Positions 1 through 64,000 of a DNA stretch of 64,000 bases are shown here, piece after piece. The translations under genes and the position numbers were made by a program. The notes under the pieces are model-generated. The model made no database searches. It saw only the letters and a program-made list of their open reading frames with translations, and was not told the DNA's origin. Within the stretch, counting starts at the first letter, position 1, and the number at the start of each line of letters is the position of its first letter. This stretch comes from Evansella clarkii (GTDB lineage Bacteria > Bacillota > Bacilli > Bacillales > Salisediminibacteriaceae): positions 124,001-188,000 of the forward strand of contig NZ_MTIV01000022.1 in NCBI RefSeq assembly GCF_002019695.1, in the 5' to 3' direction.

Positions 1-181
1 TCAGTGAACAGGAAAGCAGGTTTCTTTCTTTGCAGGTAGCCAGGAAAAACCTGTATTTAGAATAGATTTCACCGCAGCAATCATTACACCTCCCAGGGAG
101 GTTCTAAATACCGATAAAGACAGAGAAGATCAGACACCACCAAAACTTGTCCACGGGACATGAATCAATGGAGGGATTTAT

Positions 182-634
182 ATGACTAATGCCATAGCAA
201 CCAAACCGTCCTACGAAATCGAAGGAATTTATTTTAAAGAAGACGGGCAAGTCGTTTCCGACACCAGCTTCCTTTATTCCGACAGCGACAGCATGATCGA
301 CCACCAAAAGACCTGGTACGAAGAAGCGAGGAAAAATGGCTACCCAAGTGGAGAATTAGACGAAGCGGCTATTATAAGAAAGAACTATAACGGAGAAATT
401 ACCGATGAGCAGATGATCGCCATTGTAAATGACGGAGAACTAATGGATACACCTTTCGGTGAACTATTCCCGAAGAAGCTGAACGCATATCTCGTCAAAC
501 TGCTCGAATCGGAATATGGCGACCTCGAAGCATACGTCCTCGAAAACAAGGGCGAACAAGACTGCTCCGAGGAAATGGCACGTATGAACAGCATCCGAAA
601 CCACATCGGTCGCCTCACATTCCATGGAAACTGA
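182..634 (+). CDS. hypothetical acidic protein, 150 aa
   Basis: I do not recognise the family. The start is fixed by a GGAGGG ribosome site ending about 7 nt before the ATG. The protein is soluble-looking and acidic, with no membrane segment or cysteine pattern. It stands alone, and a strong terminator overlaps its stop codon, so it is probably monocistronic. The 181 bases before it hold no other gene that I can see. Confidence 0.65.
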   Translation: MTNAIATKPSYEIEGIYFKEDGQVVSDTSFLYSDSDSMIDHQKTWYEEARKNGYPSGELDEAAIIRKNYNGEITDEQMIAIVNDGELMDTPFGELFPKKLNAYLVKLLESEYGDLEAYVLENKGEQDCSEEMARMNSIRNHIGRLTFHGN

Positions 635-651
635 ATCCATGGAATATTTTT
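619..651 (+). terminator. intrinsic terminator overlapping a stop codon
   Basis: Perfect 10-bp stem, ATTCCATGGA (619-628) with TCCATGGAAT (636-645), 7-nt loop, then ATTTTTTA. The left arm is the last codons of the preceding gene. Confidence 0.85.
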
Positions 652-956
652 TATTAGTACGAGGTAAGTCACAAGGATAAAGGGGGATAGCCCCCCTTCC
701 CTATTCTCTTAGAAACCTCTCTAAAATTCGAAAATGTTCCTCTGTTCCTGGTTTATTTGAGAAAACTTTATATGTGTAACACGTATGTATATATATATTT
801 TTTTATATAGTCTTTCATTAAAAAAAAGAGGAACAAAGGAACATAATTGCGTGACCCCTTGGTATGAAAGGATTTAGCTGTTCCTTTTTTGCCTGTGACT
901 CCAGGGACATTGGAGGGACATTTCGGCATAAAAAGGAACAAATTGGTCAATTTTAC

Positions 957-970
957 TTGCATACATGCAA
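957..970. promoter_or_regulatory. 14-bp palindrome TTGCAT-AC-ATGCAA
   Basis: A perfect palindrome in repeat copy 1. A variant (TTGCA-CGCA-TGCAA) follows at 1023-1036. The same pair with the same 66-bp spacing occurs in copy 2 at 57710-57723 and 57776-57789. Probably a protein-binding site. Confidence 0.5.
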
Positions 971-995
971 AAATAGCATCACTACTTTTCAATTC

Positions 996-1009
996 TGTAA
1001 GCGCTTACA
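996..1009. promoter_or_regulatory. cre-like catabolite-response site
   Basis: TGTAAGCGCTTACA is a perfect palindrome and fits the Bacillus CcpA operator consensus TGWNANCGNTNWCA. It lies between the two TTGCA palindromes, upstream of the ribbon-helix-helix gene. Copy 2 of the block keeps a weaker version at 57749-57762, with one mismatch. CcpA control is inferred. Confidence 0.55.
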
Positions 1010-1182
1010 TCTTAAATAATACTTGCACGCATGCAAAAATGACCCTAAAAAAGGAACATTTGGGGCGAAAAAGGAACATTTTGACCCTAAAAAGGAACAA
1101 ACCAGGAACAAAAATAGTCCCTCTATTTAGGTTACTTTTATTCTATAATAGGAGTAACTTTTATTATTGGGGGCTAACTAAA

Positions 1183-1611
1183 ATGGTATGTATGAGCTGT
1201 GAATCTACGAATGATGTTATCGATTTTTACATTGAAGATGAAAAAATCATCCTATGTGTAGATTGCCGTGTGAAACTGTGGACAAGTAAAACCAGCGTAA
1301 AGAGCGCCGGTAGGCCATCTCTTGGAAAAACGAAAAAAGTATCTCTCACCCTTCCGGAAGAAGACTGGGAATGGATTGAGGAACAAGCTAAAGGGAACCG
1401 ATCCAAACTACTGCGGCGTTTGATTAACCAGGAACAATCACCGGAATCACGGTGGGATAACAACGCCTGCCTTGGCTATGCTCTCTTAGGGGCTAAAGCC
1501 CTCGGGTACCGCGAGGAGGACATCAAAGTGCTCACCAGAGCCATTTACAACCAGTTCGATATCATATCTGTCACTGAAGCCAAAGAGAAATATAACAAGT
1601 CCCCTTTTTAA
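1183..1611 (+). CDS. ribbon-helix-helix DNA-binding protein, 142 aa
   Basis: The N-terminal part has a small CxxC...CxxC zinc-ribbon-like segment (CMSC and CVDC, residues about 3-30). Next comes a basic stretch with GRPSLGKTKK and then KVSLTLPEEDWEWIEEQA, the beta strand and helix of CopG/Arc-type repressors. Such proteins commonly control plasmid copy number or partition. The frame is open further upstream, but that part runs through the repeat block and lacks a ribosome site, so I take the ATG at 1183 (1192 is an alternative). It directly follows repeat copy 1, whose palindromes are candidate operators for it. Confidence 0.7.
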   Translation: MVCMSCESTNDVIDFYIEDEKIILCVDCRVKLWTSKTSVKSAGRPSLGKTKKVSLTLPEEDWEWIEEQAKGNRSKLLRRLINQEQSPESRWDNNACLGYALLGAKALGYREEDIKVLTRAIYNQFDIISVTEAKEKYNKSPF

Positions 1612-1789
1612 ACCTAAAATCAGAAAAGAATGTTTCAATGCAGGTGTATTTTGTTTAACAATCAAAATCGCTTCGAATCTCAGATCATTAACGACTTCAA
1701 AACGAGCCTCCCCTTCCTGACGGCAGCCACGACTACACAGGAAGAAGGTATGTCATTCAAAATCTATGAAGTACTTTCTTATCTAAAGG

Positions 1790-1875
1790 AGGAACAAAGG
1801 AACAAAGCGGTTAACCCCTTGATATAAAGGGGTTTTTCTGTTCCTTTTTATTGGCAGAAAGCAGGAACAAAAGAG
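1790..1875. repeat. partial third copy of the GGAACA block
   Basis: GGAACAAAGGAACA, then AACCCCTT-GATAT-AAGGGGTT and TGTTCC, then two more GGAACA-type words. This matches the middle of the block at 826-890 and 57585-57650. Here the central CCCCTT/AAGGGG forms a real hairpin followed by TTTTT, so it could also terminate transcription. The rest of 1612-1790 holds only a weak short reading frame that I do not accept. Confidence 0.55.
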
Positions 1876-1932
1876 CGATTCACCGGCTAGTCGGTCATTT
1901 GAAGCTAATTAAACACCGCGTGTTAATTCCTA

Positions 1933-1963
1933 AAACACCCTTCTGTTAAGAAGGGTGTTTCGT
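1933..1963 (+). terminator. intrinsic terminator
   Basis: AAACACCCTTCT (1933-1944), GTTA loop, AGAAGGGTGTTT (1949-1960). A 12-bp perfect stem with a short T-rich tail. Confidence 0.75.
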
Positions 1964-2111
1964 TATGTTTTCAATTCTTGTGAGCACCCCATAAGGAGTG
2001 GGATATAACCAAATAAAGGAATTTGTCAACCCTGAAACCGGGACGATAGTTGCACGTTTGTGAAAGATTCTTTATGAAATTTCATTGCAAATCCTCCCCT
2101 AACCTTTACAC

Positions 2112-2136
2112 TTGGTAGGGTGAAAGAAATTACCAA
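2112..2136. promoter_or_regulatory. inverted repeat upstream of the tandem XRE gene
   Basis: TTGGTA and TACCAA, 13 bp apart, just before an AT-rich stretch containing TATACG and the gene at 2197. A possible autoregulatory operator. Nothing else in 1964-2196 is recognisable. Confidence 0.35.
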
Positions 2137-2196
2137 AAATTATACGTATCGACTGTAATTGACAAAGAAAACCGCAACGAAGGGAGTGTCTTACCA

Positions 2197-2790
2197 GTGC
2201 CATCTGACAGCCTGGAACTTGAACGATTATCTCTATATGACATGCGCCTGGCTTCCGGAAAATCAGGATCAGGGATTACACGGCTGTGCGGGACCACGTA
2301 CCGGTCGCTCCGTAACTGGGAAACGGGAGCAGCTGTACCTAACATTGTAAACATCCATGACTTATTACAAATCTATGGGTATTCCTTTTATGAACTGGCT
2401 CTCGCACCGTTTTACCGGTCGCAGCCACACCAAGACGAAAAACAAAAACGAATCGCCGCGGCAGCTCGAAAACGCACACCAGTGAGCAGCCCGCCGAAAT
2501 CTCTTACTTTATATGAGATGCGAAAAACCTCCGGTTATTCCGGCATGGTAGTGGCTGACATCTGCGGTGTCTCCTACCGATCCCTCTTGAACTGGGAGAA
2601 AGGGGCAGCCATTCCAAACGTCATTCATGTGGACGATCTGCTAAAGATTTACGGCTATTCGTTCTACGAACTGGATTTAGCACCGTTTTACACCGCGTAT
2701 GAGGCCCGGGTGATAAAACAAAGAAGAACAGACGCACGGGCAGACAGCCCGCTTCGGGACCCAAGACGTTTTAAACAAACGTTTAATTAA
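2197..2790 (+). CDS. tandem XRE/Cro-like DNA-binding protein, 197 aa
   Basis: Two copies of the same roughly 55-residue unit, at about residues 8-65 and 100-160. Each reads LY(D/E)MR..SG.SG......CG.(T/S)YRSL.NWE.GAA(V/I)PN, then DLL.IYGYSFYEL.LAPFY. This is a helix-turn-helix of XRE type: the second unit reads as a recognition helix (YRSLLNWEKG) followed by the usual scaffold helices. A one-chain dimer could bind an asymmetric or direct-repeat operator. The start is GTG, chosen because AAGGGAG lies about 10 nt before it. It sits directly upstream of the helicase/polymerase genes, so it may regulate replication. The basic, arginine-rich tail also suits DNA binding. Confidence 0.75.
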   Translation: MPSDSLELERLSLYDMRLASGKSGSGITRLCGTTYRSLRNWETGAAVPNIVNIHDLLQIYGYSFYELALAPFYRSQPHQDEKQKRIAAAARKRTPVSSPPKSLTLYEMRKTSGYSGMVVADICGVSYRSLLNWEKGAAIPNVIHVDDLLKIYGYSFYELDLAPFYTAYEARVIKQRRTDARADSPLRDPRRFKQTFN

Positions 2791-2864
2791 CAGTAACCTC
2801 AATACACCAAACAGGACGGAAACGTCCGGAAAGATCCGCCCGTCATTTCGCGGAGGGCGCGATA

Positions 2865-4565
2865 ATGAGAAAGGAGACGAAACGATATATGCCTACTGCT
2901 ACTGCGACAAAACAAGTGTCACTTCCGGCTTCTATCTATATACCTGAATACCTCGCGGATTATTTGACATCCCACCTGTCAGGCGTGACTGTACCTGATG
3001 GGATCGACATGTCGTTTCTTCTTGATTTAGGCGTTGGCGCTCTAAGAGCCAAAATACAACACACAGAGGAATTCAACATGATCCTCACATCGGGAAAGAA
3101 ACGAATCCCCGATCGACTCACCTTTGACGAGGTCGCCATTATCATGATGACTTTATTCACCTTCAAAAACATACAGATGACCGAACGAACGGATGATACC
3201 CTGCTTGGCATCTATATCGACGAAGAGTCTTCGGATAAATACGGCACCTATGTCACAACAACCAAATACATGTATGAAATCATGGAGCGTATCGTACCGA
3301 ACTTCAAAAATAAAGACATGCAGGACGTGATCGATAAAATCGAACGTTCCGCTCCAACCGTAGAACAGACGACAGACCGCCATCTGTTCATCGTTAAAAA
3401 CGGCGTTTACGACCAGCGCACGAAAGAACTTTATCCTTTCAGCCCGGATTACGTGTATCTGACCAAGATCCCGGTCGATTACGTCCCTAACCCGATCAAC
3501 CCGATCCTTGTGGCGGCGGACGGCTATTCCTGGGATGTGGAATCATGGATTAAAGAGCTCGCCGTGGATGAGGATACCGCTACACTCATCTGGCAGGTTA
3601 TCGCAGACTGCCTGCAGCCGCATTACTCCCGTCATAAATCCATCTGGTTCTATTCAGAAAAAGGGAATAACGGGAAAGGAACAATTGGTCAGCTTATAAA
3701 GAACCTGCTTGGAAAAGGTAACTACGCCTCGTTATCCGTGGGGGATTTCAACCATGAGTTCTTAAAAGAGACCCTTCTCGGTTCTGCAGCGAACATCTCC
3801 GATGAAAATGATGTAGATGTCTTTATTGATTCAATTAAAGATTACAAAGCAAGTGTCACAGGCGATGACATCAACATCAACCGAAAGTACGAAAAACCGC
3901 TCCGGATTCAATTTCTTGGGACAAACATCCAGATGATGAACGGACTGCCGAAAACAAAGGATAAATCCGACTCCTTTTATAGACGTTTGATTATTGTACC
4001 GTTCTTAAAGTCCTTCACCAATAATGGGGAGAGAAAATACATCAAGACCGACTACATCCATGAGACTGCCGTTCTGCAGTATGTGCTGTTTAAGGCGCTG
4101 AACATGACCTTTGATGAGTACATCACACCGCAAAGCTCCGCAGAACTACTGGAATCATACAAAGAGAAGAACAACCCGGTTCTGGAATTCTGGAACGAGT
4201 TCAAAGAGGATTTCAAGTGGGATTTGGTACCGACACAGTTCTTATATGACCTTTTCGCGAAGTGGTTTGATATGAACAACCCCAGCGGAAAGATAATGTC
4301 CAAGCGGTCATTCAGCGATACCTTAGCCAATGTGATCCATACCCTGGAAGAACCTTGGGAAGTGAAAACAGGGCAGAACGACAAAGTCCGTTCCGCCGGT
4401 AGAATGGATAAAGATGAGCCTCTTATTACGGAATATGGTCTCGATAAACCGGATAGGGGCGGAAATCCGACTTGCTGGGTGAATCCAGGGTACAACGGAA
4501 CAAACGATCAGAAAAAGCGGGAGTTTCCGCGTAAAAAGACGTACCGTGGCATTATTCGCTTATAA
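2865..4565 (+). CDS. SF3 (D5/P4-type) replicative helicase-primase, 566 aa
   Basis: The C-terminal half carries superfamily 3 helicase signatures: Walker A GNNGKGT (residues about 267-273), Walker B-like ISDEND (about 312-317) and sensor segment FLGTNIQMM. This is the D5/phage P4 alpha arrangement found in phage and plasmid initiator helicases. The first 200 residues do not show a clear primase active site, so primer synthesis may come from the separate primase at 38386. GGAGGG lies 7 nt before the chosen ATG; an ATG at 2889 with its own AAAGGAG is an alternative. It lies directly upstream of the family B polymerase, together forming the likely replication core. Confidence 0.85.
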   Translation: MRKETKRYMPTATATKQVSLPASIYIPEYLADYLTSHLSGVTVPDGIDMSFLLDLGVGALRAKIQHTEEFNMILTSGKKRIPDRLTFDEVAIIMMTLFTFKNIQMTERTDDTLLGIYIDEESSDKYGTYVTTTKYMYEIMERIVPNFKNKDMQDVIDKIERSAPTVEQTTDRHLFIVKNGVYDQRTKELYPFSPDYVYLTKIPVDYVPNPINPILVAADGYSWDVESWIKELAVDEDTATLIWQVIADCLQPHYSRHKSIWFYSEKGNNGKGTIGQLIKNLLGKGNYASLSVGDFNHEFLKETLLGSAANISDENDVDVFIDSIKDYKASVTGDDININRKYEKPLRIQFLGTNIQMMNGLPKTKDKSDSFYRRLIIVPFLKSFTNNGERKYIKTDYIHETAVLQYVLFKALNMTFDEYITPQSSAELLESYKEKNNPVLEFWNEFKEDFKWDLVPTQFLYDLFAKWFDMNNPSGKIMSKRSFSDTLANVIHTLEEPWEVKTGQNDKVRSAGRMDKDEPLITEYGLDKPDRGGNPTCWVNPGYNGTNDQKKREFPRKKTYRGIIRL

Positions 4566-4673
4566 CACGTTATAGCTTGAAGGGCGCGCATACCGCCACG
4601 GTATGCCGCACCTTACTTCTTACTATTACATTCATTCTTTATAAACCAAAAAGCACCGAAAGGAACGATACGC

Positions 4674-7600
4674 ATGGCCTATACCTACAAACAAGACGAC
4701 ATGTTTTACGATGTGGAATCACTATCCAATGTATTTACCGTCGCCTGGTGGCTCCCCCACCCCGACATGAATGCGATTATTCTGTCTTACCTCGATGATG
4801 ACAGTATTATTCAGAGTGAGGCAGATGAAGAATATATCCGCCAGTATATCTATCAATTACACCCGCGACTGAAAGCCGCTGGAACTCAGATTGTTTTCGA
4901 AAACATTAAACATACCGGCTGTATCAATGAGTTTGTCGGTTCAAACGGCAATACCCACAGCGTTCTTGGCATGCAGAGCTTCGCGAAGCGCTTGGGTCTG
5001 GCCAACCAATCGACGTATTTAAACGCTCGCATCGATGACCGCCATAAAGAAGGTGGCGGCCTAACATACGATCCGGCTTATTATCCGGTAAAGCAGACAG
5101 ATCCTGACTATGACGAAAACAGCCACGGTTACCGATTTGGTTACAACTCCACGAACTACGATTTAACGATCCTGGCTCACTTATTATCTGCCCTGCACGA
5201 CTGCCATTTTGGTGCCGATTACACGAACCGACCGGTGCTATGGGATTCAAACGTTCCGTTCACGGCAAGCATGCTTCGTGATTTTAACGATGAGTTATTC
5301 GAAGATGCGTGGAAATCAAAGATGGCGATGAGGCTCGCGCATGCTCCAGGCTCTCATCCGGACTCTTTCGGGGATTTTAAGAAGCCCGGATGGATTTTAC
5401 GAAAAGGCTGGCTTCTCTCCGGACGCTACATCGATGTGTCCCGTCTGAACGAGAAACTGCAAAAAGTGGGACTAAAACGGTTGCTCGGTATGCTTGGACT
5501 TCAAATTATGGAATCTGAGAAACTGGAAAACAATACAAAAATCAATAATTTAGAAGAATTTGCGGATCTTTTGGCTTACAACATCTCTGATGTTGTGAAC
5601 CTGCAGCTCCTGTTCGAACATAAAGTCTATCAGAATTCCTTTAACGTACGCGGACAGCTCCTTAAAACCTATCCTCAGACGGTTTACGGACAGAAGAAGG
5701 GGTATGCCCAGAACGGCCGGGAGATGCCCGTAGATGACGGGAATTACACGAATATCCGGAAAGACCGACTCGCCCGTGACTCGACGAGTGCCAAGTTCGT
5801 TGAATACGCGATCGCACCATACCAGCCGATTAAGGACATTCCGGCAGTATCATTTATCTATCCATCAGAACTCGAAGCGAAGAAGCTCGGTATCGAGCGG
5901 ACGGACATCTTAGAAGATACGAAGAAATTCTTCGAGGAAAACGTAACAGCAGATCCGTCCCATCAGGCCCATAAAGATTTCATGGAAATCTATAACTTCT
6001 ATGATAATATCCGCGGTCACAACTTTAATTCGTCTAAAGCCTATCAACAGCATTACGGCAGCGGTGCTCAGGAACCAAAAACGAATCAGTATATTAAACA
6101 GCTGATGTCTACGTACAACACCAACCTGTTCTATCACCATAAAGATGAGCAGGGCAGCGTATACCGTTCCTCCTGCCTGGCGAACTTCTCGATCGGAGGG
6201 ATTCACGGGGCGGAAGTGAACACGACGCTCTTTAACCAGGATGTGACGGAGTACGAAAACGAACGTGCGGTTCAGGATTACGTCGAGGGGTTATATGATT
6301 CCGCCACCGAGGCGCTGAACGGCCCGACGTATGTCACACTGCCTGCTGACCTTCCTCTAACGGATCGTCTGAAAAAGAAGGTCAAAGACGACGGTACGAT
6401 TAAAATCCGTGATTTCGTGAAGTCAGGCTCCACCAAGGCGAAGGCAACCTGGAGAGACGTTCCTGGCGTAGACCTGTTCAAAAAGGGTACATCAGGAAGC
6501 TGGCACGTCCAGGACAAATATAAGTTTGTGAGTGTGGGAGAAAGCCATCACGAAGACTTTACGTCATACTATCCGCTGTTACTGTCACGATTATCCGTGT
6601 TCATCAATCCGAGCTATCACGGCTATAAGGACAACGGTGATCCGGCTGATCCATATGATGACATGTTCCAGGAGCGATTAATTAAGAAAAAAGAAGCAAA
6701 AAATATGAACTTATCCGAACTCATTCGTGAATTAGCAAACATCGAGCAGGAATCTCGTAAACTCTTAATTAACGCGGCATCAGGTGCCGGTGACGCTACA
6801 TTTGATAACAATATCCGGGCAAATAACGCCGTGATCTCGATGCGTATTATCGGGCAGCTCTTTGCATGGCGCATTGGACAGGCCCAGGCCCTTGCCGGCG
6901 CCCGTGTACCGTCTACAAACACAGATGGCCTGTATACGATGGATATTTCCGCAGAGGTAAACGATCGTATCTTAGAAGAAATCTCCAAGGATATGTACAT
7001 CGGGATTGAACCGGAACGATTAGACCGCTTTGTTTCTAAGGATTCAAACAATCGTCTCGAAGTCTATGAGGGTAAGATAACCTCTGCAAAAGGCGGCACG
7101 CTTAACTCCTGGGGTGGTCCGCAACCGACGCAATCATTGGACCATGCTGCTGTCATCGACCGTATCTTAGCAAAATACCTGGCCGATGAGCGACTGGAAA
7201 ATCCAGCGGATCACGAATTCGACCGGGCGCACGCAGAAAAAATGTTCCAGGAGTTTATTCAGGAACATGTCCAAAATGGCACCCCGCAGGAAGCGCTGAA
7301 GTTCTTCCAGTGGATCGTCGCAAGCTCCACCGGTACTCACCGCTATCACTATGCGAAACTGGTAAACAAGCACACTGGCGAAATCGCGATTAAGAACTTA
7401 CAGCATTATAACCGCATTTTCTTAATCAAAGAGACGGGTGAACCGATCCGTCAGGAATTATATCTCGCCACACGCCGCGTGATTGATAAGCAGAAATGGA
7501 CGAAGCGGGAAAAAGAATACAAAAACGGCGAGCGCATGCGCAATGACCTATGGGAGCATGATGCAGACGCACTTGATATCTTGGCGCAAAACGGCCTTGA

Positions 7601-7820
7601 CTTAAACGAACATAATCAAAATCCGGCATCAGCACATCACAAAGACGAAGCGAAAACCATGAAGATTCGTACCATGCCGGCTAACCAGCACGTCGGCATC
7701 TACAACCAGTCGGTTGTAGACTTGCCGGACGACCAGGCGCTCCAGATGATTCAAATGCTGGATGTGAAAGCATATACGGACATTCTGGAACACACCTTTA
7801 AGTCCTGGTCAAATATTTAA
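4674..7820 (+). CDS. family B DNA polymerase with proofreading domain, 1048 aa
   Basis: Exonuclease motifs: ExoI DVES (D13, E15), ExoII NSTNYD (158-163), ExoIII YNISD (302-306). Polymerase motif A is DFTSYYPLL (D628). A motif B-like segment RKLLINAASG lies around N700. Motif C reads STNTDGLY, with N749 where DTDS has its first Asp and D751 kept. The two essential metal-binding aspartates (motif A and the second of motif C) are therefore present. Length and motif spacing suit phage or mobile-element PolB. No terminal protein gene is recognisable nearby, so protein priming is not established. The ATG at 4674 follows GAAAGGAACG, and a hairpin terminator follows the gene. Confidence 0.9.
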   Translation: MAYTYKQDDMFYDVESLSNVFTVAWWLPHPDMNAIILSYLDDDSIIQSEADEEYIRQYIYQLHPRLKAAGTQIVFENIKHTGCINEFVGSNGNTHSVLGMQSFAKRLGLANQSTYLNARIDDRHKEGGGLTYDPAYYPVKQTDPDYDENSHGYRFGYNSTNYDLTILAHLLSALHDCHFGADYTNRPVLWDSNVPFTASMLRDFNDELFEDAWKSKMAMRLAHAPGSHPDSFGDFKKPGWILRKGWLLSGRYIDVSRLNEKLQKVGLKRLLGMLGLQIMESEKLENNTKINNLEEFADLLAYNISDVVNLQLLFEHKVYQNSFNVRGQLLKTYPQTVYGQKKGYAQNGREMPVDDGNYTNIRKDRLARDSTSAKFVEYAIAPYQPIKDIPAVSFIYPSELEAKKLGIERTDILEDTKKFFEENVTADPSHQAHKDFMEIYNFYDNIRGHNFNSSKAYQQHYGSGAQEPKTNQYIKQLMSTYNTNLFYHHKDEQGSVYRSSCLANFSIGGIHGAEVNTTLFNQDVTEYENERAVQDYVEGLYDSATEALNGPTYVTLPADLPLTDRLKKKVKDDGTIKIRDFVKSGSTKAKATWRDVPGVDLFKKGTSGSWHVQDKYKFVSVGESHHEDFTSYYPLLLSRLSVFINPSYHGYKDNGDPADPYDDMFQERLIKKKEAKNMNLSELIRELANIEQESRKLLINAASGAGDATFDNNIRANNAVISMRIIGQLFAWRIGQAQALAGARVPSTNTDGLYTMDISAEVNDRILEEISKDMYIGIEPERLDRFVSKDSNNRLEVYEGKITSAKGGTLNSWGGPQPTQSLDHAAVIDRILAKYLADERLENPADHEFDRAHAEKMFQEFIQEHVQNGTPQEALKFFQWIVASSTGTHRYHYAKLVNKHTGEIAIKNLQHYNRIFLIKETGEPIRQELYLATRRVIDKQKWTKREKEYKNGERMRNDLWEHDADALDILAQNGLDLNEHNQNPASAHHKDEAKTMKIRTMPANQHVGIYNQSVVDLPDDQALQMIQMLDVKAYTDILEHTFKSWSNI

Positions 7821-7834
7821 TTAAAAGAAGCGTC

Positions 7835-7867
7835 AACGCCCCTGCTGTTCTCGCGGGGGCGTTCTTT
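7835..7867 (+). terminator. terminator after the polymerase gene
   Basis: AACGCCCC (7835-7842) pairs with GGGGCGTT (7856-7863), followed by CTTT. The stem is strong but the T tract is short. Confidence 0.65.
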
Positions 7868-7892
7868 ATGCTTCGAGAAAGGAATGAGATAA

Positions 7893-8525
7893 ATGAGCAG
7901 CCGTATTAAACGAAAATACAGGGTCCCCCGGGCTCAGTTCAAAAAGGAACTTGTGGAAGCCTGCACAGGAAACCCGGCACTTGCCACTTTAATCATTGAA
8001 ACGTACACTGCGTGGCACCACAAACGCCATATCTGTAGTATCTGGGGGATGTTTCGCAATCCCGCCTACGCCAACTTCCAAAAAGATTACAGCGATAACT
8101 TGATGGGTCGTTATTTGAGCGGACGCATCGATATCTGGCGCTCGCTTCACTTCGCTGGAGAAAAGGATCTTTGCGAAAAATACCGGAGTAAAATACCGGA
8201 GCGTTATGCCCTCGGTGACGCGCTCAGCGTTGCGTATTGGACCATGTATAACAAGCCGTCTGTGGACGAGATCGAGCCGGTGGAGATCCGCGATGAATTG
8301 ACACCGTTATTCATCCAACATAACGGTGCTACCCTTCGCGCCTGCATTGGAGGGTCAGGTAACGGTAAAGGATTACTGTTCACGATTTCTTATGATAATG
8401 GCGATGAGGAGGATGACTGCTCGCTGATGACTTTCACCAAACAAGACGCCATACGGCTCCGTAACCTGTTAAACCAAGCCATAGGCAGTGATCTGTTTGA
8501 CAAAACCCAAGTCAAAGGGATGTAA
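7893..8525 (+). CDS. hypothetical protein, 210 aa
   Basis: Family not recognised. The first third is basic with several Trp/His (WHHKRH, IWGMF); the rest is mixed alpha/beta. GAGAAAGG precedes the ATG by about 10 nt. It begins the long small-gene run after the polymerase terminator. A short hairpin (CCCGC/GCGGG, 8531-8552) follows it. Confidence 0.7.
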   Translation: MSSRIKRKYRVPRAQFKKELVEACTGNPALATLIIETYTAWHHKRHICSIWGMFRNPAYANFQKDYSDNLMGRYLSGRIDIWRSLHFAGEKDLCEKYRSKIPERYALGDALSVAYWTMYNKPSVDEIEPVEIRDELTPLFIQHNGATLRACIGGSGNGKGLLFTISYDNGDEEDDCSLMTFTKQDAIRLRNLLNQAIGSDLFDKTQVKGM

Positions 8526-8587
8526 GACCATCCCCCGCTAACCCCAGCGGGAGGCATTCTTTCAGACTATAAAGGAGCGTGATCCAA

Positions 8588-8899
8588 ATGAGCCAGCAAA
8601 GTAAATGGGCAGAAATCCGTAACGACTATATCGAAGAAGATGGTGTATTTCACGTCCTCCATGTAGACGCATGGAGGACGGATGATGACAACGAAGAAAC
8701 AGAGGTAATCGCCAAGCTCGTTGGTATTAATAAAGACGGCAAGTCTCATATCTACCTGTCTTATCATAACCCTGACGCACAAATCGATCCGTATGCAAAG
8801 GAAGTCATCCAGGAAGCGGATAAACTGCTGCGGGAGCATCTAAACGATCAATTTTTACAACCGCATGAAGCAATTTACCCCTCACTCAAAGAGGATTAA
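8588..8899 (+). CDS. hypothetical acidic protein, 103 aa
   Basis: The ATG at 8588 is chosen because AAAGGAG lies 10 nt upstream; an in-frame GTG at 8579 is too close to that site. Unrecognised family. The coding sequence contains a perfect 11-bp hairpin at 8653-8680 (CGTCCTCCATG with CATGGAGGACG), which is unusual inside a gene. Confidence 0.65.
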   Translation: MSQQSKWAEIRNDYIEEDGVFHVLHVDAWRTDDDNEETEVIAKLVGINKDGKSHIYLSYHNPDAQIDPYAKEVIQEADKLLREHLNDQFLQPHEAIYPSLKED

Positions 8900-8911
8900 G
8901 GAGTGTTCGTC

Positions 8912-9151
8912 ATGAAAACCAGCACGCTTCCGATTCTGTATACGCCCCGCTCACTGCATGACGAATGGAGTCGTCGTTACAAAGAAACAAGCGCCCGCAT
9001 CAAGGAGCTCCGGGAAAAACTGAAAGCTACGACTGACCCCGACGATCAACTGGCCATGAATGCAGAAATTCAGGAACTATGCATTCAGGCCAACCTGATT
9101 CATCAATTTCTGGCCGACCTCGGACCGATGGTGTTGGCCGACCAAAATTAA
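8912..9151 (+). CDS. hypothetical helical protein, 79 aa
   Basis: The ATG follows AAGGAG by 8 nt. Residues about 20-65 look like one coiled-coil helix (RIKELREKLKA onward). It lies 12 nt after the previous gene, so likely the same transcript. Function unknown. Confidence 0.6.
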   Translation: MKTSTLPILYTPRSLHDEWSRRYKETSARIKELREKLKATTDPDDQLAMNAEIQELCIQANLIHQFLADLGPMVLADQN

Positions 9152-9157
9152 TCATGC

Positions 9158-9189
9158 GTCGTCAGCTGCGAGTACTTGGCGCTGACGAC
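9158..9189 (+). other. perfect 9-bp hairpin between genes
   Basis: GTCGTCAGC (9158-9166) with GCTGACGAC (9181-9189). No T tract follows, so it may be a processing or stability element rather than a terminator. Confidence 0.5.
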
Positions 9190-9221
9190 CAATAAAACAA
9201 GAAAAGATTGGATGGTGCACT

Positions 9222-9422
9222 ATGGCAACCCCTGCTATCAAACCCCTTATCGAAACACAAAACCCATTTACAGCCGCCCCTCCCCACTCCTATTGGGTCT
9301 TTACAGAAAAAGGGGCCCGCATCCACAAGACTAAACCAGGCACCGTTGTACAGGGTAACCCATACCTGATTCCAAGCATGTGGGTCAACGAAGGGCTTGT
9401 TGTAGCTGAGGAGCTTGAATAA
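9222..9422 (+). CDS. hypothetical protein, 66 aa
   Basis: Short soluble protein, Pro-rich at the N-terminus (TAAPPHSYWVF). Only a weak ribosome site (AAGATTGGATGG) precedes the ATG. Function unknown. Confidence 0.5.
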   Translation: MATPAIKPLIETQNPFTAAPPHSYWVFTEKGARIHKTKPGTVVQGNPYLIPSMWVNEGLVVAEELE

Positions 9423-9469
9423 TAAAGAATAAAAATGGATGGAATTGGTAATGGAAAGGGTGAAATTAG

Positions 9470-9643
9470 ATGAAGGAAGTTCAAGTAAAAAGGTTAGGGA
9501 AATCCACAGGACAGTTTATTGGAAAATTTATTATAGGATCACTAGCTTTTGCATTCTTTTACTTTGGTCTGTATCTATTTGCTGAACTCCCTTTTGAGGC
9601 GCTGCTCATACTGTTACTCACATGCATTATCGTTGATAAGTGA
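9470..9643 (+). CDS. small membrane protein, 57 aa (paralog of 9958-10137)
   Basis: A charged N-terminus of about 20 residues, then one or two hydrophobic stretches (FIIGSLAFAFFYFGLYLFAEL and LLILLLTCII). The pattern matches the protein at 9958 (SIGLLAFVSFYFGLY.FAE...LLTLLL), so the two are duplicated. GAAAGGG lies about 10 nt before the ATG. Role unknown; probably membrane-inserted. Confidence 0.6.
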   Translation: MKEVQVKRLGKSTGQFIGKFIIGSLAFAFFYFGLYLFAELPFEALLILLLTCIIVDK

Positions 9644-9700
9644 GCGGCAACAAATAAAGGATTATTTTTTTTGCACCTATATGACGAAAGGATGAGCTGA

Positions 9701-9874
9701 ATGTTAGAAATCACATTAAAATCCGTAGAAGACGACAGAAAAGAATTCATAGATACGATTAACGGCTCGGACATAACGCAAGAGGAATCCGACATACTTA
9801 TGGGTCTTTTCGATAACGTTATTCAATCCTACGAAGTGAGTAAAAAATATCCAACACTTAGAGAAACGGTCTAA
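9701..9874 (+). CDS. hypothetical acidic protein, 57 aa
   Basis: The ATG is preceded by GAAAGGATGAGC. It lies between the two paralogous membrane-protein genes. Soluble and acidic; function unknown. Confidence 0.5.
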   Translation: MLEITLKSVEDDRKEFIDTINGSDITQEESDILMGLFDNVIQSYEVSKKYPTLRETV

Positions 9875-9957
9875 TTATTAATGGTGAACTATTCAATGAT
9901 TTACGGTTGCTGTTTCATAACCTGATTTCCACGACCTAATAGAAAGGATGAAGCGAG

Positions 9958-10137
9958 ATGAAGGCAGCTCAAGCAGAAACGCAAGGGAGATCCACAGTAC
10001 TGTTCGCGGTGAGATTTAGTATAGGATTGCTGGCTTTCGTATCCTTTTACTTTGGTCTATATCGATTTGCCGAAACGGAGTACGTAGCTCTGCTCACACT
10101 CCTACTCACGGCTGCTTTGGTTGACAGGTTCGGTTAA
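9958..10137 (+). CDS. small membrane protein, 59 aa (paralog of 9470-9643)
   Basis: Same layout as the 57-aa protein upstream: short charged N-terminus (MKAAQAETQGRS), then SIGLLAFVSFYFGLYRFAE and a Leu-rich second segment. AGAAAGGATG precedes the start. Local duplication is evident; function unknown. Confidence 0.6.
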   Translation: MKAAQAETQGRSTVLFAVRFSIGLLAFVSFYFGLYRFAETEYVALLTLLLTAALVDRFG

Positions 10138-10184
10138 TAAGGGAACGGAAGAAAAACTTAAAAATACAGAAAGGGGAATTTCAC

Positions 10185-10340
10185 ATGCTTAAAAAATTCA
10201 AAGGTTTCAAATATGAAGAAGTAAAGAAAAAATGGGAAAAAGGCGATGCACTTACAGCAGAAGAGATAGCTGGTCTTTTCGCTATGGTTGACGCTAAAAA
10301 TGACAGGTTAGAAGCAATAAAGGCATTAGTGGAAGATTAA
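10185..10340 (+). CDS. hypothetical protein, 51 aa
   Basis: AAAGGGG precedes the ATG by about 8 nt. Lysine-rich N-terminus, then a helical segment (TAEEIAGLFAMVDA). Unknown. Confidence 0.5.
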   Translation: MLKKFKGFKYEEVKKKWEKGDALTAEEIAGLFAMVDAKNDRLEAIKALVED

Positions 10341-10400
10341 TAGGTTGTACTAAAATCCAATCTGTATAAAGACACCAAACAATAGAAAGGGGAATCAGGT

Positions 10401-10658
10401 ATGGCATTCAGACGAAAAAGAATAAAAGACCCCAACGGCAATTTTAGAGAACACCCTGTCACCTGCTCCATCTGTAAAGATAAGACAGCCTTTCACACGA
10501 TGCACGGCGGTCATGTAGGACATTACAAAAACTACGGCGGAAAAACGTGCTGTGACGATTGTGTAGTTGCCGTTCGAGAGGAAGAAAACAAGTTACACGC
10601 CAGAGACAGCGGTCACATGACAGAGGCGGACTGGCAGACGTGGGGTAATAAGAGTTAG
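10401..10658 (+). CDS. small zinc-binding-like protein, 85 aa
   Basis: CSIC (residues about 22-25) and CCDDC (about 50-54) could bind one zinc ion. Several His residues lie between them. AAAGGGG ribosome site. Possibly a nucleic-acid-binding zinc ribbon; function unknown. Confidence 0.6.
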   Translation: MAFRRKRIKDPNGNFREHPVTCSICKDKTAFHTMHGGHVGHYKNYGGKTCCDDCVVAVREEENKLHARDSGHMTEADWQTWGNKS

Positions 10659-10689
10659 TGATTCGACTGTAAAAGAAAGGGTGATAAGT

Positions 10690-10869
10690 ATGAGATTCAA
10701 AGTAATTTATCAGCAGGATATAACTATTACTCGCGAAGCGATCGTTAAAGCCGATTCTGAAGAACAAGCGATGGATAAGGCTTGTGCTGGCGATAGTATC
10801 CATGAAAAAGAGATCGAAAGAAAAGTGATTGAAAATAGGCCGAACGAAACGGAACGGTTAAATGGTTGA
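10690..10869 (+). CDS. hypothetical protein, 59 aa
   Basis: The ATG at 10690 is preferred over the GTG at 10681 because AAAGGGTG lies about 10 nt upstream. A beta-strand-rich start (MRFKVIYQQDITI) is followed by a helical EEQAMDKAC. It resembles small DpnD/PcfM-like folds in phages, but I cannot confirm that. Confidence 0.55.
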   Translation: MRFKVIYQQDITITREAIVKADSEEQAMDKACAGDSIHEKEIERKVIENRPNETERLNG

Positions 10870-10949
10870 TACATCTTTAGGGGTCAGTAACCCTTTAATT
10901 TGGTGAAAACCTACCGTTTAGACAAAAACTGTGAAGGAGGCAATTTCTA

Positions 10950-11072
10950 ATGGTATCGGAAAATATGAAAAAAGACATTCAAGAAAGGGCTATGGGCATC
11001 ATTGAATCGTTAAAAGGAAATGAGGAACTCGCAAATTTCGTGGAAGAATTAGAAGAAGGTAATGAATTTTAA
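10950..11072 (+). CDS. hypothetical protein, 40 aa
   Basis: A short acidic helical peptide after a strong GAAGGAGG. Its leader shares the words AGACAAAAACTGTG and AGGAGG with other genes of this run. Confidence 0.5.
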   Translation: MVSENMKKDIQERAMGIIESLKGNEELANFVEELEEGNEF

Positions 11073-11134
11073 AATTCTTGTTCGCAGTACGATAAGGTAG
11101 TTCAGACAAATACTGTGCAATAAGGAGGAGTCTC

Positions 11135-11344
11135 ATGCCAAGATTCAATATCGGTGATAAATTTGTTCTTATAGGTGAAGAAGAAAATGTAAAAATTCAA
11201 ATAACTGAAGTTTGCGACAAAAAACCAAAAATAGAACAAGAGTATGTAGTGAGCGCTTTCAGTTCATACAAACCAAAAGGAAAAGAGAATTTTTCTCACA
11301 CTATAAAAGAGAATTTAATATCAAGAAGTTTCAGAAAATCGTAG
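11135..11344 (+). CDS. hypothetical protein, 69 aa
   Basis: Follows AAGGAGG. An SH3-like small beta fold is possible (FNIGDKFVLIGEEENVKIQITEV). The leader has the recurring GTAGTTCAGACA and CTGTGCAATAAGGAGG words. Unknown role. Confidence 0.55.
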   Translation: MPRFNIGDKFVLIGEEENVKIQITEVCDKKPKIEQEYVVSAFSSYKPKGKENFSHTIKENLISRSFRKS

Positions 11345-11422
11345 ATGAAGTTTTTACAATATTCAATCCTAATGATAACCTGCAAGATAGAACCAAAATC
11401 GGGTACAAAAGGAGGAATGGCT

Positions 11423-11599
11423 ATGAATCAAACATCAAAAATAACTTGCCCTGCATGTAAGAAAGATCAAAACGAAGACATCCACGATTTAACCATGGAC
11501 GCAGGAGATATGGACGGTGAATTCCCCCATATCTGTGAGCATTGCAAGAAAGAATTCAAGGTAGAATTTTGCTATAAACCTTATGTTAGATGTTATTAA
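11423..11599 (+). CDS. zinc-ribbon protein, 58 aa
   Basis: CPAC (residues 9-12) and CEHC (39-42) form a classic two-knuckle zinc ribbon. GGAGG lies 7 nt before the ATG at 11423; in-frame starts further up lack a ribosome site. Likely nucleic-acid or protein binding. Confidence 0.65.
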   Translation: MNQTSKITCPACKKDQNEDIHDLTMDAGDMDGEFPHICEHCKKEFKVEFCYKPYVRCY

Positions 11600-11621
11600 A
11601 CAGCGGGTGAGGTGAAACTTC

Positions 11622-11810
11622 ATGGCCACATTCCAGAGGCAGCTCAAAGCAGAAACGAATAAATCCTTTGATGTAATTGACTACGGGAAAGACGGACAAT
11701 TCCCTGAACCGAGAGTCAAAGGGAAAGATAAAAAACTCCGGTCAAAATACCAGCGCACGCTGGAAAAAAGGTTTTTGCAGAAAGAATCAAAACAGAATTT
11801 AGTTACATAA
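11622..11810 (+). CDS. hypothetical very basic protein, 62 aa
   Basis: Lys/Arg-rich throughout (KGKDKKLRSKYQRTLEKRF), so probably nucleic-acid binding. GGTGAGG precedes the ATG. It ends just before the structured RNA/tRNA region. Confidence 0.55.
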   Translation: MATFQRQLKAETNKSFDVIDYGKDGQFPEPRVKGKDKKLRSKYQRTLEKRFLQKESKQNLVT

Positions 11811-11814
11811 ATAA

Positions 11815-12060
11815 GGACCCGGCTGAGTCGTAGGGCTGACACGACTACCAGCCGCGATAAACAGACTGACGTTCCCGGTGCGCTAACGTGGTTGAGCGCA
11901 TCCTTGTAAAACGCTGTGCGTGTGACCACACACACCACACCCACCGGCTCAAGCGTAAGGGTTAGGAGAACCGGCTTTTCTTGTGAATTATAAACTACCA
12001 TTTACGCAGCGTAAGTGGTCTGAAAAGGTCAGCGGGGAACCCTTAATCTCCGCGTTATGT
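11815..12060 (+). ncRNA. candidate structured RNA beside the tRNA
   Basis: Gene-free stretch with successive stems: GGCTG AGTCGT (11821-11831) with ACGACT..CAGCC (11841-11853); CCGGTG (11875-11880) with CACCGG (11942-11947); a D-arm-like CGCT...AGCG (11881-11898); GTGTG-ACCA-CACAC (11920-11933); GGTT-AGGAG-AACC (11960-11972); TTACG-CAG-CGTAA (12002-12014). It could be one or two decayed tRNAs or an RNA transcribed with the tRNA. Not assignable to a family by eye. Confidence 0.45.
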
Positions 12061-12137
12061 ATGGGCGCATGTTCCAAGGCTGGCGATACGGTCTCCAAAA
12101 CCGAATGTGGCAGGTTCGATTCCTGCCGCCCGTGCCA
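12061..12137 (+). tRNA. tRNA-Trp (anticodon CCA), atypical
   Basis: Acceptor ATGGGCG (12061-12067) pairs with CGCCCGT (12127-12133), then G and an encoded CCA. The anticodon loop CTCCAAA (12093-12099) has CCA at positions 34-36, on a stem with four good pairs and an A-A mismatch at its base. The T arm is standard (GCAGG-TTCGATT-CCTGC). The D stem is weak, mostly G-T pairs (TGTT/GGCG). The loop and following bases match Bacillus tRNA-Trp closely. A mobile-element tRNA is the best reading, possibly partly decayed. Confidence 0.75.
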
Positions 12138-12206
12138 ATTAAATCATTTATTTTAATAAATTATTCGTCTAGGACCAGTTGAGAATTAATACGGGAGGCT
12201 TGATTA

Positions 12207-12491
12207 ATGAGACAGTTTGAAATTGTATCTTCTCCAGTAACACAGCAAATCATTAATGATATTAGTATAGATAATGGGATTCCCAGCTTCTCAAATCCCT
12301 TCACTGTTATCTACACTACAGAGGATCAAGAGTATACGGTAGATACCTTTTCATCGGAGGATCAAATGAAAAATCACATCTATGATTTGATTGAAAATAA
12401 GATGGGGCCGTCCGATAACTGGACTATCTTCGGTGTGTATTCCTTCAATACTCCGATCAACCTAACCGTATCGGTATCTATCACTATTTAA
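12207..12491 (+). CDS. hypothetical protein, 94 aa
   Basis: GGGAGG precedes the ATG by about 9 nt. Soluble; beta-strand pattern in the second half (PINLTVSVSITI end). Function unknown. A short hairpin (TCCCCCTC-like arms, 12496-12530) follows. Confidence 0.6.
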   Translation: MRQFEIVSSPVTQQIINDISIDNGIPSFSNPFTVIYTTEDQEYTVDTFSSEDQMKNHIYDLIENKMGPSDNWTIFGVYSFNTPINLTVSVSITI

Positions 12492-12586
12492 CATTACCCC
12501 CGTGCTAAAGAGGGGGAGCTAACTCCCCCATAAATCCTTACCCGCACTATTTACGATTTTATTAAAGCGCCTTTTTTCATCGAGCG

Positions 12587-12697
12587 TTAATTCAGACATG
12601 ATGTCCCCCTCTTCTCCCCTTCCACATGAGCAATCGCTGGAGAAAAAGGCGGAAACGACTCATTTCTGACTGCCGCAATAATACGTTCTTTTTTCAT
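12587..12697 (-). CDS. possible small protein, 36 aa
   Basis: Opposite to its neighbours. GAAAGG lies about 9 nt before the ATG at 12697, giving the peptide MKKERIIAAVRNESFPPF onward. The only support is the ribosome site and an otherwise empty 345-bp gap (12492-12837). May not be real. Confidence 0.3.
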   Translation of the reverse strand: MKKERIIAAVRNESFPPFSPAIAHVEGEKRGTSCLN

Positions 12698-12837
12698 AAC
12701 AACACTACCTTTCGATAAAGATAGATTAATATTAAATCCCAGGCTGTCTTTGTCAATAAGAGTTTCTCTAAGACGTGTGTAGTGCATTGTTTTAAGACAA
12801 TATATAGTCCGGGCACAATTTACAAAGGAGGGCTTGC

Positions 12838-13017
12838 ATGTTTATCCTTATCGAAATTGATAATGACTGGACCGTGGGTATTGATTGGAGAAAGCACTGT
12901 AAAGGTATTAGGCTTGGCTATTTTGCGATACATTGGTTCAACATGAAGTACAAAGATTACATGGGAACAGTGAGTGAAGGGTATCACCAGGAAAGATTAA
13001 AACGAATGAAACAATAA
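12838..13017 (+). CDS. hypothetical protein, 59 aa
   Basis: Follows AAAGGAGGGC with good spacing. Rich in aromatic residues (WTVGIDWRKH, YFAIHWFNMKY). Unknown family. Confidence 0.55.
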   Translation: MFILIEIDNDWTVGIDWRKHCKGIRLGYFAIHWFNMKYKDYMGTVSEGYHQERLKRMKQ

Positions 13018-13085
13018 AAAATTAATAATTCAAAAGCGTCCTGGTATTCAGGTACAAATCATGAAAAAGAAAGGTGCGAGTGTTC

Positions 13086-13340
13086 ATGGCCAAATTAGTT
13101 GTAACATATACACCCGATGGAAAAGTAAAGAACGAACTTACATACAAAGATGAAGTTTTCTCTTACACCATGGTTCCCGACGAGGATGGGAAAACCGGAG
13201 ATGACAAAGTATTTGAGGTTCAAGTAGCAAATAAATTTCCGAATGAACCGGATGAAGTGATAGAGGCTTTAGAGGAATTAGGATTTGCGGATGAAGATGA
13301 CATTGAAGAGTGTCTCACCACCCTATCAAATTATGAGTAA
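13086..13340 (+). CDS. hypothetical acidic protein, 84 aa
   Basis: The ATG at 13086 has GAAAGGTG about 11 nt upstream; GTG codons closer to it are alternatives. Acidic C-terminal third (EEDDIEE-like). No recognised domain. Confidence 0.55.
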   Translation: MAKLVVTYTPDGKVKNELTYKDEVFSYTMVPDEDGKTGDDKVFEVQVANKFPNEPDEVIEALEELGFADEDDIEECLTTLSNYE

Positions 13341-13377
13341 CGAGCGCAGTATGAAAACAACGAAAGGAGAAATAAAC

Positions 13378-13620
13378 ATGTCACAAAAATTAATATTAAT
13401 CTTTTTATTAATGCTCCTTCCGGCCTGCGCTTCGCCCACTGAAGGGTCTGAACCCGCCTCAGAACGTTTCGGGGTGAACGGTACGACCATCATTACTGAT
13501 GGAGAAACAGGATGTAAATACTTATTCTTCAAAAATGGGTATGGTGGTGGATTATCTCCTCTGTATGACGAAAACGGAGAACTGTATTGCGGAATGAAGG
13601 GGGAGGATAATCATGAGTAA
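13378..13620 (+). CDS. small lipoprotein, 80 aa
   Basis: N-terminal signal MSQKLILIFLLMLLPAC: short charged n-region, hydrophobic core and lipobox LPAC with the modified cysteine at residue 17. The mature part is about 64 residues, probably anchored outside the membrane. GAAAGGAG precedes the ATG. The last 8 nt overlap the next gene, implying coupled translation. Function unknown. Confidence 0.7.
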   Translation: MSQKLILIFLLMLLPACASPTEGSEPASERFGVNGTTIITDGETGCKYLFFKNGYGGGLSPLYDENGELYCGMKGEDNHE

Positions 13621-14176
13621 CATGAAAGCTATCCCCTTCACCTGCGAACCGTTAACCCTCGTACGGATCATACTGAACAAATACGCAGAAAACCGGGACG
13701 GGTTAGACTCAAAAGCCGTGCAGTTTGCCCGCTATGAGTATCTCACTAAACCTACATTGACAGACGATAAACTACGTGAACTCCTGTGCGAATACGCTCA
13801 AAAAGAAAACCTGTCGAAAATTACGTTCGAAAACCCAGAGGAAGAAGCGGAGCGCATCTTTCAGTGTATTTACGAATCGGAAACATACAAGGAACTCCTC
13901 TTCGATTTTAACCGGCGCGGGTACGGTCGAACCGGACTCGGTGTTATCGACCTCTCAGATCGCTCATTCTACGACTGTGAAACTGCTGAGCATTGGGATA
14001 AACTCTTAGAAATCCTAGAGAAAAAGTACCCGAAATACAGGGAGGCTTTAACTTTCCTGAGTATGTATGAATCACTGGACGAACACAACGGTATGTCACG
14101 AAAAGACGTGGATGCGTTTATCCTGGAAACTTTCGATTTCGTCGGAGGGTATCAGCCACTGGAAGAATGGTTGTAA
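13613..14176 (+). CDS. hypothetical protein, 187 aa
   Basis: Overlaps the lipoprotein gene; GGGGGAGG lies inside that gene. Mixed, mostly helical soluble protein with no motif I recognise. Codon use is richer in G/C than the small genes next to it. Confidence 0.65.
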   Translation: MSNMKAIPFTCEPLTLVRIILNKYAENRDGLDSKAVQFARYEYLTKPTLTDDKLRELLCEYAQKENLSKITFENPEEEAERIFQCIYESETYKELLFDFNRRGYGRTGLGVIDLSDRSFYDCETAEHWDKLLEILEKKYPKYREALTFLSMYESLDEHNGMSRKDVDAFILETFDFVGGYQPLEEWL

Positions 14177-14235
14177 ACCAATCAGCGAATAACTTGAAAG
14201 TAGCCCGAAACGCTTACTGCGAAGGAGGAAATACC

Positions 14236-14367
14236 TTGATTAAAGAGGAATCCAAAATAGGAAACTGTGAAAGGTGCAATAAGAAATTTGTTGTGGTTAT
14301 GGCTTGCGGTTACTTTGTAGGTTTCTTATGTCACGAATGCTATAAGTTTGTTCACGCTATTGAATGA
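14236..14367 (+). CDS. small zinc-ribbon protein, 43 aa, TTG start
   Basis: GAAGGAGG sits 7 nt before a TTG, which I take as the start. CERC (residues about 11-14) and CHEC (about 32-35) bracket a hydrophobic FVVVMACGYFVGF. Possibly a zinc-binding or membrane-associated peptide. Confidence 0.55.
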   Translation: MIKEESKIGNCERCNKKFVVVMACGYFVGFLCHECYKFVHAIE

Positions 14368-14419
14368 TTTACAGCAATTAGAAGCATTCCAGACGCAAAT
14401 TACGAGGGAGTGAGAGCAG

Positions 14420-14584
14420 GTGGAATGGTCAATAGAAAAGCAGATGATACACGAAAAATGGGCTTGGTACAAATTGAAAGGTTATAACTTTGACCAAATT
14501 TTAGAGGCTCTTGAAAACGATAAAGAAATTGATAATGAATTATTAAACAGCATCCTAATGGAATCTATCAAAAACAAAACGTAA
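14420..14584 (+). CDS. hypothetical protein, 54 aa, GTG start
   Basis: GAGGGAG precedes the GTG by about 9 nt. Helical, with Trp near the start (MEWSIEKQMIHEKWAWYKL). Unknown. Confidence 0.5.
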   Translation: MEWSIEKQMIHEKWAWYKLKGYNFDQILEALENDKEIDNELLNSILMESIKNKT

Positions 14585-14654
14585 TACACTTTACGAAGAT
14601 TAACATGAATCTGTAGTTAAGACACAAACAGTGCAATAAGAAGGGGATGAAATT

Positions 14655-14837
14655 ATGGCACGAATGAAGCGATATGATAGAGGTTATTTAGATGGTCAAC
14701 TTGATAGCGCCGAAAACGAATTAGAAATACTTTTAAGAATCAAGGAAGAATCAAATGAGGATTGGCACGAAAGTAATATTTTAATGGTGAGGATTAGAGA
14801 CAACGAAGAATTTTTAAAGAAGCATGGGCGTTACTGA
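14655..14837 (+). CDS. hypothetical protein, 60 aa
   Basis: Preceded by the recurring leader words GTAGTTAAGACA and CAGTGCAATAAGAAGG. Short charged helical protein, unknown. Confidence 0.5.
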   Translation: MARMKRYDRGYLDGQLDSAENELEILLRIKEESNEDWHESNILMVRIRDNEEFLKKHGRY

Positions 14838-14892
14838 ACAGTTCGATGAAGTAGCTCAGACATAAACTATTCACCAAAAGGAGAGAAAAAGT

Positions 14893-15078
14893 ATGGGTAA
14901 AAAATGGATGGTATATGATGACTCCTCAGAAGATAAGATTTTTTATGACACATTAGAAGAAGCCGAGAAAGATTATAAAGATGCGGTTTCTGATATAGAA
15001 AACAACAAATATATAGGCGAACACAATATTTATCTGTTTGAAGTCAAACAGCAAAAGAAACTCACTTTTTATCCATAA
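14893..15078 (+). CDS. hypothetical protein, 61 aa
   Basis: AAAAGGAG before the ATG; leader with GTAGCTCAGACA. Pattern WMVYDDSSEDKIFYDTLEEAEKDY resembles small phage proteins with an alpha/beta plait. No function assigned. Confidence 0.5.
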   Translation: MGKKWMVYDDSSEDKIFYDTLEEAEKDYKDAVSDIENNKYIGEHNIYLFEVKQQKKLTFYP

Positions 15079-15138
15079 GGATAATGAACATTTCGAAGAT
15101 GCTGAACATTAGACCAAAACTGCGAAGGAGGAAAAGAC

Positions 15139-15444
15139 TTGGATTTTAAAAAAGGACATTCAAACAGAGGTTTTGGAAACATCGAATTTAAAGATAGATA
15201 TGGTGCTGAGTGTAGCATAGAGAAATCTTCTTTAGCTACAGAGGATGCAATTTGGTTTGGTATAAATGACGCTGAACCTAAGATAATGGCTTCCCAGACA
15301 AAAGAAGGAGGTACTGGGTGGGTTACTTATGACATTCCTAAAGATGTGTTACTTACTACAAGGATGCACTTAACACAAGAGCAGGTTAGGGAGTTATTGC
15401 CAATCCTACAAGTGTTTGCGGAAACAGGTGAATTGCCAGATTGA
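15139..15444 (+). CDS. phage-type hypothetical protein, 101 aa, TTG start
   Basis: GAAGGAGG is 8 nt before the TTG. A beta-rich core (FGNIEFKDRYGAECSIEKSS) is followed by a C-terminal helix (TQEQVRELLPILQVF). Similar small proteins are common in Firmicute phages and plasmids without known role; this comparison is from memory. Confidence 0.6.
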   Translation: MDFKKGHSNRGFGNIEFKDRYGAECSIEKSSLATEDAIWFGINDAEPKIMASQTKEGGTGWVTYDIPKDVLLTTRMHLTQEQVRELLPILQVFAETGELPD

Positions 15445-15474
15445 TGCACAGTACGAGGACAACCTAAAACAATA

Positions 15475-15530
15475 ACGCCTGTCACATAAGAGCAAAAAAG
15501 ACGCTCCTGATTTCGTGGCAGGCGTTTTAA
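15475..15530 (+). terminator. terminator-like long hairpin
   Basis: ACGCCTG (15475-15481) with CAGGCGT (15519-15525), an internal GAGC/GCTC stem, then TTTTAAATTT. Ends the first small-gene cluster. Confidence 0.65.
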
Positions 15531-15555
15531 ATTTACTTAAAAGGAGAGAGAAACC

Positions 15556-15921
15556 ATGCCAAGACAAAAAGTAAAACGATCCCGCTATCGCTATATCACA
15601 AACGGCACGGTTGTCGGTTCTGATCCGATCACCCATTTTCGGCTGATTGCCGGCAACAATATGTCAGCCCCTTATCACGGAGCGACGGCTCTTAGAGTCC
15701 GCATCCCGAAAGACCTGCAGCTGACGAAATGCAGCTGCGACTCGTATTCCACCACGGATGATAAGCGCACCCTCGATGAACTCGGATATGACTTTATGAT
15801 CCGGGATGAAACGAAGAAAAAATGGGTTATCAAAAACGAATTCAAAGGTACACGACCATGCGACGTTGACCTTTATGTTGCGCGGGAATCCCTGGAGAAG
15901 AAAGTTGGCGCTCTGTCATAA
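15556..15921 (+). CDS. hypothetical basic protein, 121 aa
   Basis: AAAGGAGAGAG precedes the ATG. Lys/Arg-rich N-terminus (MPRQKVKRSRYRYITNG), two cysteines (CSCDS), mixed fold. Unrecognised. Confidence 0.65.
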   Translation: MPRQKVKRSRYRYITNGTVVGSDPITHFRLIAGNNMSAPYHGATALRVRIPKDLQLTKCSCDSYSTTDDKRTLDELGYDFMIRDETKKKWVIKNEFKGTRPCDVDLYVARESLEKKVGALS

Positions 15922-15978
15922 GGGTGCCACCTCTCCCCCACTCTATACAATCGGTCGTTCAGAAAGGGGGGGATAAAA

Positions 15979-16224
15979 ATGATCGATAAAGAAAACGTGG
16001 TGAAAATAAAATTTACAAAGTACATAGGGGATCACGCCTTTGAAATGGTAGCGCTGTTTAACAAGAGAAGAATCTCCGAAGACGAAGTGGATGACATCAT
16101 CAAAACGGGGTCCTATCACCCGCAGGTAATTGTTATGGATAAGCCCCAGTTCATGAACGTATTTGTTGCGGATGATGCCACAAACCAAACAAAGGAGCGT
16201 AGCAATGATGACGAAACAAACTGA
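15979..16224 (+). CDS. hypothetical protein, 81 aa
   Basis: GAAAGGGGGG before the ATG. Overlaps the next gene by 20 nt, so translation is probably coupled. Unknown function. Confidence 0.6.
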   Translation: MIDKENVVKIKFTKYIGDHAFEMVALFNKRRISEDEVDDIIKTGSYHPQVIVMDKPQFMNVFVADDATNQTKERSNDDETN

Positions 16225-16747
16225 CAGCATCCGGTTCGGTATTACTCAATCAGGTGTACCAGCCACTGTTATTCTCAGCTGGGCGGAAATCCTGGAAAGT
16301 CCCCACCCTGCCCTGCTGCACGCAGAACGTATGCAGCCGTATAATCAGCAAACGAAAGAAGGCCAGCCGTTATACGAAAACGACATCCTCTCCCTCAAAC
16401 CAAAAGACCTGGACGAAAATGACGGGTTCTGGGGTTCCGGTGTCGGAAAAAAAGCCAGGGATATCGGCGTGGATGATATACAACTCCACCTGTCACCTCA
16501 AGGTCACGAACCAATGACAGCGATCCTGTATTTATTAAAAGACGGGCGTCCAGTCACAGAGCATGAATTTTACGAGCCGAATTCCCTCTCGAATAGAGAA
16601 TCCGAGGTCTGGCGAGAAACCGGTGTGGACATGCTCTTTATTCGCTACCTGCTCCATAAAGGAGCAGTACTCATCGGAAACAGCTGGGATCACCCCCATC
16701 TTACCGACGCTTATCAAAACAAAGATAAAATATTACGTAATATGTAA
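16205..16747 (+). CDS. hypothetical protein, 180 aa
   Basis: AAAGGAG lies 7 nt before ATG 16205, within the preceding gene. Soluble, no recognised motif. Its last codons overlap a copy of the TTACGTAAT motif (16732-16748). Confidence 0.65.
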   Translation: MMTKQTDSIRFGITQSGVPATVILSWAEILESPHPALLHAERMQPYNQQTKEGQPLYENDILSLKPKDLDENDGFWGSGVGKKARDIGVDDIQLHLSPQGHEPMTAILYLLKDGRPVTEHEFYEPNSLSNRESEVWRETGVDMLFIRYLLHKGAVLIGNSWDHPHLTDAYQNKDKILRNM

Positions 16748-16748
16748 T
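16732..16748 (-). promoter_or_regulatory. ATTACAT.TTACGTAAT motif, copy 1
   Basis: On the minus strand it reads ATTACATATTACGTAAT, identical to the copy at 45620-45636. Contains the palindrome ATTACGTAAT. Candidate operator. Confidence 0.45.
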
Positions 16749-16793
16749 AGTAATATTGTTTAAAAACAGATAATACAGGAGGTTTCTTCCCGC

Positions 16794-17099
16794 ATGGTAG
16801 ATAACGGATCAGCAACACCAACCCCCACCGCGCCAAACCCGCACGACTTTTCAGACCTAACGTGGGAACTCTCCCACGGGGTCCGGGTTCAGACACAGCA
16901 GTATGATGACACACTGTACGCCTTTGAAGTCACCCAGCATGACAAATGTCTGGGTACACTTATTCCGAACAATTTCGGGGACATGGAGCGCATGAAATAC
17001 GTCCTTGATAACAACCTCCCTCTTGACGGGTTCGAATGTAACGATGAATTCGGGACGGTCATCCGTGTAGAGAAAGAATCCAATAGAAAGAGATGGTGA
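16794..17099 (+). CDS. hypothetical protein, 101 aa
   Basis: AGGAGG lies 11 nt before the ATG. Pro/Thr-rich first 20 residues, then an alpha/beta domain. Function unknown. Confidence 0.6.
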   Translation: MVDNGSATPTPTAPNPHDFSDLTWELSHGVRVQTQQYDDTLYAFEVTQHDKCLGTLIPNNFGDMERMKYVLDNNLPLDGFECNDEFGTVIRVEKESNRKRW

Positions 17100-17101
17100 G
17101 C

Positions 17102-17506
17102 ATGAGCGCCATGAAGAAAACCCAGCACATCGCTGATGCGATCATCCGGGAGCTTAAATCCCACGGCGTTATCATACAGCGTTATGACTCGCTGTCTTCG
17201 CGCAGCATTTACCTAAAACTAGATTACGGTGTATCCAAAAGCGTCCGGATTAGCGATCACAAAGGGAAAAAGCACCTAAACTATCGCTATAATATCCAAA
17301 CCGACATTCAGACGTACAGATATGATCGTCAAACGAAGCGGTTCTTCTATCCAGCAGACGATATCCAGGGTCTACTCCGTCAAATTTTAAAAGACCGAGA
17401 GGACAAGAAAATACGTTACGGTAACAACTACAATGTGTTTATGATGCAAAACATTGAAGCCAACGGCCATAAAAATGGCTTCTGGGCAGACTCGCATATC
17501 GTTTAA
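17102..17506 (+). CDS. hypothetical basic protein, 134 aa
   Basis: Begins two bases after the previous stop; ATG 17093 in frame is an alternative. Basic, with a strand-rich centre (SIYLKLDYGVSKSVRISDH) and Tyr-rich stretch. A terminator hairpin follows. Confidence 0.6.
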   Translation: MSAMKKTQHIADAIIRELKSHGVIIQRYDSLSSRSIYLKLDYGVSKSVRISDHKGKKHLNYRYNIQTDIQTYRYDRQTKRFFYPADDIQGLLRQILKDREDKKIRYGNNYNVFMMQNIEANGHKNGFWADSHIV

Positions 17507-17529
17507 GATACCAATACTTCTTACCAGTT

Positions 17530-17569
17530 AAAGACGAGCGACCCTTCGTGGTATCTCGTCTTTTCTCTA
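17530..17569 (+). terminator. intrinsic terminator
   Basis: AAAGACGAG pairs with CTCGTCTTT across a 16-nt loop, followed by TCTC; modest T tract. Confidence 0.6.
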
Positions 17570-17600
17570 TCCAGCAAAAGACGAATAGGAGCGAATGACC

Positions 17601-17837
17601 ATGTTGACACAGAAACCGAGTAAAGCGAAATCTACTGGAGCAACTACTCTAAAACACGCCGAGAAAATCATGGACAAAAAGACAAAGCGTAAATACAAAA
17701 AGATGTTCAAACAAACAACCCGTCGCAAACAGCGCCTTATTGAAAAACAGGAGACCAGACGCATCATCCACGAATATGACCAAGACCAATGGGAGGATGA
17801 CCACAATGAACGCACTAAATATTCTACCGGCCTTTGA
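17601..17837 (+). CDS. hypothetical very basic protein, 78 aa
   Basis: AGGAG is 9 nt before ATG 17601 (17595 is too close). About a third Lys/Arg (KKTKRKYKKMFKQTTRRKQR). Probably nucleic-acid binding. Overlaps the HD hydrolase gene by 32 nt. Confidence 0.6.
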   Translation: MLTQKPSKAKSTGATTLKHAEKIMDKKTKRKYKKMFKQTTRRKQRLIEKQETRRIIHEYDQDQWEDDHNERTKYSTGL

Positions 17838-18531
17838 TACGAGCAATCTGCAGAAATCCAGCCGTGTAATGCACTTAGAACAGGAGCTTACGACTTTGGG
17901 GTTCGACCAGGCGCTTAAAGCCTTTGACCTGGTATTAACGGAAATGAGCGCGGAAAAAGGGTTCAAACGTCATGACGGGTTTCACTATTATTATCATTTG
18001 GTGGATGTGGCTCAGATTCTATTAAACTTTGGCATCAAAGATCAGGACATCATCACCGCTGCCCTCTTGCATGACTTTATTGAAGATGTGGACTGGGGAA
18101 CATTTGAATACGTCAAAGATCAATTCAATATCCGTGTGGCCAACATCGTCCTCAAGCTCACCAAGAAAAAAGATGTGGACTATAAAACCGACCTGGGAGA
18201 AATGGATCGCTATCTGAGCGGTATTGCAGACATGTACGAATGCGCGTTAATAAAGACGGCTGATAGAATTCACAATTTCAGTTCGATGAGAAACTCATCC
18301 AGAGTCCACCGGGCCAAGCAGGTCAAAGAAACACGGGACTTCTACATTCCGTTTTTCAAAGCATGCAGAAATCAGTATGTGCGGTACAGTAACTTCTTCT
18401 TCTTTGCCAGAACCACGATTGAGCCGATCCTGCTTGAGATCGAGAAGGGTATCGCTTTAGAAATCGAAGTTGAACGACTGAAGTCCGAGCTGGCAGCATG
18501 CCAAGAAGGAGGTAAAAACCATGAGTCTTAA
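17806..18531 (+). CDS. RelA/SpoT-type HD hydrolase, stand-alone, 241 aa
   Basis: The HD signature is complete: H64 (HLVDVAQIL), H89-D90 with E93-D94 (ALLHDFIEDV), and D153 in KTADRIHN. Order and spacing match the hydrolase half of RelA/SpoT and the small alarmone hydrolases (SAH/MESH1), which remove pyrophosphate from (p)ppGpp with manganese. No synthetase domain (no RxKD or ExQ-type motif) follows. The C-terminal 60 residues form a helix ending in a coiled coil (LEIEVERLKSEL). GGGAGG precedes ATG 17806. A role in lowering host alarmone is inferred; another nucleotide substrate is possible. Confidence 0.8.
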   Translation: MNALNILPAFDTSNLQKSSRVMHLEQELTTLGFDQALKAFDLVLTEMSAEKGFKRHDGFHYYYHLVDVAQILLNFGIKDQDIITAALLHDFIEDVDWGTFEYVKDQFNIRVANIVLKLTKKKDVDYKTDLGEMDRYLSGIADMYECALIKTADRIHNFSSMRNSSRVHRAKQVKETRDFYIPFFKACRNQYVRYSNFFFFARTTIEPILLEIEKGIALEIEVERLKSELAACQEGGKNHES

Positions 18532-18808
18532 TCAGGCCGTTATTTTAAACAGCGGAGGGTTGACGCTGCAAAAAGTAACCAAAGCCCAGGTTAGGAAAGT
18601 GATCCGTGAAAAAGGTTCGTTTCGGGGCTTTATTTGCGGAAATCGGGTGAACCCGGCTCATATAAATGACGGGTGGCATCTCGGGATGCAATTCGAAGCG
18701 AAAAACGTCCGGGATTTTCAGGAAAGAGTAGACAATTTCGAAGTGGGGCTCCGCGTCCATACGCAAGGACTCGGCAGCTACGCCCACTTTTATCAAATCG
18801 TGGAGTGA
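18521..18808 (+). CDS. hypothetical protein, 95 aa
   Basis: Overlaps the hydrolase stop by 11 nt after AAGGAGG, so translationally coupled to it. Small alpha/beta protein (VTKAQVRKVIREKG...FRGFICGN). May work with the hydrolase, but nothing in the sequence shows how. Confidence 0.6.
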   Translation: MSLNQAVILNSGGLTLQKVTKAQVRKVIREKGSFRGFICGNRVNPAHINDGWHLGMQFEAKNVRDFQERVDNFEVGLRVHTQGLGSYAHFYQIVE

Positions 18809-18813
18809 ACAAA

Positions 18814-18850
18814 AACGGTGGTATTCAAGCGAATACCACCGTTATTTTTT
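18814..18850 (+). terminator. strong intrinsic terminator
   Basis: AACGGTGGTATTC (18814-18826), AAGC loop, GAATACCACCGTT (18831-18843), ATTTTTT. Perfect 13-bp stem closing the HD hydrolase unit. Confidence 0.9.
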
Positions 18851-18910
18851 GTGAAACGCCCCCTCCACCTATTCAAATTATAGTGAAATCAAAAAGGAGA
18901 GTGACAGAGC

Positions 18911-19195
18911 ATGACACAGGAACAACAAACAGGAAACAGATTAACGGAAGTTACGATAAATACGATTATCACGATGGTGGTGTTAATCAAACAACCACTA
19001 AGCGTCAAGATGGCGGACGACAAAGAGTATGACATCGTCTGGAACAAGCAGCATACCGAGCCGGAACTCATCGAACCGGGAAAAGACGTGACAACCGTCA
19101 GAGGAATCGTTCAGATCGTTCGCTGGCTGGAGGAGCAAACTGCCGTAACAGACTGGTATGCGCAGACAAAGCATTATACTCAGCCGAACGGCTAA
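18911..19195 (+). CDS. hypothetical protein, 94 aa
   Basis: AAAAGGAGAG is about 8 nt before the ATG. Begins a new unit after a terminator. Thr/Val-rich strand near the N-terminus, helical C-terminus with Trp. Unknown. Confidence 0.6.
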   Translation: MTQEQQTGNRLTEVTINTIITMVVLIKQPLSVKMADDKEYDIVWNKQHTEPELIEPGKDVTTVRGIVQIVRWLEEQTAVTDWYAQTKHYTQPNG

Positions 19196-19288
19196 CTCCC
19201 CTCCCCTGCTACTAAGAGCCTGACAGATACTCTCTCCTGACAGCCTTGTCCAAAAAACGATATAGATACAAAAAAAGGAGTGTTTGCT

Positions 19289-19720
19289 ATGAAAAATCAA
19301 AACAACATAACGGAATTTAACGGGGAGTACCACTTTTTGAGCAATTTTTACGAGTCACCAATCGTGTATAACGGTATTAAATACCGTAACGCCGAAGCGG
19401 CCTTCCAGGCGCAGAAACAACCGGAACGGGCGCATGAATTCTCCCCGCTCCCGCCAAACGAAGCCAAAAGGCTGGGTCGCAGGGTAAAACTACGCGCCGA
19501 CTGGGATCATGTGAAGATAGGTATCATGCGAGACATCGTGACCGCCAAGTTTGAACGAAACCCTTACCTCAAAGACAGACTTCTGGCTACTGGTGATGCG
19601 ACGCTCATCGAAGGGAACTGGTGGAACGACAGGTTCTGGGGTGTTTGTAACGGAGAAGGTCGCAACGAGCTCGGTAAGATCCTGATGGAACTACGAACAA
19701 AACTAAAGGGTCGGTCCTAA
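19289..19720 (+). CDS. NADAR family protein, 143 aa
   Basis: Shows the YbiA/NADAR pattern: FLSNFYESP.V..GIKYRNAEAAFQAQK near the N-terminus, LG..VKLR.DW...K, and WGV.NGEGRNELGKILMELR at the end. Length is typical. NADAR proteins act on ADP-ribose or nucleotide-derived substrates; some remove ADP-ribose from guanine in DNA and act as antitoxins to DarT-type toxins. No DarT-like toxin is visible here, so it could serve defence evasion or nucleotide salvage. ATG 19289 has AAAGGAG 9 nt before it. The next gene starts directly after its stop. Confidence 0.85.
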   Translation: MKNQNNITEFNGEYHFLSNFYESPIVYNGIKYRNAEAAFQAQKQPERAHEFSPLPPNEAKRLGRRVKLRADWDHVKIGIMRDIVTAKFERNPYLKDRLLATGDATLIEGNWWNDRFWGVCNGEGRNELGKILMELRTKLKGRS

Positions 19721-19951
19721 ATGGCTGAAACTATAAGCGTTGAAAATCAACTAGTAAACCGCTTAAATGACTTGAATGATGATTACAACACGGATGCTCT
19801 CGTCACTGACGAGAGCATTGACCGTGATACCAAACTAAAAGTGTTGCACCTATACGGCAAGCAGTTCAGTTACGGTCATAGTGCCGCATGGACAGAAGCC
19901 ATGGCGCTCACCCTGGATGTGCTGGACATTTCGATTAAAGAAATCAACTAA
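19721..19951 (+). CDS. hypothetical protein, 76 aa
   Basis: Starts on the base after the NADAR stop, so coupled to it. Acidic helical protein, no motif. Confidence 0.55.
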   Translation: MAETISVENQLVNRLNDLNDDYNTDALVTDESIDRDTKLKVLHLYGKQFSYGHSAAWTEAMALTLDVLDISIKEIN

Positions 19952-20007
19952 CGTCCAAAACTTACTGAATCATAAACACAAACAGTTCACTAAGAGAGGG
20001 ATTTGAA

Positions 20008-20439
20008 ATGGAATTAAAATTAACAATGTATGCCATTGGAAACGAAGATAATGATTCTTGGTTTAACGCTGAGGCAGGTGGATGGGTGGATGAGTCTGAC
20101 CTAGAAGGAGAGTGCTTATTTCCAACATTTTATGTCGCTCACAATTACATGGAGGAAAATGTGGATGATGAATCAGCAAAGATATATAAAGTTATGATTC
20201 TAACAAGTCAGAGTTACGAATATGAACCTGTTCATTTACCTAATGTAACATCGCAAGAAAAGCTTGACCGTATTGAAAAGGGGGCTTTTATTAAAAAACA
20301 AATTTTTATTCTTTTGGAGTTGCTTTTTTGTGTATCACTTATTGTTTTAATAGCTTTTGTATCTCCATATTTAGCAATGTTTATAATAGATTTGTTAGAT
20401 AGTTGGTTAAAGTGGCTGGAAGAGATTTTTAATAGATGA
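20008..20439 (+). CDS. C-terminally membrane-anchored protein, 143 aa
   Basis: Acidic soluble first 90 residues, then a hydrophobic hairpin or single long membrane segment (ILLELLFCVSLIVLIAFV and YLAMFIIDLL, about 97-130). AT-rich codons compared with neighbours. Its leader has AAACAGTTCACTAAGAGAGGG, like other small genes. Function unknown. Confidence 0.6.
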   Translation: MELKLTMYAIGNEDNDSWFNAEAGGWVDESDLEGECLFPTFYVAHNYMEENVDDESAKIYKVMILTSQSYEYEPVHLPNVTSQEKLDRIEKGAFIKKQIFILLELLFCVSLIVLIAFVSPYLAMFIIDLLDSWLKWLEEIFNR

Positions 20440-20484
20440 GCAATACGAAGAAGAAATCCCCTAACGATAAAGGAGTGAGGTCAC

Positions 20485-20802
20485 ATGCCAGCGATTAAAG
20501 CAATCGATGCGAAAGAAGAAGTATCTGAAAAACTCAATAATCTCGTCCAGTCAAGGGAGAAAGTACTTGGTGTCCGCACACTGGAAATTGTGAAGGACCG
20601 TCACGGCAACACGCATATTCTGGCAGAACGAATCCGGGATAAATCCCTAATCGTATGGACCTCTTATTTTACTGGAGAGGAAAAAACCTCTTATGAGGGG
20701 TATCATCACGGCGAATACGACCTTTCTCTGACAGATGCTATCGACCTGCTCAGAGAGCGATCCGGTAAAAGTGTCGAGTATATAGAAAAAATCAGTTCTT
20801 AA
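20485..20802 (+). CDS. hypothetical protein, 105 aa
   Basis: AAAGGAGTGAGG precedes the ATG. Alpha/beta, no recognised motif. Confidence 0.6.
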   Translation: MPAIKAIDAKEEVSEKLNNLVQSREKVLGVRTLEIVKDRHGNTHILAERIRDKSLIVWTSYFTGEEKTSYEGYHHGEYDLSLTDAIDLLRERSGKSVEYIEKISS

Positions 20803-20876
20803 TAGCTTTAGGTAACACCAGTCGCTACGCCCCATCAGTCAAACGAAAATACAACAACTAAAGGAGAATGGGTATT

Positions 20877-21233
20877 ATGGGGACTATTTCCAATATTCCT
20901 GAAAATAACAGCAACATACAAGGTTCATACGACATGGCGCAAGTAGAATTCAAAGGTGGTAAAGTTCATATCTCGGATATGAAGGACCGGTCAGTCACGA
21001 CGAAAGATTTAAAAGAAATGACAATGACAACGTATGCCAGAATGAAAATTCCTCCGAAGATGACCGATACGGCACTGCTTAGAACCGCTGAACGCTACCT
21101 GTCTCAATGTTCCGATTCAGGTTACCCATATGTGACGTATAACGATGCGCTGGTTCACACGATCGTACCGGAATTGATTCATAGACTAAAAGAAATGTCC
21201 AAGCAGTATCAGGCCAATGTGAAAAAACAATAA
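20877..21233 (+). CDS. hypothetical protein, 118 aa
   Basis: AAGGAG is 10 nt before ATG 20877; the ATG at 20868 is too close. Helical second half (DTALLRTAERYLSQC). Followed by a perfect terminator. Confidence 0.6.
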   Translation: MGTISNIPENNSNIQGSYDMAQVEFKGGKVHISDMKDRSVTTKDLKEMTMTTYARMKIPPKMTDTALLRTAERYLSQCSDSGYPYVTYNDALVHTIVPELIHRLKEMSKQYQANVKKQ

Positions 21234-21237
21234 GCCA

Positions 21238-21268
21238 AACAAGCCGATAATCTATCGGCTTGTTTTAT
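21238..21268 (+). terminator. intrinsic terminator
   Basis: AACAAGCCGATA (21238-21249) with TATCGGCTTGTT (21253-21264), then TTATTG. 12-bp perfect stem. Confidence 0.8.
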
Positions 21269-21296
21269 TGCTTAGCGAAATGGAGCGTGAACTCTT

Positions 21297-21578
21297 ATGC
21301 CAGAACTGAGACAAAGGCGCACCTTTAATGCAAAAGGGTACCTTGGGGCCGAACAAATTGTCCGCGATATACAGGAAAAAGGTGTCTCCGCCAAAATCAG
21401 TGAGACGTGGTGGGATTACGGCGCTGGTATCAGGACCGAAACCATTCTTGTATATAGTAAAAAATTAAAAATGTGGTATCAAGCGCTCAACCCGATCGAT
21501 TTTGAAGAACTAAATCAAGGAAAAATACCATCGGCCTATGACCGCATCATGAGCCAGGCAGTCCGGGCTTCCGCATAA
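21297..21578 (+). CDS. hypothetical protein, 93 aa
   Basis: Only a weak ribosome site (ATGGAGCG) precedes the ATG. Small alpha/beta protein with Trp-rich centre (ETWWDYGAGIRTETILVYSKK). Unknown. Confidence 0.6.
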   Translation: MPELRQRRTFNAKGYLGAEQIVRDIQEKGVSAKISETWWDYGAGIRTETILVYSKKLKMWYQALNPIDFEELNQGKIPSAYDRIMSQAVRASA

Positions 21579-21605
21579 AACTCATAATACCAAGGAGGAA
21601 TTCTC

Positions 21606-21791
21606 ATGCCGCACTTTGATTTCAGCAACCTGAAAGAACCGGATCAATTTCAAAAAGAAGGTTACCGACTGCAAGCCATGTCCACGAACGGCAACAACCA
21701 TGTAACGTCGTACATCGCCAAAAAAGACAACCGTCGGGTGTATGGCTATTACAACTACCAGGACGCCGCCTATATCGAAGAACCGGTGTGA
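21606..21791 (+). CDS. hypothetical protein, 61 aa
   Basis: AAGGAGG precedes the ATG by about 9 nt. Ends in a Tyr-rich strand region (RVYGYYNYQDAAYIEEPV). Unknown. Confidence 0.55.
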   Translation: MPHFDFSNLKEPDQFQKEGYRLQAMSTNGNNHVTSYIAKKDNRRVYGYYNYQDAAYIEEPV

Positions 21792-21822
21792 CATCTAAAA
21801 TTCAATAGAAGGAGCAATGACC

Positions 21823-22365
21823 ATGCCAAGATATACGAAGCCAGTCACAGCCAAGGATCTGACTGACACGATCGACCAACTTATCCATAAAAATCAGGAT
21901 CTCGCAGATGACATTGAAAACCTACTTATTTGTGCAGAAGAATGTACCGGCACAAGCCTCTTGGAGAAAGACCTATCCAAGTTTTATTTTGAGAATGTTC
22001 TCTTAAAAAACACCACACCTCCCTCCCATCCGGTCTATCACCTTCTGGGTGTGACACAGATCGGACAGGTGAGGTGTCTTGGCATCTTAATCGGAACGGA
22101 TTACGGGACGCCATTTTACGCCGTCCTTTATCTCGATGACAAAGGGCGCCCGCGAGGATACATCCCAAAAGCCGGGAACGCTATCAATCCGTTAACAAAA
22201 CAACCATTTGGTGACGGAGATATTGACGACGATCAAATCGCCAGACGGCTCGGGTATGCCAGCTATCGGGACATGGACTATAACCAACCGTCCGTACAGG
22301 CGCATTTTTATAAAACAGATTTACTCGAAAAAGACATCTCGGGGCGCATCCAGCTCCGAGCGTAA
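21823..22365 (+). CDS. hypothetical protein, 180 aa
   Basis: ATG 21823 has GAAGGAG about 8 nt upstream. N-terminal helix, beta-rich middle. No motif recognised. Confidence 0.6.
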   Translation: MPRYTKPVTAKDLTDTIDQLIHKNQDLADDIENLLICAEECTGTSLLEKDLSKFYFENVLLKNTTPPSHPVYHLLGVTQIGQVRCLGILIGTDYGTPFYAVLYLDDKGRPRGYIPKAGNAINPLTKQPFGDGDIDDDQIARRLGYASYRDMDYNQPSVQAHFYKTDLLEKDISGRIQLRA

Positions 22366-22396
22366 AGCCAAACATACATGAAAGGAGAACGCAATC

Positions 22397-22729
22397 GTGA
22401 CCGAAAAACAATTACTTGAGGAAAAAGAAAAATTACTTGTACGCATCGGCACCATCGATGAAAAACTCAAAAGAATAGAAAATATGAAAAAACCGTATGT
22501 AGCCTGTATCTCATCATATAGTGGCGGAGGAAGATCAGCATTTGCCACAGAAGCACAAGCACGGAAGAAGCTCGATGAGTATTCCGGAAAGCAATATTTC
22601 CGAAATGGATTGAGCTGGGGAACCTACTTGTTTAAGCATAACGAGGACGGAACGAAAACACTGATCGAAGTGCGCCCAATGAACAGACCCAATTTTTATC
22701 CAAGCGAGTTTAAAAAAGCAGATGAATAA
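22397..22729 (+). CDS. hypothetical coiled-coil protein, 110 aa
   Basis: GTG start after AAAGGAGAAC. Residues 1-35 form a coiled coil (LLEEKEKLLVRIGTIDEKLK); the rest is a small globular part with Gly/Ser-rich SYSGGGRSAF. Directly upstream of the RarA-like gene. Confidence 0.6.
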   Translation: MTEKQLLEEKEKLLVRIGTIDEKLKRIENMKKPYVACISSYSGGGRSAFATEAQARKKLDEYSGKQYFRNGLSWGTYLFKHNEDGTKTLIEVRPMNRPNFYPSEFKKADE

Positions 22730-22744
22730 AAAGGAGCATGCCTT

Positions 22745-24028
22745 GTGACAAAAACCAAACAACCCCTCGCTACCCGCATGCGACCGGCAACACTCACGGA
22801 GGTTGTCGGTCAGGATCATCTGATCGGTGACGGTCAGATATTGACCCGGATGGTCAACACCGGACAAATCACGTCGATCCTGCTCTACGGACCGCCTGGC
22901 ACCGGCAAAACGAGTATCGCCCATGCCTTATCGTGCGACCTCGGTGTCCCCTTCGGGTATTTCAACGCCGGAGTTCACCCGAAAAAAGACCTGCAGGACA
23001 TCGCGAAAAAAGGAACACCTGGTGAACCTGTTATTGCTTTAATTGACGAAGTCCACCGGCTGGACAAACCAAAACAGGATTTTCTATTAATGCAGATTGA
23101 AGATGGTTCGCTAATTATGGTAGGAGCCACAACAGAGAACCCGTATATCAGCATTAACCCCGCCCTCCGCTCTCGAAGCCATATCTTTGAACTAAAACCT
23201 GTCACGCCGGAGAACATCGCTGTACGGCTTCGTGCGGCCCTCTCAGATACGGATCGAGGTCTTGGGGATGTGGACGTAAACATCGCTGATGACCTGCTCG
23301 TTTATATCGGCGAACAGACAAACGGAGATATTCGTGCCGCACTAAACACACTGGATTTAGCCGTAACGTCAACGACTCCAGCTGAGAGCGGTATTCGAAT
23401 GGTCAGCCGGGACGTGATTAATACGTGCTTGCAGCAGCGACAAATCGGCGGGGATAAAGACGGAGATTCGCATTATAATTTATTGTCGGCATTCCAGAAG
23501 TCTATACGAGGGTCGGATGCAGACGCCGCCCTGCACTACCTGGCACGGCTGATTCAGGCGGGTGATCTCGTCAGCATTATGAGACGGCTTTTGGTCATCG
23601 CCTATGAAGATATCAGTCTTGCAAACCCGGAACTCGGTCAAGAAACGCTCGCCGCTGTCACAGTGGCGGAACGGGTCGGCTTCCCGGAAGCGCGCATCCC
23701 GCTCGCGCAGATCACTGTAAGGCTCGCACTCAGTCCGAAATCCAATGTGGCCTACAAAGCGCTGGATCTTGCCACCGAAGCCTTGAAAACCGGTCGGGAC
23801 TTAACCGTACCATCTCACTTACAGGACGCTCACTACAAGGGTGCTGCTAAGCTCGGACGCGGTGTCGGATATAAATATCCGCACGATTATCCGTACGGGA
23901 TTACTGACCAGCAATACTTGCCTGATGATTTCCAGCATGACCGCTATCTGCAGTTTCGTGACAGTCAGGACACAGAAGCCGCACAAAACACATACCGCGC
24001 CATAAACAGAACCATCAAGTCTGATTGA
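22745..24028 (+). CDS. rarA: RarA/MgsA-like AAA+ ATPase, 427 aa
   Basis: Walker A GPPGTGKTS (residues 49-57), Walker B ALIDEVHR (about 97-104), sensor 1 GATTENPY, followed by the RarA/WHIP tetramerisation region (LARLIQAGDL...RRLLVIAYEDI and AYEDISLANP). Length fits RarA (about 420-440 aa). RarA belongs to the clamp-loader family and acts at stalled replication forks with the clamp and SSB. GTG start after AAAGGAG. A plasmid copy beside its own polymerase system may serve this replicon's forks; that is inference. Confidence 0.88.
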   Translation: MTKTKQPLATRMRPATLTEVVGQDHLIGDGQILTRMVNTGQITSILLYGPPGTGKTSIAHALSCDLGVPFGYFNAGVHPKKDLQDIAKKGTPGEPVIALIDEVHRLDKPKQDFLLMQIEDGSLIMVGATTENPYISINPALRSRSHIFELKPVTPENIAVRLRAALSDTDRGLGDVDVNIADDLLVYIGEQTNGDIRAALNTLDLAVTSTTPAESGIRMVSRDVINTCLQQRQIGGDKDGDSHYNLLSAFQKSIRGSDADAALHYLARLIQAGDLVSIMRRLLVIAYEDISLANPELGQETLAAVTVAERVGFPEARIPLAQITVRLALSPKSNVAYKALDLATEALKTGRDLTVPSHLQDAHYKGAAKLGRGVGYKYPHDYPYGITDQQYLPDDFQHDRYLQFRDSQDTEAAQNTYRAINRTIKSD

Positions 24029-24063
24029 TCTATATTTTATTAGAAAAAGGAGTGGGTATCATC

Positions 24064-24651
24064 ATGGGTTACTCTATTTGTATTCCATTTGAAAATGAAG
24101 AAGAAAAAGCCCGCATGCAACAATTTCTTAAACAACATTACCGGCCGCTGAAAGACCTCATCCCGGATGTACCGGACGGCTACATGAACAACGAGCCGCC
24201 AAGCGACGACCTGAGTTACGCCGGAAATATCACAGAACCTGTTCTCGGATTCGATTATGGTTCCGGGGAGCTGGACGTCCAGAGGGATTATTATTATGAG
24301 ATATGCTATTGGATGGCTGTCCACGGCGGCAAACGGGAAAATAACCGCCCTGTCTTTATTTACGATGGTTTTGACAGATGGACGGTCTATATCGACGAGC
24401 CAGCCTCGGATACATCCGCCGGATACGTCGAAGTTAACACATTCGGCTACCGCAGAATTTCCAGCCTCAGATTAATGGAGCGCAATAAAATGGTAGCGCA
24501 TTCTGTATTCAACCAGACCATGAAAGACCTGGAATTGGCCGATAGAGTCATACGTGATGAACTGGAACGACTGAGCGGCTTATGGTTAAGCCAGAAGAAT
24601 CAGTTATCCCGAACGAATCATAAAATAGAAAAGAGTAAGCGAAAACGATGA
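24064..24651 (+). CDS. hypothetical protein, 195 aa
   Basis: ATG 24064 has AAAAAGGAG about 11 nt upstream. Starts like several phage proteins of unknown function (MGYSICIPFENEEEKARM). Soluble, acidic, basic tail (KIEKSKRKR). The stop overlaps the next start by 4 nt. Confidence 0.6.
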   Translation: MGYSICIPFENEEEKARMQQFLKQHYRPLKDLIPDVPDGYMNNEPPSDDLSYAGNITEPVLGFDYGSGELDVQRDYYYEICYWMAVHGGKRENNRPVFIYDGFDRWTVYIDEPASDTSAGYVEVNTFGYRRISSLRLMERNKMVAHSVFNQTMKDLELADRVIRDELERLSGLWLSQKNQLSRTNHKIEKSKRKR

Positions 24652-25028
24652 TATTAATAGGAATTATCTTATTTATGATCGGAGCGCTTCTACAGGTGTG
24701 TATTATCGTTAAAAAAGACAGCCTGTTATTTACTACAGGCATATCCGACCCGATATTCGGGTCCTTGTGCCTCTTGTTCGGTGGCACATATACCATCGCT
24801 CACACCCTGTACGGACCGCTCTTTAAGCTATCGGAGTTATCCACTAATACTGGGCTTTTTATGTACGCCACCCTCTCTGGAGTCACTGCAAGTGGTGTCT
24901 GCTTGATTGTAGGTGCTGCCACGTACCAGTTAAGAAAAAGAAAAGAGCAGAAAAAAAGCATTCTAAAGATCAAAGAAAAACCCTGTGTTCACTCAGAAAT
25001 CTCTGAGAAAGGAACACCAATAAAGTAA
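24648..25028 (+). CDS. membrane protein with three helices, 126 aa
   Basis: Hydrophobic segments at about residues 1-21, 37-55 and 70-92, then a basic cytoplasmic tail (RKRKEQKKSILKIKEK). ATGA overlap with the preceding gene. Unknown function; last gene before the long structured non-coding stretch. Confidence 0.65.
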   Translation: MILIGIILFMIGALLQVCIIVKKDSLLFTTGISDPIFGSLCLLFGGTYTIAHTLYGPLFKLSELSTNTGLFMYATLSGVTASGVCLIVGAATYQLRKRKEQKKSILKIKEKPCVHSEISEKGTPIK

Positions 25029-25039
25029 ATGAGAGAGAA

Positions 25040-25410
25040 TATCGGGAAGATTCGCAGACTTTGACTTTGGAAGTGAGCCACGGTTTTCGTCGCAACCGTG
25101 AGCAACTGGGGCGAATCACAAACAGACTGGTTATCTGTGAAAAGACTTCTACGTATCATGTTACGACCAACACCTAATGGTCACTCACATCGCCGAGGGT
25201 GATACGGGCGAAATAGGAGTCAAAAACAATGATCCGGGTGCTGTGCGACCCATCCTCTATCACTGGCAGTTTGCTTGCTGAAATGATGGTGAGGCAATAT
25301 GTGAATGAGGTTCGATCCCTACCAGCCCGGATAATTCTAAAAACAACCCATGTGCCAAGTTGTACAAGGGGTCAGCGGGACGTGGTAATGCCATGACCTG
25401 CTTTTTTTTA
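25040..25410 (+). ncRNA. candidate structured RNA with tRNA-like 3' domain
   Basis: Stems in order: GATTCGC (25049-25055) with GCGAATC (25111-25117), enclosing CACGGTT/AACCGTG (25079-25100); ACAGA/TCTGT (about 25120-25138); GACC/GGTC (about 25165-25181). A perfect 7-bp stem ATCCGGG (25232-25238) with CCCGGAT (25326-25332) encloses a long arm CCTC.ATCA/TGAT...GAGG (about 25253-25294) and a T-loop-like GAGGTTCGATCCC (about 25308-25319). It ends with a hairpin GGTCA...TGACC (25370-25398) and CTGCTTTTTTT, a likely terminator. No coding frame fits. At 102 nt the acceptor-like domain is too long, and its T stem too weak, for an ordinary tRNA. Confidence 0.6.
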
Positions 25411-25462
25411 TCGCTTTGGAAAAAAAATAAAAAAAAAAATAAAGACCGAAAGGAAGGGTCGC

Positions 25463-25570
25463 ATGCGAAGATGTGACGAATGTGGAAAAGAAGAAACCCG
25501 ATTACTAACTTCCGGACCACTACTGCTTTGTGAAGATTGTTATTATGGGCCTGATGAAGACTCGGATTAA
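25463..25570 (+). CDS. tiny zinc-ribbon protein, 35 aa
   Basis: GAAAGGAAGG precedes the ATG by 7-8 nt. CDEC (residues 4-7) and CEDC (about 23-26) make a minimal two-knuckle zinc site, then an acidic tail (GPDEDSD). One of several mini zinc ribbons in this replicon. Confidence 0.6.
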   Translation: MRRCDECGKEETRLLTSGPLLLCEDCYYGPDEDSD

Positions 25571-25789
25571 AAATCACGAAAGGGGTCACGTCTATGATAA
25601 TGCTGATAAACCGTAGGTTCAATACACCCATTTGTCTGAAACTTTTATGCCAATGGCTCACCTTACGACAACATCAACTGCCATAGCACCACCCTTAAAG
25701 GTTTACTGATTTATCGTTTTGATAATTTATATCAAACTCATATTCTAATTCATGAATATAAACATTGAGTGACAGACGCTTAATGAAAA

Positions 25790-26380
25790 ATCCAACCCAC
25801 ACGTAGGTGTATATATCACACATAAGGTTTTGTATTTTGTGTGGGTTGGTGCAGGTATTCGACCCAGAGAGGCTGAGGGTCGGCGTGGCCAGCAGCGGCC
25901 GTCGGAGTCAACTCCAGATCAGCTGAGGGGAGAGCATCTCCAGATCTTCGCGGGAACGCCAGTTCCAGGATCTTGAAGGCGGTGGCCCTGATGGTAATAC
26001 CTCTATCACTTGCTCCGCAGCAGGAACTTGAGAGTGATCGCGTAGATGTTGACGAAGAGGTAATGGAGAATTCGTAATCAGCTGGTATCCAGGATTTCTA
26101 TCGGATGAGGAGCTCGATGAGAATGATCCAGATCCAGAGCAGGCAACTGCAGATGCCGATCGACATGATCTCCAGGGTCCTTCTGGAGTGCAGCAGGCGG
26201 TCGAAACCAAATCATGAGGTCCTTGAACTTGAGCACGGACTCAGAGGGCACTGAAAACGATAATTGATGTCAGAATTCGCTTTCGTAACGAAAAAAAAAG
26301 GGCTGAAAGACTAACGGGTTCGGTTTTGGGAGGCAATTTGTCCTTTCGCAAGGATAATAACAACCCAAATCCAACCCTCA
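25790..26380 (+). ncRNA. candidate large ornate structured RNA, about 590 nt
   Basis: Non-coding in all frames beyond short runs, more G+C-rich than its flanks, and made of consecutive stems. An 11-bp perfect stem CCAACCCACAC (25792-25802)/GTGTGGGTTGG (25839-25849). GGCC-AGCAGC-GGCC (25887-25900). GGAAC-GCCA-GTTCC (25953-25966). ATCACT...AGTGAT (26005-26038) with inner TGCT-CCGC-AGCA. ACGAA/TTCGT (26052-26075). TCTATCG/CGATGAGA (26097-26122). GGCA/TGCC (26142-26157). CTCCAG-GGTCCTT-CTGGAG (26170-26188). A final long arm GGGTT..TTTGGG (26316-26330) with CCCAAA..AACCC (26364-26377), capped by TCCTT-TCGC-AAGGA (26341-26354). Strand is assumed from the neighbours. The bases 25571-25789 show no gene. 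Confidence 0.6.
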
Positions 26381-26509
26381 TTGACAATGAAACCGCATAG
26401 CAAATAACAATAAAAATAACCCTACTTTTAACAATTGTTTTCGTTTGGTAGTAAAATTAAAATTATGAAAATAAGACCAAAATAAATGAAATATGGAAGG
26501 ATGACAAGA

Positions 26510-26731
26510 ATGGATAAATTAACATTTAACTCAGAAGATGTAGTATTAGTAAATCTAATTCGAGAAGGCAGTGATGCTTCGGCAGAAGTTTATGCAGTTC
26601 CAGTTGAATGGGCTGATAGCAATAATATTAAACAATATGATTGGGAAGATGCGACAAGTATCCCAAGTACAGTCTATGATGAATTATTAGATTTTCCTAA
26701 AATAAATATTACTAGAGTTTGGGATATTTAA
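26510..26731 (+). CDS. hypothetical acidic protein, 73 aa
   Basis: GGAAGGATG precedes the ATG. Soluble, AT-rich codons, no motif. Followed directly by a terminator, so an isolated unit between the structured RNA and the reverse transcriptase operon. Confidence 0.6.
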   Translation: MDKLTFNSEDVVLVNLIREGSDASAEVYAVPVEWADSNNIKQYDWEDATSIPSTVYDELLDFPKINITRVWDI

Positions 26732-26766
26732 TCTAGCTCACACTTCGAATCAACAGTATATTCAAA

Positions 26767-26792
26767 AGCTTGGGAAACCCAGGCTTTTTTTG
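26767..26792 (+). terminator. intrinsic terminator
   Basis: AGCTTGGG (26767-26774), AAA, CCCAGGCT (26778-26785), T7. One G-T pair in the stem. Confidence 0.85.
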
Positions 26793-26888
26793 TAATATTA
26801 ACACCAAATTATTGCCCGAAATAACACAATGAAATCGTTTTCAATATGGACGCACAAAGCGAGTAGCAAAAAAAAGAGGTGGCCTGGA

Positions 26889-27230
26889 ATGGAACAATTG
26901 CCCGCAATCAAAATTGGCGATTGGGTCGTCATCACAGAAGACGGTCTTTGGGCTATGAATAGCTATACATTTAAAACGAAAGCGCAAGCGATTGACGACG
27001 TATCCTGTGCCACACTGGATGTGAGGAAAACCCCTAAAGTGAAACGCCAATCAAAAGGGGATTATTTTTATTACCCGAAAGACGTGGATTATGGCACATT
27101 CGGTGACTCATACAATATTAAAAGAGTAACGAAAGAAAATATAAACGAAATCAAAGAAATGCTCGAAGAACAGTGGAAGGAAGATCCGCTAAGTAATTAC
27201 GATCAGGAAATGAGGGAGAGCGATGAATAA
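26889..27230 (+). CDS. hypothetical protein coupled to the reverse transcriptase, 113 aa
   Basis: GAGGTGG lies about 6-7 nt before ATG 26889. The last 8 nt overlap the reverse transcriptase start, so the two are translated together. Small strand-rich N-terminus (IKIGDWVVITEDGLW) and acidic C-terminus. I recognise no retron effector domain in it, but position makes it the best partner candidate. Confidence 0.65.
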   Translation: MEQLPAIKIGDWVVITEDGLWAMNSYTFKTKAQAIDDVSCATLDVRKTPKVKRQSKGDYFYYPKDVDYGTFGDSYNIKRVTKENINEIKEMLEEQWKEDPLSNYDQEMRESDE

Positions 27231-28212
27231 TAACAACCCGTACTCCCTCCCCTTACTTCAGGACGGTCGCCAGCTGTTACATCTGGCTGATGACCGTTTA
27301 ATTCGTCGATTCAAAATCAAAAACAAGGGGAAACTCCGGGACGTCAATGACCCGGTTCCTGAGCTGAAAACCATATTGAAAGCCTGGAACGGGCCGCTTA
27401 CCGATTACTACGTCCGACAGCTGCAGCTAAACGGCGTCAGCCACGTTGCTCATGCGTACCTGCCGAACCGGTCGATTCAAACGAACGCGCAGGCACATCT
27501 CTACTCCCCCATCATCCAGTTTGATTTCAAAGGATTTTATGACTCCTGTAAGTTCGACTATTTCAGGGAGTCTCTCCGTGACCTTGATCCGACGCTCGAC
27601 GATCAAAACGAATATGTGATTAAACGGCTCTTGATCGACCCGAACACGGGTGGTGTAACGCAAGGGCTGCCCGTCTCGGGAGCCCTTGCAGGACTCTCGC
27701 TCATTCCGTTTTGGGTAGAACTGGCGAAAAGTCTACCTGACAACATTCGTTTTACCCAGTACTCAGACGATTTGACGTTTAGTTATACGGGCCAGACACC
27801 ACCCGGGTTTACCGTGCCCGCATTGACGCAAAAGATTTACGAGGTGTTAAAGAAAACAGACCTCTCTTTTAAATTAAACGCCGATAAGACACGCACGCAG
27901 AAAGAGCAGTACCGGAAAGTAACTGGTATCCGAATTAACCATCATAACCAGACGACCCCGTCCCGGGACGATTACCGCTTTCTGCGCCATGCGCTGTATA
28001 TTCTTTCTAAATCCGATGATCTGGATAAAGAACTTGCCGAATGGGGATTCGCATCGAAATCCGCTTTCGTTGGTAAAGTCAGCTACATGCGCTCGATTGA
28101 TTCCACCGGGAAAATCGACCGACTAATAATGAAATACCGTACCGCCTGCCGGAAGCATGACATCTTTACAACGTGGATCGACCAGGCGTATAAACGAAGT
28201 GCTTTCGCGTAG
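27223..28212 (+). CDS. retron-type reverse transcriptase, 329 aa
   Basis: Motifs: RT region X NAQAH (residues 88-92; the NAxxH signature of retron enzymes), RT3/motif A FDFKGFYD (D101), RT4 QGLPVSG (147-153), RT5/motif C YSDD (180-183), RT7 VTG (233-235; retron VTG triplet). Both catalytic Asp of motif C are present. Length is normal for retron RTs (about 300-350). Retron RTs copy a structured RNA encoded just upstream into branched msDNA and often form anti-phage systems. Here the immediate upstream gene overlaps the RT, so the template RNA, if any, must lie further up (25.0-26.4 kb) or be absent. No maturase or endonuclease domain follows, arguing against a group II intron. Confidence 0.87.
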   Translation: MNNNNPYSLPLLQDGRQLLHLADDRLIRRFKIKNKGKLRDVNDPVPELKTILKAWNGPLTDYYVRQLQLNGVSHVAHAYLPNRSIQTNAQAHLYSPIIQFDFKGFYDSCKFDYFRESLRDLDPTLDDQNEYVIKRLLIDPNTGGVTQGLPVSGALAGLSLIPFWVELAKSLPDNIRFTQYSDDLTFSYTGQTPPGFTVPALTQKIYEVLKKTDLSFKLNADKTRTQKEQYRKVTGIRINHHNQTTPSRDDYRFLRHALYILSKSDDLDKELAEWGFASKSAFVGKVSYMRSIDSTGKIDRLIMKYRTACRKHDIFTTWIDQAYKRSAFA

Positions 28213-28227
28213 GAGAGGTGGGTCAAT

Positions 28228-28548
28228 ATGAGAGAATACAAGGAAGTCGGATTTAGACCGGCAGCCCTGGGCGGACTTGCCATTAGATTAAAGACCGAAA
28301 AAGGCTGGTTTTTCGTATTTGGCATCACGCCTGATTTATCTGAAATTCAATTCGATTATTCCAAAACTGAAACCTACGATGATTTCACCAAATCATATGA
28401 TGTGGACTTATCCTTTGGTGATGGTTTCTACGACGGTATGAAACCGCACCTTGTCAAAACGCTGAAAGAATTCAAGCTGGACAAACGCTCATTGTCATTG
28501 TTCGAAAAATGGTACCCTGGGTATCCAAAACAACGAGGATGGGTGTAG
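28228..28548 (+). CDS. hypothetical protein, 106 aa
   Basis: GGAGAGGTGGG precedes the ATG; 15 nt after the RT stop, so likely in its operon. Small alpha/beta protein (FRPAALGGLAIRLKTEKGWFFVFG). A possible RT-associated gene, no recognised activity. Confidence 0.6.
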   Translation: MREYKEVGFRPAALGGLAIRLKTEKGWFFVFGITPDLSEIQFDYSKTETYDDFTKSYDVDLSFGDGFYDGMKPHLVKTLKEFKLDKRSLSLFEKWYPGYPKQRGWV

Positions 28549-28589
28549 AATTTTGAAACTTGTACGAATTAAAAGGAGTGAAATACATC

Positions 28590-28919
28590 GTGGCAACAAA
28601 TATACAAAAAGCCGCTATCTCAAGCATGAATTACTTTTTCTTGCGGATCGTGGTGGGAAAAACAACCGAAGATATCATCGAGGAAGAAGTGGCCTTATTT
28701 ATCAATCACCTTGCCGGAGAGCACGGCACGCTCGATGAAGAATTGCTTAACGCCATCAAGAAAGAAATGATTGATGGGGAATATTTCAAAGGTGTACCTA
28801 TTGAAAAAGTCAAAAACATGATAGATGAAACAGTAAAACGACTTACAGGGAGTAAAATGTCTGCAGTAACCCGGTTTTACGTAAACCTTTTAATCGAAAA
28901 TCAGAGAATTGGTGCGTGA
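28590..28919 (+). CDS. hypothetical helical protein, 109 aa (paralog of 29228-29551)
   Basis: GTG start with AAAAGGAG about 12 nt upstream. Shares SSMN(Y/H).FL...GK, GEYFK(G/D)VP....V and LTG.K......YY/F with the 107-aa product at 29228. Function unknown; local duplication with two small elements between the copies. Confidence 0.65.
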   Translation: MATNIQKAAISSMNYFFLRIVVGKTTEDIIEEEVALFINHLAGEHGTLDEELLNAIKKEMIDGEYFKGVPIEKVKNMIDETVKRLTGSKMSAVTRFYVNLLIENQRIGA

Positions 28920-28924
28920 TTCTT

Positions 28925-29041
28925 ATGCCAACATACAAGCTGGAACGGAAAAATCCGAAAACGGGATTCCGTGAAACGATTGTTTACACCGGAAATCTAA
29001 CGAACAAACCGAGAGGTTGGAGAGTCATCAAAAGAATGTAA
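28925..29041 (+). CDS. tiny basic protein, 38 aa
   Basis: ATG five bases after the previous stop. Basic (MPTYKLERKNPKTGFRE). Weak ribosome site; coupled translation possible. Unknown. Confidence 0.45.
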   Translation: MPTYKLERKNPKTGFRETIVYTGNLTNKPRGWRVIKRM

Positions 29042-29069
29042 TTGATATATACAAACTAAGAGTAAAGAG

Positions 29070-29107
29070 GCGAATTCCTGAGAAACATCCAGGAGTTCGC
29101 TTTTTTT
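29070..29107 (+). terminator. intrinsic terminator
   Basis: GCGAATTCCTG (29070-29080) with CAGGAGTTCGC (29090-29100), then T7. Ends the reverse transcriptase transcript. Confidence 0.88.
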
Positions 29108-29227
29108 ATTTACTCTCAGGTCGCGACGCTGTCTATAGGAATAACCTTCTTTCCACCATCTTCTCCCCTACGGGACCCGTCGCCTATCAACTACAAGAAA
29201 TCCAAAACAGAAAGGAGTTCCAGACCC

Positions 29228-29551
29228 GTGAAGGATACACCCGCTATTCAGTCCGTTTCCAGCATGAATCATTTATTTTTAAAGACCGTCACAGGAAAAA
29301 TCAACTATGGTGCGGTCAATCATGAACTCATTCAGTACATCAAAATTATCGCCGAGCGTTATTACACCATCGACACCTATTCGCAAAAAGCAATCATCCG
29401 AGGAATAAAAAAGGGTGAGTATTTCAAAGACGTACCATCCGATCAAGTCGAGCAAACACTGAACGACGTGATTCAGAACCTCACTGGCGAAAAATACGAC
29501 GGTGTGGCTCACTACTACGCCTACTTGATAGAAACCGCTCACAGCAACTAA
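29228..29551 (+). CDS. hypothetical helical protein, 107 aa (paralog of 28590-28919)
   Basis: GTG start after AAAGGAG. Same pattern of conserved positions as the 109-aa protein upstream (VSSMNHLFLKTVTGKI, KGEYFKDVP, NLTGEKYDGVAHYY). Unknown function. Confidence 0.65.
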   Translation: MKDTPAIQSVSSMNHLFLKTVTGKINYGAVNHELIQYIKIIAERYYTIDTYSQKAIIRGIKKGEYFKDVPSDQVEQTLNDVIQNLTGEKYDGVAHYYAYLIETAHSN

Positions 29552-29577
29552 AAACGAAATAAAGGGGTGTGACCAGC

Positions 29578-29805
29578 ATGCTAAACCTCGAACATCCGAC
29601 TGTAGAAAGAATCAATCGTACCGGCTATCCTGGCGAAACCCAGCAAGAAAACGTCATCGCGATGTGCCCTTGCGGTGAATCATTAAAAGACGGAGATAAC
29701 GCCGTGGAATTCCAGGACCGCCTGTTCTGTGATGAAGAGTGCCTCACCGAAGCATTTTGTGATAATCCAGGCAGCTTCGGTATGGAGAAAACGAAAATTT
29801 CTTAG
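29578..29805 (+). CDS. zinc-ribbon-like protein, 75 aa
   Basis: CPCG (residues about 30-33) and FCDEEC (about 50-55) form a likely zinc site similar to small treble-clef/MYM-type proteins. AAAGGGGTG before the ATG. Confidence 0.6.
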   Translation: MLNLEHPTVERINRTGYPGETQQENVIAMCPCGESLKDGDNAVEFQDRLFCDEECLTEAFCDNPGSFGMEKTKIS

Positions 29806-29829
29806 TTCACGCATAAGGAGCCGACATGT

Positions 29830-30192
29830 ATGAGTAAAAACCCACTCGAATCCAAAATAGAAACCTATTTGAAAAAACAAATCAAAAACATCGGCGGATT
29901 GTGCTACAAGTTTAAAAGTACGATCAATGGCGTCCCCGATCAGCTCGTTATCTTTAATAAGACGATGCACCTTGTCGAAGTAAAACGGCCCGGTGAGGTC
30001 CCACGGGCAAACCAGGTGCTCATTCACAGCCAAATCAACAAGCAGGGTGTTCCTGTATACACCGTTGATACGGAAAACGCCGTGGATGCCTTTATTAAAG
30101 ATGTTTTAAAAGCAGAACCGAAAGAATCAGCAACATCCAATCAAAAATCAACAGTCATCCAGTCTAAAAACCTTTTTAAAGGTATGGAATAA
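29830..30192 (+). CDS. VRR-NUC domain nuclease, 120 aa
   Basis: Matches the stand-alone VRR-NUC (PD-(D/E)xK) pattern: E7 (ESKIETYLKK), GG..YKF, GVPDQLVI (the PD), VEVKRPGE (the ExK), then Q and GV.VY. Phage and plasmid copies of this size are common; related enzymes cut branched DNA (Holliday-junction or flap-like). The C-terminal 30 residues are an unstructured tail. AAGGAG before the ATG. It lies just upstream of the YhaM-like gene. Confidence 0.88.
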   Translation: MSKNPLESKIETYLKKQIKNIGGLCYKFKSTINGVPDQLVIFNKTMHLVEVKRPGEVPRANQVLIHSQINKQGVPVYTVDTENAVDAFIKDVLKAEPKESATSNQKSTVIQSKNLFKGME

Positions 30193-30226
30193 CGATGACC
30201 TGTTTAAAAAGGAGAGGTAACAAATC

Positions 30227-31171
30227 ATGGCACAAGGAATTACAAACTATAACGTTGGGGACACCTTTGAAGGGTTCCTGTTAATTAAAAACGCAACGAA
30301 AGGAACAACCAGCGGAGGTTCTCCCTTTTTAAACTTACAGCTCAGTGATGCTACTGGGAGTATCGACGCGAAATTCTGGAATGTCACAGATAACGATATC
30401 GCCAACTATACAAACGGAGCGGTTGTTGAACTCAAAGCTACGATTATTGACTTCCGGGGATCTCGCCAGCTGCAGCTCCAGCAAATTTTTATCAGTGACG
30501 CTGCAAAAGAAATGCCTGCTGGGGATTTCATGGAAAAAGCCCCTGTTAGTGAAGCAGAGCTTCGTGAAGAGATCGACCAAACCATTTTTCATATGAAAAA
30601 TGAAACGATCCGAAGCATCACCCGCTCTTTTGTTGAACGTTACAATCAAGAATTTTTTGTCTATCCGGCAGCTGCAACAATTCATCACGCATTTATCTCC
30701 GGGCTGGCCTACCACACCGTAACCATGCTCCGTATCGCAAAATCTCTGTCAGAGATTTACCCGGGCCTAAATAAAGACCTGCTGTACGCCGGTGTGATTT
30801 TGCACGACTGGGGAAAGATTCATGAATTTGTAAGTGAAACTGACACGACACGTTCCAGGGACGGGAATCTCCTTGGTCACATCCCTATCATGGCGGCGGA
30901 AATCAAGGAAGTAGCAAATAACCTGGGGATTGATAAGGACTGTGAAGAAGTCACTCTCCTGCAACACCTGGTACTTTCCCATCACGGAAAACCAGAATGG
31001 GGCAGCGCACGCACACCGCTCCTTCAAGAAGCGGAACTGCTGCACATGATCGACAATATCGACGCGAAAATGAATACTGTATCTAAAGCGCTGGAAAACA
31101 CCAAAGCTGGTGAATTTACCGAAAAAATGTTTTCCCTCAATAACCGTTCTTTTTATAAACCGCTGTGCTGA
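30227..31171 (+). CDS. yhaM: YhaM-like 3'-5' exoribonuclease, 314 aa
   Basis: N-terminal OB-fold (residues about 8-90: GDTFEGFLLIKNAT...GSIDAKFWNV) and an HD phosphohydrolase domain (HHAFISGLAYHT about 147-158, HDWGKIHE about 188-195, LSHHGKPEWGS, and a later DNID). Length and end (NRSFYKPL) match Bacillus YhaM, an Mn-dependent 3'-5' exonuclease acting on RNA and single-stranded DNA. AAAAGGAGAGG precedes the ATG. The stop lies inside the 24-bp operator that starts the next operon. Confidence 0.9.
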   Translation: MAQGITNYNVGDTFEGFLLIKNATKGTTSGGSPFLNLQLSDATGSIDAKFWNVTDNDIANYTNGAVVELKATIIDFRGSRQLQLQQIFISDAAKEMPAGDFMEKAPVSEAELREEIDQTIFHMKNETIRSITRSFVERYNQEFFVYPAAATIHHAFISGLAYHTVTMLRIAKSLSEIYPGLNKDLLYAGVILHDWGKIHEFVSETDTTRSRDGNLLGHIPIMAAEIKEVANNLGIDKDCEEVTLLQHLVLSHHGKPEWGSARTPLLQEAELLHMIDNIDAKMNTVSKALENTKAGEFTEKMFSLNNRSFYKPLC

Positions 31172-31191
31172 CAGCGGTTTTGTTGTATAAT
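31157..31191 (+). promoter_or_regulatory. operator copy 1 with promoter for the sigma/alpha-CTD operon
   Basis: Left half AAACCGCTGT, 4-bp centre, right half ACAGCGGTTT (31157-31180); TATAAT at 31186-31191, with CTGTGC inside the palindrome 17 bp before it as -35. The same geometry recurs at 37249. As RNA it is also a strong hairpin plus T-rich stretch and may terminate the YhaM transcript. Confidence 0.7.
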
Positions 31192-31243
31192 AAAATGGTA
31201 AAATATAGTAATTAAATAGATTTTTGGTAGGAGGACTAAATTC

Positions 31244-31915
31244 ATGACTGATAACACCTATCCGTTCAACCTGATCCGAGCGATATACGGAGATAAAGAA
31301 TCAGATACGACCCACACGGAAACGACCTATATTAAAGGATTATTCGAACAGATCGACAAGCTGAATGAAAAAGAACAGCGCGTCTTATCTTTGCGTTATA
31401 AAGAAGGCCTCACGTATAAAGAATGCGAAAAATATTTCGGTGTTTCCGCCCAGCGGATCACGCAAATCAAAAACCAGGCTTTACGGAAACTCCGCCACCG
31501 CACCCGCGCCAAGCACTACGAAACCGTAACGAAAGCCGAGCTGGACGCCGTCAAAAGAAAGCACCAGAAGGCGGAAAAGGAAAATGAAAAATTAAAAGAA
31601 GTGCTAGAAGCACTGGGTAGTTGTGACATCGACCCTCATGCCGTGATTTTACTGGCAAACATGGTTCGACCTGAGCACTTAGATAAACACGTCGGCGATT
31701 TGAACCTATCCACTCGCACTTACAACTGTCTGGCTCGCGCTGGTATTCTGACGATCGGTGACCTCATCCGTACACCGGAAGAACAACTGGTGCGTATGCG
31801 AAGCATCGGGGAAAAATCGTTGAAGGAAATAAAAAGTAAGATACGAGCCTACATCCTACTCCCTAATGAGGGTCAGGAGGAACGGGGGATGCCGCATGCA
31901 AGCGACGCTGTATGA
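31244..31915 (+). CDS. sigma region 4 - RNAP alpha-CTD fusion regulator, 223 aa
   Basis: Residues about 38-87 are a sigma-70 region 4 helix-turn-helix (LNEKEQRVLSLRYKEGL...VSAQRITQIKNQALRKLRH). Residues about 105-138 form a coiled coil. Residues about 150-205 match the RNA polymerase alpha C-terminal domain (LNLSTRTYNCLARAGI, IGDLI, MRSIGEKSLKEI). It lacks sigma region 2, so it is not a full sigma factor. It could bridge DNA (-35 or UP-element) and host polymerase to redirect transcription. It overlaps the SNF2 gene by 20 nt. Confidence 0.85.
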   Translation: MTDNTYPFNLIRAIYGDKESDTTHTETTYIKGLFEQIDKLNEKEQRVLSLRYKEGLTYKECEKYFGVSAQRITQIKNQALRKLRHRTRAKHYETVTKAELDAVKRKHQKAEKENEKLKEVLEALGSCDIDPHAVILLANMVRPEHLDKHVGDLNLSTRTYNCLARAGILTIGDLIRTPEEQLVRMRSIGEKSLKEIKSKIRAYILLPNEGQEERGMPHASDAV

Positions 31916-33296
31916 CTACCAGAGGTACTGTGCGGAATTTATAAAAAAAGTCCCCCGGTGTGGCTTATTTCTGGATGTAGGGCTTGGGAAAACGTTAATC
32001 ACCCTGACCGCTTTCGTGGAACTGGCCCAGCAAAACCGGCTTCAAGGGCATGTCCTGGTCATCGCACCGAAGCGAATTGCCATTAATACATGGCCCGATG
32101 AGATCACAAAATGGGATCATACAAAACACGGTCGATACACCCAGCTGTCCGGACTATCCAAGAAAAAACGAGATGAAGCACTGGATCGTGTGGCTACCGA
32201 CCCGCCGACAATCTATATTATCAACCGGGAACTCATCCCGAAACTGGTGAAACGCTTCCCCGGGGAGAGCTGGCCATTCTTAAACGTAGTGATTGATGAA
32301 GCGCAGAGTTTTAAAGGGTACAGCACAAACGGATTTAAAGCCTTGCAATCCATCGCGCCCTATACGATGCGCTGGATTGAATTGACAGGTACCCCGTCCC
32401 CTAATGGTCTTTTAGACATCTGGGCGCTGATTCACCTGCTTGACGGCGGTCAGCGGCTCGGCAGGAACATCACCGAATATCGTAACCGTCACTTTGTCCC
32501 AGGGAGACGAACACCAGAAGGGTATCCTTACGAGTGGTTGTTGATCGAGGGACATGACCGATTTATTCATCACGCCATTAAAGATGTGGCCATCAGCATG
32601 ATGAAAAAGGATTACCTAAACCTCCCTCCTGTTACACATAACGTCATCGAGCTGGAGATGACGAAACAGGAGCGGGAGATTTACAATCAGCTCAAGAAAG
32701 AAAAAGTCCTCCCTCTTATTGACGGAGGAGCGATTGAAGCGGCAAACGCCGCGGTGTTATCCGGAGCCTTATTGCAGCTTTCTAACGGCGCCATTTATGC
32801 TGATGAAGACCGAAAGCAAGTCATCGAGCTCCACGATCATAAATTAAAGGCGTTGGAGGAAATCGTAGAAGGTTCAAACGGACAGCCGATTCTTTGCTTC
32901 TATTGGTTCAAGCACGACGTCATCCGGTTGGAAAAGTATTTCCCTAACGCCGAGGTGTTCACCGGAGATCCCGAACAGCTAAAGCGCTGGAACAATAAAG
33001 AAATCCCGCTACTCTTCGCCCATCCGGCAAGCGCCGGTCACGGCTTGAATTTCCAGTACGGCGGTCACATCCTGGTGTTCTTTGTGGTACCCACCTCCCT
33101 TGAGCTTTATTTGCAGTCGATCGGACGGTTGGACCGTAACGGGCAAACGGAACCGGTGATTGTCCATTATCTGAAAATGCGCGGGACGGTGGAAGACCGG
33201 GTTATCAGTACGCTTTTAGATAAAAAAGTCGTCCAGCAGGAACTGATTGACGCTGTGAAAGCCGAAATTGGAACCATGCAAGGTGTAACAGCGTAA
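31896..33296 (+). CDS. SNF2-family DNA helicase/translocase, 466 aa
   Basis: Walker A GLGKT (residues 29-33), motif II DEAQ (D134), motif III TGTP, motif VI QSIGRLDRNGQ. Compact phage-type SNF2 (about 450-480 aa) without accessory domains. Such proteins translocate on double-stranded DNA; phage members act in replication, recombination or transcription control. ATG 31896 lies inside the preceding gene with AGGAGG and GGGGG upstream, so the fusion regulator and helicase are co-translated. A terminator follows. Confidence 0.88.
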   Translation: MQATLYDYQRYCAEFIKKVPRCGLFLDVGLGKTLITLTAFVELAQQNRLQGHVLVIAPKRIAINTWPDEITKWDHTKHGRYTQLSGLSKKKRDEALDRVATDPPTIYIINRELIPKLVKRFPGESWPFLNVVIDEAQSFKGYSTNGFKALQSIAPYTMRWIELTGTPSPNGLLDIWALIHLLDGGQRLGRNITEYRNRHFVPGRRTPEGYPYEWLLIEGHDRFIHHAIKDVAISMMKKDYLNLPPVTHNVIELEMTKQEREIYNQLKKEKVLPLIDGGAIEAANAAVLSGALLQLSNGAIYADEDRKQVIELHDHKLKALEEIVEGSNGQPILCFYWFKHDVIRLEKYFPNAEVFTGDPEQLKRWNNKEIPLLFAHPASAGHGLNFQYGGHILVFFVVPTSLELYLQSIGRLDRNGQTEPVIVHYLKMRGTVEDRVISTLLDKKVVQQELIDAVKAEIGTMQGVTA

Positions 33297-33310
33297 ACGC
33301 AAATCTTGAT

Positions 33311-33343
33311 GGAAGGGTGCTATGTGCACCCTTCCTATTTTTA
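33311..33343 (+). terminator. intrinsic terminator
   Basis: GGAAGGGTGC (33311-33320), TATGT, GCACCCTTCC (33326-33335), TATTTTTA. Perfect 10-bp stem. Confidence 0.88.
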
Positions 33344-33365
33344 TATCAGCAAGGAGGAATCCGTT

Positions 33366-34055
33366 ATGGACGAAAACAGCAAAGAATCCCATGAAAGCTA
33401 CGGCATGTTGAGCATCAGCCGTCTTTCAGGCCATGATACCGTTTTATTTGGCAGCAGCATCCCGCACCGCAACACCATCCGGCTGTCCATTCATCCCGGT
33501 GTCGTGGAACGAAGTCTAAATCACGACCATTATTATGCGGAAAGAAAGCCTTACATCGAAGTGGAAATGTCACAAGCACAATTCGCTGAAGCCATCACCA
33601 GCATGAATATGGGGTCTGGCGTTCCTGTCACCCTTCGTGAATTAAACGGAAAATTGATGGAGAAACCGAGTTTTACCAGTAAGCGCATGCAGTTTGAACA
33701 GGAATTTAAAGAGCGTATGGAAAACCTTGAAAGTCACCTCGCCCGCTTGACCGAGAAAGCCGAAGATATTCTCAGGAATAAAAAGTCCGTAAATAAAACT
33801 GATCGACACACTATCTTAAATGAGCTGAACGCACTGAAACGGGAACTTGCTTCGAATATGCCTTTCATCGCATCGTCGTATAACGAGCAGATGGACAAGA
33901 CGACACAGGAAGCGAAAGCAGAGCTGGAGGCGTTCACGATCAATAAATTGAACCAGCTGGGGCTGGAAAAATGGAAAGAGCAGCAGGATTTACCTGTCAG
34001 CCAGGACCCGCTCCAACAGCTGACACAAGAAACCAATCACACAGAACAGGAGTGA
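33366..34055 (+). CDS. hypothetical coiled-coil protein, 229 aa
   Basis: AAGGAGG precedes ATG 33366. The N-terminal 100 residues are globular (HDTVLFGSSIPHRNTIRL). The rest is largely coiled coil (about 110-200: FEQEFKERMENLESHLARL). Unrecognised; similar proteins with unknown roles occur in Bacillus phages. Probably co-transcribed with the membrane protein downstream (5 nt gap). Confidence 0.65.
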   Translation: MDENSKESHESYGMLSISRLSGHDTVLFGSSIPHRNTIRLSIHPGVVERSLNHDHYYAERKPYIEVEMSQAQFAEAITSMNMGSGVPVTLRELNGKLMEKPSFTSKRMQFEQEFKERMENLESHLARLTEKAEDILRNKKSVNKTDRHTILNELNALKRELASNMPFIASSYNEQMDKTTQEAKAELEAFTINKLNQLGLEKWKEQQDLPVSQDPLQQLTQETNHTEQE

Positions 34056-34060
34056 CACTC

Positions 34061-35068
34061 ATGAATCAATCAAAAAGACGGTTTATTAAACTAACAAAAC
34101 GGGACATCGGCCTTTTGCTCGGCATCGGGACACTGGCAGCTATTTTAAACGTTTACCCTTACCCGCTCGTCGCAGCTGGTGCTGTGGTCATCGGTATTTT
34201 GCTTCTACGGATCTATGAAGAACCGGAGGAAAATAAAGAAATACCGGTGCGGGATGACCGGAGTGTAGAAAAACGGAGCGCAGAGGAAATTATTACGAGC
34301 AAACTGAACGAAGGCGCCATCGAAAAAGCCATCGATGAGCGTTTTGATAACATGGTCAAAGAGGTTGTCGACGATCTGTTCGGCAATTACGGGGAGGTGT
34401 CACGACAAATTAAAACGAAACTGAAAGAAACCATGAACCCTTATATCGAAGCGTATGATTTTAGCGAGCATACGATAAAGCTCGAACACTTACTGAGCCA
34501 GCTCATTACGGGAGTAACGAAAGATCAGGATACACTCCTTCGGAATTTACGTGACATGATGGGAACTGAACCTGTGGCGAAAGTCAGCACCAGTGAGCTG
34601 TTCGATAAGTACACGTCCTATATCAGTGAAAATATCGATACGAATAAACTCGACATTGATTATGATGACAAACCAACGTACCGGAACCTGACAGCTGAAC
34701 TAAGCTCTGAAGATAATACGAGTAGTATCGCCACCCTTGAAAAGAAATCCCTGGCATTTACCTGTGAAGAAGACGAATCCATGACCGTTATTGTCGGCAT
34801 TAAGCGTTGGACCGATTTATCGGATAATGCCTGGCACATCGAGAGTGTTGAGCGTGTAAATACCAAAGAATCAGTTTCACGGGTACTCCGTGGAGATAAC
34901 GACCTCACCAGGATGGAGACACCTATGAGGTATCTTCGTGATTTGAACAAACTGGAAGTCTGCCTGCTCAAATTATATTACGACCGGACCGAAATCATCC
35001 TTGATGAAACAGACATCTATGATGAGGACGTCGAGGTCAAAGCGGAGCCGGAAGCCTCTTTTTACTAA
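34061..35068 (+). CDS. membrane-anchored hypothetical protein, 335 aa
   Basis: Two N-terminal membrane segments (about 14-30, DIGLLLGIGTLAAILNV; about 33-50, LVAAGAVVIGILLL), then a 280-residue acidic cytoplasmic or extracellular domain. CAGGAG before ATG 34061. A bidirectional terminator separates it from the convergent LysM gene. Function unknown. Confidence 0.65.
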   Translation: MNQSKRRFIKLTKRDIGLLLGIGTLAAILNVYPYPLVAAGAVVIGILLLRIYEEPEENKEIPVRDDRSVEKRSAEEIITSKLNEGAIEKAIDERFDNMVKEVVDDLFGNYGEVSRQIKTKLKETMNPYIEAYDFSEHTIKLEHLLSQLITGVTKDQDTLLRNLRDMMGTEPVAKVSTSELFDKYTSYISENIDTNKLDIDYDDKPTYRNLTAELSSEDNTSSIATLEKKSLAFTCEEDESMTVIVGIKRWTDLSDNAWHIESVERVNTKESVSRVLRGDNDLTRMETPMRYLRDLNKLEVCLLKLYYDRTEIILDETDIYDEDVEVKAEPEASFY

Positions 35069-35069
35069 A

Positions 35070-35108
35070 CAAAAAAAAACCCATCTGGATGTCCAGATGG
35101 GTTTTTAT
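35070..35108. terminator. bidirectional terminator
   Basis: A9, then ACCCATCTGGA (35079-35089), TG, TCCAGATGGGT (35092-35102), T5. Serves the plus-strand membrane gene and the minus-strand LysM gene. Confidence 0.9.
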
Positions 35109-35989
35109 TACTTGATGTCCGGCTGTTCGGTGTCTGACGGAAATAACAGGATCATCCCTGCAGGAATCACATCCGCATCTCGGATGCCGTTTAGTTCCAT
35201 AAGCTGGCCGAGCGGGACGTGGAAGGCACGGCTGAGCTTAATCAGCGTGTCCCCTTCTTCGGCTACGTAATACATGTAACCCGTGGCGTTTAAGCCTTCC
35301 ACCAGTTTCAACCGCTTTGAACCGTCGATTTGTCCCGGGTATAACTGCTCCGCTTCCGCATAAGCGTCTTCGATCGTCATATGAAGTGATTCCTCTAATG
35401 AGGATATTTCCGTAAGGTTTTCTTGGCCTGCAACCTCTATGAGCGTGTTAATCAGAGCATCGAATTCGGCTTTATCCATCTCGTTCAGGTGATCCATCAT
35501 ATCGGATTTCTCCGGGGAATCTTCCTGCTTGAGAGAGACATGTAACTCAATATCTCCCTGCACGGACTCCCCTTCTGTTCCTGATTTTTCTGTGATCGTT
35601 AGGATAAAGTCCTGGAAATCTTCTTCGCTCATACGGCTTATATGAGACACTACCTCTTCCCTGCTCACGTTCTGGTCAATGACAGCAGAGGGAAGATCCG
35701 GCGTCGGTGCGAAACCAGAATCGGTTTCTCCCCCGGCGATTTCCGGAGCACTGACACGTTCCGCCTGTACGGGCGTGGCTTTCGCAGCCAAAATTTTATA
35801 TTGCACATCCGACGAAAAGAAAAATGTGAGAATCAATACCGAGCCGATCACCGCGGCGATGGATATACCCGACAACATGCGGAAGCCAAGTTCGTCTGCC
35901 TGCGCTTCGACAGGGCCTCCCTTCTGCATGACAGGTTCGTCCTGTTTTTTACTTGTTTTATCCGTGATTTTTGTCCTTTTGGATCTCAT
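35108..35989 (-). CDS. membrane-anchored LysM protein, 293 aa
   Basis: Cytoplasmic basic N-terminus, one membrane segment at about residues 40-60 (SIAAVIGSVLILTFFF), an acidic Ser/Glu-rich extracellular linker of about 170 residues, and a C-terminal LysM motif (YYVAEEGDTLIKLSRAF...LNGI...IPAGMILLFP). Likely type II orientation with LysM binding peptidoglycan. GGGAGTG precedes the ATG at 35989. A single minus-strand gene in a plus-strand region. Perhaps envelope attachment, conjugation or spore association; unproven. Confidence 0.8.
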   Translation of the reverse strand: MRSKRTKITDKTSKKQDEPVMQKGGPVEAQADELGFRMLSGISIAAVIGSVLILTFFFSSDVQYKILAAKATPVQAERVSAPEIAGGETDSGFAPTPDLPSAVIDQNVSREEVVSHISRMSEEDFQDFILTITEKSGTEGESVQGDIELHVSLKQEDSPEKSDMMDHLNEMDKAEFDALINTLIEVAGQENLTEISSLEESLHMTIEDAYAEAEQLYPGQIDGSKRLKLVEGLNATGYMYYVAEEGDTLIKLSRAFHVPLGQLMELNGIRDADVIPAGMILLFPSDTEQPDIK

Positions 35990-36098
35990 GATATCACTCC
36001 CTTCCTACTGCTAATTATACTGGAATATATTGGCAATAACAATATAAATAAGTTAAAATATAATTATAAATCACTGAACAGAGAGGGGTTTTAAAGAA

Positions 36099-37070
36099 AT
36101 GTCATTCGCATATATTAACCACCCGGCTTATCATTCCGAGAATGAAGAATTAAAAAGTATTTATAACAAATGGCGCCAGCGCCAATTCGGAAAACGCATT
36201 CCGGTGCATGTCTTTGGATCAGGGTCCGAGGGGAACTCAGTGTATCTCAAACCATACCGTACGCTAATTGACCTGGGGCTTACGTATAAAACTTATCAGG
36301 AGTACAGCCCGACGTTCTTCCTGGATGTGGATTACCTTGTTTTAACGCACCATCACGGGGATCACCTGAACCCGTCTACACTTAATCGTGTGATTCAGAA
36401 TTACCCGCACATCCGCATTATTCTGTCTGATTTTATGTGGAACATGATTACCTCGGATGATTTTAAACCTGAATACCAAAAGCGGGAAAAAGGAGAAATG
36501 GTACCATTCGGTCACGATCCGGTATACCGGACAGACACAAGCGGACAGCGTATTAAGAAACCATCCGCATGGGCTCCTGAGTTTTTCAAGCATCGGTCCA
36601 AATTTAGGACAGCTGCCCCCGAGACGCTCACCACCCATGACGGGAAAAAGTTTTTATTTGAGCCGCTCACGGTGAAGCACGGGGATATCGTAAATATTGC
36701 CGTGCAAATCAGCGATCCGGAATTGGAATTCGAATTTCTCTATGCCTCAGATTTAGATAATTTGGGCGGAGAAAGATCATTCATCGACTGTTACGGCAAC
36801 ACGCAGCATGTCACAGGTCTCGATCAGCACAGGCGTTATACCTGTATGTTTTTAGAAGCCAACTACGATGAGACAATTCTGCAAAACTGGTATGACAATC
36901 TAAATCAAGACGATCCGGATTATCGCGGGAAAAAGGCGCGGGCCGATGGGAACCTGAGACACATTTCCGAACAGGAAGCCAGCGTGTATATTGAACAACA
37001 TTTAGACGAAAACGGGCTGTTCGTCCCGCTTCACGCATCCAAAACGTTCGGTACGCTCCATCAGGCGTAG
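36099..37070 (+). CDS. metallo-beta-lactamase-fold hydrolase, 323 aa
   Basis: GSGSEGNS start of the fold, then the THHHGDH zinc motif (residues about 84-90), a later H in VKHGD and D in YASDLD, and a C-terminal PLHAS. This is the phage/YycJ-like MBL group (GSGSxGNS + THxHxDH), usually nucleases or phosphodiesterases. It has an insertion of about 60 residues (about 115-175) with KHRSKFR. GAGAGGGG precedes the ATG. Upstream 35990-36098 is a divergent AT-rich promoter region. Confidence 0.82.
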   Translation: MSFAYINHPAYHSENEELKSIYNKWRQRQFGKRIPVHVFGSGSEGNSVYLKPYRTLIDLGLTYKTYQEYSPTFFLDVDYLVLTHHHGDHLNPSTLNRVIQNYPHIRIILSDFMWNMITSDDFKPEYQKREKGEMVPFGHDPVYRTDTSGQRIKKPSAWAPEFFKHRSKFRTAAPETLTTHDGKKFLFEPLTVKHGDIVNIAVQISDPELEFEFLYASDLDNLGGERSFIDCYGNTQHVTGLDQHRRYTCMFLEANYDETILQNWYDNLNQDDPDYRGKKARADGNLRHISEQEASVYIEQHLDENGLFVPLHASKTFGTLHQA

Positions 37071-37131
37071 ATACTTAAAAAGAAATGCAAAAATCGCTTT
37101 GATACAAAAAAGCATACAACGGAAAGAAGAC

Positions 37132-37190
37132 AACCTGACCTTTCATAAAGGTCAGGTTGCTTTCAGGGCGAAAAGCGACCTTTTCGCCTA
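37132..37190 (+). terminator. two tandem hairpins after the MBL gene
   Basis: AACCTGACCTTT-CAT-AAAGGTCAGGTT (37132-37158) and GGCGAAAAG-CGAC-CTTTTCGCC (37167-37188). Both perfect, but with weak T tracts. Transcript end or regulatory leader; nothing else is visible in 37071-37248. Confidence 0.6.
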
Positions 37191-37248
37191 GATAAAGTTT
37201 GAGAGAAAGTTCCTCAATGATGATGTAAAACCTGTTTAAATATTATTG

Positions 37249-37283
37249 AAAACGTTGTGCATACAGCGTTTTTAAAGTATAAT
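37249..37283 (+). promoter_or_regulatory. operator copy 2 with promoter for the SSB-like/primase genes
   Basis: AAAACGTTGT, 4 bp, ACAGCGTTTT (37249-37272). The -35 TTGTGC (37255-37260) lies inside the palindrome; TATAAT at 37278-37283 after 17 bp. A protein bound here would cover the -35, suggesting repression. Confidence 0.75.
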
Positions 37284-37375
37284 TAAACGTATAACAGGAT
37301 ACATTGTCCCTATCAAAAACATAATCAAAAAAAATTAAACGCATGGAAAACCCATGCAAAAGGAGAAGATGTATC

Positions 37376-38248
37376 ATGGCAAAACAGACACGCGAACAAT
37401 TAGGAGTAAAAGAAGGAGATCAAATCGTTCTGAAAGGAAAAGTGACTTTCGCTCGCCTGGACAAAGCAGTTGACGGCGAGGCGCTTGTAAGTGAAAACCA
37501 GCGCCGCGCGAGAATGGGTATGCTCCACACGAAACCGTTCCGCAGTGTAACCATTGAAGAACCAGAAATCGTGCAGGGTGACGGAACAGCGCTTGCTCAG
37601 TTCCACGGCCAAGAAGTGTATAATAGCAAATCCACAGGAAAGCCAACAATGTCCTTCGAGACAAAATCTCTGTATGCACCTTCCTATGGTCACATACAGG
37701 AAAACGGTACGATTATGGAAATCGCTGATCCGGAAAAGAACCCGGCTCAAGGACAAGTTGTTTATCTGCTGATTACCGCTTTCAAAGCGAAAGGATTTAA
37801 CAACCTTGGTTCCACGTTTGACACGGTTGTATTCGAAAAGGGACCGATCCAGTTCTATGAAGGTAGAGGAAACAGCCTTGCTGGTTTCGGTCAAGCAATG
37901 AACATGCCTGTACAGAGCATGACAAACGCAGAAAGAGAAGCACAACAGCCACAGGAAAAACCGACCCCAGTTGGTGCTGGTGTTGGAGCGGATCAAGGTA
38001 GCTTCGGCGGTGGCGGTTTCGGACAGGCACCTGCTGGTGATCCTAACCAGCCTGCAGGAAATCAAGGCGGTTTTGGAGGTTTCGGACAGGCAGCACCGCA
38101 AGATCAGGGTCAGGCTGGCTTCGGTCAACCGGCTCCAGAACCAAACGGCGCAAGCCCTAACCCATTCGGTGTTCCAGAAGGTGCTATGTCAGACCAAGGG
38201 TCCCCGTTCGGCAATAGCGGACAGAGAGGCAAAAGCCCATACGCGTGA
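37376..38248 (+). CDS. SSB-like protein with GFGQ-repeat tail, 290 aa
   Basis: Residues about 1-175 look like an OB-type beta domain. The last 110 residues are low-complexity Gly/Gln/Pro/Phe with repeated GFGQ and GGFG units, as in the flexible tails of single-stranded-DNA-binding proteins. The extreme C-terminus (SPYA) lacks the acidic DDDIPF-type tip of bacterial SSB. Being directly upstream of a primase also supports ssDNA binding. AAAGGAGAAG precedes ATG 37376. Identification is inference from composition and context. Confidence 0.55.
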   Translation: MAKQTREQLGVKEGDQIVLKGKVTFARLDKAVDGEALVSENQRRARMGMLHTKPFRSVTIEEPEIVQGDGTALAQFHGQEVYNSKSTGKPTMSFETKSLYAPSYGHIQENGTIMEIADPEKNPAQGQVVYLLITAFKAKGFNNLGSTFDTVVFEKGPIQFYEGRGNSLAGFGQAMNMPVQSMTNAEREAQQPQEKPTPVGAGVGADQGSFGGGGFGQAPAGDPNQPAGNQGGFGGFGQAAPQDQGQAGFGQPAPEPNGASPNPFGVPEGAMSDQGSPFGNSGQRGKSPYA

Positions 38249-38264
38249 TTGTAAGAAATAACTA

Positions 38265-38297
38265 AACGAGGGGCTTACTGCCTCTCGTTTTTTTTAT
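38265..38297 (+). terminator. terminator/attenuator between SSB-like and primase genes
   Basis: ACGAGGGGC-TTACT-GCCTCTCGT with one mismatch, then T8. May let the SSB-like gene be expressed more than the primase. Confidence 0.82.
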
Positions 38298-38385
38298 ATA
38301 ATGGAAAATGTGACCAAATGCAAAACGACACAACAGCTTCTGCAACTACAAACGAGAACTACGCCGAAACGAAAGGAGCCTACTT

Positions 38386-39453
38386 ATGCAATACCCGATG
38401 GTACATCCATTCACTTTCATGCAAAACCCACTGATTAAACATTTATCTGAAGATCCCTACTGGACCGTTTCGGATGATAATAAACGCCCTGTAAACGCCC
38501 GGCTACTGCTTGATACGGGAAACGTATACAACGCGAAATTCGATGGAGAATGGCCGCTGACTACGCTCCAGGAACTGGACGCCGACCAAAACCTGCAGGC
38601 GGTGAATCGTGCGTATCGTTTAAGGGCAAGAGAAAACCGCGTTATTGCTATTGATGTGGAGCCGAGCGCACCGGAATCCATGAAACAGGAAGTGTTAGAG
38701 TTTCCGGCCCATTTCACGGAACTCTCTAAAAACGGCGGTGTCCACCTCTTAATTCTCGTACCGGAGGACTTAATTCATTCAGAAAACCGGTACATGTTCG
38801 AGGAACTATCTGTCTTTAAAGAGCCTGTTCCGAAACCGGAAAACCCGGACGAAAAACCGCGAGGGGCTCACTTCGAAGTCTTGTTTAACGATCACTTCGT
38901 GACATTCACTAAACGCATGCTCACACAAAAACCATGTGTAGACTATAACCAGGACCCTGAAGCCAAGAAGAAGCTCGCTGACTTCTTAGACAACATTGTC
39001 CGGATGGATACACAGAGAAAGAAAGAGCGGGAACTCGCCAAGCAGTACCGCATCGGGATGATGAAAAACATTATCGATGAGGAAAAGGAGAAAGTGATTG
39101 AATCCTTTATTTCGATTAAACCGTTCGAAAAGACGAAAGAGCAAGCCGAGAGCAAAACTGTGAGTGACTTCGGAGGAGATGCTTCCCGCTATGAAATGAG
39201 CGTCGCCAACGGGATCGCCTTTCATACGATCCGTATACATAAGCTGGCGAAAGACACGATGTCATTTAAAGACATGGCTAAGTCCCTCACCGAGCAAGAC
39301 CTTGCTTATGCTATATACCTGATTTTAAAAGAAGTCGTACCGCACCGGGAAAAGCACGATGAAACCCGAGACGGGCTTCCGTGGCTGTTGTACACATCCA
39401 AACGGGCGTATGAGTACGTCAAAGCGCAAAACGCGAAGCGGCAGAAAAAATAG
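38386..39453 (+). CDS. archaeo-eukaryotic-type (PrimPol-like) primase, 355 aa
   Basis: AEP active-site pattern: AIDVEP (D90, E92), then SKNGGVHLLIL (the sxH motif, H120), then a hydrophobic FEVLFNDHFVTFTK in the position of the third motif. This order is that of phage/plasmid PrimPol domains, which make primers or extend them. The C-terminal 180 residues are helical and may contact the helicase. AAAGGAG is about 9 nt before the ATG. With the SF3 helicase at 2865 and PolB at 4674 it would complete an autonomous replication set. Confidence 0.72.
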   Translation: MQYPMVHPFTFMQNPLIKHLSEDPYWTVSDDNKRPVNARLLLDTGNVYNAKFDGEWPLTTLQELDADQNLQAVNRAYRLRARENRVIAIDVEPSAPESMKQEVLEFPAHFTELSKNGGVHLLILVPEDLIHSENRYMFEELSVFKEPVPKPENPDEKPRGAHFEVLFNDHFVTFTKRMLTQKPCVDYNQDPEAKKKLADFLDNIVRMDTQRKKERELAKQYRIGMMKNIIDEEKEKVIESFISIKPFEKTKEQAESKTVSDFGGDASRYEMSVANGIAFHTIRIHKLAKDTMSFKDMAKSLTEQDLAYAIYLILKEVVPHREKHDETRDGLPWLLYTSKRAYEYVKAQNAKRQKK

Positions 39454-39475
39454 AATCGAAAGAGGGTTTCTGGCA

Positions 39476-39742
39476 ATGAGACAACTACCAGTAGATTTAA
39501 ACAGTACTGAGAGGTATACCGATAACATCGGAGATAAAATGCCGCTTAATGAATTTCTGGAGTGTTGTGACGGCGGTATGTTTATCGACTATGACGGACA
39601 TGCTTCTGAAGTTATTTTAGACGGCCGTATCATCTCGGATAAGCCATTTTCTCCGAGTGACCTGGAAGAAGGTGTGCGGGAGCAGCTTCTCGACATTCAA
39701 AAGACCCACGGAAACCTGACAATAGTATGGTACAACAAATAG
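39476..39742 (+). CDS. hypothetical protein, 88 aa
   Basis: ATG 39476 follows AAAGAGGG. Small acidic alpha/beta protein, no motif. Confidence 0.55.
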   Translation: MRQLPVDLNSTERYTDNIGDKMPLNEFLECCDGGMFIDYDGHASEVILDGRIISDKPFSPSDLEEGVREQLLDIQKTHGNLTIVWYNK

Positions 39743-39799
39743 TAACGAAAACCGGGCAGTGAATTCACTGTCCGGTATTTTATTAGCAAAGGAGAATTG

Positions 39800-40402
39800 A
39801 TGATGAAACCAGCATTAAAAGATACGAAACTCTTTATCCCGGAAATCCCGAAGCATTGGACGGATCGCACCCGCTCCGGTCACAGGAATATCTGGAATCA
39901 TGACTCAGATGATCCGAACAAACCAGAAATATCGCTCACACCTCCGGAACAAGGTCTATACGCTGTACGCTTCGAAGGCGGCTGGTACTGGGTATGCGGT
40001 TGTGAGGTATGCCATGGAAATACGGGTGTGTATTCCTATATTGTTTGCCACGACCATGACCGCTGCGTCACCTGCGGTACACATCGGGAAGACTTGACCG
40101 ATGCCCCATGGGGGCGCCTTGCAGGCTTCCAGTGTAAACCATGTGCAGAGAAAGAACACGCCGACAGAAAAGCCGAAGCGCTGGCCAAGGCCCGGGAGGA
40201 GAACCACTCCGAGATCGACTGCTCTTATGAGGACAGCATTATCTGTCCGACATGTGCATCGGTAAACGAGCGCGAGGAACTTCATGAGGTCGGAACTCAC
40301 CGTATTACCTGTGACGTCTGTGACGAAACGTTCAACGTCGACATCGAGTACGAGATACGCTATACCGCAACGAATATAAGAGAAAGTGGGAATGCCTTAT
40401 GA
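39800..40402 (+). CDS. multi-zinc-finger protein, 200 aa
   Basis: Cysteine pairs in order: CGCEVC (about 69-74), CVTC (about 90-93), CKPC (about 112-115), CPTC (about 151-154) and CDVC (about 173-176). At least two zinc ribbons/treble clefs. AAAGGAG before ATG 39800 (39803 also possible). The stop overlaps the next zinc-ribbon gene by 4 nt. Likely nucleic-acid binding. Confidence 0.68.
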   Translation: MMKPALKDTKLFIPEIPKHWTDRTRSGHRNIWNHDSDDPNKPEISLTPPEQGLYAVRFEGGWYWVCGCEVCHGNTGVYSYIVCHDHDRCVTCGTHREDLTDAPWGRLAGFQCKPCAEKEHADRKAEALAKAREENHSEIDCSYEDSIICPTCASVNEREELHEVGTHRITCDVCDETFNVDIEYEIRYTATNIRESGNAL

Positions 40403-40668
40403 CATATGTGGTCTGCCAAACACCAAAATGCCAGCAAACGTATCCTTTAAATAGCTTTAAACCGGAATCTGTGAACGTCCCCTGCGCCAAATGCGGTGGT
40501 GTTCTGATCGATAAAGACGGTCGCGCGAATATGTCCCAAAACCCGCACGTCATACCCGTCATCACCACAGACGAGATCAAGCAAAACCGAAAAGAAAAAC
40601 TCGCCCGCAAACGCAAGGAGCTTGCCCGCCTGCAAGCTGAAATAACGGAACTGGAACAGGAGGTATGA
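40399..40668 (+). CDS. zinc-ribbon coiled-coil protein, 89 aa
   Basis: C6..C11 and CAKC (about 29-32) zinc ribbon, then a C-terminal coiled coil (RKEKLARKRKELARLQAEI). ATGA overlap with the upstream zinc protein suggests coupled expression. Confidence 0.65.
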   Translation: MTYVVCQTPKCQQTYPLNSFKPESVNVPCAKCGGVLIDKDGRANMSQNPHVIPVITTDEIKQNRKEKLARKRKELARLQAEITELEQEV

Positions 40669-40674
40669 CCTGAC

Positions 40675-40806
40675 ATGTCTGGAAAAATACACGTCCTGTA
40701 CAAGTGTGACGGCTGCGGCCAAACGCTCATCGCAAAAAGCCAGGATAACGTTCGGCGTGTGTCCTGCGGTACATGTATGGAAAAATCACTGAAAAAAGGA
40801 GCCTGA
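40675..40806 (+). CDS. tiny zinc-ribbon protein, 43 aa
   Basis: CDGC (residues 10-13) and CGTC (31-34) zinc ribbon with basic surroundings. CAGGAGG is about 12 nt before the ATG. Third zinc protein in a row. Confidence 0.65.
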   Translation: MSGKIHVLYKCDGCGQTLIAKSQDNVRRVSCGTCMEKSLKKGA

Positions 40807-40810
40807 CCCT

Positions 40811-41209
40811 ATGAAATCCAAAACATTCTCAAACGGACTGGTGGTCAAGCACCGCCGATCCGCCATTATTTTAGAAAATGCTGACGGAAAACCCGAGACG
40901 CAGTCCCGGTTCGCCTACCCTTTTACACCTAAAGAGCTGGAAACATTCACCGATTATCTGCACCAGGCAGCGAACGAAGCGTGGAAGGATATCACGCCGA
41001 AAGAAGCCTTCAGTATGGGATCGGATTATGATGAGTATTACGACCGACGTTATGACAACAACGGCTACCTCTCTATCACAGAATCCGGACTTAGCATCGA
41101 AGCTCCACACTTATCCAAGGATACGCTATATCAGTTCAACAAGGCGAAAATTCAGTCGTTTATTTATGACCTGCAAAAGCTACTAAGCGCGATAGAGGAA
41201 AATGTGTGA
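40811..41209 (+). CDS. hypothetical protein, 132 aa
   Basis: AAAGGAGCC before the ATG. Soluble; Asp/Tyr-rich centre (SDYDEYYDRRYDNNGY). Stop overlaps the next start by one base. Confidence 0.6.
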   Translation: MKSKTFSNGLVVKHRRSAIILENADGKPETQSRFAYPFTPKELETFTDYLHQAANEAWKDITPKEAFSMGSDYDEYYDRRYDNNGYLSITESGLSIEAPHLSKDTLYQFNKAKIQSFIYDLQKLLSAIEENV

Positions 41210-41292
41210 TGAAAGATTTTCATTTTAAGTCATTCGGATTAGGGGTGTTACTCGCTTGGTTAGTGACAAATGTGACCTGGACTGTATTTTAG
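41209..41292 (+). CDS. possible membrane micropeptide, 27 aa
   Basis: Starts in TGATG overlap with the preceding stop. One hydrophobic segment (FGLGVLLAWLVTNVTW). Real only if translation is coupled. Confidence 0.4.
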   Translation: MKDFHFKSFGLGVLLAWLVTNVTWTVF

Positions 41293-41364
41293 TCAATCGA
41301 ACAGTCCAGACACATAGTACGTAACAAAGTAGAAAATAACTACAAACTAAAGGAGGGTGTCGGT

Positions 41365-41565
41365 ATGAAGGTAGGAAAAAAAGTAGTAGTTTTAAAGAAC
41401 GGGGCGTTATTAACAGCCGTCATTGAAGAAAAACATATCTGCCGTAGCATAATCGAATATAAGGTCAAATATCTGGATAATAATGAAGTTGATTACGTTT
41501 CTGCAGCGCAAATAGTAACTAAAAAGGTTAGTGATGACACTATCAAAACATTAGAAAATATTTGA
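41365..41565 (+). CDS. hypothetical protein, 66 aa
   Basis: AAAGGAGGG precedes the ATG. SH3-like strand pattern (KVGKKVVVLKNGALLTAVIEE). Unknown. Confidence 0.58.
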   Translation: MKVGKKVVVLKNGALLTAVIEEKHICRSIIEYKVKYLDNNEVDYVSAAQIVTKKVSDDTIKTLENI

Positions 41566-41622
41566 TAAAACTATAATGATAGTTGCGAAATACGAATATG
41601 TAGCTCAATTAATTGAGGTGGA

Positions 41623-41775
41623 ATGATGAAAAATTTTCTACAAATAACCCTCTATTATGCTGGAATGACATTAATAATTTTATCGGCAAAAATTGAAAGA
41701 AATACTTCGCTGATAAATGATTTTAAAAGGAACAGAAAAGAAGCCCTGGTGGCGTATAGAGCCAGAAACAAATGA
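41623..41775 (+). CDS. small membrane protein, 50 aa
   Basis: GAGGTGG before ATGATG. One N-terminal hydrophobic segment (LQITLYYAGMTLIILSA), basic tail. Unknown. Confidence 0.5.
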   Translation: MMKNFLQITLYYAGMTLIILSAKIERNTSLINDFKRNRKEALVAYRARNK

Positions 41776-41834
41776 TTTACAGCCAACAAGGGGAAATCTA
41801 AGACGAAATACTTTTTAAAATTGGTGGTGGTAAA

Positions 41835-42002
41835 ATGTTGTGGATTATCCTTGCATCCCTGATTTACCTGCTAATAGGATTTTTCTTCTCAAAACCGGAT
41901 AACTGGAACATGATACAGAAAGTCCTCGCTCATATATTTTGGCTACCGCTGGTTATTTTTGTGGTTATTATAGTCAGACTCGGTGAAGTGAAAATCATGT
42001 GA
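41835..42002 (+). CDS. small membrane protein, 55 aa
   Basis: GGTGG precedes the ATG. Two hydrophobic segments (IILASLIYLLIGFFF and FWLPLVIFVVIIV). Unknown. Confidence 0.52.
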   Translation: MLWIILASLIYLLIGFFFSKPDNWNMIQKVLAHIFWLPLVIFVVIIVRLGEVKIM

Positions 42003-42029
42003 TTTGTATAAAAAATATTACATTATGTT

Positions 42030-42046
42030 ATTACATCTTACGTAAT
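42030..42046 (+). promoter_or_regulatory. ATTACAT.TTACGTAAT motif, copy 2
   Basis: ATTACATCTTACGTAAT, just upstream of the gene at 42074. See the matching copies at 16732, 45479 and 45620. Confidence 0.45.
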
Positions 42047-42073
42047 TATATTACTTAATAAGGAGGCTAAATC

Positions 42074-42616
42074 ATGCCTGAATTTATCAAAACCGAACAT
42101 GTCAACCGCATGTTTCCCTTCGAATTTTATAACGAGTTGAGCGAAAACCTGAAAGCCTTCACGCTTCTCAACCCGGCATTCATCCTGCGGGATCATCTCG
42201 ATGTCACGACAGAACAGTGTAAAGCACTGTTTGAACAGTCACGGAAGAATAAACCGATGGATACGTTGAATCAAAATAATTTAATTCAGGTGGAACCATT
42301 TGGCGAGCTGTTAACGCTCGACATGTGCTGTCCCTCGGAAGACAAAAACACCGTCCTTCGAGAACGCGATAAACGCAGCCAATTACCGCTTTCGATTGTC
42401 GTCGCCCAGCTGTATGATTCGTCCGGCTTCCCGGTGTTCTCAAAAGATGTTACCGAAGAATCGATTAAAAACATCCCAGAGGTCCTCTGGGACGATCCGA
42501 ACCTTTTCTTAGGGGTCGTCTCCTTTACGGAAGAAGAACCTCGCGTGGCTGTGATAAAGATACCGAAGCGCATTGAAAGTCAGCTATTCGAAAGCGTCCA
42601 GGGTGACACTCCGTGA
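42074..42616 (+). CDS. hypothetical protein, 180 aa
   Basis: AAGGAGG precedes the ATG. Soluble alpha/beta protein, no motif recognised. Preceded by the TTACGTAAT motif and followed by a strong terminator, so probably monocistronic. Confidence 0.62.
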   Translation: MPEFIKTEHVNRMFPFEFYNELSENLKAFTLLNPAFILRDHLDVTTEQCKALFEQSRKNKPMDTLNQNNLIQVEPFGELLTLDMCCPSEDKNTVLRERDKRSQLPLSIVVAQLYDSSGFPVFSKDVTEESIKNIPEVLWDDPNLFLGVVSFTEEEPRVAVIKIPKRIESQLFESVQGDTP

Positions 42617-42623
42617 CGCCAGG

Positions 42624-42653
42624 CGTGCCGGCAACTACCGGCACGTTTTTTTA
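42624..42653 (+). terminator. intrinsic terminator
   Basis: CGTGCCGG (42624-42631), CAACTA, CCGGCACG (42638-42645), T7. Confidence 0.9.
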
Positions 42654-42704
42654 ATGGACAACCACCTTTCTCTCCATGACCAAAAAGCGAACAAAATGTC
42701 TTTA

Positions 42705-42728
42705 AAAACGCTCTACCCGTATAGTTTT
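42705..42728 (+). promoter_or_regulatory. operator copy 3 upstream of the CPBP gene
   Basis: AAAACGCTCT, 4 bp, GTATAGTTTT. A degenerate right half. TTGTCA (42731) and CATAAT (42745) follow but are too close together to be one promoter. Confidence 0.55.
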
Positions 42729-42791
42729 TCTTGTCATTTAGTGTCATAATAGAACTAAGTATTACCAAATAATGGAAATGGGGTGTTGTTC

Positions 42792-43559
42792 ATGCCTGCG
42801 GCAAGAAAACCACTGAAAGTCCGCCAGATTGAGCGGATGAAAGAAAAAGAGTATTCGAAGAGTTATTTAAAACAAAAACAGGAACATCAGGAGGAGCCAA
42901 ACAGTTACCCGCTGACACGGCTTATCCTCATCAAAGATTTTTTCCGTACACCGGACTTATACAAAGCTATTGGTTTCTTTTTCAGCATTCAAATCATTAT
43001 CGCCACGATTGCTGCAGGGTTGAGATATCCGGAATTCGCAGGGGCCTTGAACTTACTCGCCCTGGTTCTAGGTGTCACCATTGTCACATTATCGATCCGA
43101 ACAATTAACAAACGACAGCGACTGGACCCCACAAGAAGGAGATTCAGGCTCTCCCGCGTCCTACTCATCGTCACAGTAATGCTTTTAGCGCTGTTTGCAA
43201 CCACGTTTATTTATAACCTTATCGGGATCACTATGCCGGAGCAGCCGAATCAGTCATCACTAAATTCTTTACTGGTCGTGTTTCCGGTAGTAATGATCTT
43301 TACTATGGTGGTCGTCTCCCCTGTCACAGAGGAACTGGTATTCCGCGAGCTGCTGCCGTATGCGACCGGTCCGAGTTATCTGAGTTTTGTTATCGCAAGT
43401 ATTATCTTTATTGCATTGCACGCCCCATACGGGATCATGGGCTGGACGAGCTACGCCATCCTGGCAGCCGGGTTTCTATACGCCCGACTGAAAGACAATA
43501 ATGTTTACACAGCGATCGCTGTCCATATGATATGGAATGCATTGACGCTAATCATTTAG
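42792..43559 (+). CDS. CPBP-family intramembrane metalloprotease, 255 aa
   Basis: Six or so membrane segments and the CPBP/Abi motifs: EELVFRE (EExxxR), FIALH (FxxxH) and HMIWN (HxxxN). Related proteins include CAAX-prenyl proteases Rce1 and bacteriocin-immunity proteins. The N-terminal 45 residues are basic and cytoplasmic. ATG 42792 with GGGG about 8 nt upstream. It has its own copy of the 24-bp operator, tying it to the replication regulon. Substrate unknown. Confidence 0.85.
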   Translation: MPAARKPLKVRQIERMKEKEYSKSYLKQKQEHQEEPNSYPLTRLILIKDFFRTPDLYKAIGFFFSIQIIIATIAAGLRYPEFAGALNLLALVLGVTIVTLSIRTINKRQRLDPTRRRFRLSRVLLIVTVMLLALFATTFIYNLIGITMPEQPNQSSLNSLLVVFPVVMIFTMVVVSPVTEELVFRELLPYATGPSYLSFVIASIIFIALHAPYGIMGWTSYAILAAGFLYARLKDNNVYTAIAVHMIWNALTLII

Positions 43560-43676
43560 ATATACCAACAAATGGAAATGTGTGGTAAATTAAAATTCCG
43601 GTGCGGATATTATATACGCTTATCCCGCACCAATATCACACACCTAATCTACATAATCAATTAAGGAGGGGGACCC

Positions 43677-43916
43677 ATGCTTGTAATCTGTCTAATTGGT
43701 TATCTTTGTATAGGAACGATTGTAATTATTTGGGGCGCTTATGACCCGATTTCAGAGCAAGTTGATTGGTCATTATCCGGCGGGTTTGGGAACCCTTTAC
43801 TCATGTGGTTTATATGCATCATCATTTTCCCTATACTCCTCCCAAGCATCATACGTGGAAGGTTACGGCTGAATAAACACGCTAAGATATATCGAAAACA
43901 TAACCCTAAAACTTAA
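43677..43916 (+). CDS. small membrane protein, 79 aa
   Basis: AAGGAGGGGG before the ATG. Two hydrophobic segments (LVICLIGYLCIGTIVIIWG and LLMWFICIIIFPILLPSI) and a basic tail. Unknown. Confidence 0.6.
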   Translation: MLVICLIGYLCIGTIVIIWGAYDPISEQVDWSLSGGFGNPLLMWFICIIIFPILLPSIIRGRLRLNKHAKIYRKHNPKT

Positions 43917-43958
43917 TCATACAAACAAACTAGTATCTACTAAAAGGAGCGCTCATAC

Positions 43959-44627
43959 ATGAACCGCGAAAGAACAACAGAGGAAAACAAAGATATGGAA
44001 ATTATCAAACATACGACGAAAACATCCAAAGCATTTAATACTGGTATAGACCCGATCCATCTCCTGGAAAAACTGGACGGATACATGGAGGTATTGACCA
44101 ATAACCCAAGTGAGAAAGATGTCCAGGGCATTAAAAACGAACTCGAATCCATGGAGATTATCACACTGACCTACGGAGAAGAACGCTGGTGGATCAATGA
44201 GGCGCTCGTATTACATAAGTACGTGATGAAGCGACCAATGGCCAAACGAATCAGCCATCTGTTCAAAACGAGAGGTGAATGGAGAAGTGAACACGTCAAA
44301 AAAGACAATATCGAAGTGAAATCGAGGGTCCATCTGCCGATCCATGTAATTATCCAACCGCAAGCGGATATTGACACTGAAAATAACGATGCCAACAAGC
44401 TAACCTTCGCCATAAAGGGAATTCACCACTCCATAGAAGAAATGCTGGAAAACGGCGATTCTTCCTGTGGGGTTTTCTTGAAACCGTACGGCGTCATCCA
44501 TATGAACAGACTCAGCATGTGGTTGGAAGAAAATGAAACTTACGGTCACTGGAGTATGAAAGACGAACTCCGCACGATGAGTCTGTATGAGATCGCCAAA
44601 GAAACAGTTATCGAAACGAGACTTTAA
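43959..44627 (+). CDS. hypothetical protein, 222 aa
   Basis: AAAGGAGCG before the ATG. Soluble, mostly helical; no motif recognised. A bidirectional terminator follows. Confidence 0.62.
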   Translation: MNRERTTEENKDMEIIKHTTKTSKAFNTGIDPIHLLEKLDGYMEVLTNNPSEKDVQGIKNELESMEIITLTYGEERWWINEALVLHKYVMKRPMAKRISHLFKTRGEWRSEHVKKDNIEVKSRVHLPIHVIIQPQADIDTENNDANKLTFAIKGIHHSIEEMLENGDSSCGVFLKPYGVIHMNRLSMWLEENETYGHWSMKDELRTMSLYEIAKETVIETRL

Positions 44628-44631
44628 GAAC

Positions 44632-44672
44632 AAAAAAAACCTTACAGGGATAACCCCTCGTAAGGTTTTTTA
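44632..44672. terminator. bidirectional terminator
   Basis: A8, AACCTTAC (44638-44645), GTAAGGTT (44660-44667), T5. Lies between convergent genes. Confidence 0.85.
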
Positions 44673-44691
44673 TTTGCGATACGGTACTTTC

Positions 44692-45426
44692 TCACATCAA
44701 TGCCATGGTTCGAAGTCCAAAGCTCGACCAAATAATATACCCGGCACATACCACATGAAGCACAACAGCCGCCTGGAATACCACATTTTCCCCAAAACCA
44801 CCTGTCTCGTATACAAACGAACGATAACTCCCCCGCTTCCGGCGCCATTTAGGTACAGGATAAAACCAGCGAATACCCTGCTTACTAAATGAATCCTCGA
44901 CAATATGAAGCGTATATCCGAGCGCCAGAGCAAGCAAGTATACTGATTCGGTATACCACGCAACCCCTGCCGCCAACAAGACGATCCAAATGGTATGGGT
45001 AATCGTCCGGTGCGGGATCGCCCGGCTTATTGGTGTGACATACCTCCCCAGTGTGGAGGTTTCCGAATCAATGTCCGGCAGGATCGTTCCGAGCGCAAAA
45101 AACAACAACATGAGTGTGATCGTAAGCGGATATGTTCCTTCCGCTACGAGATAAAGGGTCCCCATACCCCCTATCATCGTGACCAGCTGTAAGAGACGTA
45201 AACGCCCGCTCCCTATATTAAACAGTATCAATATAAAACAGCTGACCACCCCTACCATCAAACCGTATTCGGTAAATGACAGCGGTTCTCCGATTGATAG
45301 ACCAAATACCTCTAAATAATTTCCTCCCTCTACAGCAACGTCATTCCGGTTCGCATACGCCGTGTACCCTATTAAGGCAGCATGCGCCAAAGCAAGCGAA
45401 CCGACAGCATGTGTTCGTCCAAGCAT
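44692..45426 (-). CDS. YdjM/DUF457-like membrane-bound metal-dependent hydrolase, 244 aa
   Basis: Starts MLGRTHAVGSLA and has several membrane segments. The family's conserved LPDID (about 113-117) is followed by HRTITHT (about 139-145) and a later GYTLHIVEDSF. These His/Asp positions bind metal in the YdjM family, sometimes described as LexA-regulated inner-membrane hydrolases. Minus strand; its promoter region holds two TTACGTAAT motifs. Role on the replicon unknown, possibly membrane lipid hydrolysis. Confidence 0.82.
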   Translation of the reverse strand: MLGRTHAVGSLALAHAALIGYTAYANRNDVAVEGGNYLEVFGLSIGEPLSFTEYGLMVGVVSCFILILFNIGSGRLRLLQLVTMIGGMGTLYLVAEGTYPLTITLMLLFFALGTILPDIDSETSTLGRYVTPISRAIPHRTITHTIWIVLLAAGVAWYTESVYLLALALGYTLHIVEDSFSKQGIRWFYPVPKWRRKRGSYRSFVYETGGFGENVVFQAAVVLHVVCAGYIIWSSFGLRTMALM

Positions 45427-45478
45427 AGGCCTCTCCCCGCTTTCTTGGTATTATTTTTCTGTACTATTACATAAATAT

Positions 45479-45495
45479 ATTACATGTTACGTAAT
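45479..45495 (+). promoter_or_regulatory. ATTACAT.TTACGTAAT motif, copy 3
   Basis: ATTACATGTTACGTAAT, upstream of the minus-strand YdjM-like gene; preceded by a further ATTACATAAATAT word. Confidence 0.5.
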
Positions 45496-45619
45496 ACTAT
45501 TTTTTGATAAAAAAATATACTCGGTCTTCGCCCCTCCCCTATGGAGTCATAACTTCGGCGCGTCTTCCCGAGCAACATCAGATCAAAACGACAACTAATA
45601 ATTAATATTACATAAATAT

Positions 45620-45636
45620 ATTACATATTACGTAAT
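45620..45636 (+). promoter_or_regulatory. ATTACAT.TTACGTAAT motif, copy 4
   Basis: ATTACATATTACGTAAT, also with an ATTACATAAATAT word just before it, giving a tandem repeat of copy 3 at 141 bp distance. Between two minus-strand genes. Confidence 0.5.
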
Positions 45637-45656
45637 ATAAAGTATTTTTTTAAAAA

Positions 45657-45992
45657 TTACTCCCCATTTCTCACCCGGTGGTACGCATCATTTCGTATCG
45701 CGTCCCTCGCCTCATTGGTGTCATCTTTTACGATGGACTGGTGTAAGGCAACGAGTTCGGCTAAAAGCATGTTCGTCACACGACTCTCCGTCGCCACGGT
45801 GTCCAGTCGATCATGAATCAATTCCAGCCATTGAAGCTGGGCCTTGGACGCCTCTAATTGCTTCTGGGACGACGCTACCTGCTCTTTCGCAAGAGATACT
45901 TGCTTCTGTATTCCTTTTATCAACACCGAAACCTCCCCCGGCGGTTTCGGTGCCGGGGTAAATCGTTTTTTTATTTCGGCAACATTGTGCAC
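45657..45992 (-). CDS. coiled-coil protein, 111 aa
   Basis: GTG at 45992 is preferred: GAGGAG lies 7 nt before it. An ATG at 46007 lacks a spaced ribosome site. Long coiled coil (about 15-90: KQVSLAKEQVASSQKQLEASK onward). Unknown function. Confidence 0.6.
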   Translation of the reverse strand: MHNVAEIKKRFTPAPKPPGEVSVLIKGIQKQVSLAKEQVASSQKQLEASKAQLQWLELIHDRLDTVATESRVTNMLLAELVALHQSIVKDDTNEARDAIRNDAYHRVRNGE

Positions 45993-46061
45993 GACGCATC
46001 TCCTCATTTCCTTATTTTATTAGACTTAAAGACTAGAAGACTACAGCTTGAAACAGTCAGT

Positions 46062-46520
46062 TTAGAATAAATCTGAGTTCTCTCCGCGCAGTATGGCCAG
46101 GTAATCGTTCGGATCTTCGTTAACCTCCAGTACGTTCTGTCCATCAAAATACGGCAAAATTGGTATTCCGAGATGCACCATCCCACTCACCAGGCAGATG
46201 TTTTGATACTTCGGTGACCCGTCCACAAATAGCGGATGGCGAGAGCGAAAACGGAATGTCTTTTTCTTCGAGCAATCAATGTGTATGCGCTCTACAATCT
46301 TGTAAGCCGCCGGGATTCTACTACGGCCAAATGATGTACTTATAAACTTAATTAAATTAATCAGGGAACTATCAATCATATGAGAATCCGGATAGTATTC
46401 TTCTTCAAACACCGGTAAGGCGTTCACCCCGTCTCCACCTTCCAGAAATTCCATCAAGGGTTTCTCCAGTACCTCGTACATAGAGAATGACCTCACCTTG
46501 TTATCATCGCACATTTTCAC
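46062..46520 (-). CDS. hypothetical protein, 152 aa
   Basis: AGAGG precedes a GTG at 46520 (ATG 46514 also possible). Soluble alpha/beta protein, no motif. Its minus-strand promoter (TTGCTG, 16 bp, TATGAT) overlaps operator copy 4, so it is likely part of the same regulon. Confidence 0.6.
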   Translation of the reverse strand: MKMCDDNKVRSFSMYEVLEKPLMEFLEGGDGVNALPVFEEEYYPDSHMIDSSLINLIKFISTSFGRSRIPAAYKIVERIHIDCSKKKTFRFRSRHPLFVDGSPKYQNICLVSGMVHLGIPILPYFDGQNVLEVNEDPNDYLAILRGENSDLF

Positions 46521-46610
46521 TTCACACCTCTCTGCTTTTCTACAACCCGTCAGCTTTACGGGTATGTTTACCTATTACTATTCTATCATATTTGTTAATT
46601 GTTTAACAGC

Positions 46611-46634
46611 AAAACGCTGTCCGTACAGCGATTT
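46611..46634. promoter_or_regulatory. operator copy 4, between divergent genes
   Basis: AAAACGCTGT, 4 bp, ACAGCGATTT. Closest to the consensus in its left half. Flanked by CATAAT (46643) on the plus side and by the minus-strand -35 of the 152-aa gene. Confidence 0.7.
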
Positions 46635-46704
46635 ACTTTACACATAATAGTTTACACCTATATTTGGAAAAAGGCAAGATATGGATAACAAGTAATAAAA
46701 GTTG

Positions 46705-46743
46705 AAAACACTGTCTGTACAGAGGATTAACCTTTCGTATAAA
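46705..46743 (+). promoter_or_regulatory. operator copy 5
   Basis: AAAACACTGT, 4 bp, ACAGAGGATT (46705-46728), followed by TATAAA at 46738. Degenerate right half. Confidence 0.6.
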
Positions 46744-46782
46744 TAGGACTTTTGTACAAACGTAATAAGTGAAATGCAAGTA

Positions 46783-46806
46783 AAAACGCTATACACACAG
46801 CGTTTT
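46783..46806 (+). promoter_or_regulatory. operator copy 6
   Basis: AAAACGCTAT, 4 bp, ACAGCGTTTT. Third copy within 200 bp upstream of the MoxR/VWA block. Confidence 0.7.
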
Positions 46807-46882
46807 TTACACAAAATCGAGTTTCCAAATTACGACATTTTTTGTCGAATTGTTAGAGAAATAGTATTGGGTCAAAATACCT

Positions 46883-46915
46883 ATTGTTTTCGCCGGGAAA
46901 TCAGCCGAAAACAAT
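46883..46915 (+). other. 10-bp inverted repeat in the leader of the MoxR block
   Basis: ATTGTTTTCG (46883-46892) with CGAAAACAAT (46906-46915), 13-nt loop, no T tract. Possibly a leader hairpin or operator. A smaller CGACA/TGTCG hairpin lies at 46833. No gene is seen in 46521-46962. Confidence 0.5.
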
Positions 46916-46962
46916 CGATCAAACCTATGAGTCTAAATCCATGAAGAAGGAATGATGTAAGG

Positions 46963-47232
46963 ATGGTCAGTGAAAAAGATAACGTTCTAAACGGGCTGAC
47001 AGATATGTTCTACGAGGTGCAGCCTGATGAGGAGTACTTGGAGGAAGATGAAGATACGGCAGACGACATCCGTCAGGTCCAGAAACTCTCGAATGACAAT
47101 GCTGCAACAGCCGAGGAGAAAATCAAAGCGCTCGCGGACTTTAACGGTAAGTGGTTCCCAGACGGGCTGTCTGCAATCGAGCAGAAGACCTACCGGTTCC
47201 TGCTCGATCAGGCCGAGAAATTAACAGTCTAA
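46963..47232 (+). CDS. hypothetical acidic protein, 89 aa
   Basis: GAAGGAATG precedes the ATG. Very acidic (DEEYLEEDEDTADD). First gene behind the triple operator array, upstream of the MoxR ATPase. Possibly a DNA-mimic or adaptor, but nothing shows this directly. Confidence 0.6.
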   Translation: MVSEKDNVLNGLTDMFYEVQPDEEYLEEDEDTADDIRQVQKLSNDNAATAEEKIKALADFNGKWFPDGLSAIEQKTYRFLLDQAEKLTV

Positions 47233-47393
47233 AAGGTCTTACGTCACACTTGAAACCCCTGTGATTCCGCTGGTATTGCGAGCGGAATCACCAATAAATC
47301 AAAAGAAGGAAGACCCCAGGTTCTATGTGACCCCTCATAGCAGAACCGGTCAAATTCATAAAAAACTAATTATCCGAAAGCGAGGAATCTATT

Positions 47394-48716
47394 ATGAAAT
47401 CAGCATTAACATTCTCACAAGTACAACCGTTTATTGAGGCGGACCTAAGAGCAGGGCAGACACCGGCCCTTATGGGACCAGCAGGTATTGGTAAATCCAG
47501 TCTGACAGAAGGGTTAGCTCGTACATTCAAGACGATGGTATTCACGCTGCCTGTTAACCAGTTAGCGGACCGTGCCGATCTGACCGGTGTTCGTATGACT
47601 CAGTCCGAGAACGGAAAATGGCGCCAGGAGGCTTTCCCGCATTCTATTATCATGGAGGCTATCGAATACGCAGAGAATCACCCGGACGAAAATCCGATCC
47701 TGTTCTTGGACGAATTTAACCGAGCTTCTTCTGACATCACGTCTTCTATCTTGTCGTTCCAGACGTTACGTCGAATCGGTACGATTGACTTCCCGGACAA
47801 CCTTCGCATGCTCGTTGCTGGAAATGATAAAGGGAATGTGACCAGCCTGGACGAAGCTAGTATCTCTCGTTTCTCTGTGTACCATGTCCGCCCGGATCTT
47901 GATACGTTCCTGAGTATCCAAACGCTTAACCCGTTTGTCACAGATGTGCTGACCAAACATCCAGAGGATTTAATGGCCATGGAAGCGGTTGAAAACAGCA
48001 GCAAGGATGACGGTGACGACGATGAGGATGAGGATAAAGAAAGTGAAGAATACGCATTCTCCCAATTGGAGTTCATGTCTGAAGATACGTTCACGCAAGT
48101 AACACGTCCAAGGACGATTACGTATGTGAGTGAGTGGCTGAACAACATGGGAATCGATAAATCTGGAAGTGACACAGAGCGCGCATTGCTCGGTCAGCTG
48201 TTTGCAGACATGACAGAAGCAGATGATTCCAATATCCTTCTTGCTGGTATCGAAGCCCACGTTGGAAGTACGACGTTTGCACACCACCTGTTCGATGAAA
48301 TCAATACGCATTTCAATGCGATGCTAAGCGCTACGCACGTTTCTAACCAGCCGGTTCTTAACGATCTGCGACCGAAACAGGATATCATCAATGCGCTAAG
48401 TCGTTCACAGGACGTACAGGCTGTCGAGCAGCTTATCACCAATATGAGCGAGAAAGACCGCCTGAACACCCTCGTATGGCTGACAGAGCAATCCAGTACG
48501 AAAGAAATTAACAACAATCAGGCTGTGACTGCATTTATGTCTAACGCTCCGCATCACATCACGCAGTTTGACAACAAAGCCATTCAGAACTTGATGAAGG
48601 TCCTTCCTGATTCAACGAAGGTGGCAGAAAGCGCTGTACAAGCCATGCTCGGCAGCACCGCACCGGTGATGAACCAGTGGAAAGGCATGATTCAGTCCGT
48701 GATGGAGCAGGATTAA
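47394..48716 (+). CDS. MoxR-type AAA+ ATPase, 440 aa
   Basis: Walker A GPAGIGKSS (28-36), Walker B LFLDEFNR (D106, E107), a sensor segment VAGND, then an arginine finger region (ISRFSVYHV). A very acidic insertion (DDGDDDEDEDKESEE) lies at about 204-219. MoxR ATPases act as chaperones with VWA-domain partners; the VWA protein two genes downstream is the expected partner. A weak AAAGCGAGG site precedes the ATG. Followed by a terminator-like hairpin also found after the next gene. Confidence 0.88.
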   Translation: MKSALTFSQVQPFIEADLRAGQTPALMGPAGIGKSSLTEGLARTFKTMVFTLPVNQLADRADLTGVRMTQSENGKWRQEAFPHSIIMEAIEYAENHPDENPILFLDEFNRASSDITSSILSFQTLRRIGTIDFPDNLRMLVAGNDKGNVTSLDEASISRFSVYHVRPDLDTFLSIQTLNPFVTDVLTKHPEDLMAMEAVENSSKDDGDDDEDEDKESEEYAFSQLEFMSEDTFTQVTRPRTITYVSEWLNNMGIDKSGSDTERALLGQLFADMTEADDSNILLAGIEAHVGSTTFAHHLFDEINTHFNAMLSATHVSNQPVLNDLRPKQDIINALSRSQDVQAVEQLITNMSEKDRLNTLVWLTEQSSTKEINNNQAVTAFMSNAPHHITQFDNKAIQNLMKVLPDSTKVAESAVQAMLGSTAPVMNQWKGMIQSVMEQD

Positions 48717-48742
48717 TCGCATAACTTTAAACCTGTACAAAG

Positions 48743-48777
48743 ACCCTCTGAGGATAGCGCTCAGAGGGTGGTTTTTT
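48743..48777 (+). terminator. terminator after the MoxR gene (repeat unit a)
   Basis: ACCCTCTGAG, GATAGCG, CTCAGAGGGT, GGTTTTTTA. Stem and loop are identical to the terminator at 49263. Confidence 0.88.
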
Positions 48778-48823
48778 ATTGTCCGTATTTTACACGGCTT
48801 TATTCAGAAAGGAGACTGCCCTT

Positions 48824-49246
48824 ATGGCAAATTATGAATCTCGTATGCGCACTTCCTATTTCCAGGTGAAAAATGAGGAAGAGTTCCTCGAAACAATGAA
48901 TAATCTCAATCTCGATATCAAGATCGTCACAGAAGACAAAGGTATCGTGATTTATGGATCGGATTTCACGTATACGACCCAAGAGATCCTGGCCGATAAT
49001 GGTGATTATATTGGAGAAAAAGAAATAGACGTTTTAGATATTATACAATCTCACCTGAAGGATGGGGAAACCGTACTTATCAACAGCATTGGCTACGAAA
49101 AAATGCGCTATCTTCACAGTACATCTGTGATTATCACATCCAAAGAAATCCTCAGTGTCAGTGCAGAAGAGGCTGTGAAGGAGCTGGCAGTGAAGCAAGG
49201 GTTGCTCACGGAGGAACAGGCTCTAACGTTAGAATGCATTTATTAA
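48824..49246 (+). CDS. hypothetical protein, 140 aa
   Basis: AAAGGAG is about 10 nt before ATG 48824. Soluble, alpha/beta. Lies between MoxR and VWA genes with terminators on both sides. Unknown. Confidence 0.62.
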   Translation: MANYESRMRTSYFQVKNEEEFLETMNNLNLDIKIVTEDKGIVIYGSDFTYTTQEILADNGDYIGEKEIDVLDIIQSHLKDGETVLINSIGYEKMRYLHSTSVIITSKEILSVSAEEAVKELAVKQGLLTEEQALTLECIY

Positions 49247-49262
49247 AAAAGTAATACGTAAT

Positions 49263-49299
49263 AACCCTCTGAGGATAGCGCTCAGAGGGTTATTTTTTA
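49263..49299 (+). terminator. terminator before the VWA gene (repeat unit b)
   Basis: AACCCTCTGAG, GATAGCG, CTCAGAGGGTT, ATTTTTTA. Same stem and loop as the hairpin at 48743. Confidence 0.88.
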
Positions 49300-49409
49300 A
49301 TCAACGAAAAACCCAGACCTTCTTATCCGAAGCGGGCGGTAACGCGACCCGCTTCCGATAAAGCAAGCGAAAATCGATTTATTAACCTATTCCGAAAGGG
49401 GAATTACAC

Positions 49410-51203
49410 ATGTCAATTAAAATTCGAAATCAAAAACCGGCCGTTTTATATCAAGATCCGTTCAATGTTCTGCCGAATATCAACGCCGACAAGGACATAA
49501 ACGAGTATGGGGACAAAATCACGGACCACATCAAAGACCGCTATATCAAACCGATGTACACGCCCATTAACAGCAACCATCCAGTGGTCATTGAAGATAA
49601 TGCTGGTGGAAATACACAACAAATCGACGAGGATACACTCTTCAACGGTGTGATGCACCTATGGACGAGTGACACGCTCGATGTGACCCTTCAAGACCAG
49701 ATCAGCGAAATCTATCGTCAGGGTATTCAATACCTTGCTCCGAACGACTGGTATTTCGAAGAACAGCTCGGTATCGAGGCGCTTACACGCATGAAACTGC
49801 CGGTTCCGTCCCAAAGGGCTGGAAAGATCGTGAAGTACTCCGCTTCAGTGGATGTGATTCCGACAGCAAAAGCGTTCCTGGCACAGCCAGACGCGACGAA
49901 CGCCATTAACTGGTTTGCGAACATCGCGGCCTATACGCATGAGCGTCCGTTTAATAATTACTTACTCATGACGGTGCAGACAGCCGACGTGTTCAACGAT
50001 CTCAAACAGCAGGTGAAGAACTACGTCCAGGCGTGGCAGACGAAGCAGCCGATCAGCAAAGACGTGAACAAACTGCTTGCTGACTTCGATAAAATCGATC
50101 TGACAAACGACTTATCTGCCGGATTGTTTCTACCAAACGGCGGCGGAGCTTCCCCAGCGGAGCAGGACGCCTTATCGTTTACCCGCATTGTGCTTTATGT
50201 CATGAGCCAATTCGAGAAAAACACAAACAATCCCGGGGCGTTTACGATCCAGCCGTCGAATCTGCAGCAAGTATACTTCCCGGAAAACCTTATTATTCTG
50301 AACCTGGAAAACTACGCGCACGCAAAACCTGCGGATATTAAGAGTGACTGGGATCAGTTTGAAAAGGCGCTCAACGCCAAAAAGAATCTGCGCTTTATTT
50401 CAAACAAAAAGCTGATGACAGCCAAAGCGGTCAACCGAAGTATCGGCGGAGGCAGTAAATCATCAAGCTCCTCTGGGAAAGGTCGAGGTCTTGAACGGGC
50501 GAAAGTGCAGCCATTCAGCGGAAAACCAATCCCGGCACAGCAAATGCTTACGATGATGAAGCGCGTAATCGAATCGCAGGTCACAAAACAAGTGACGCAA
50601 AACACGTACAAGAGCCAATCCATCTCGTACATGCGACCAAACAGACGTAAACCAGATGACATTAACTTGCCGGGTAAGCTGACTACGACGATGTACCGCC
50701 CCGACATTCATGTATATCTCGATACATCTGGATCGATTTCTGAATCCCAGTACAGAGACGCTGTGACAAACCTGATTATGTTGACGAAACGGATTAACTG
50801 TAACTTATACATCACTAGTTTCAGTCACTACATCAGCCAGACGTCCCTTCTCAAAACGAAAGACCGCTCCACGTCTCAGATTTACCAGCAGTTTCTGCGG
50901 ATTCCGAAAGTGACTGGCGGAACGGACTTTGAACAGGTATGGCGCAAGATCGACATGATTGATGAGTTCAACAAAAAGAACAATTACTCGCACCAAATCA
51001 ACTTCATGATTACCGACTTTGGCTACCACCTTTCTTCCGGCCACCGCTGGGATCAATCACGGGCGAGTGTGAAGAACACGTATTACGTACCGATGTCCAT
51101 GAACCCAAATGGATGGCAGCACCTGCGCCAATGGGCAAAAGAGTTTAGAGAGCAAATGATTAAAGCGGGAGATTACGGCATCAGAAAGCGCATGCTTCTG
51201 TAA
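49410..51203 (+). CDS. VWA-domain protein, MoxR partner, 597 aa
   Basis: The C-terminal third is a von Willebrand A domain with MIDAS DTSGS (438-442), the downstream Thr in GGTDF (T505) and an ITDFGY strand. The N-terminal 400 residues are helical with a Gly/Ser linker (GGGSKSSSSSGKGRG, about 351-365). This layout (helical N-terminus + VWA at the end) is typical of proteins paired with MoxR ATPases in metal insertion or complex assembly. GAAAGGGG precedes the ATG. Substrate here unknown. Confidence 0.85.
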   Translation: MSIKIRNQKPAVLYQDPFNVLPNINADKDINEYGDKITDHIKDRYIKPMYTPINSNHPVVIEDNAGGNTQQIDEDTLFNGVMHLWTSDTLDVTLQDQISEIYRQGIQYLAPNDWYFEEQLGIEALTRMKLPVPSQRAGKIVKYSASVDVIPTAKAFLAQPDATNAINWFANIAAYTHERPFNNYLLMTVQTADVFNDLKQQVKNYVQAWQTKQPISKDVNKLLADFDKIDLTNDLSAGLFLPNGGGASPAEQDALSFTRIVLYVMSQFEKNTNNPGAFTIQPSNLQQVYFPENLIILNLENYAHAKPADIKSDWDQFEKALNAKKNLRFISNKKLMTAKAVNRSIGGGSKSSSSSGKGRGLERAKVQPFSGKPIPAQQMLTMMKRVIESQVTKQVTQNTYKSQSISYMRPNRRKPDDINLPGKLTTTMYRPDIHVYLDTSGSISESQYRDAVTNLIMLTKRINCNLYITSFSHYISQTSLLKTKDRSTSQIYQQFLRIPKVTGGTDFEQVWRKIDMIDEFNKKNNYSHQINFMITDFGYHLSSGHRWDQSRASVKNTYYVPMSMNPNGWQHLRQWAKEFREQMIKAGDYGIRKRMLL

Positions 51204-51219
51204 ATCTTTCAGACACATA

Positions 51220-51254
51220 AAAGGGGAGCGGACCTGTCACCGCTCCCCTTTCAC
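51220..51254 (+). terminator. intrinsic terminator
   Basis: AAAGGGGAGCGG pairs with CCGCTCCCCTTT over an 8-nt loop. Stem very strong; T tract short. Confidence 0.75.
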
Positions 51255-51320
51255 TATAAAATCTGTGAAGTTGAAAATCTAAGAAACTAAAACTACTAAC
51301 AACAGGAGGTAACTTATGAG

Positions 51321-51878
51321 ATGGATACAAGAGAGGTGTTACGACCATTTAAAAGACAGCGATTAGGGTTTGAAGGGGTACTGATCGACATATTTGAACC
51401 GAACAAACGAAACGGGTTCAGCTACGGGCTCGTATTTGCGAGCGTATATGCTCCAAATGAAAGAATTGAGCTGGACCACGTAGTTATCCAGATGAGCGTG
51501 GCAGATTTCAAGAGGGCTCAATTAACCCTTTATACGCGTTATTATTTCACAGCGTCCATCGAATCGTACTACAAAGTGACAGACATTCTTGGGATTACAG
51601 CCAGACGAGAAAGTTTCATGCTCCAAAACATCAGTTTGCACAAGCTGCGGGAATTGCCTGAATCTCAGCTTGCGCAGCCAACCGCATATGTCATGAAACG
51701 AATCAATAACATCATGCTCTGCAAGGCCGGACCGCGACATACCGAAGAGGAACTGATTGATACGGTGTGCAGAACCGCAAATGACGGGTCGGTCGAACAA
51801 TTTATAAATGAATATACAGAAAGTTATCAGCAGGTCATCGTAAGTAAACGTGACGTCGAAGACGCCCTGTACGCCTAA
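51321..51878 (+). CDS. hypothetical protein, 185 aa
   Basis: AGGAGG is 11 nt before ATG 51321. Basic N-terminus (REVLRPFKRQRLGFEG), otherwise alpha/beta. Lies between the VWA and Clp-like genes. Unknown. Confidence 0.62.
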   Translation: MDTREVLRPFKRQRLGFEGVLIDIFEPNKRNGFSYGLVFASVYAPNERIELDHVVIQMSVADFKRAQLTLYTRYYFTASIESYYKVTDILGITARRESFMLQNISLHKLRELPESQLAQPTAYVMKRINNIMLCKAGPRHTEEELIDTVCRTANDGSVEQFINEYTESYQQVIVSKRDVEDALYA

Positions 51879-51977
51879 ACCCTAAAAGCACGGCCCGCCT
51901 GGTCGGTCCGCAATCAAATCTGGGAAGAAATCGCTGAATGACCAGGCGGTACAAAATGAAAAGAGGAGTGTTGAAAA

Positions 51978-53945
51978 ATGGAAAAGACAACAAATATCAA
52001 AATGGGGAAACACGACACGCTGCGCATGGCATCGATTCATGATTTCGGAAAGAACGATCAAAATGGTAATGGCTCTGGTACTGGTGCCGGCGCAGGTTCA
52101 AGTGCCGTTGTAAGTGTTACGCAGGCCCCGTCTAAATCAAACGGGCAAGGACAAGATGACGGGGAGATAGACCTTCTCGTCAATTACAACGAACTTGCTA
52201 AAAAAGGGCACTTCTCCGAGGCCTTATTTCGTGATGCCCAAATTATGCAGGTGTTAAGCGTGCTCGCTTCCAAAAAGAAGCCGAATGCCATTTTAACAGG
52301 GGATTCCGGTGTTGGTAAAACGCAAATCGTAGAGGAAATCGCCCGCAGGCTCGTCAATGACGACCCGATCGTAAACAGCATGTTAAAAGGGATTACCCTG
52401 TATGAGCTTCCGCTAGGGAAAATCGTGAGTGGTTCTAGTTTTGTAGGACAGCTGGAAGAGAAAATCTATCAAGTCATCGACTTCGCACAAAACCCGAAGA
52501 ACAAAGCAATTATCTTTATCGATGAGATCCACCAGATTATGGGATCGGAATCGAACCCGACGTACAATAAGCTCGCTCAGATTTTAAAACCGGCCCTTGG
52601 CAGAGGACACCTGCGCGTCATCGGAGCAACAACCACCCAGGAAGCCGTCACATTCCTTAGTGACCCGGCATTCTCGCGCCGTTGGTCAGATGTACAAGTT
52701 CCTGAATTGAGTCCGGAACAGACGGCTGAGATCGTCCTGAACATCCGGGACGCCTTCCAAAAGCACCATAATGTGATCCTGCCGGACAACGTGATTGAGC
52801 ATGCAGTCGCTATTGGAGATGAATTCAAGCAATACGGCTCCCACCGACCAGACTCCACGATTACGCTGATCGATAAAGCGATGGCAGACGCCCGCATCAA
52901 GCGCGTCAAGCTCAAAGAAGAGGCGAAAGTTAATCCTCATCTGCAGCACATCATCGCAGCGCAGCCCCGCCCTATCGTTGGTGTGAAACAGCTCAAACAA
53001 TCGGCGCTTTCTCTATTAACCGGAGACGAGAAAATGTTCGAACAAAACGCGGATCTGCTTGAAAATGCGCTTGATGACCGGATCATCGGGCAGGAAACGG
53101 CGAAAACAGCCGTCATAGATGCGGTTAAACGTCTCGGTCTTCGCCTGACAAAACGGAAACGTCCTGTGAGTTTCTTATTTGCCGGACCCTCCGGAACCGG
53201 GAAAACGGAAATCGCCAAGCAAATTACCGAGGCGGTCTTCGGCTCCAAAGAACGCATGGTCTATATCAACATGAGTGAATTCTCGAATCCAGCATCCATG
53301 ACACGAATCATCGGTTCCTCTGCTGGGTATGTTGGCAGTGACTCCAAACAGGAGCTTCCGTTTGACACACTGGAGAACAATCCGTATCAGGTCGTATTAC
53401 TGGATGAATTCGAAAAGGCGCACACGGAGGTCCAGCGCTTCTTCATGCAGGCTCTCGATGAAGGGGTTGTGAAGACGAACCGCAACAAGGAGATCGACTT
53501 CTCCCGTACGATTATTATCGCTACGACAAACGCCGGCGTGATTGACATGTCTAAGCGTTCCCTGGGATTTGTTCAGGAGGAAGCGCCAAAACGATCGAAC
53601 GAGGACATTATTCGCATTCTGCAATCGTCGTTTGATACAGAGCTCTTGAACCGTTTTGAGAAACTGATCGCCTTCACGCCAATACAAAAAGAAGACTACA
53701 CGAAGATCCTTGCCGTGAAGTATAACCAGTTGATTGAAGAAGCTCAGGCAAACCGCAAAGACCTGCTGTTTGCACCAAGCCATATCGATATCGATCAGGC
53801 AGTTTCAAACGATAAGTTGTGTGAGCTGGCAGAACAGTCTTATACACCGGCCTCTAACGGTCGTCCGGCTGAGAGGACGATCCGGGAATACATCGAGAAC
53901 ACCATTCTCGATAACCCGAACGCTACGCAGTTCGACCTTTTGTAA
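51978..53945 (+). CDS. double-AAA Clp-family ATPase, 655 aa
   Basis: First AAA domain: Walker A GDSGVGKTQ (about 108-116), Walker B IIFIDEIH (D182). Second: GPSGTGKTE (about 403-411), VVLLDEFEKAH (D476), TTNAG sensor. This is the ClpA/ClpB class. The Clp N-domain is replaced by a 75-residue disordered Gly/Ser stretch (GNGSGTGAGAGSS), and the ClpB coiled-coil middle domain is missing. No clear ClpP-binding IGF loop is visible, so it may be a protein remodeller without a protease. GAGGAG precedes the ATG. Probably works with the MoxR/VWA pair or the adjacent helicase. Confidence 0.88.
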   Translation: MEKTTNIKMGKHDTLRMASIHDFGKNDQNGNGSGTGAGAGSSAVVSVTQAPSKSNGQGQDDGEIDLLVNYNELAKKGHFSEALFRDAQIMQVLSVLASKKKPNAILTGDSGVGKTQIVEEIARRLVNDDPIVNSMLKGITLYELPLGKIVSGSSFVGQLEEKIYQVIDFAQNPKNKAIIFIDEIHQIMGSESNPTYNKLAQILKPALGRGHLRVIGATTTQEAVTFLSDPAFSRRWSDVQVPELSPEQTAEIVLNIRDAFQKHHNVILPDNVIEHAVAIGDEFKQYGSHRPDSTITLIDKAMADARIKRVKLKEEAKVNPHLQHIIAAQPRPIVGVKQLKQSALSLLTGDEKMFEQNADLLENALDDRIIGQETAKTAVIDAVKRLGLRLTKRKRPVSFLFAGPSGTGKTEIAKQITEAVFGSKERMVYINMSEFSNPASMTRIIGSSAGYVGSDSKQELPFDTLENNPYQVVLLDEFEKAHTEVQRFFMQALDEGVVKTNRNKEIDFSRTIIIATTNAGVIDMSKRSLGFVQEEAPKRSNEDIIRILQSSFDTELLNRFEKLIAFTPIQKEDYTKILAVKYNQLIEEAQANRKDLLFAPSHIDIDQAVSNDKLCELAEQSYTPASNGRPAERTIREYIENTILDNPNATQFDLL

Positions 53946-53960
53946 AACTTAAAAAACTGT

Positions 53961-54040
53961 CTTCTGACGAGAGCTAAAAAGCGTTATCAGAAGGCACACG
54001 GCCATGTGTACCCAATTGTCGTACACATGGCCAATTAATT
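53961..54040 (+). other. two hairpins between Clp-like and UvrD-like genes
   Basis: CTTCTGA/TCAGAAG (53961-53993) and a perfect 12-bp stem GGCCATGTGTAC (54000-54011)/GTACACATGGCC (54021-54032) followed by AATTAATTATAT. The second may be a weak terminator or a processing site. Confidence 0.6.
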
Positions 54041-54081
54041 ATATAGAATCAAAAATCCATTGAATGAAAGAGGGTATAAGC

Positions 54082-57000
54082 ATGCCAATTACAATCGATA
54101 CGTCTTCTGATAATCTGAATGAACAGATCACTCAAGTGAACAACACGATCGCTTTGAACAAACAAGTAGACGCCAAATATTTCTCGAAAAACATGACCGG
54201 AAACGGCAAACGTAAAACCGGGCTATTCTCCGTAGATAACGACACAATCAATACGTTCATCAAAGAGAGTCGCCGGCTTTTAGACCGCGTTAACCTAAAC
54301 GAAGCCGCTCACAAGAATCTGGAACGCCACAGCCAGCAAACGTTCGGTAACTTCTTTCATCAGAGCACGAAAGAAAAAGACCAGGAGTTCAAGAAATTTG
54401 AAAACAACCTGACCTCTATGATTCCACCGGTCATGCTTCTCCCGATTTTATCGTCAGCATCTCCTGCGGCACTATCTTTCCCAAAAGATATCGGGATGTA
54501 TAATCTTAATGCGCTGGAGACGATCTGGACAAAAGTGACCAACGGTACCATCGACGGAAAACCCGCGACGACTTATGCACGACCAGTCGTACAATCTATG
54601 AGACTGTATTCCAGGGAGAAAAAACACCAATCAAAATCCGGCCATGTTTCTACGGAATCCCAAGTTACCGGACAGCCGGACATCTATGTGCTGTTTGCAA
54701 CGGTGCTTGACGATATGGATAAAGACGGAGACATGATTTTTGCGAACTCCCGCATCAATGGCGGACGCCGTGTTACGGAAAACCAAGGGGTTGTCACGCT
54801 CGCAAGTCTGGAAGAGAAATCCAGAACCGAGTACGACTACAACAAATTAAACGAGCAGCTGGATAACCACCTGATCGAAGTTATCGGCAACACACAGGTG
54901 AACATCCCGGGAATTACAGCTCATCAGCTGTCTCTTACGATTGGTGACGAATCCATGAGTGACCTGCTCGAATCGCAGGCGACAACGATCACACACCAGG
55001 CCGAGGAAACTCTGCTAAAATTCGTTGAGGTATTCAGCGCACGCATGAAGGAACTCAAAGCGAAGAATTACCACTATCCGAGCGCACAAAAACATCTTGA
55101 TAATGCGCTTATCACGTTCGTTCAGCATATTGATTTACTGAATGATATAGAGGATAACCTGATTACAACCGACCTCCTGGCGTCGATCTATCAGAAGCTG
55201 AAAGAGAACCTGGGTGACCAGCGCACGATTAATGACATCGCACGCCACAGTCTGCGCCTCTTATTGTCTCAGCGACTGCACGAACTGGAGGAGATCCGTG
55301 ACAACGATGGGCTGTATCGCTTTGAGCCGAACGACCAGATCGTTAACCAGGCTATGCAACAAAACCCGAACTATTCGATGCAGCAAAAGCGCATCGTTAC
55401 CACGACTGATCCGCTTGTTATCGGTCAGGCAGGTGCCGGTTCCGGGAAATCCCATACACTTATCGGACGAATCAACTTCCTGAAAGACCAGGGTGAAGAT
55501 TTGAGCAAAGTGCTGGTATTAAGTTTTACAAACGTCGCCGCTATTAACATCAACAACCGTTTTCCAGGAGTACGCTCCGAGACGCTTGCGAATATGTTTC
55601 ATACGATTTATTCCGCGACGCATCCTGCACAAAAACTGTCTCAGCCGTCTACCGTGGCTAACTCGATCCGCCTCTTGAACCCAGCAAGCCAGTATTTCCA
55701 GGACATGGGCCTTGACGCAGATGAACTACGAGAATTTATCGAAGATTTCGCCATGAGGCTTGAGCAGTTCGACCAGACAGGATTTAAGCGTGTGAACCTG
55801 CAGCAAGAATTAAAACGCCTGTCTAACCTTATCGAAGGAAATCTTGATATGTGCAGCTATGTCTTAAACGCTGTGGAACAGACGACGCTGGAGCTGGAAC
55901 CGATCATCATTCACCATAAGCTCCTTCACGGCGGAGACGACCTGAACATTCCGGACGCTTACCAGAACCTGAATTATATTATTACGGATGAATCACAGGA
56001 CATCTCGACATTTGAGTACATCCTGCTGTTAGAGTTGACGCTTCACTATCGCTCCCAGCTGTTGATTATCGGTGACGGTTCCCAGACATTGTACGAGTTC
56101 CGTAACTCCGATCCACGTTATATGAACGCACTGGAAGCATCGAACGTGTTTACCAGCCACAAACTGGAGACGAATTACCGTTCTAACGAAGAAATTCTAA
56201 TGTATGCTAACCAGTTCCTGCAGGTCATTGACGCAAATAAATACGCAGGTATTCAACTTAAATCTTCTAACTTCAGCTCTCCAACGGAACAGTCCGTGAA
56301 AGATGCCATCACGATCGGCGATAATGAAATCTCTGGCGGTACGCTGAAGGACTACACGGAAGGCCTGAAAGAGTATTTACAAAACGACAAGCAGTTCGAG
56401 AAATGGTTTATCGACCGCGTCAAAAAGGGCGAACAGGTTGCTATTATGGGCTGGACGAGAAAAGAAGTTATCGAAGCGGGTGAAGTGATTGAGGCTATGC
56501 TGAAAGACCACCAGCTTGCTCACATCGAAGTCACAAACATCATGTCTAACAACGAGCGTCCGATGACACTATTGTCTCGTTTTGCACGGGCGAAAGCCGA
56601 AAGCCTCCGATCTTTCGATCCGACTCATCCGCACTACCTGAAAGAGATCGAACGTCATGTCGATGAGTTCCTGAACAGGGAATTCAAGCGGGCATCCAGC
56701 AAACAGAGTGCGTTTTATTACAACTTCATCATGAGAAACGTAAAATCCGTAACGCAAAGCCATGAATGGAACGCCTGGGTAGCGGACTACCGCCAAGGGA
56801 AAATCAATAGACACCAAATCGGCAGTTTCCTGATTCAGCAGCTCCTTCGCCTGGAAACACGCAAGAACGCGATGGATCAATTCCTGCGTAAACAAAAAGA
56901 TGTGCCGAACTACGATAAATGTCCAATCATCCTATCGACGATTCACGGTACAAAGGGTCTGGAATTCGACCACACTGTTGTCTTGTTTAACGAAACAAAA

Positions 57001-57222
57001 CGCGGTGCGACCTCACAAGAATCCATGAGAATGATGTTTGTGGCTTTATCACGCGCGAAGAAGTCCGAGTTTATTATCAACTCTCATCGCGCATCGAAAA
57101 TGCGTACCGTGTCAGATTCCCATGCCGGGATGTTCCAAACACCGGTCAGCAGTGCCTTTCTCCGCACGATGAACGACGCGGCGAAGCTCCAGCAGGCTCA
57201 GCCTGCGACGGCCACACCTTAA
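54082..57222 (+). CDS. UvrD/Rep-family SF1 helicase with long N-terminal region, 1046 aa
   Basis: Helicase core begins at about residue 440: Walker A GQAGAGSGKSHT (about 448-459), motif II DESQD (D636), LETNYRS (motif IV region), HGTKGLEFD (motif V, about 955-963) and FVALSRAK (motif VI). UvrD-type enzymes unwind DNA 3'-5' in repair, replication restart or plasmid replication. The first 430 residues do not match the usual enzyme and are probably a specific interaction domain (it contains predicted helices and a strand-rich part near 150-260). GAAAGAGGG precedes ATG 54082. Strong terminator after the gene. Confidence 0.88.
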   Translation: MPITIDTSSDNLNEQITQVNNTIALNKQVDAKYFSKNMTGNGKRKTGLFSVDNDTINTFIKESRRLLDRVNLNEAAHKNLERHSQQTFGNFFHQSTKEKDQEFKKFENNLTSMIPPVMLLPILSSASPAALSFPKDIGMYNLNALETIWTKVTNGTIDGKPATTYARPVVQSMRLYSREKKHQSKSGHVSTESQVTGQPDIYVLFATVLDDMDKDGDMIFANSRINGGRRVTENQGVVTLASLEEKSRTEYDYNKLNEQLDNHLIEVIGNTQVNIPGITAHQLSLTIGDESMSDLLESQATTITHQAEETLLKFVEVFSARMKELKAKNYHYPSAQKHLDNALITFVQHIDLLNDIEDNLITTDLLASIYQKLKENLGDQRTINDIARHSLRLLLSQRLHELEEIRDNDGLYRFEPNDQIVNQAMQQNPNYSMQQKRIVTTTDPLVIGQAGAGSGKSHTLIGRINFLKDQGEDLSKVLVLSFTNVAAININNRFPGVRSETLANMFHTIYSATHPAQKLSQPSTVANSIRLLNPASQYFQDMGLDADELREFIEDFAMRLEQFDQTGFKRVNLQQELKRLSNLIEGNLDMCSYVLNAVEQTTLELEPIIIHHKLLHGGDDLNIPDAYQNLNYIITDESQDISTFEYILLLELTLHYRSQLLIIGDGSQTLYEFRNSDPRYMNALEASNVFTSHKLETNYRSNEEILMYANQFLQVIDANKYAGIQLKSSNFSSPTEQSVKDAITIGDNEISGGTLKDYTEGLKEYLQNDKQFEKWFIDRVKKGEQVAIMGWTRKEVIEAGEVIEAMLKDHQLAHIEVTNIMSNNERPMTLLSRFARAKAESLRSFDPTHPHYLKEIERHVDEFLNREFKRASSKQSAFYYNFIMRNVKSVTQSHEWNAWVADYRQGKINRHQIGSFLIQQLLRLETRKNAMDQFLRKQKDVPNYDKCPIILSTIHGTKGLEFDHTVVLFNETKRGATSQESMRMMFVALSRAKKSEFIINSHRASKMRTVSDSHAGMFQTPVSSAFLRTMNDAAKLQQAQPATATP

Positions 57223-57231
57223 CATCTATCC

Positions 57232-57273
57232 GACCTCTGGACCCTCATGGGGTTTCGGAGGTCTTTTTTTTTC
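57232..57273 (+). terminator. intrinsic terminator
   Basis: GACCTC (57232-57237) with GAGGTC (57258-57263), inner CCC/GGG pairs, T9. Ends the MoxR-UvrD block. Confidence 0.85.
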
Positions 57274-57483
57274 TTGCACGATGCCAGGTCACACCCAGTT
57301 ATTAAAATGCTTTATTTAAGGCGAGTAATGGGCCGTAGAGACGTTTTAGGACCTATCGGGGTGTAAAAGTACCAATTTACTGGATAATGGCTCACAGACA
57401 ATCTCTCAGGGGTAGATATCGCCATTACGGGAGTATTTAACACCTCACCCCGAGATCACAAAGCAAAAACCGCTTAAAAATCA

Positions 57484-57869
57484 AAAATGTTCCTTCGTTC
57501 CTGGTTTATTTGAGAAAACTTTATATACGTAACACGTATGTATATATTATTTTTTTTTATAAGTCTTTACTTAATAAAAAGAGGAACAAAGGAACATAAT
57601 CGCGTGACCCCTTGGTATGAAAGGATTTAGCTGTTCCTTTTTTGCCTGTGACTCCAGGGACATTGGAGGGACATTTCAAGAGAAAAAGGAACAAAACTGC
57701 CGAAATTACTTGCATGTATGCAAAATGAGGTGTTTGTTCGTTTAATGTTGGAACCGCTTACATTTATAAATCTACTTGCATGTACGCAATTTTCACTCAA
57801 AAAAAGGAACATTTAGAGCGAAAAAGGAACATTTTGACCCTAAAAAGGAACAAAGCAGGAACAAATATA
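57484..57869. repeat. 386-bp control/origin-like block, copy 2
   Basis: Matches 731-1116 over its whole length with scattered substitutions, same length and orientation, keeping the AT-rich run, GGAACA repeats, two TTGCA palindromes (57710, 57776) and a weaker cre-like site (57749-57762). Unlike copy 1 it is not followed by the ribbon-helix-helix gene: 57870-58003 shows no gene. Substitutions fall mainly between the motifs, as expected for conserved function. 57274-57483 also shows no gene. Confidence 0.7.
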
Positions 57870-58003
57870 GGGACACCTTTTCGGGGGCATTTAGCAGTAT
57901 CCCGCCCCTCTTTTTTCTGTGACTTACGGACCGAAGCGTCCGTTTTCGCCGATGAACAAAACCCTGAGTGTTGTGGTAGGCGGAATGAGAGGAAATAAAA
58001 GTG

Positions 58004-58027
58004 AAAACGCTCTGCATACAGTGGAAT
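58004..58027 (+). promoter_or_regulatory. operator copy 7
   Basis: AAAACGCTCT, 4 bp, ACAGTGGAAT. Sixteen bp upstream of a -35 (TTGTTA, 58043). Confidence 0.6.
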
Positions 58028-58042
58028 AGATAAATTATTTCA

Positions 58043-58071
58043 TTGTTAAACAAATAGGCATATGCTATAAT
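58043..58071 (+). promoter_or_regulatory. promoter between operator copies 7 and 8
   Basis: TTGTTA (58043-58048), 17 bp, TATAAT (58066-58071). Flanked on both sides by copies of the 24-bp inverted repeat, consistent with looping or dual-site repression. Confidence 0.7.
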
Positions 58072-58083
58072 GGAAATAGATGG

Positions 58084-58107
58084 AAAACACTGTACGTCCA
58101 ACGTTTT
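58084..58107 (+). promoter_or_regulatory. operator copy 8
   Basis: AAAACACTGT, 4 bp, CCAACGTTTT; immediately downstream of the -10 box. Confidence 0.6.
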
Positions 58108-58176
58108 AGTTATAAATTATGCTTATTTTGCACCCCACCATGAAAAAAAGGGACTAAAAAACAGGAGGTTTTATTG

Positions 58177-59427
58177 ATGATCGAGGAAATGAAAAAGATA
58201 AACGGCCAGGCTGAGCAAGACAATCAGACAGGCATTCAACCGATCCAGACAGCTATCGCCGAAGTGAATATCGTACCGGCTATCACGGAAACATCCAATT
58301 TTCAAATTGTGCTGCAGGAAATCCCGCTCCGGGTGCAGGAAGCAAACAAACTGCTTGAAGATTACCGCGAAAATCCCGACGCGTTTCTTGAAACCATCGA
58401 CGATGCTACCCTGGATGGCCAATTAAAAGAAATGGCGCAGGTGTCAGGGTTTGTCAGAGACGTGGAGAAATCACGTAAGGACATTAAGGCATATATGAAT
58501 GGCGTCCGGGATCAGCTGCTCAACACGCTCGATAAGCGCCTGGAAGGAGCGTCGTTTCGCGAGTTGGAGCGGGCCCAATCGGATATTAAACAATTAAAGA
58601 AAGATGTGGACGCTGACCGACGCGCAAAGCGCTGGGAGGAAATCAGAGTGACGTTTGAAGCGAATGTGAACCGTTATCCGTTGCTCGGAGAATTCACCCC
58701 GGAACTTGCGGACTTCAGCCGGTTCAAGCTCTTGTTTCCGAAACTGATCTCTGGGGCGAAAACACGTAAAGTGAAAGAGGCGGATCACACAACCGTAAAC
58801 GAGACACTCTATGCGTGGAATACCGCGGTGGAACTCATAAAAGAAAACGAATGGGGATTGTCGCCGCAGGATTTGAACCAGCTGCTTACGATGTTCAAAC
58901 AAAATCCTTCCGTAGAACTGGTTCAGCGGGAAGGCCGACAGCTTAGAATTAACGCCGAAGCCCGAGAGAAAGCTCGCCAAGAAGCAGAAGCCCGCCGTAT
59001 CGCACAAGAGCGTCAGGCCAAAATCGCTGAGCAGCAACGCCAGGAAGAACTGGCACGCATTCAGGAGCAGGAGCGTCAGGCTAAGTTAAAACAGGACGCT
59101 GAAGCGCAAAGGAGAGCGGAGCAAGAACGGCAGGCGCTCGAAGAACGCTCTCGTCTGATGGCGGAACAGGAACGCCAGCGGAAAGCGGAATACGCCAACT
59201 TCGGCGGGCAGTATAAAACGATTTTCAAAGAATCGTTCCCGCGTTTTATAGAGTACCTGTTTAACAACCCGGCATATCACGATGTCCATTCCAGTGCGCA
59301 GACCAAAGCATCTGTCATTTATGACATCATGCGCCAGGTAGAGCGTCCGGACTCCGTGGTCACAAGGGAAACTGCGAAAGATCCACAGAAGGTGCTGGAT
59401 CTTGTCCGATATATTCTGGATGCGTAA
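58177..59427 (+). CDS. DUF1351-like coiled-coil protein, 416 aa
   Basis: AGGAGG is about 8 nt before ATG 58177. N-terminal half helical with SGFVRDVEKSRKDIKAYMNG (about 93-112), resembling phage DUF1351 proteins found beside recombination genes; identification is tentative. Residues about 265-345 form a long charged coiled coil (repeats of E-A-R-Q/RQAK). A small C-terminal globular part follows (about 345-416). Transcribed from the promoter flanked by operators 7 and 8. Confidence 0.6.
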   Translation: MIEEMKKINGQAEQDNQTGIQPIQTAIAEVNIVPAITETSNFQIVLQEIPLRVQEANKLLEDYRENPDAFLETIDDATLDGQLKEMAQVSGFVRDVEKSRKDIKAYMNGVRDQLLNTLDKRLEGASFRELERAQSDIKQLKKDVDADRRAKRWEEIRVTFEANVNRYPLLGEFTPELADFSRFKLLFPKLISGAKTRKVKEADHTTVNETLYAWNTAVELIKENEWGLSPQDLNQLLTMFKQNPSVELVQREGRQLRINAEAREKARQEAEARRIAQERQAKIAEQQRQEELARIQEQERQAKLKQDAEAQRRAEQERQALEERSRLMAEQERQRKAEYANFGGQYKTIFKESFPRFIEYLFNNPAYHDVHSSAQTKASVIYDIMRQVERPDSVVTRETAKDPQKVLDLVRYILDA

Positions 59428-59447
59428 ATCGCACAGCTGAACGGGAA

Positions 59448-59485
59448 AAAGGGTCCGGGGGTTATCCCCGGACCCTTTATTTTTT
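59448..59485. terminator. strong, probably bidirectional terminator
   Basis: AAAGGGTCCGGGG (59448-59460), 5-nt loop, CCCCGGACCCTTT (59466-59478), ATTTTTT; A-run before the stem. Lies between convergent genes and overlaps the end of the minus-strand one. Confidence 0.9.
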
Positions 59486-60694
59486 GGCTTTTAATGCGAG
59501 TGCTTTTTCACGGCGCTCTTTGAATTTAATTAATTTCGCCCCGTCAATGTTTAAACGATCAATAGCCTCATCAAGAATAGCGATTTCATTGTCGTAATCT
59601 TTAAGTTTTCGATAAGCCATGGCATATGAATCATATAAGACGGGTGCGTCGTAGCCGTTGTAACGGGCCTTATCGAATAATTCAATGGCTCGCTCAATAT
59701 TACCATCTTTTCGTTCCCTGTCGCCTTTTTCCCAGTACGGCATCCCTTCGGCGAAGCCTTTATGGGAGTCATTCGAATTCTTAATTTTATTTAGCGCGAC
59801 TCGGTTATGGACAGGGTTGATCGATAGTTCTTCTGTAACAGCCACCTCTACTTCGCCATACTTTTCTTTTAACAGCAACCAAACATCTATTAAATGGTAG
59901 GTCGGTATATTCCGACCGAGTTTCTCTAATGCTTGGTCTTGATCCGACTCATAATTAGTGACGTAATCATCCCCGATGTATATCCACGCAGTAATTGATT
60001 TTGCATATTTGCTTTTCATGATTTTGCTTTTATTAGACAGCAATAACGTTTTTGTTTCACTGATATATTTGTCCAAATTCCCACCGTAGATGACATCGAT
60101 CTCATCCCGCATATTCCGATCAATGAAGACGACGTTTTTTAGATTTTCATATACCACGCCATCAAAGGAGCGATGCTTTATCCCAAAGTAATGTTCTTCT
60201 ATTTCACTTGGGTATAGACAAGGAGCTTTTTCAAACTGGAGTGCAGGTGTGCCAGGGCTTCGATCATATCCGTTATCTCTGTTAGTCAACAATGGGATGA
60301 TTCGATTTGTTAACCTATCATTTGTTTCATTTAGTATTCTGGTCATTTCTTGCGTTTCTAACGCGATCGCCTCGTCTTCGGTCAACCCCTCCCCGACAAA
60401 ACGAACACCGGTGTCGTACATGTTGCGGATTTTTTCAGCCTCATAGGCCCGTTCGTGAAACTCTTTATAGCGGTCTTTTCGCCCTTTTCCCACATAGAAG
60501 GTTTCACCCGTCTCTTTAATAAACCACGCATACACATAGAAATCTTTCGCGGTGCTTCCAGTTGAAACACCTACATCTGATGAAGAAATAGAGACGTTAT
60601 GATTTTCATCAAATGAAATCCCCACAGACATATCCATAGATTGTTTCTTTTCTTTCTCTTTTTTCTTTCCAAAAAGTTTGCCCAACAGCCCCAT
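59477..60694 (-). CDS. GIY-YIG domain protein with TPR-like C-terminus, 405 aa
   Basis: ATG at 60694 follows GAGGAGGAG by 6 nt. A basic N-terminus (LLGKLFGKKKEKEKK) is followed by a variant GIY-YIG nuclease fold: VYAWF (54-58), FYVGKG (66-71), R75 and a Glu in EAIALETQE. The C-terminal 80 residues look like two TPR helices pairs (AIELFDKARYNGYDAPVLYDSYAMAYRKL broken here: AIELFDKARY and YDSYAMAYRKL). Could be a DNA-cutting protein with a protein-binding tail; the motif variation leaves activity uncertain. First plus-strand neighbour is convergent. Confidence 0.72.
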   Translation of the reverse strand: MGLLGKLFGKKKEKEKKQSMDMSVGISFDENHNVSISSSDVGVSTGSTAKDFYVYAWFIKETGETFYVGKGRKDRYKEFHERAYEAEKIRNMYDTGVRFVGEGLTEDEAIALETQEMTRILNETNDRLTNRIIPLLTNRDNGYDRSPGTPALQFEKAPCLYPSEIEEHYFGIKHRSFDGVVYENLKNVVFIDRNMRDEIDVIYGGNLDKYISETKTLLLSNKSKIMKSKYAKSITAWIYIGDDYVTNYESDQDQALEKLGRNIPTYHLIDVWLLLKEKYGEVEVAVTEELSINPVHNRVALNKIKNSNDSHKGFAEGMPYWEKGDRERKDGNIERAIELFDKARYNGYDAPVLYDSYAMAYRKLKDYDNEIAILDEAIDRLNIDGAKLIKFKERREKALALKAKK

Positions 60695-60821
60695 TAGTAC
60701 TCCTCCTCTTTGATTTGATGGTGTGAGAAGTCTTACCAAGATGTCTAACCAGATTTTGCTTATAGTTTAACATAAATATCCAAACCCCTCCTATCGATCT
60801 TTTCAGACCAACACGTGAAAC

Positions 60822-60856
60822 GAAAAACACCACCCCTTTTATAAAGGAGTGGTGTC
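60822..60856 (-). terminator. minus-strand terminator
   Basis: CACCACCCCTTTT (60828-60840) with AAGGAGTGGTG (60844-60854); on the minus strand the stem is followed by TTTTTCG. Same type as the hairpin at 63507. The gap 60695-60967 holds no gene. Confidence 0.8.
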
Positions 60857-60967
60857 GTGAAGTTGTTCATTTTCTCTGTATCCATTTTCCCTTTTTAAAC
60901 TTCAACGGGACCGACAGTTATATAGTTACATTCAATTATTGAAACAACTATTGGCTTTCTAATATAT

Positions 60968-61537
60968 TTAAAAATTTTCGATCATGGTGTTAAATCTATT
61001 ATACGCTAAATAATTATATATATTTTCATTAATAATGTTGTTGAAGTTGTAATGATTAAGCTCAGGATTAAAGGAAGAGGGGTTATCTGGGTCTGCCAGC
61101 AGATCGTGGGTATCTTCCATCATCTTCAAAAATTCACTTAGGAATTCTTTCTCAGAGGGGGTTAGTTCAAGCTCTTCGTAAAATGGGTTAATATCAGGAT
61201 CAATAAGCCCGTTACTCAGTATATGTGACACTCTAAAAAAATAGGATGAACCACCTGAAACATCTTTGATATACATAGAAGTCTCTGCCAGAAGATTATC
61301 CAAAGCATCGAGGTCCGACTTTAGATTCATGAGAGCATTTACGAATTCTTCACCAACTGGATCATTATGAATGAAGCCCTGAGTACGTGTGATCGTTTTA
61401 TGTAATTGTTGGACAAATCTGTCGCTAAAAATCTCAAAGTGTCTTTTTTCTTCCTGATATGTTCGCAGATATTGGTAATTAAACACCGTGCTGATTAATA
61501 GTAAAATGCTTAATGTTATTACAAGATTTTTATTCAT
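60968..61537 (-). CDS. membrane-anchored hypothetical protein, 189 aa
   Basis: ATG at 61537 after AAGGTGG. N-terminal hydrophobic segment (LVITLSILLLISTVF, residues about 4-18) then a helical acidic domain outside the membrane. AT-rich codons unlike the plus-strand genes. Lies 87 nt after the secreted-protein gene, possibly the same operon. Confidence 0.65.
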   Translation of the reverse strand: MNKNLVITLSILLLISTVFNYQYLRTYQEEKRHFEIFSDRFVQQLHKTITRTQGFIHNDPVGEEFVNALMNLKSDLDALDNLLAETSMYIKDVSGGSSYFFRVSHILSNGLIDPDINPFYEELELTPSEKEFLSEFLKMMEDTHDLLADPDNPSSFNPELNHYNFNNIINENIYNYLAYNRFNTMIENF

Positions 61538-61624
61538 ACTAACCACCTTATCTTTCAGAATGCACCTGAGTTTATTATAACTCAGGTACATCTTTATAAA
61601 AGAGTTTCATACAATGTTACTCTT

Positions 61625-63094
61625 TTATTCTGGAACAAATAAGTTTGTTCTTACATCCGTTTTATAGTAATTGCTAGGTCTGAAAAATAGATTACCTGTA
61701 GGTATATGAGCAATACCTGTTAATTTAGCATGTGCGTTTTCTGCTCTTAGGATATTGTTTCCCAGGTTTCCGGATACAGCTCTTACTACAGTTCCATTAT
61801 AGTCTATTTGGTCATCATAATTGGGACCAAAAAAGGATTCAGTTCTTAATTCTTTTACCTCGTATGGTGTAAGTGCTTCCCATAAATCTATTACTCTTTC
61901 CCCGTGTGGAAGGCGAGAAACAAAGTATCTTATCGGCTGATTTGTCTGCTCTAAATCTTGCCCATCCAATATACTTGATATAAAGACATTCCTGCTCGTA
62001 TGACTAAATTGAGATATTCCTATTTCAAAGTTTTCAAAACTTATACCTCCGTTATAGTACACAACACTTAAATCTTTTGTTAACTCGTTATATTCAACCA
62101 ATGCACCATGGAGGACTTCGTAGACAGCGTGTTGGTGATAAATACCTTCACCATCAATACCAGTATGGTAACCTGTTGGAATTATCATCGATAGTTGTGT
62201 TAGTGTATTATATCCTTGCTCACTACTATAGGCATAATAATCATAGCTTGTACCAGACTGAGCTCGCCACCGCTTCCATCCTTCTCCTTTAAAAAGATCC
62301 TCCACGTAAATTCCACCGTAAAAGTTCTTCTCTTCCAAGTTGATGCTATTCGTTGGAGACTCTTTTAGGTCACGAAACAGTTGGTCTAAACGATCATACC
62401 TTATATTAATATCTTCCCAATTATCACTCTCGGAAGGGTTAGTCCCGTATATAGAGAACTCAGGCTCCTTAACTACATTATTACCTTCATCGTCAATGAT
62501 TGTCTCTGGTGAAGTCGTTTCATTAGTAATCTCAACTTCATCTTTGAATTGAGATTTATTATTAATGTTTAGCAACGGGATAATCTTATCAGCTAGTTCA
62601 AAATGGTCATACCCTTCTACCTCTATAAAATTCACTGAGGATTGATATAATCTCTCAAACGTATTTTCATCAATTTCTTGTTCAAAACTAATCCACTCCC
62701 CATTATCTTTATGTTCTAACACAAATGAGAGAGTAGTATTATCCATATTCTCTACTCTGAACTGTAATACGTTAAAATCGTCAGAGTCAATGTCACCTAC
62801 AACTAAATTTTCAGCATAGTGCCCGTTATCAATCGGATAGATTTCACCAGCAAAGGCCAGATCAAAGTTTTGACCATTGATAGAAATTAATCCATCACCA
62901 TTAACTTCCCCGTTCTCCTCTTGAATGACAAATTGACTTAGGGAGTATGTATTGTCAGCAGCGTCATTCTGAATGATCTCCCCATCCACATGGTCCATTG
63001 GAATTATTAACGTATCTGCATCTGAAGCTAAAGTCTGATTGGTAAATATAGCAGAAAGTAAGACTAAAAGAACAAAAGGTATTAGTTTCTTCAT
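61625..63094 (-). CDS. secreted hypothetical protein, 489 aa
   Basis: ATG at 63094 after GGGAGG. Clear signal peptide (KKLIPFVLLVLLSAIFT, cleavage likely after LAS near residue 24). Rich in Asp/Asn and Tyr; beta-rich N-terminal half, then YGGIYVEDLF and a C-terminal domain with HYHQHAVYEV-like His residues. I do not recognise the family. AT-rich composition and an isolated pair with the next gene suggest separate acquisition. Confidence 0.7.
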   Translation of the reverse strand: MKKLIPFVLLVLLSAIFTNQTLASDADTLIIPMDHVDGEIIQNDAADNTYSLSQFVIQEENGEVNGDGLISINGQNFDLAFAGEIYPIDNGHYAENLVVGDIDSDDFNVLQFRVENMDNTTLSFVLEHKDNGEWISFEQEIDENTFERLYQSSVNFIEVEGYDHFELADKIIPLLNINNKSQFKDEVEITNETTSPETIIDDEGNNVVKEPEFSIYGTNPSESDNWEDINIRYDRLDQLFRDLKESPTNSINLEEKNFYGGIYVEDLFKGEGWKRWRAQSGTSYDYYAYSSEQGYNTLTQLSMIIPTGYHTGIDGEGIYHQHAVYEVLHGALVEYNELTKDLSVVYYNGGISFENFEIGISQFSHTSRNVFISSILDGQDLEQTNQPIRYFVSRLPHGERVIDLWEALTPYEVKELRTESFFGPNYDDQIDYNGTVVRAVSGNLGNNILRAENAHAKLTGIAHIPTGNLFFRPSNYYKTDVRTNLFVPE

Positions 63095-63109
63095 CAATAA
63101 ACCTCCCAA

Positions 63110-63498
63110 ATATTCAATTTTTTGCTATCAATCTTTTTAAATGCATACAACATGACAACCGCTTGTCTGAGCATCACCACCATTTTGTGAGAAAATATTA
63201 AAAATTAAGATTACTAAACTTGCAATCTTAGACTATATTAAAAGGAAAAAAAATGAAAATATGATTTTCCTGTAAATTTCAAATTAATTTAGCAATAAAT
63301 GGTATAGAATACAAATAAATACCATATTCTCACAAATGTTAAATGTTTCTATATAAATGTCGTTTATGCAAATAATGCAAAATAAAACCATATATGTTAT
63401 AGGGTAGGAGGAGCGAAATACCCCTCCTTCGCCTTATACCTCTCGAAACGTACGAGGTAGAACATTTCAGACCCTTACATTTTAAGTTCCAGACCTAA
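63110..63498. other. AT-rich intergenic stretch, no gene seen
   Basis: Very AT-rich, with several TATAAT-like words but no convincing frame with a ribosome site. It must hold the promoter of the secreted-protein gene. A short GGAGG...CCTCC inverted pair lies near 63407-63426. Confidence 0.5.
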
Positions 63499-63499
63499 A

Positions 63500-63535
63500 C
63501 GAAAAACACCGCCCCTTTTAAAAAGGAGCGGTGCC
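63500..63535 (-). terminator. minus-strand terminator after the HU-like gene
   Basis: CACCGCCCCTTTT (63507-63519) with AAAAGGAGCGGTG (63521-63533); minus-strand T-run follows. Near-copy of the terminator at 60828. Confidence 0.85.
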
Positions 63536-63545
63536 ATGAGTTTGT

Positions 63546-63944
63546 TTATTCAGATGGTGCTTCTCTATTCATTCGCTGTTTGGCTATTTCCTTACGACGC
63601 TCGCGCAGCCGTTTTGCATACGCAGGACTTGTTCGAAACGCCATCGCTTCTCGCTCCGGCACGTCGTATTCCTCTCCGGTAACGGGGTTTCTGCCGACAC
63701 GGGGGGATCTCCTTGATAAGTACCAACTACCCTTCCCGTGCATTTTTACCTCATTCCCGTTTTCAAGTTCCTCACATATGCTGTCCCACATGGCATCGAA
63801 CGCGACCTTGATCGTATCTTTATGAATACCTGAGCGCTCTGAGGCCCGTTCTTCGATGTAATTTTGATTGCGCACATGGCCGCCATCATCTACGAATGGT
63901 TTTTCATCACTCTTTTGGGTGTTCTCTCTCTCTTCTGCACTCAT
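63546..63944 (-). CDS. HU/IHF-like DNA-binding protein, 132 aa
   Basis: ATG at 63944 follows AAGGAGGG about 9 nt upstream. An acidic 35-residue leader precedes an HU fold: a helical part (IKVAFDAMWDSICEEL) then KMHGKGSWYLSRR..RVGRNPVTGEEYDVPEREAMAFRTS, where RNPVTGE is the conserved arm of HU. The HU arm is normally the DNA-intercalating beta ribbon. The tail is very basic (RLRERRKEIAKQRMNR). Possibly packages or bends this replicon's DNA. The gene may continue a minus-strand operon from beyond the window. Confidence 0.82.
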   Translation of the reverse strand: MSAEERENTQKSDEKPFVDDGGHVRNQNYIEERASERSGIHKDTIKVAFDAMWDSICEELENGNEVKMHGKGSWYLSRRSPRVGRNPVTGEEYDVPEREAMAFRTSPAYAKRLRERRKEIAKQRMNREAPSE

Positions 63945-64000
63945 GTGCACCACCCTCCTTTCAGCTATATCATAGTTCCGGACCATCGTCTTCCAGTTCG

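Follow-up and report, generated by a model that had tools for sequence, protein, structure and literature searches.

A probable retron with a long, variable predicted msd upstream of a reverse transcriptase in Evansella clarkii

Our analysis indicates that positions 25706-26273 (plus strand) of the window, a 64,000-nt stretch of an Evansella clarkii contig, very probably encode the template (msr-msd) RNA of a retron, with the corresponding reverse transcriptase (RT) downstream at 27223-28212. The original prediction had placed a large structured RNA at 25790-26380 and offered, as one of its readings, that this was the template RNA of the downstream RT. That reading is now well supported by the motifs of the RT, by the linkage of RNA and RT and by a fold common to three loci. 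The limits had to be redrawn, since a1 starts about 80 nt upstream and the 3' arm falls outside the RNA.

The RT (329 aa, plus strand) carries NAQAH, YSDD and VTG and matches RVT_1 (E 6.7e-9), many PADLOC profiles of retron RTs (42 families with E of 0.001 or less, led by RT_II-A, 8.5e-31, and RT_III-A, 3.1e-29) and seven distinct PDB sequences (best E 3.4e-11), five of which are named as retrons and two as RNA-directed DNA polymerase only. NAxxH (region X) and VTG (region Y) are given as retron RT motifs in PMC6868368; they read NAQAH/VTG in the window, NAQAH/ITG in Virgibacillus sp. AGTR 4 and NARAH/VTG in Shouchella clausii AKU0647. The latter two hold the close relatives of the RT, 88% and 79% identical respectively (79.0% and 74.9% in DNA), which were found in a one-genome-per-species collection by a scan that needs exact short peptides and can therefore miss remoter relatives. 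Searches with the RT returned only its own copy from 35 genomes of the family and from 398 of the class, and only the Shouchella clausii RT itself from 13 Shouchella-group genomes. Among 397 genomes of the order the search gave the RT's own copy and a 51-residue C-terminal fragment in one genome (G137), 84% identical to the RT and apparently a remnant; three genomes of the family to which G137 belongs contained none. Viral contigs held no close relative of the RT and two distant ones, 31% and 24% identical. The motifs and matches of the RT, together with the presence of the RNA upstream in both close relatives found, speak for the retron reading. A point that weighs against it is that no effector family was recognised among the neighbouring ORFs scanned with Pfam, PADLOC and PHROGs.

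From a1 to a2 the RNA measures 568 nt. In the MFE fold the 5' strand of the closing helix, a1 (25706-25720), pairs with 26254-26263 and 26269-26273 of the 3' strand, a2 (26254-26273), and the candidate priming guanosine (25721) follows a1 directly. Next come msr hairpin 1 (25763-25785), with 9 bp and a nearly invariant sequence, and msr hairpin 2 (25791-25849), whose strands, TCCAACCCACA and TGTGGGTTGG, form the perfect 11-bp stem already noticed at the 5' end in the original prediction. The predicted msd fills the 404 nt from 25850 to 26253, of which the part actually copied may be shorter. An invariant G immediately follows a1, as in the retrons of PMC6868368, and this favours a retron. The sequence around this G is TTTTGA or TTTTGT, and the TAGC (or CAGA, CAGC) that is frequent, though not universal, in retrons is absent, which counts on the other side; exceptions to this context, and one retron without an apparent priming G, are described in PMC6868368. 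A promoter scan gave 8 sites against 4.9 expected, none of them on the plus strand between 25300 and 25706.

Comparison with shuffled controls showed that the segment is structured, but only in part. The fold of 25780-26385 beats 20 of 20 shuffles (z -2.4), while one of 20 shuffles does as well as its minus strand (z -1.25), and the RNA in its corrected limits reaches z -3.2 (200 shuffles). The signal is confined: z is -3.6 for the first 147 nt and -0.04 for the 386-nt middle, whose fold is equalled or bettered by 95 of 200 shuffles, and so most of the nine or more stems reported over the whole stretch are at chance level. A middle that folds like its shuffles is what chance hairpins or a decayed foreign gene would give, and a minus-strand ORF of 100 aa does lie at 25908-26210. 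This explanation is nevertheless extremely unlikely, for the codon signal is absent in all frames, the msr domain is 85-91% identical across three hosts, and no similar sequence was found in phages or plasmids. Scored by codon usage learned from 21 long ORFs in the window, the middle stays below zero in six of six frames (best -0.15), compared with +0.126 for a piece of the RT in its own frame, a piece that was itself part of the training set. The lack of a sustained coding frame was thus correctly seen at the outset, as was a G+C content above that of the flanks (0.51-0.53 in 25750-26199, against 0.39 and 0.31 in the sequence immediately before and after it), and the decayed gene was rejected for want of a codon signal.

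Further evidence for a retron comes from the two relatives. In all three loci the RNA lies upstream of the RT on the same strand, the msr motif occurs once per genome, and the three unconstrained MFE folds share one plan, in which a1, paired with a2, is followed by the G, a 9-bp hairpin, an 11-bp hairpin and a long variable msd. The full-length RNAs of Virgibacillus (z -4.8) and Shouchella (z -5.1), each against 200 shuffles, join that of the window in folding better than chance. The helix a1/a2 comprises 10+5, 12 and 14+4 pairs in the window, Virgibacillus and Shouchella (retrons were taken to have complementary ends of 8-30 nt), with a guanosine directly 3' of a1 each time. The msr contains stems of 9 bp and 11-12 bp in all three and an additional 6-bp stem in two, where one to three hairpins with stems of about 7-10 bp are expected of a retron. 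Two positions of a1/a2 have changed on both sides, one being C-G in the window and Virgibacillus and U-A in Shouchella, the other A-U in Virgibacillus and C-G in Shouchella. With three sequences this covariation is thin, and the 11-bp stem, which is invariant in all three, carries no covariation information. The small number of homologs accordingly weighs against our reading, as do the distances from a2 to the RT, about 930 bp in the window and about 450 nt in Virgibacillus. In Shouchella only 22-29 nt separate the end of a2 from the start of the RT, the compact order of standard retrons, which supports it. A model of the msr found only its own copy in 397 genomes of the order; on 14 selected loci it matched the window, Virgibacillus and Shouchella and gave a weak match (E 0.27) in Listeria phage LPJP1.

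The msr and the msd differ sharply in how they are conserved. The msr domain is 90.8% identical between the window and Virgibacillus, 85.3% between the window and Shouchella and 87.2% between the two relatives. The predicted msd, counted from the 11-bp hairpin to a2, is 404 nt long in the window, 298 nt in Virgibacillus (3243-3540) and 273 nt in Shouchella (3685-3957). Over the full msd no shuffle of 300 reaches the similarity of the window to Virgibacillus, a result due to stretches conserved at both msd ends. Once the msd is trimmed to its core, by about 20 nt at the 5' end and 58-70 nt at the 3' end, between 31 and 430 of 500 shuffles reach the observed score in nine tests (three pairs under three scoring schemes). 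Nearest to a signal are one local scheme for window and Virgibacillus (31 of 500) and the global scheme for window and Shouchella (41 of 500). By percent identity, a crude measure, the Virgibacillus and Shouchella cores stand at 73.5 against 60.8-64.6 in five shuffles, which the score test (145 of 500) does not bear out. As the msr is 85-91% identical while no core similarity rises clearly above shuffles, replacement of the core fits better than steady divergence, and between its conserved ends the core looks replaced rather than slowly diverged. An msr conserved next to a differing core is itself a further argument for a retron.

We searched for a source of the cores. That of the window gave no match among phages or plasmids at E up to 1e-5, nor in the rest of its genome at E up to 0.001, and none was found for the Virgibacillus core in phages; for the Shouchella locus, plasmid matches in 10 records fell at query 298-375, outside the RNA. 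The cores fold into branched structures with z -0.04 in the window, -0.75 in Virgibacillus and -2.6 in Shouchella (200 shuffles), where the msds of known retrons fold into a long hairpin (PMC6868368); that the core of the window does not exceed its shuffles weighs against the retron reading. The msd of the window contains 23 repeated 7-mers against 8.9 in shuffles, a number that 0 of 500 reach; repeated 7-mers in the Virgibacillus and Shouchella msds are not beyond shuffles. GATC occurs 8, 5 and 4 times in the window, Virgibacillus and Shouchella msds, or 15-20 per kb, where the window as a whole has 4.1 per kb. We claim no enrichment, since letter shuffles (p = 0.001, 0.007, 0.017) and dinucleotide shuffles (0.09, 0.58, 0.02) differ and the latter are not clearly exceeded.

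That the long msd is copied into DNA is plausible on the sequences compared here. The alternative is a retron with a short, conventional msd, in which the variable core is an uncopied insert or spacer, or in which the copy in the window is decaying. Such an arrangement would explain why the cores are unlike between loci and, in the window and Virgibacillus, unstructured against shuffles, and short direct repeats beyond shuffles in the window msd would suit it as well. It is harder to square with a long core, 273-404 nt, between conserved ends in all three loci, with an RT strongly conserved at 88% and 79%, or with the structured core in Shouchella, and we consider it possible but rather doubtful. 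The longest msDNAs named in the review PMC6868368 have 162-163 nt. Our partial coverage of the literature on long or variable msds brought up no report of natural msds of 273-404 nt.

Two further explanations would set the RNA apart from retrons. It might serve a non-retron defence-type RT, of the DRT kind, as a template for repeated cDNA or for a hidden gene. A large RNA adjoining an RT would be expected there too, but the RT with its retron NAxxH and VTG, the retron RTs among its PDB matches (5/7), the a1/a2 and msr layout, and plus-strand open stretches within single cores that reach no more than 66, 71 and 35 residues, with sub-coding scores, make this very unlikely. The original prediction had also offered an RNA of the GOLLD or ROOL kind, large RNAs that it described as often near tRNA-like elements; such an RNA would be unrelated to the RT. 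GOLLD, ROOL and a retron msr family are all in Rfam, whose coverage of retrons is narrow, so that we did not treat an Rfam match as defining for a retron. No Rfam family reached its gathering score in the window, and a scan of 24950-27000 at E up to 5 gave just three weak, unrelated matches; the window contains no tRNA gene. The covariance-model check therefore returned nothing for GOLLD, ROOL or retron ncRNA, which also counts somewhat against our own reading. GOLLD and ROOL resemble the RNA of the window in being large, of comparable size, and in sitting on phage-like elements, but the latter has no covariance-model match and stays linked to an RT in three of three loci. A GOLLD- or ROOL-like RNA, like any other Rfam family, was rejected for lack of a match in the window, and we regard it as the least probable of the readings considered.

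The block between a2 and the RT region (26274-27206, about 930 bp) has no counterpart in Shouchella, as judged from blastn pieces and the gap. It contains the TCGC-capped arm that had been taken for the 3' end of the RNA; the arm exists (about 26313-26375) but is a separate hairpin. With the stretch downstream of it (26313-26478, plus strand) it is 75% identical in a genome of the same genus that has no match to the RT at E 1e-20, and it has the appearance of a separate element or leader that was inserted between the retron RNA and the RT. A plasmid search with the hairpin gave 7 weak records, outside the hairpin; its 21-nt arm matches two chromosomal places at 95% (E 0.04), where the core letters of the hairpin were not found. 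The block also holds two plus-strand ORFs with no family match, one of 81 aa (26486-26731) and one of 113 aa (26889-27230), the latter within a 133-aa ORF from 26829 and overlapping the RT start by 8 nt. Neither has a counterpart ORF at this place in Virgibacillus or Shouchella.

The source contig is 234,850 bp long, and those of the relatives 158 and 189 kb. Among the proteins encoded on the source contig are phage-type primases, a DNA polymerase, helicases and endonucleases (PHROGs), with weak matches to an RNA polymerase beta (1.3e-4) and one tail protein (9.5e-4). Capsid, portal and terminase had no match among the 39 proteins scanned, mostly the longest ORFs and in one scan from the Virgibacillus locus. 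The replicon is phage-like and could be a plasmid or a phage. A second, different RT of the same replicon (606 aa, phrog_1423, 1.1e-83) lies outside the window on contig C2 (L040:12094-13911). Upstream of the retron, 25040-25420 is a second noncoding stretch on the same strand with a terminator-like end (z -0.63, not better than shuffles). Its start is homologous in Virgibacillus (1227-1355) and Shouchella (2994-3130), and a hairpin in it keeps pairing across loci (CAGA/TCTG, CGGA/TCCG). Downstream of the RT, the small ORFs 28560-28919 and 29228-29551 appear by eye to be diverged copies of each other, the former without a Pfam, PADLOC or PHROGs family.

The retron reading gains additional support from similarly built units that precede distantly related RTs in phages. 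Ten Staphylococcus jumbo phages have an RT of 500-517 aa, with an N-terminal extension, that is 29-32% identical over 82-84% of the window RT; the RT of Listeria phage LPJP1, with just a 171-nt gap upstream, was excluded from these counts. The stretch 5' of the jumbo-phage RT is 1.10-1.29 kb long and free of annotation in eight of the ten, the other two having one and three small annotated ORFs there. Within it, ATGNATACGTA is repeated five times in seven phages and three times in three, at a spacing of 171-214 nt. In two of the phages, the folded units have a pair of hairpins close to the 5' end, the second with 9 bp as in the window, and candidate a1/a2 of units 2, 3 and 4 in phage SA1 stay complementary via both-sided changes relative to other phages. 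A search that picked the longest helix automatically found a G immediately 3' of that helix in 21 of the 44 units and settled on different helices in the other 23; 11 of the 44 had a helix exceeding those of all 60 shuffles in length. The units score z -0.98 to -11.0, values that lean towards structure because the helix identified also fixed where each unit begins and ends. The window msr model does not match the units. From these sequences, tandem rows of three to five retron-like units would let one RT serve several template RNAs. Our partial coverage of the literature brought up no paper on tandem retron RNAs in Staphylococcus jumbo phages, and a 2023 genome paper on one of them leaves the role of its RT open (PMC10638138).

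If the window encodes a retron, pairing of a1 with a2 would place guanosine 25721 beside the end of the template at 26253, the RT would recognise the msr hairpins, and DNA synthesis would probably be primed from this guanosine. The RT would then copy the msd backwards, perhaps stopping near the 11-bp hairpin, and the product would be a branched molecule of RNA and DNA whose DNA part could reach about 400 nt. The analogy with defence retrons suggests a possible defence-like role, in which the retron would act as an element-borne anti-phage or anti-competitor module with the fast-changing msd as its sensor or bait. A broader idea, which we put forward only tentatively, is that of a retron lineage on large phage-like elements with the msd as exchangeable cargo, the jumbo-phage branch being alike with up to five tandem template RNAs. 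The msr, a1/a2 and RT would then be nearly constant while a template of 270-400 nt is replaced wholesale. If true, long single-stranded DNA would here be produced naturally by a modular system, its msd turnover tracking a fast-changing opponent, and in the jumbo-phage branch one enzyme would make several different msDNAs. It also suggests a role for the jumbo-phage RTs that can be put to the test. Were the long msd copied, it would lie well above the longest msDNAs named in PMC6868368, and nature would be swapping the msd as a module, much like engineers who use retrons as single-stranded DNA donors.

Among known systems, retrons of the order msr-msd-ret (Retron-Eco1/Ec86, Retron-Mxa1/Mx162) are alike in their RT motifs, in an RNA with paired ends that precedes the RT on its strand, in the G directly after a1, in msr hairpins comparable to those of 9 and 11 bp here and in an msd between msr and a2. 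Mx162 differs in its msd of 162 nt and transcript of 241 nt (PMC6868368), compared with the 273-404 nt predicted here, and unlike retrons such as Retron-Eco1 the present one lacks TAGC and a recognised effector, and its msd core looks replaced between close relatives. The Staphylococcus jumbo-phage RTs share upstream units with a1, two hairpins, a variable part and a2, arranged as 3-5 short tandem units instead of the one long RNA of the window. Retron-Bth1 of Bacillus thuringiensis, likened here by description, is similarly a lone retron RT that has no obvious effector; it resides on an extrachromosomal element of 234 kb in a Bacillus and makes RT-DNA (PMC12548924). Its RT, in contrast, is split by a group II intron.
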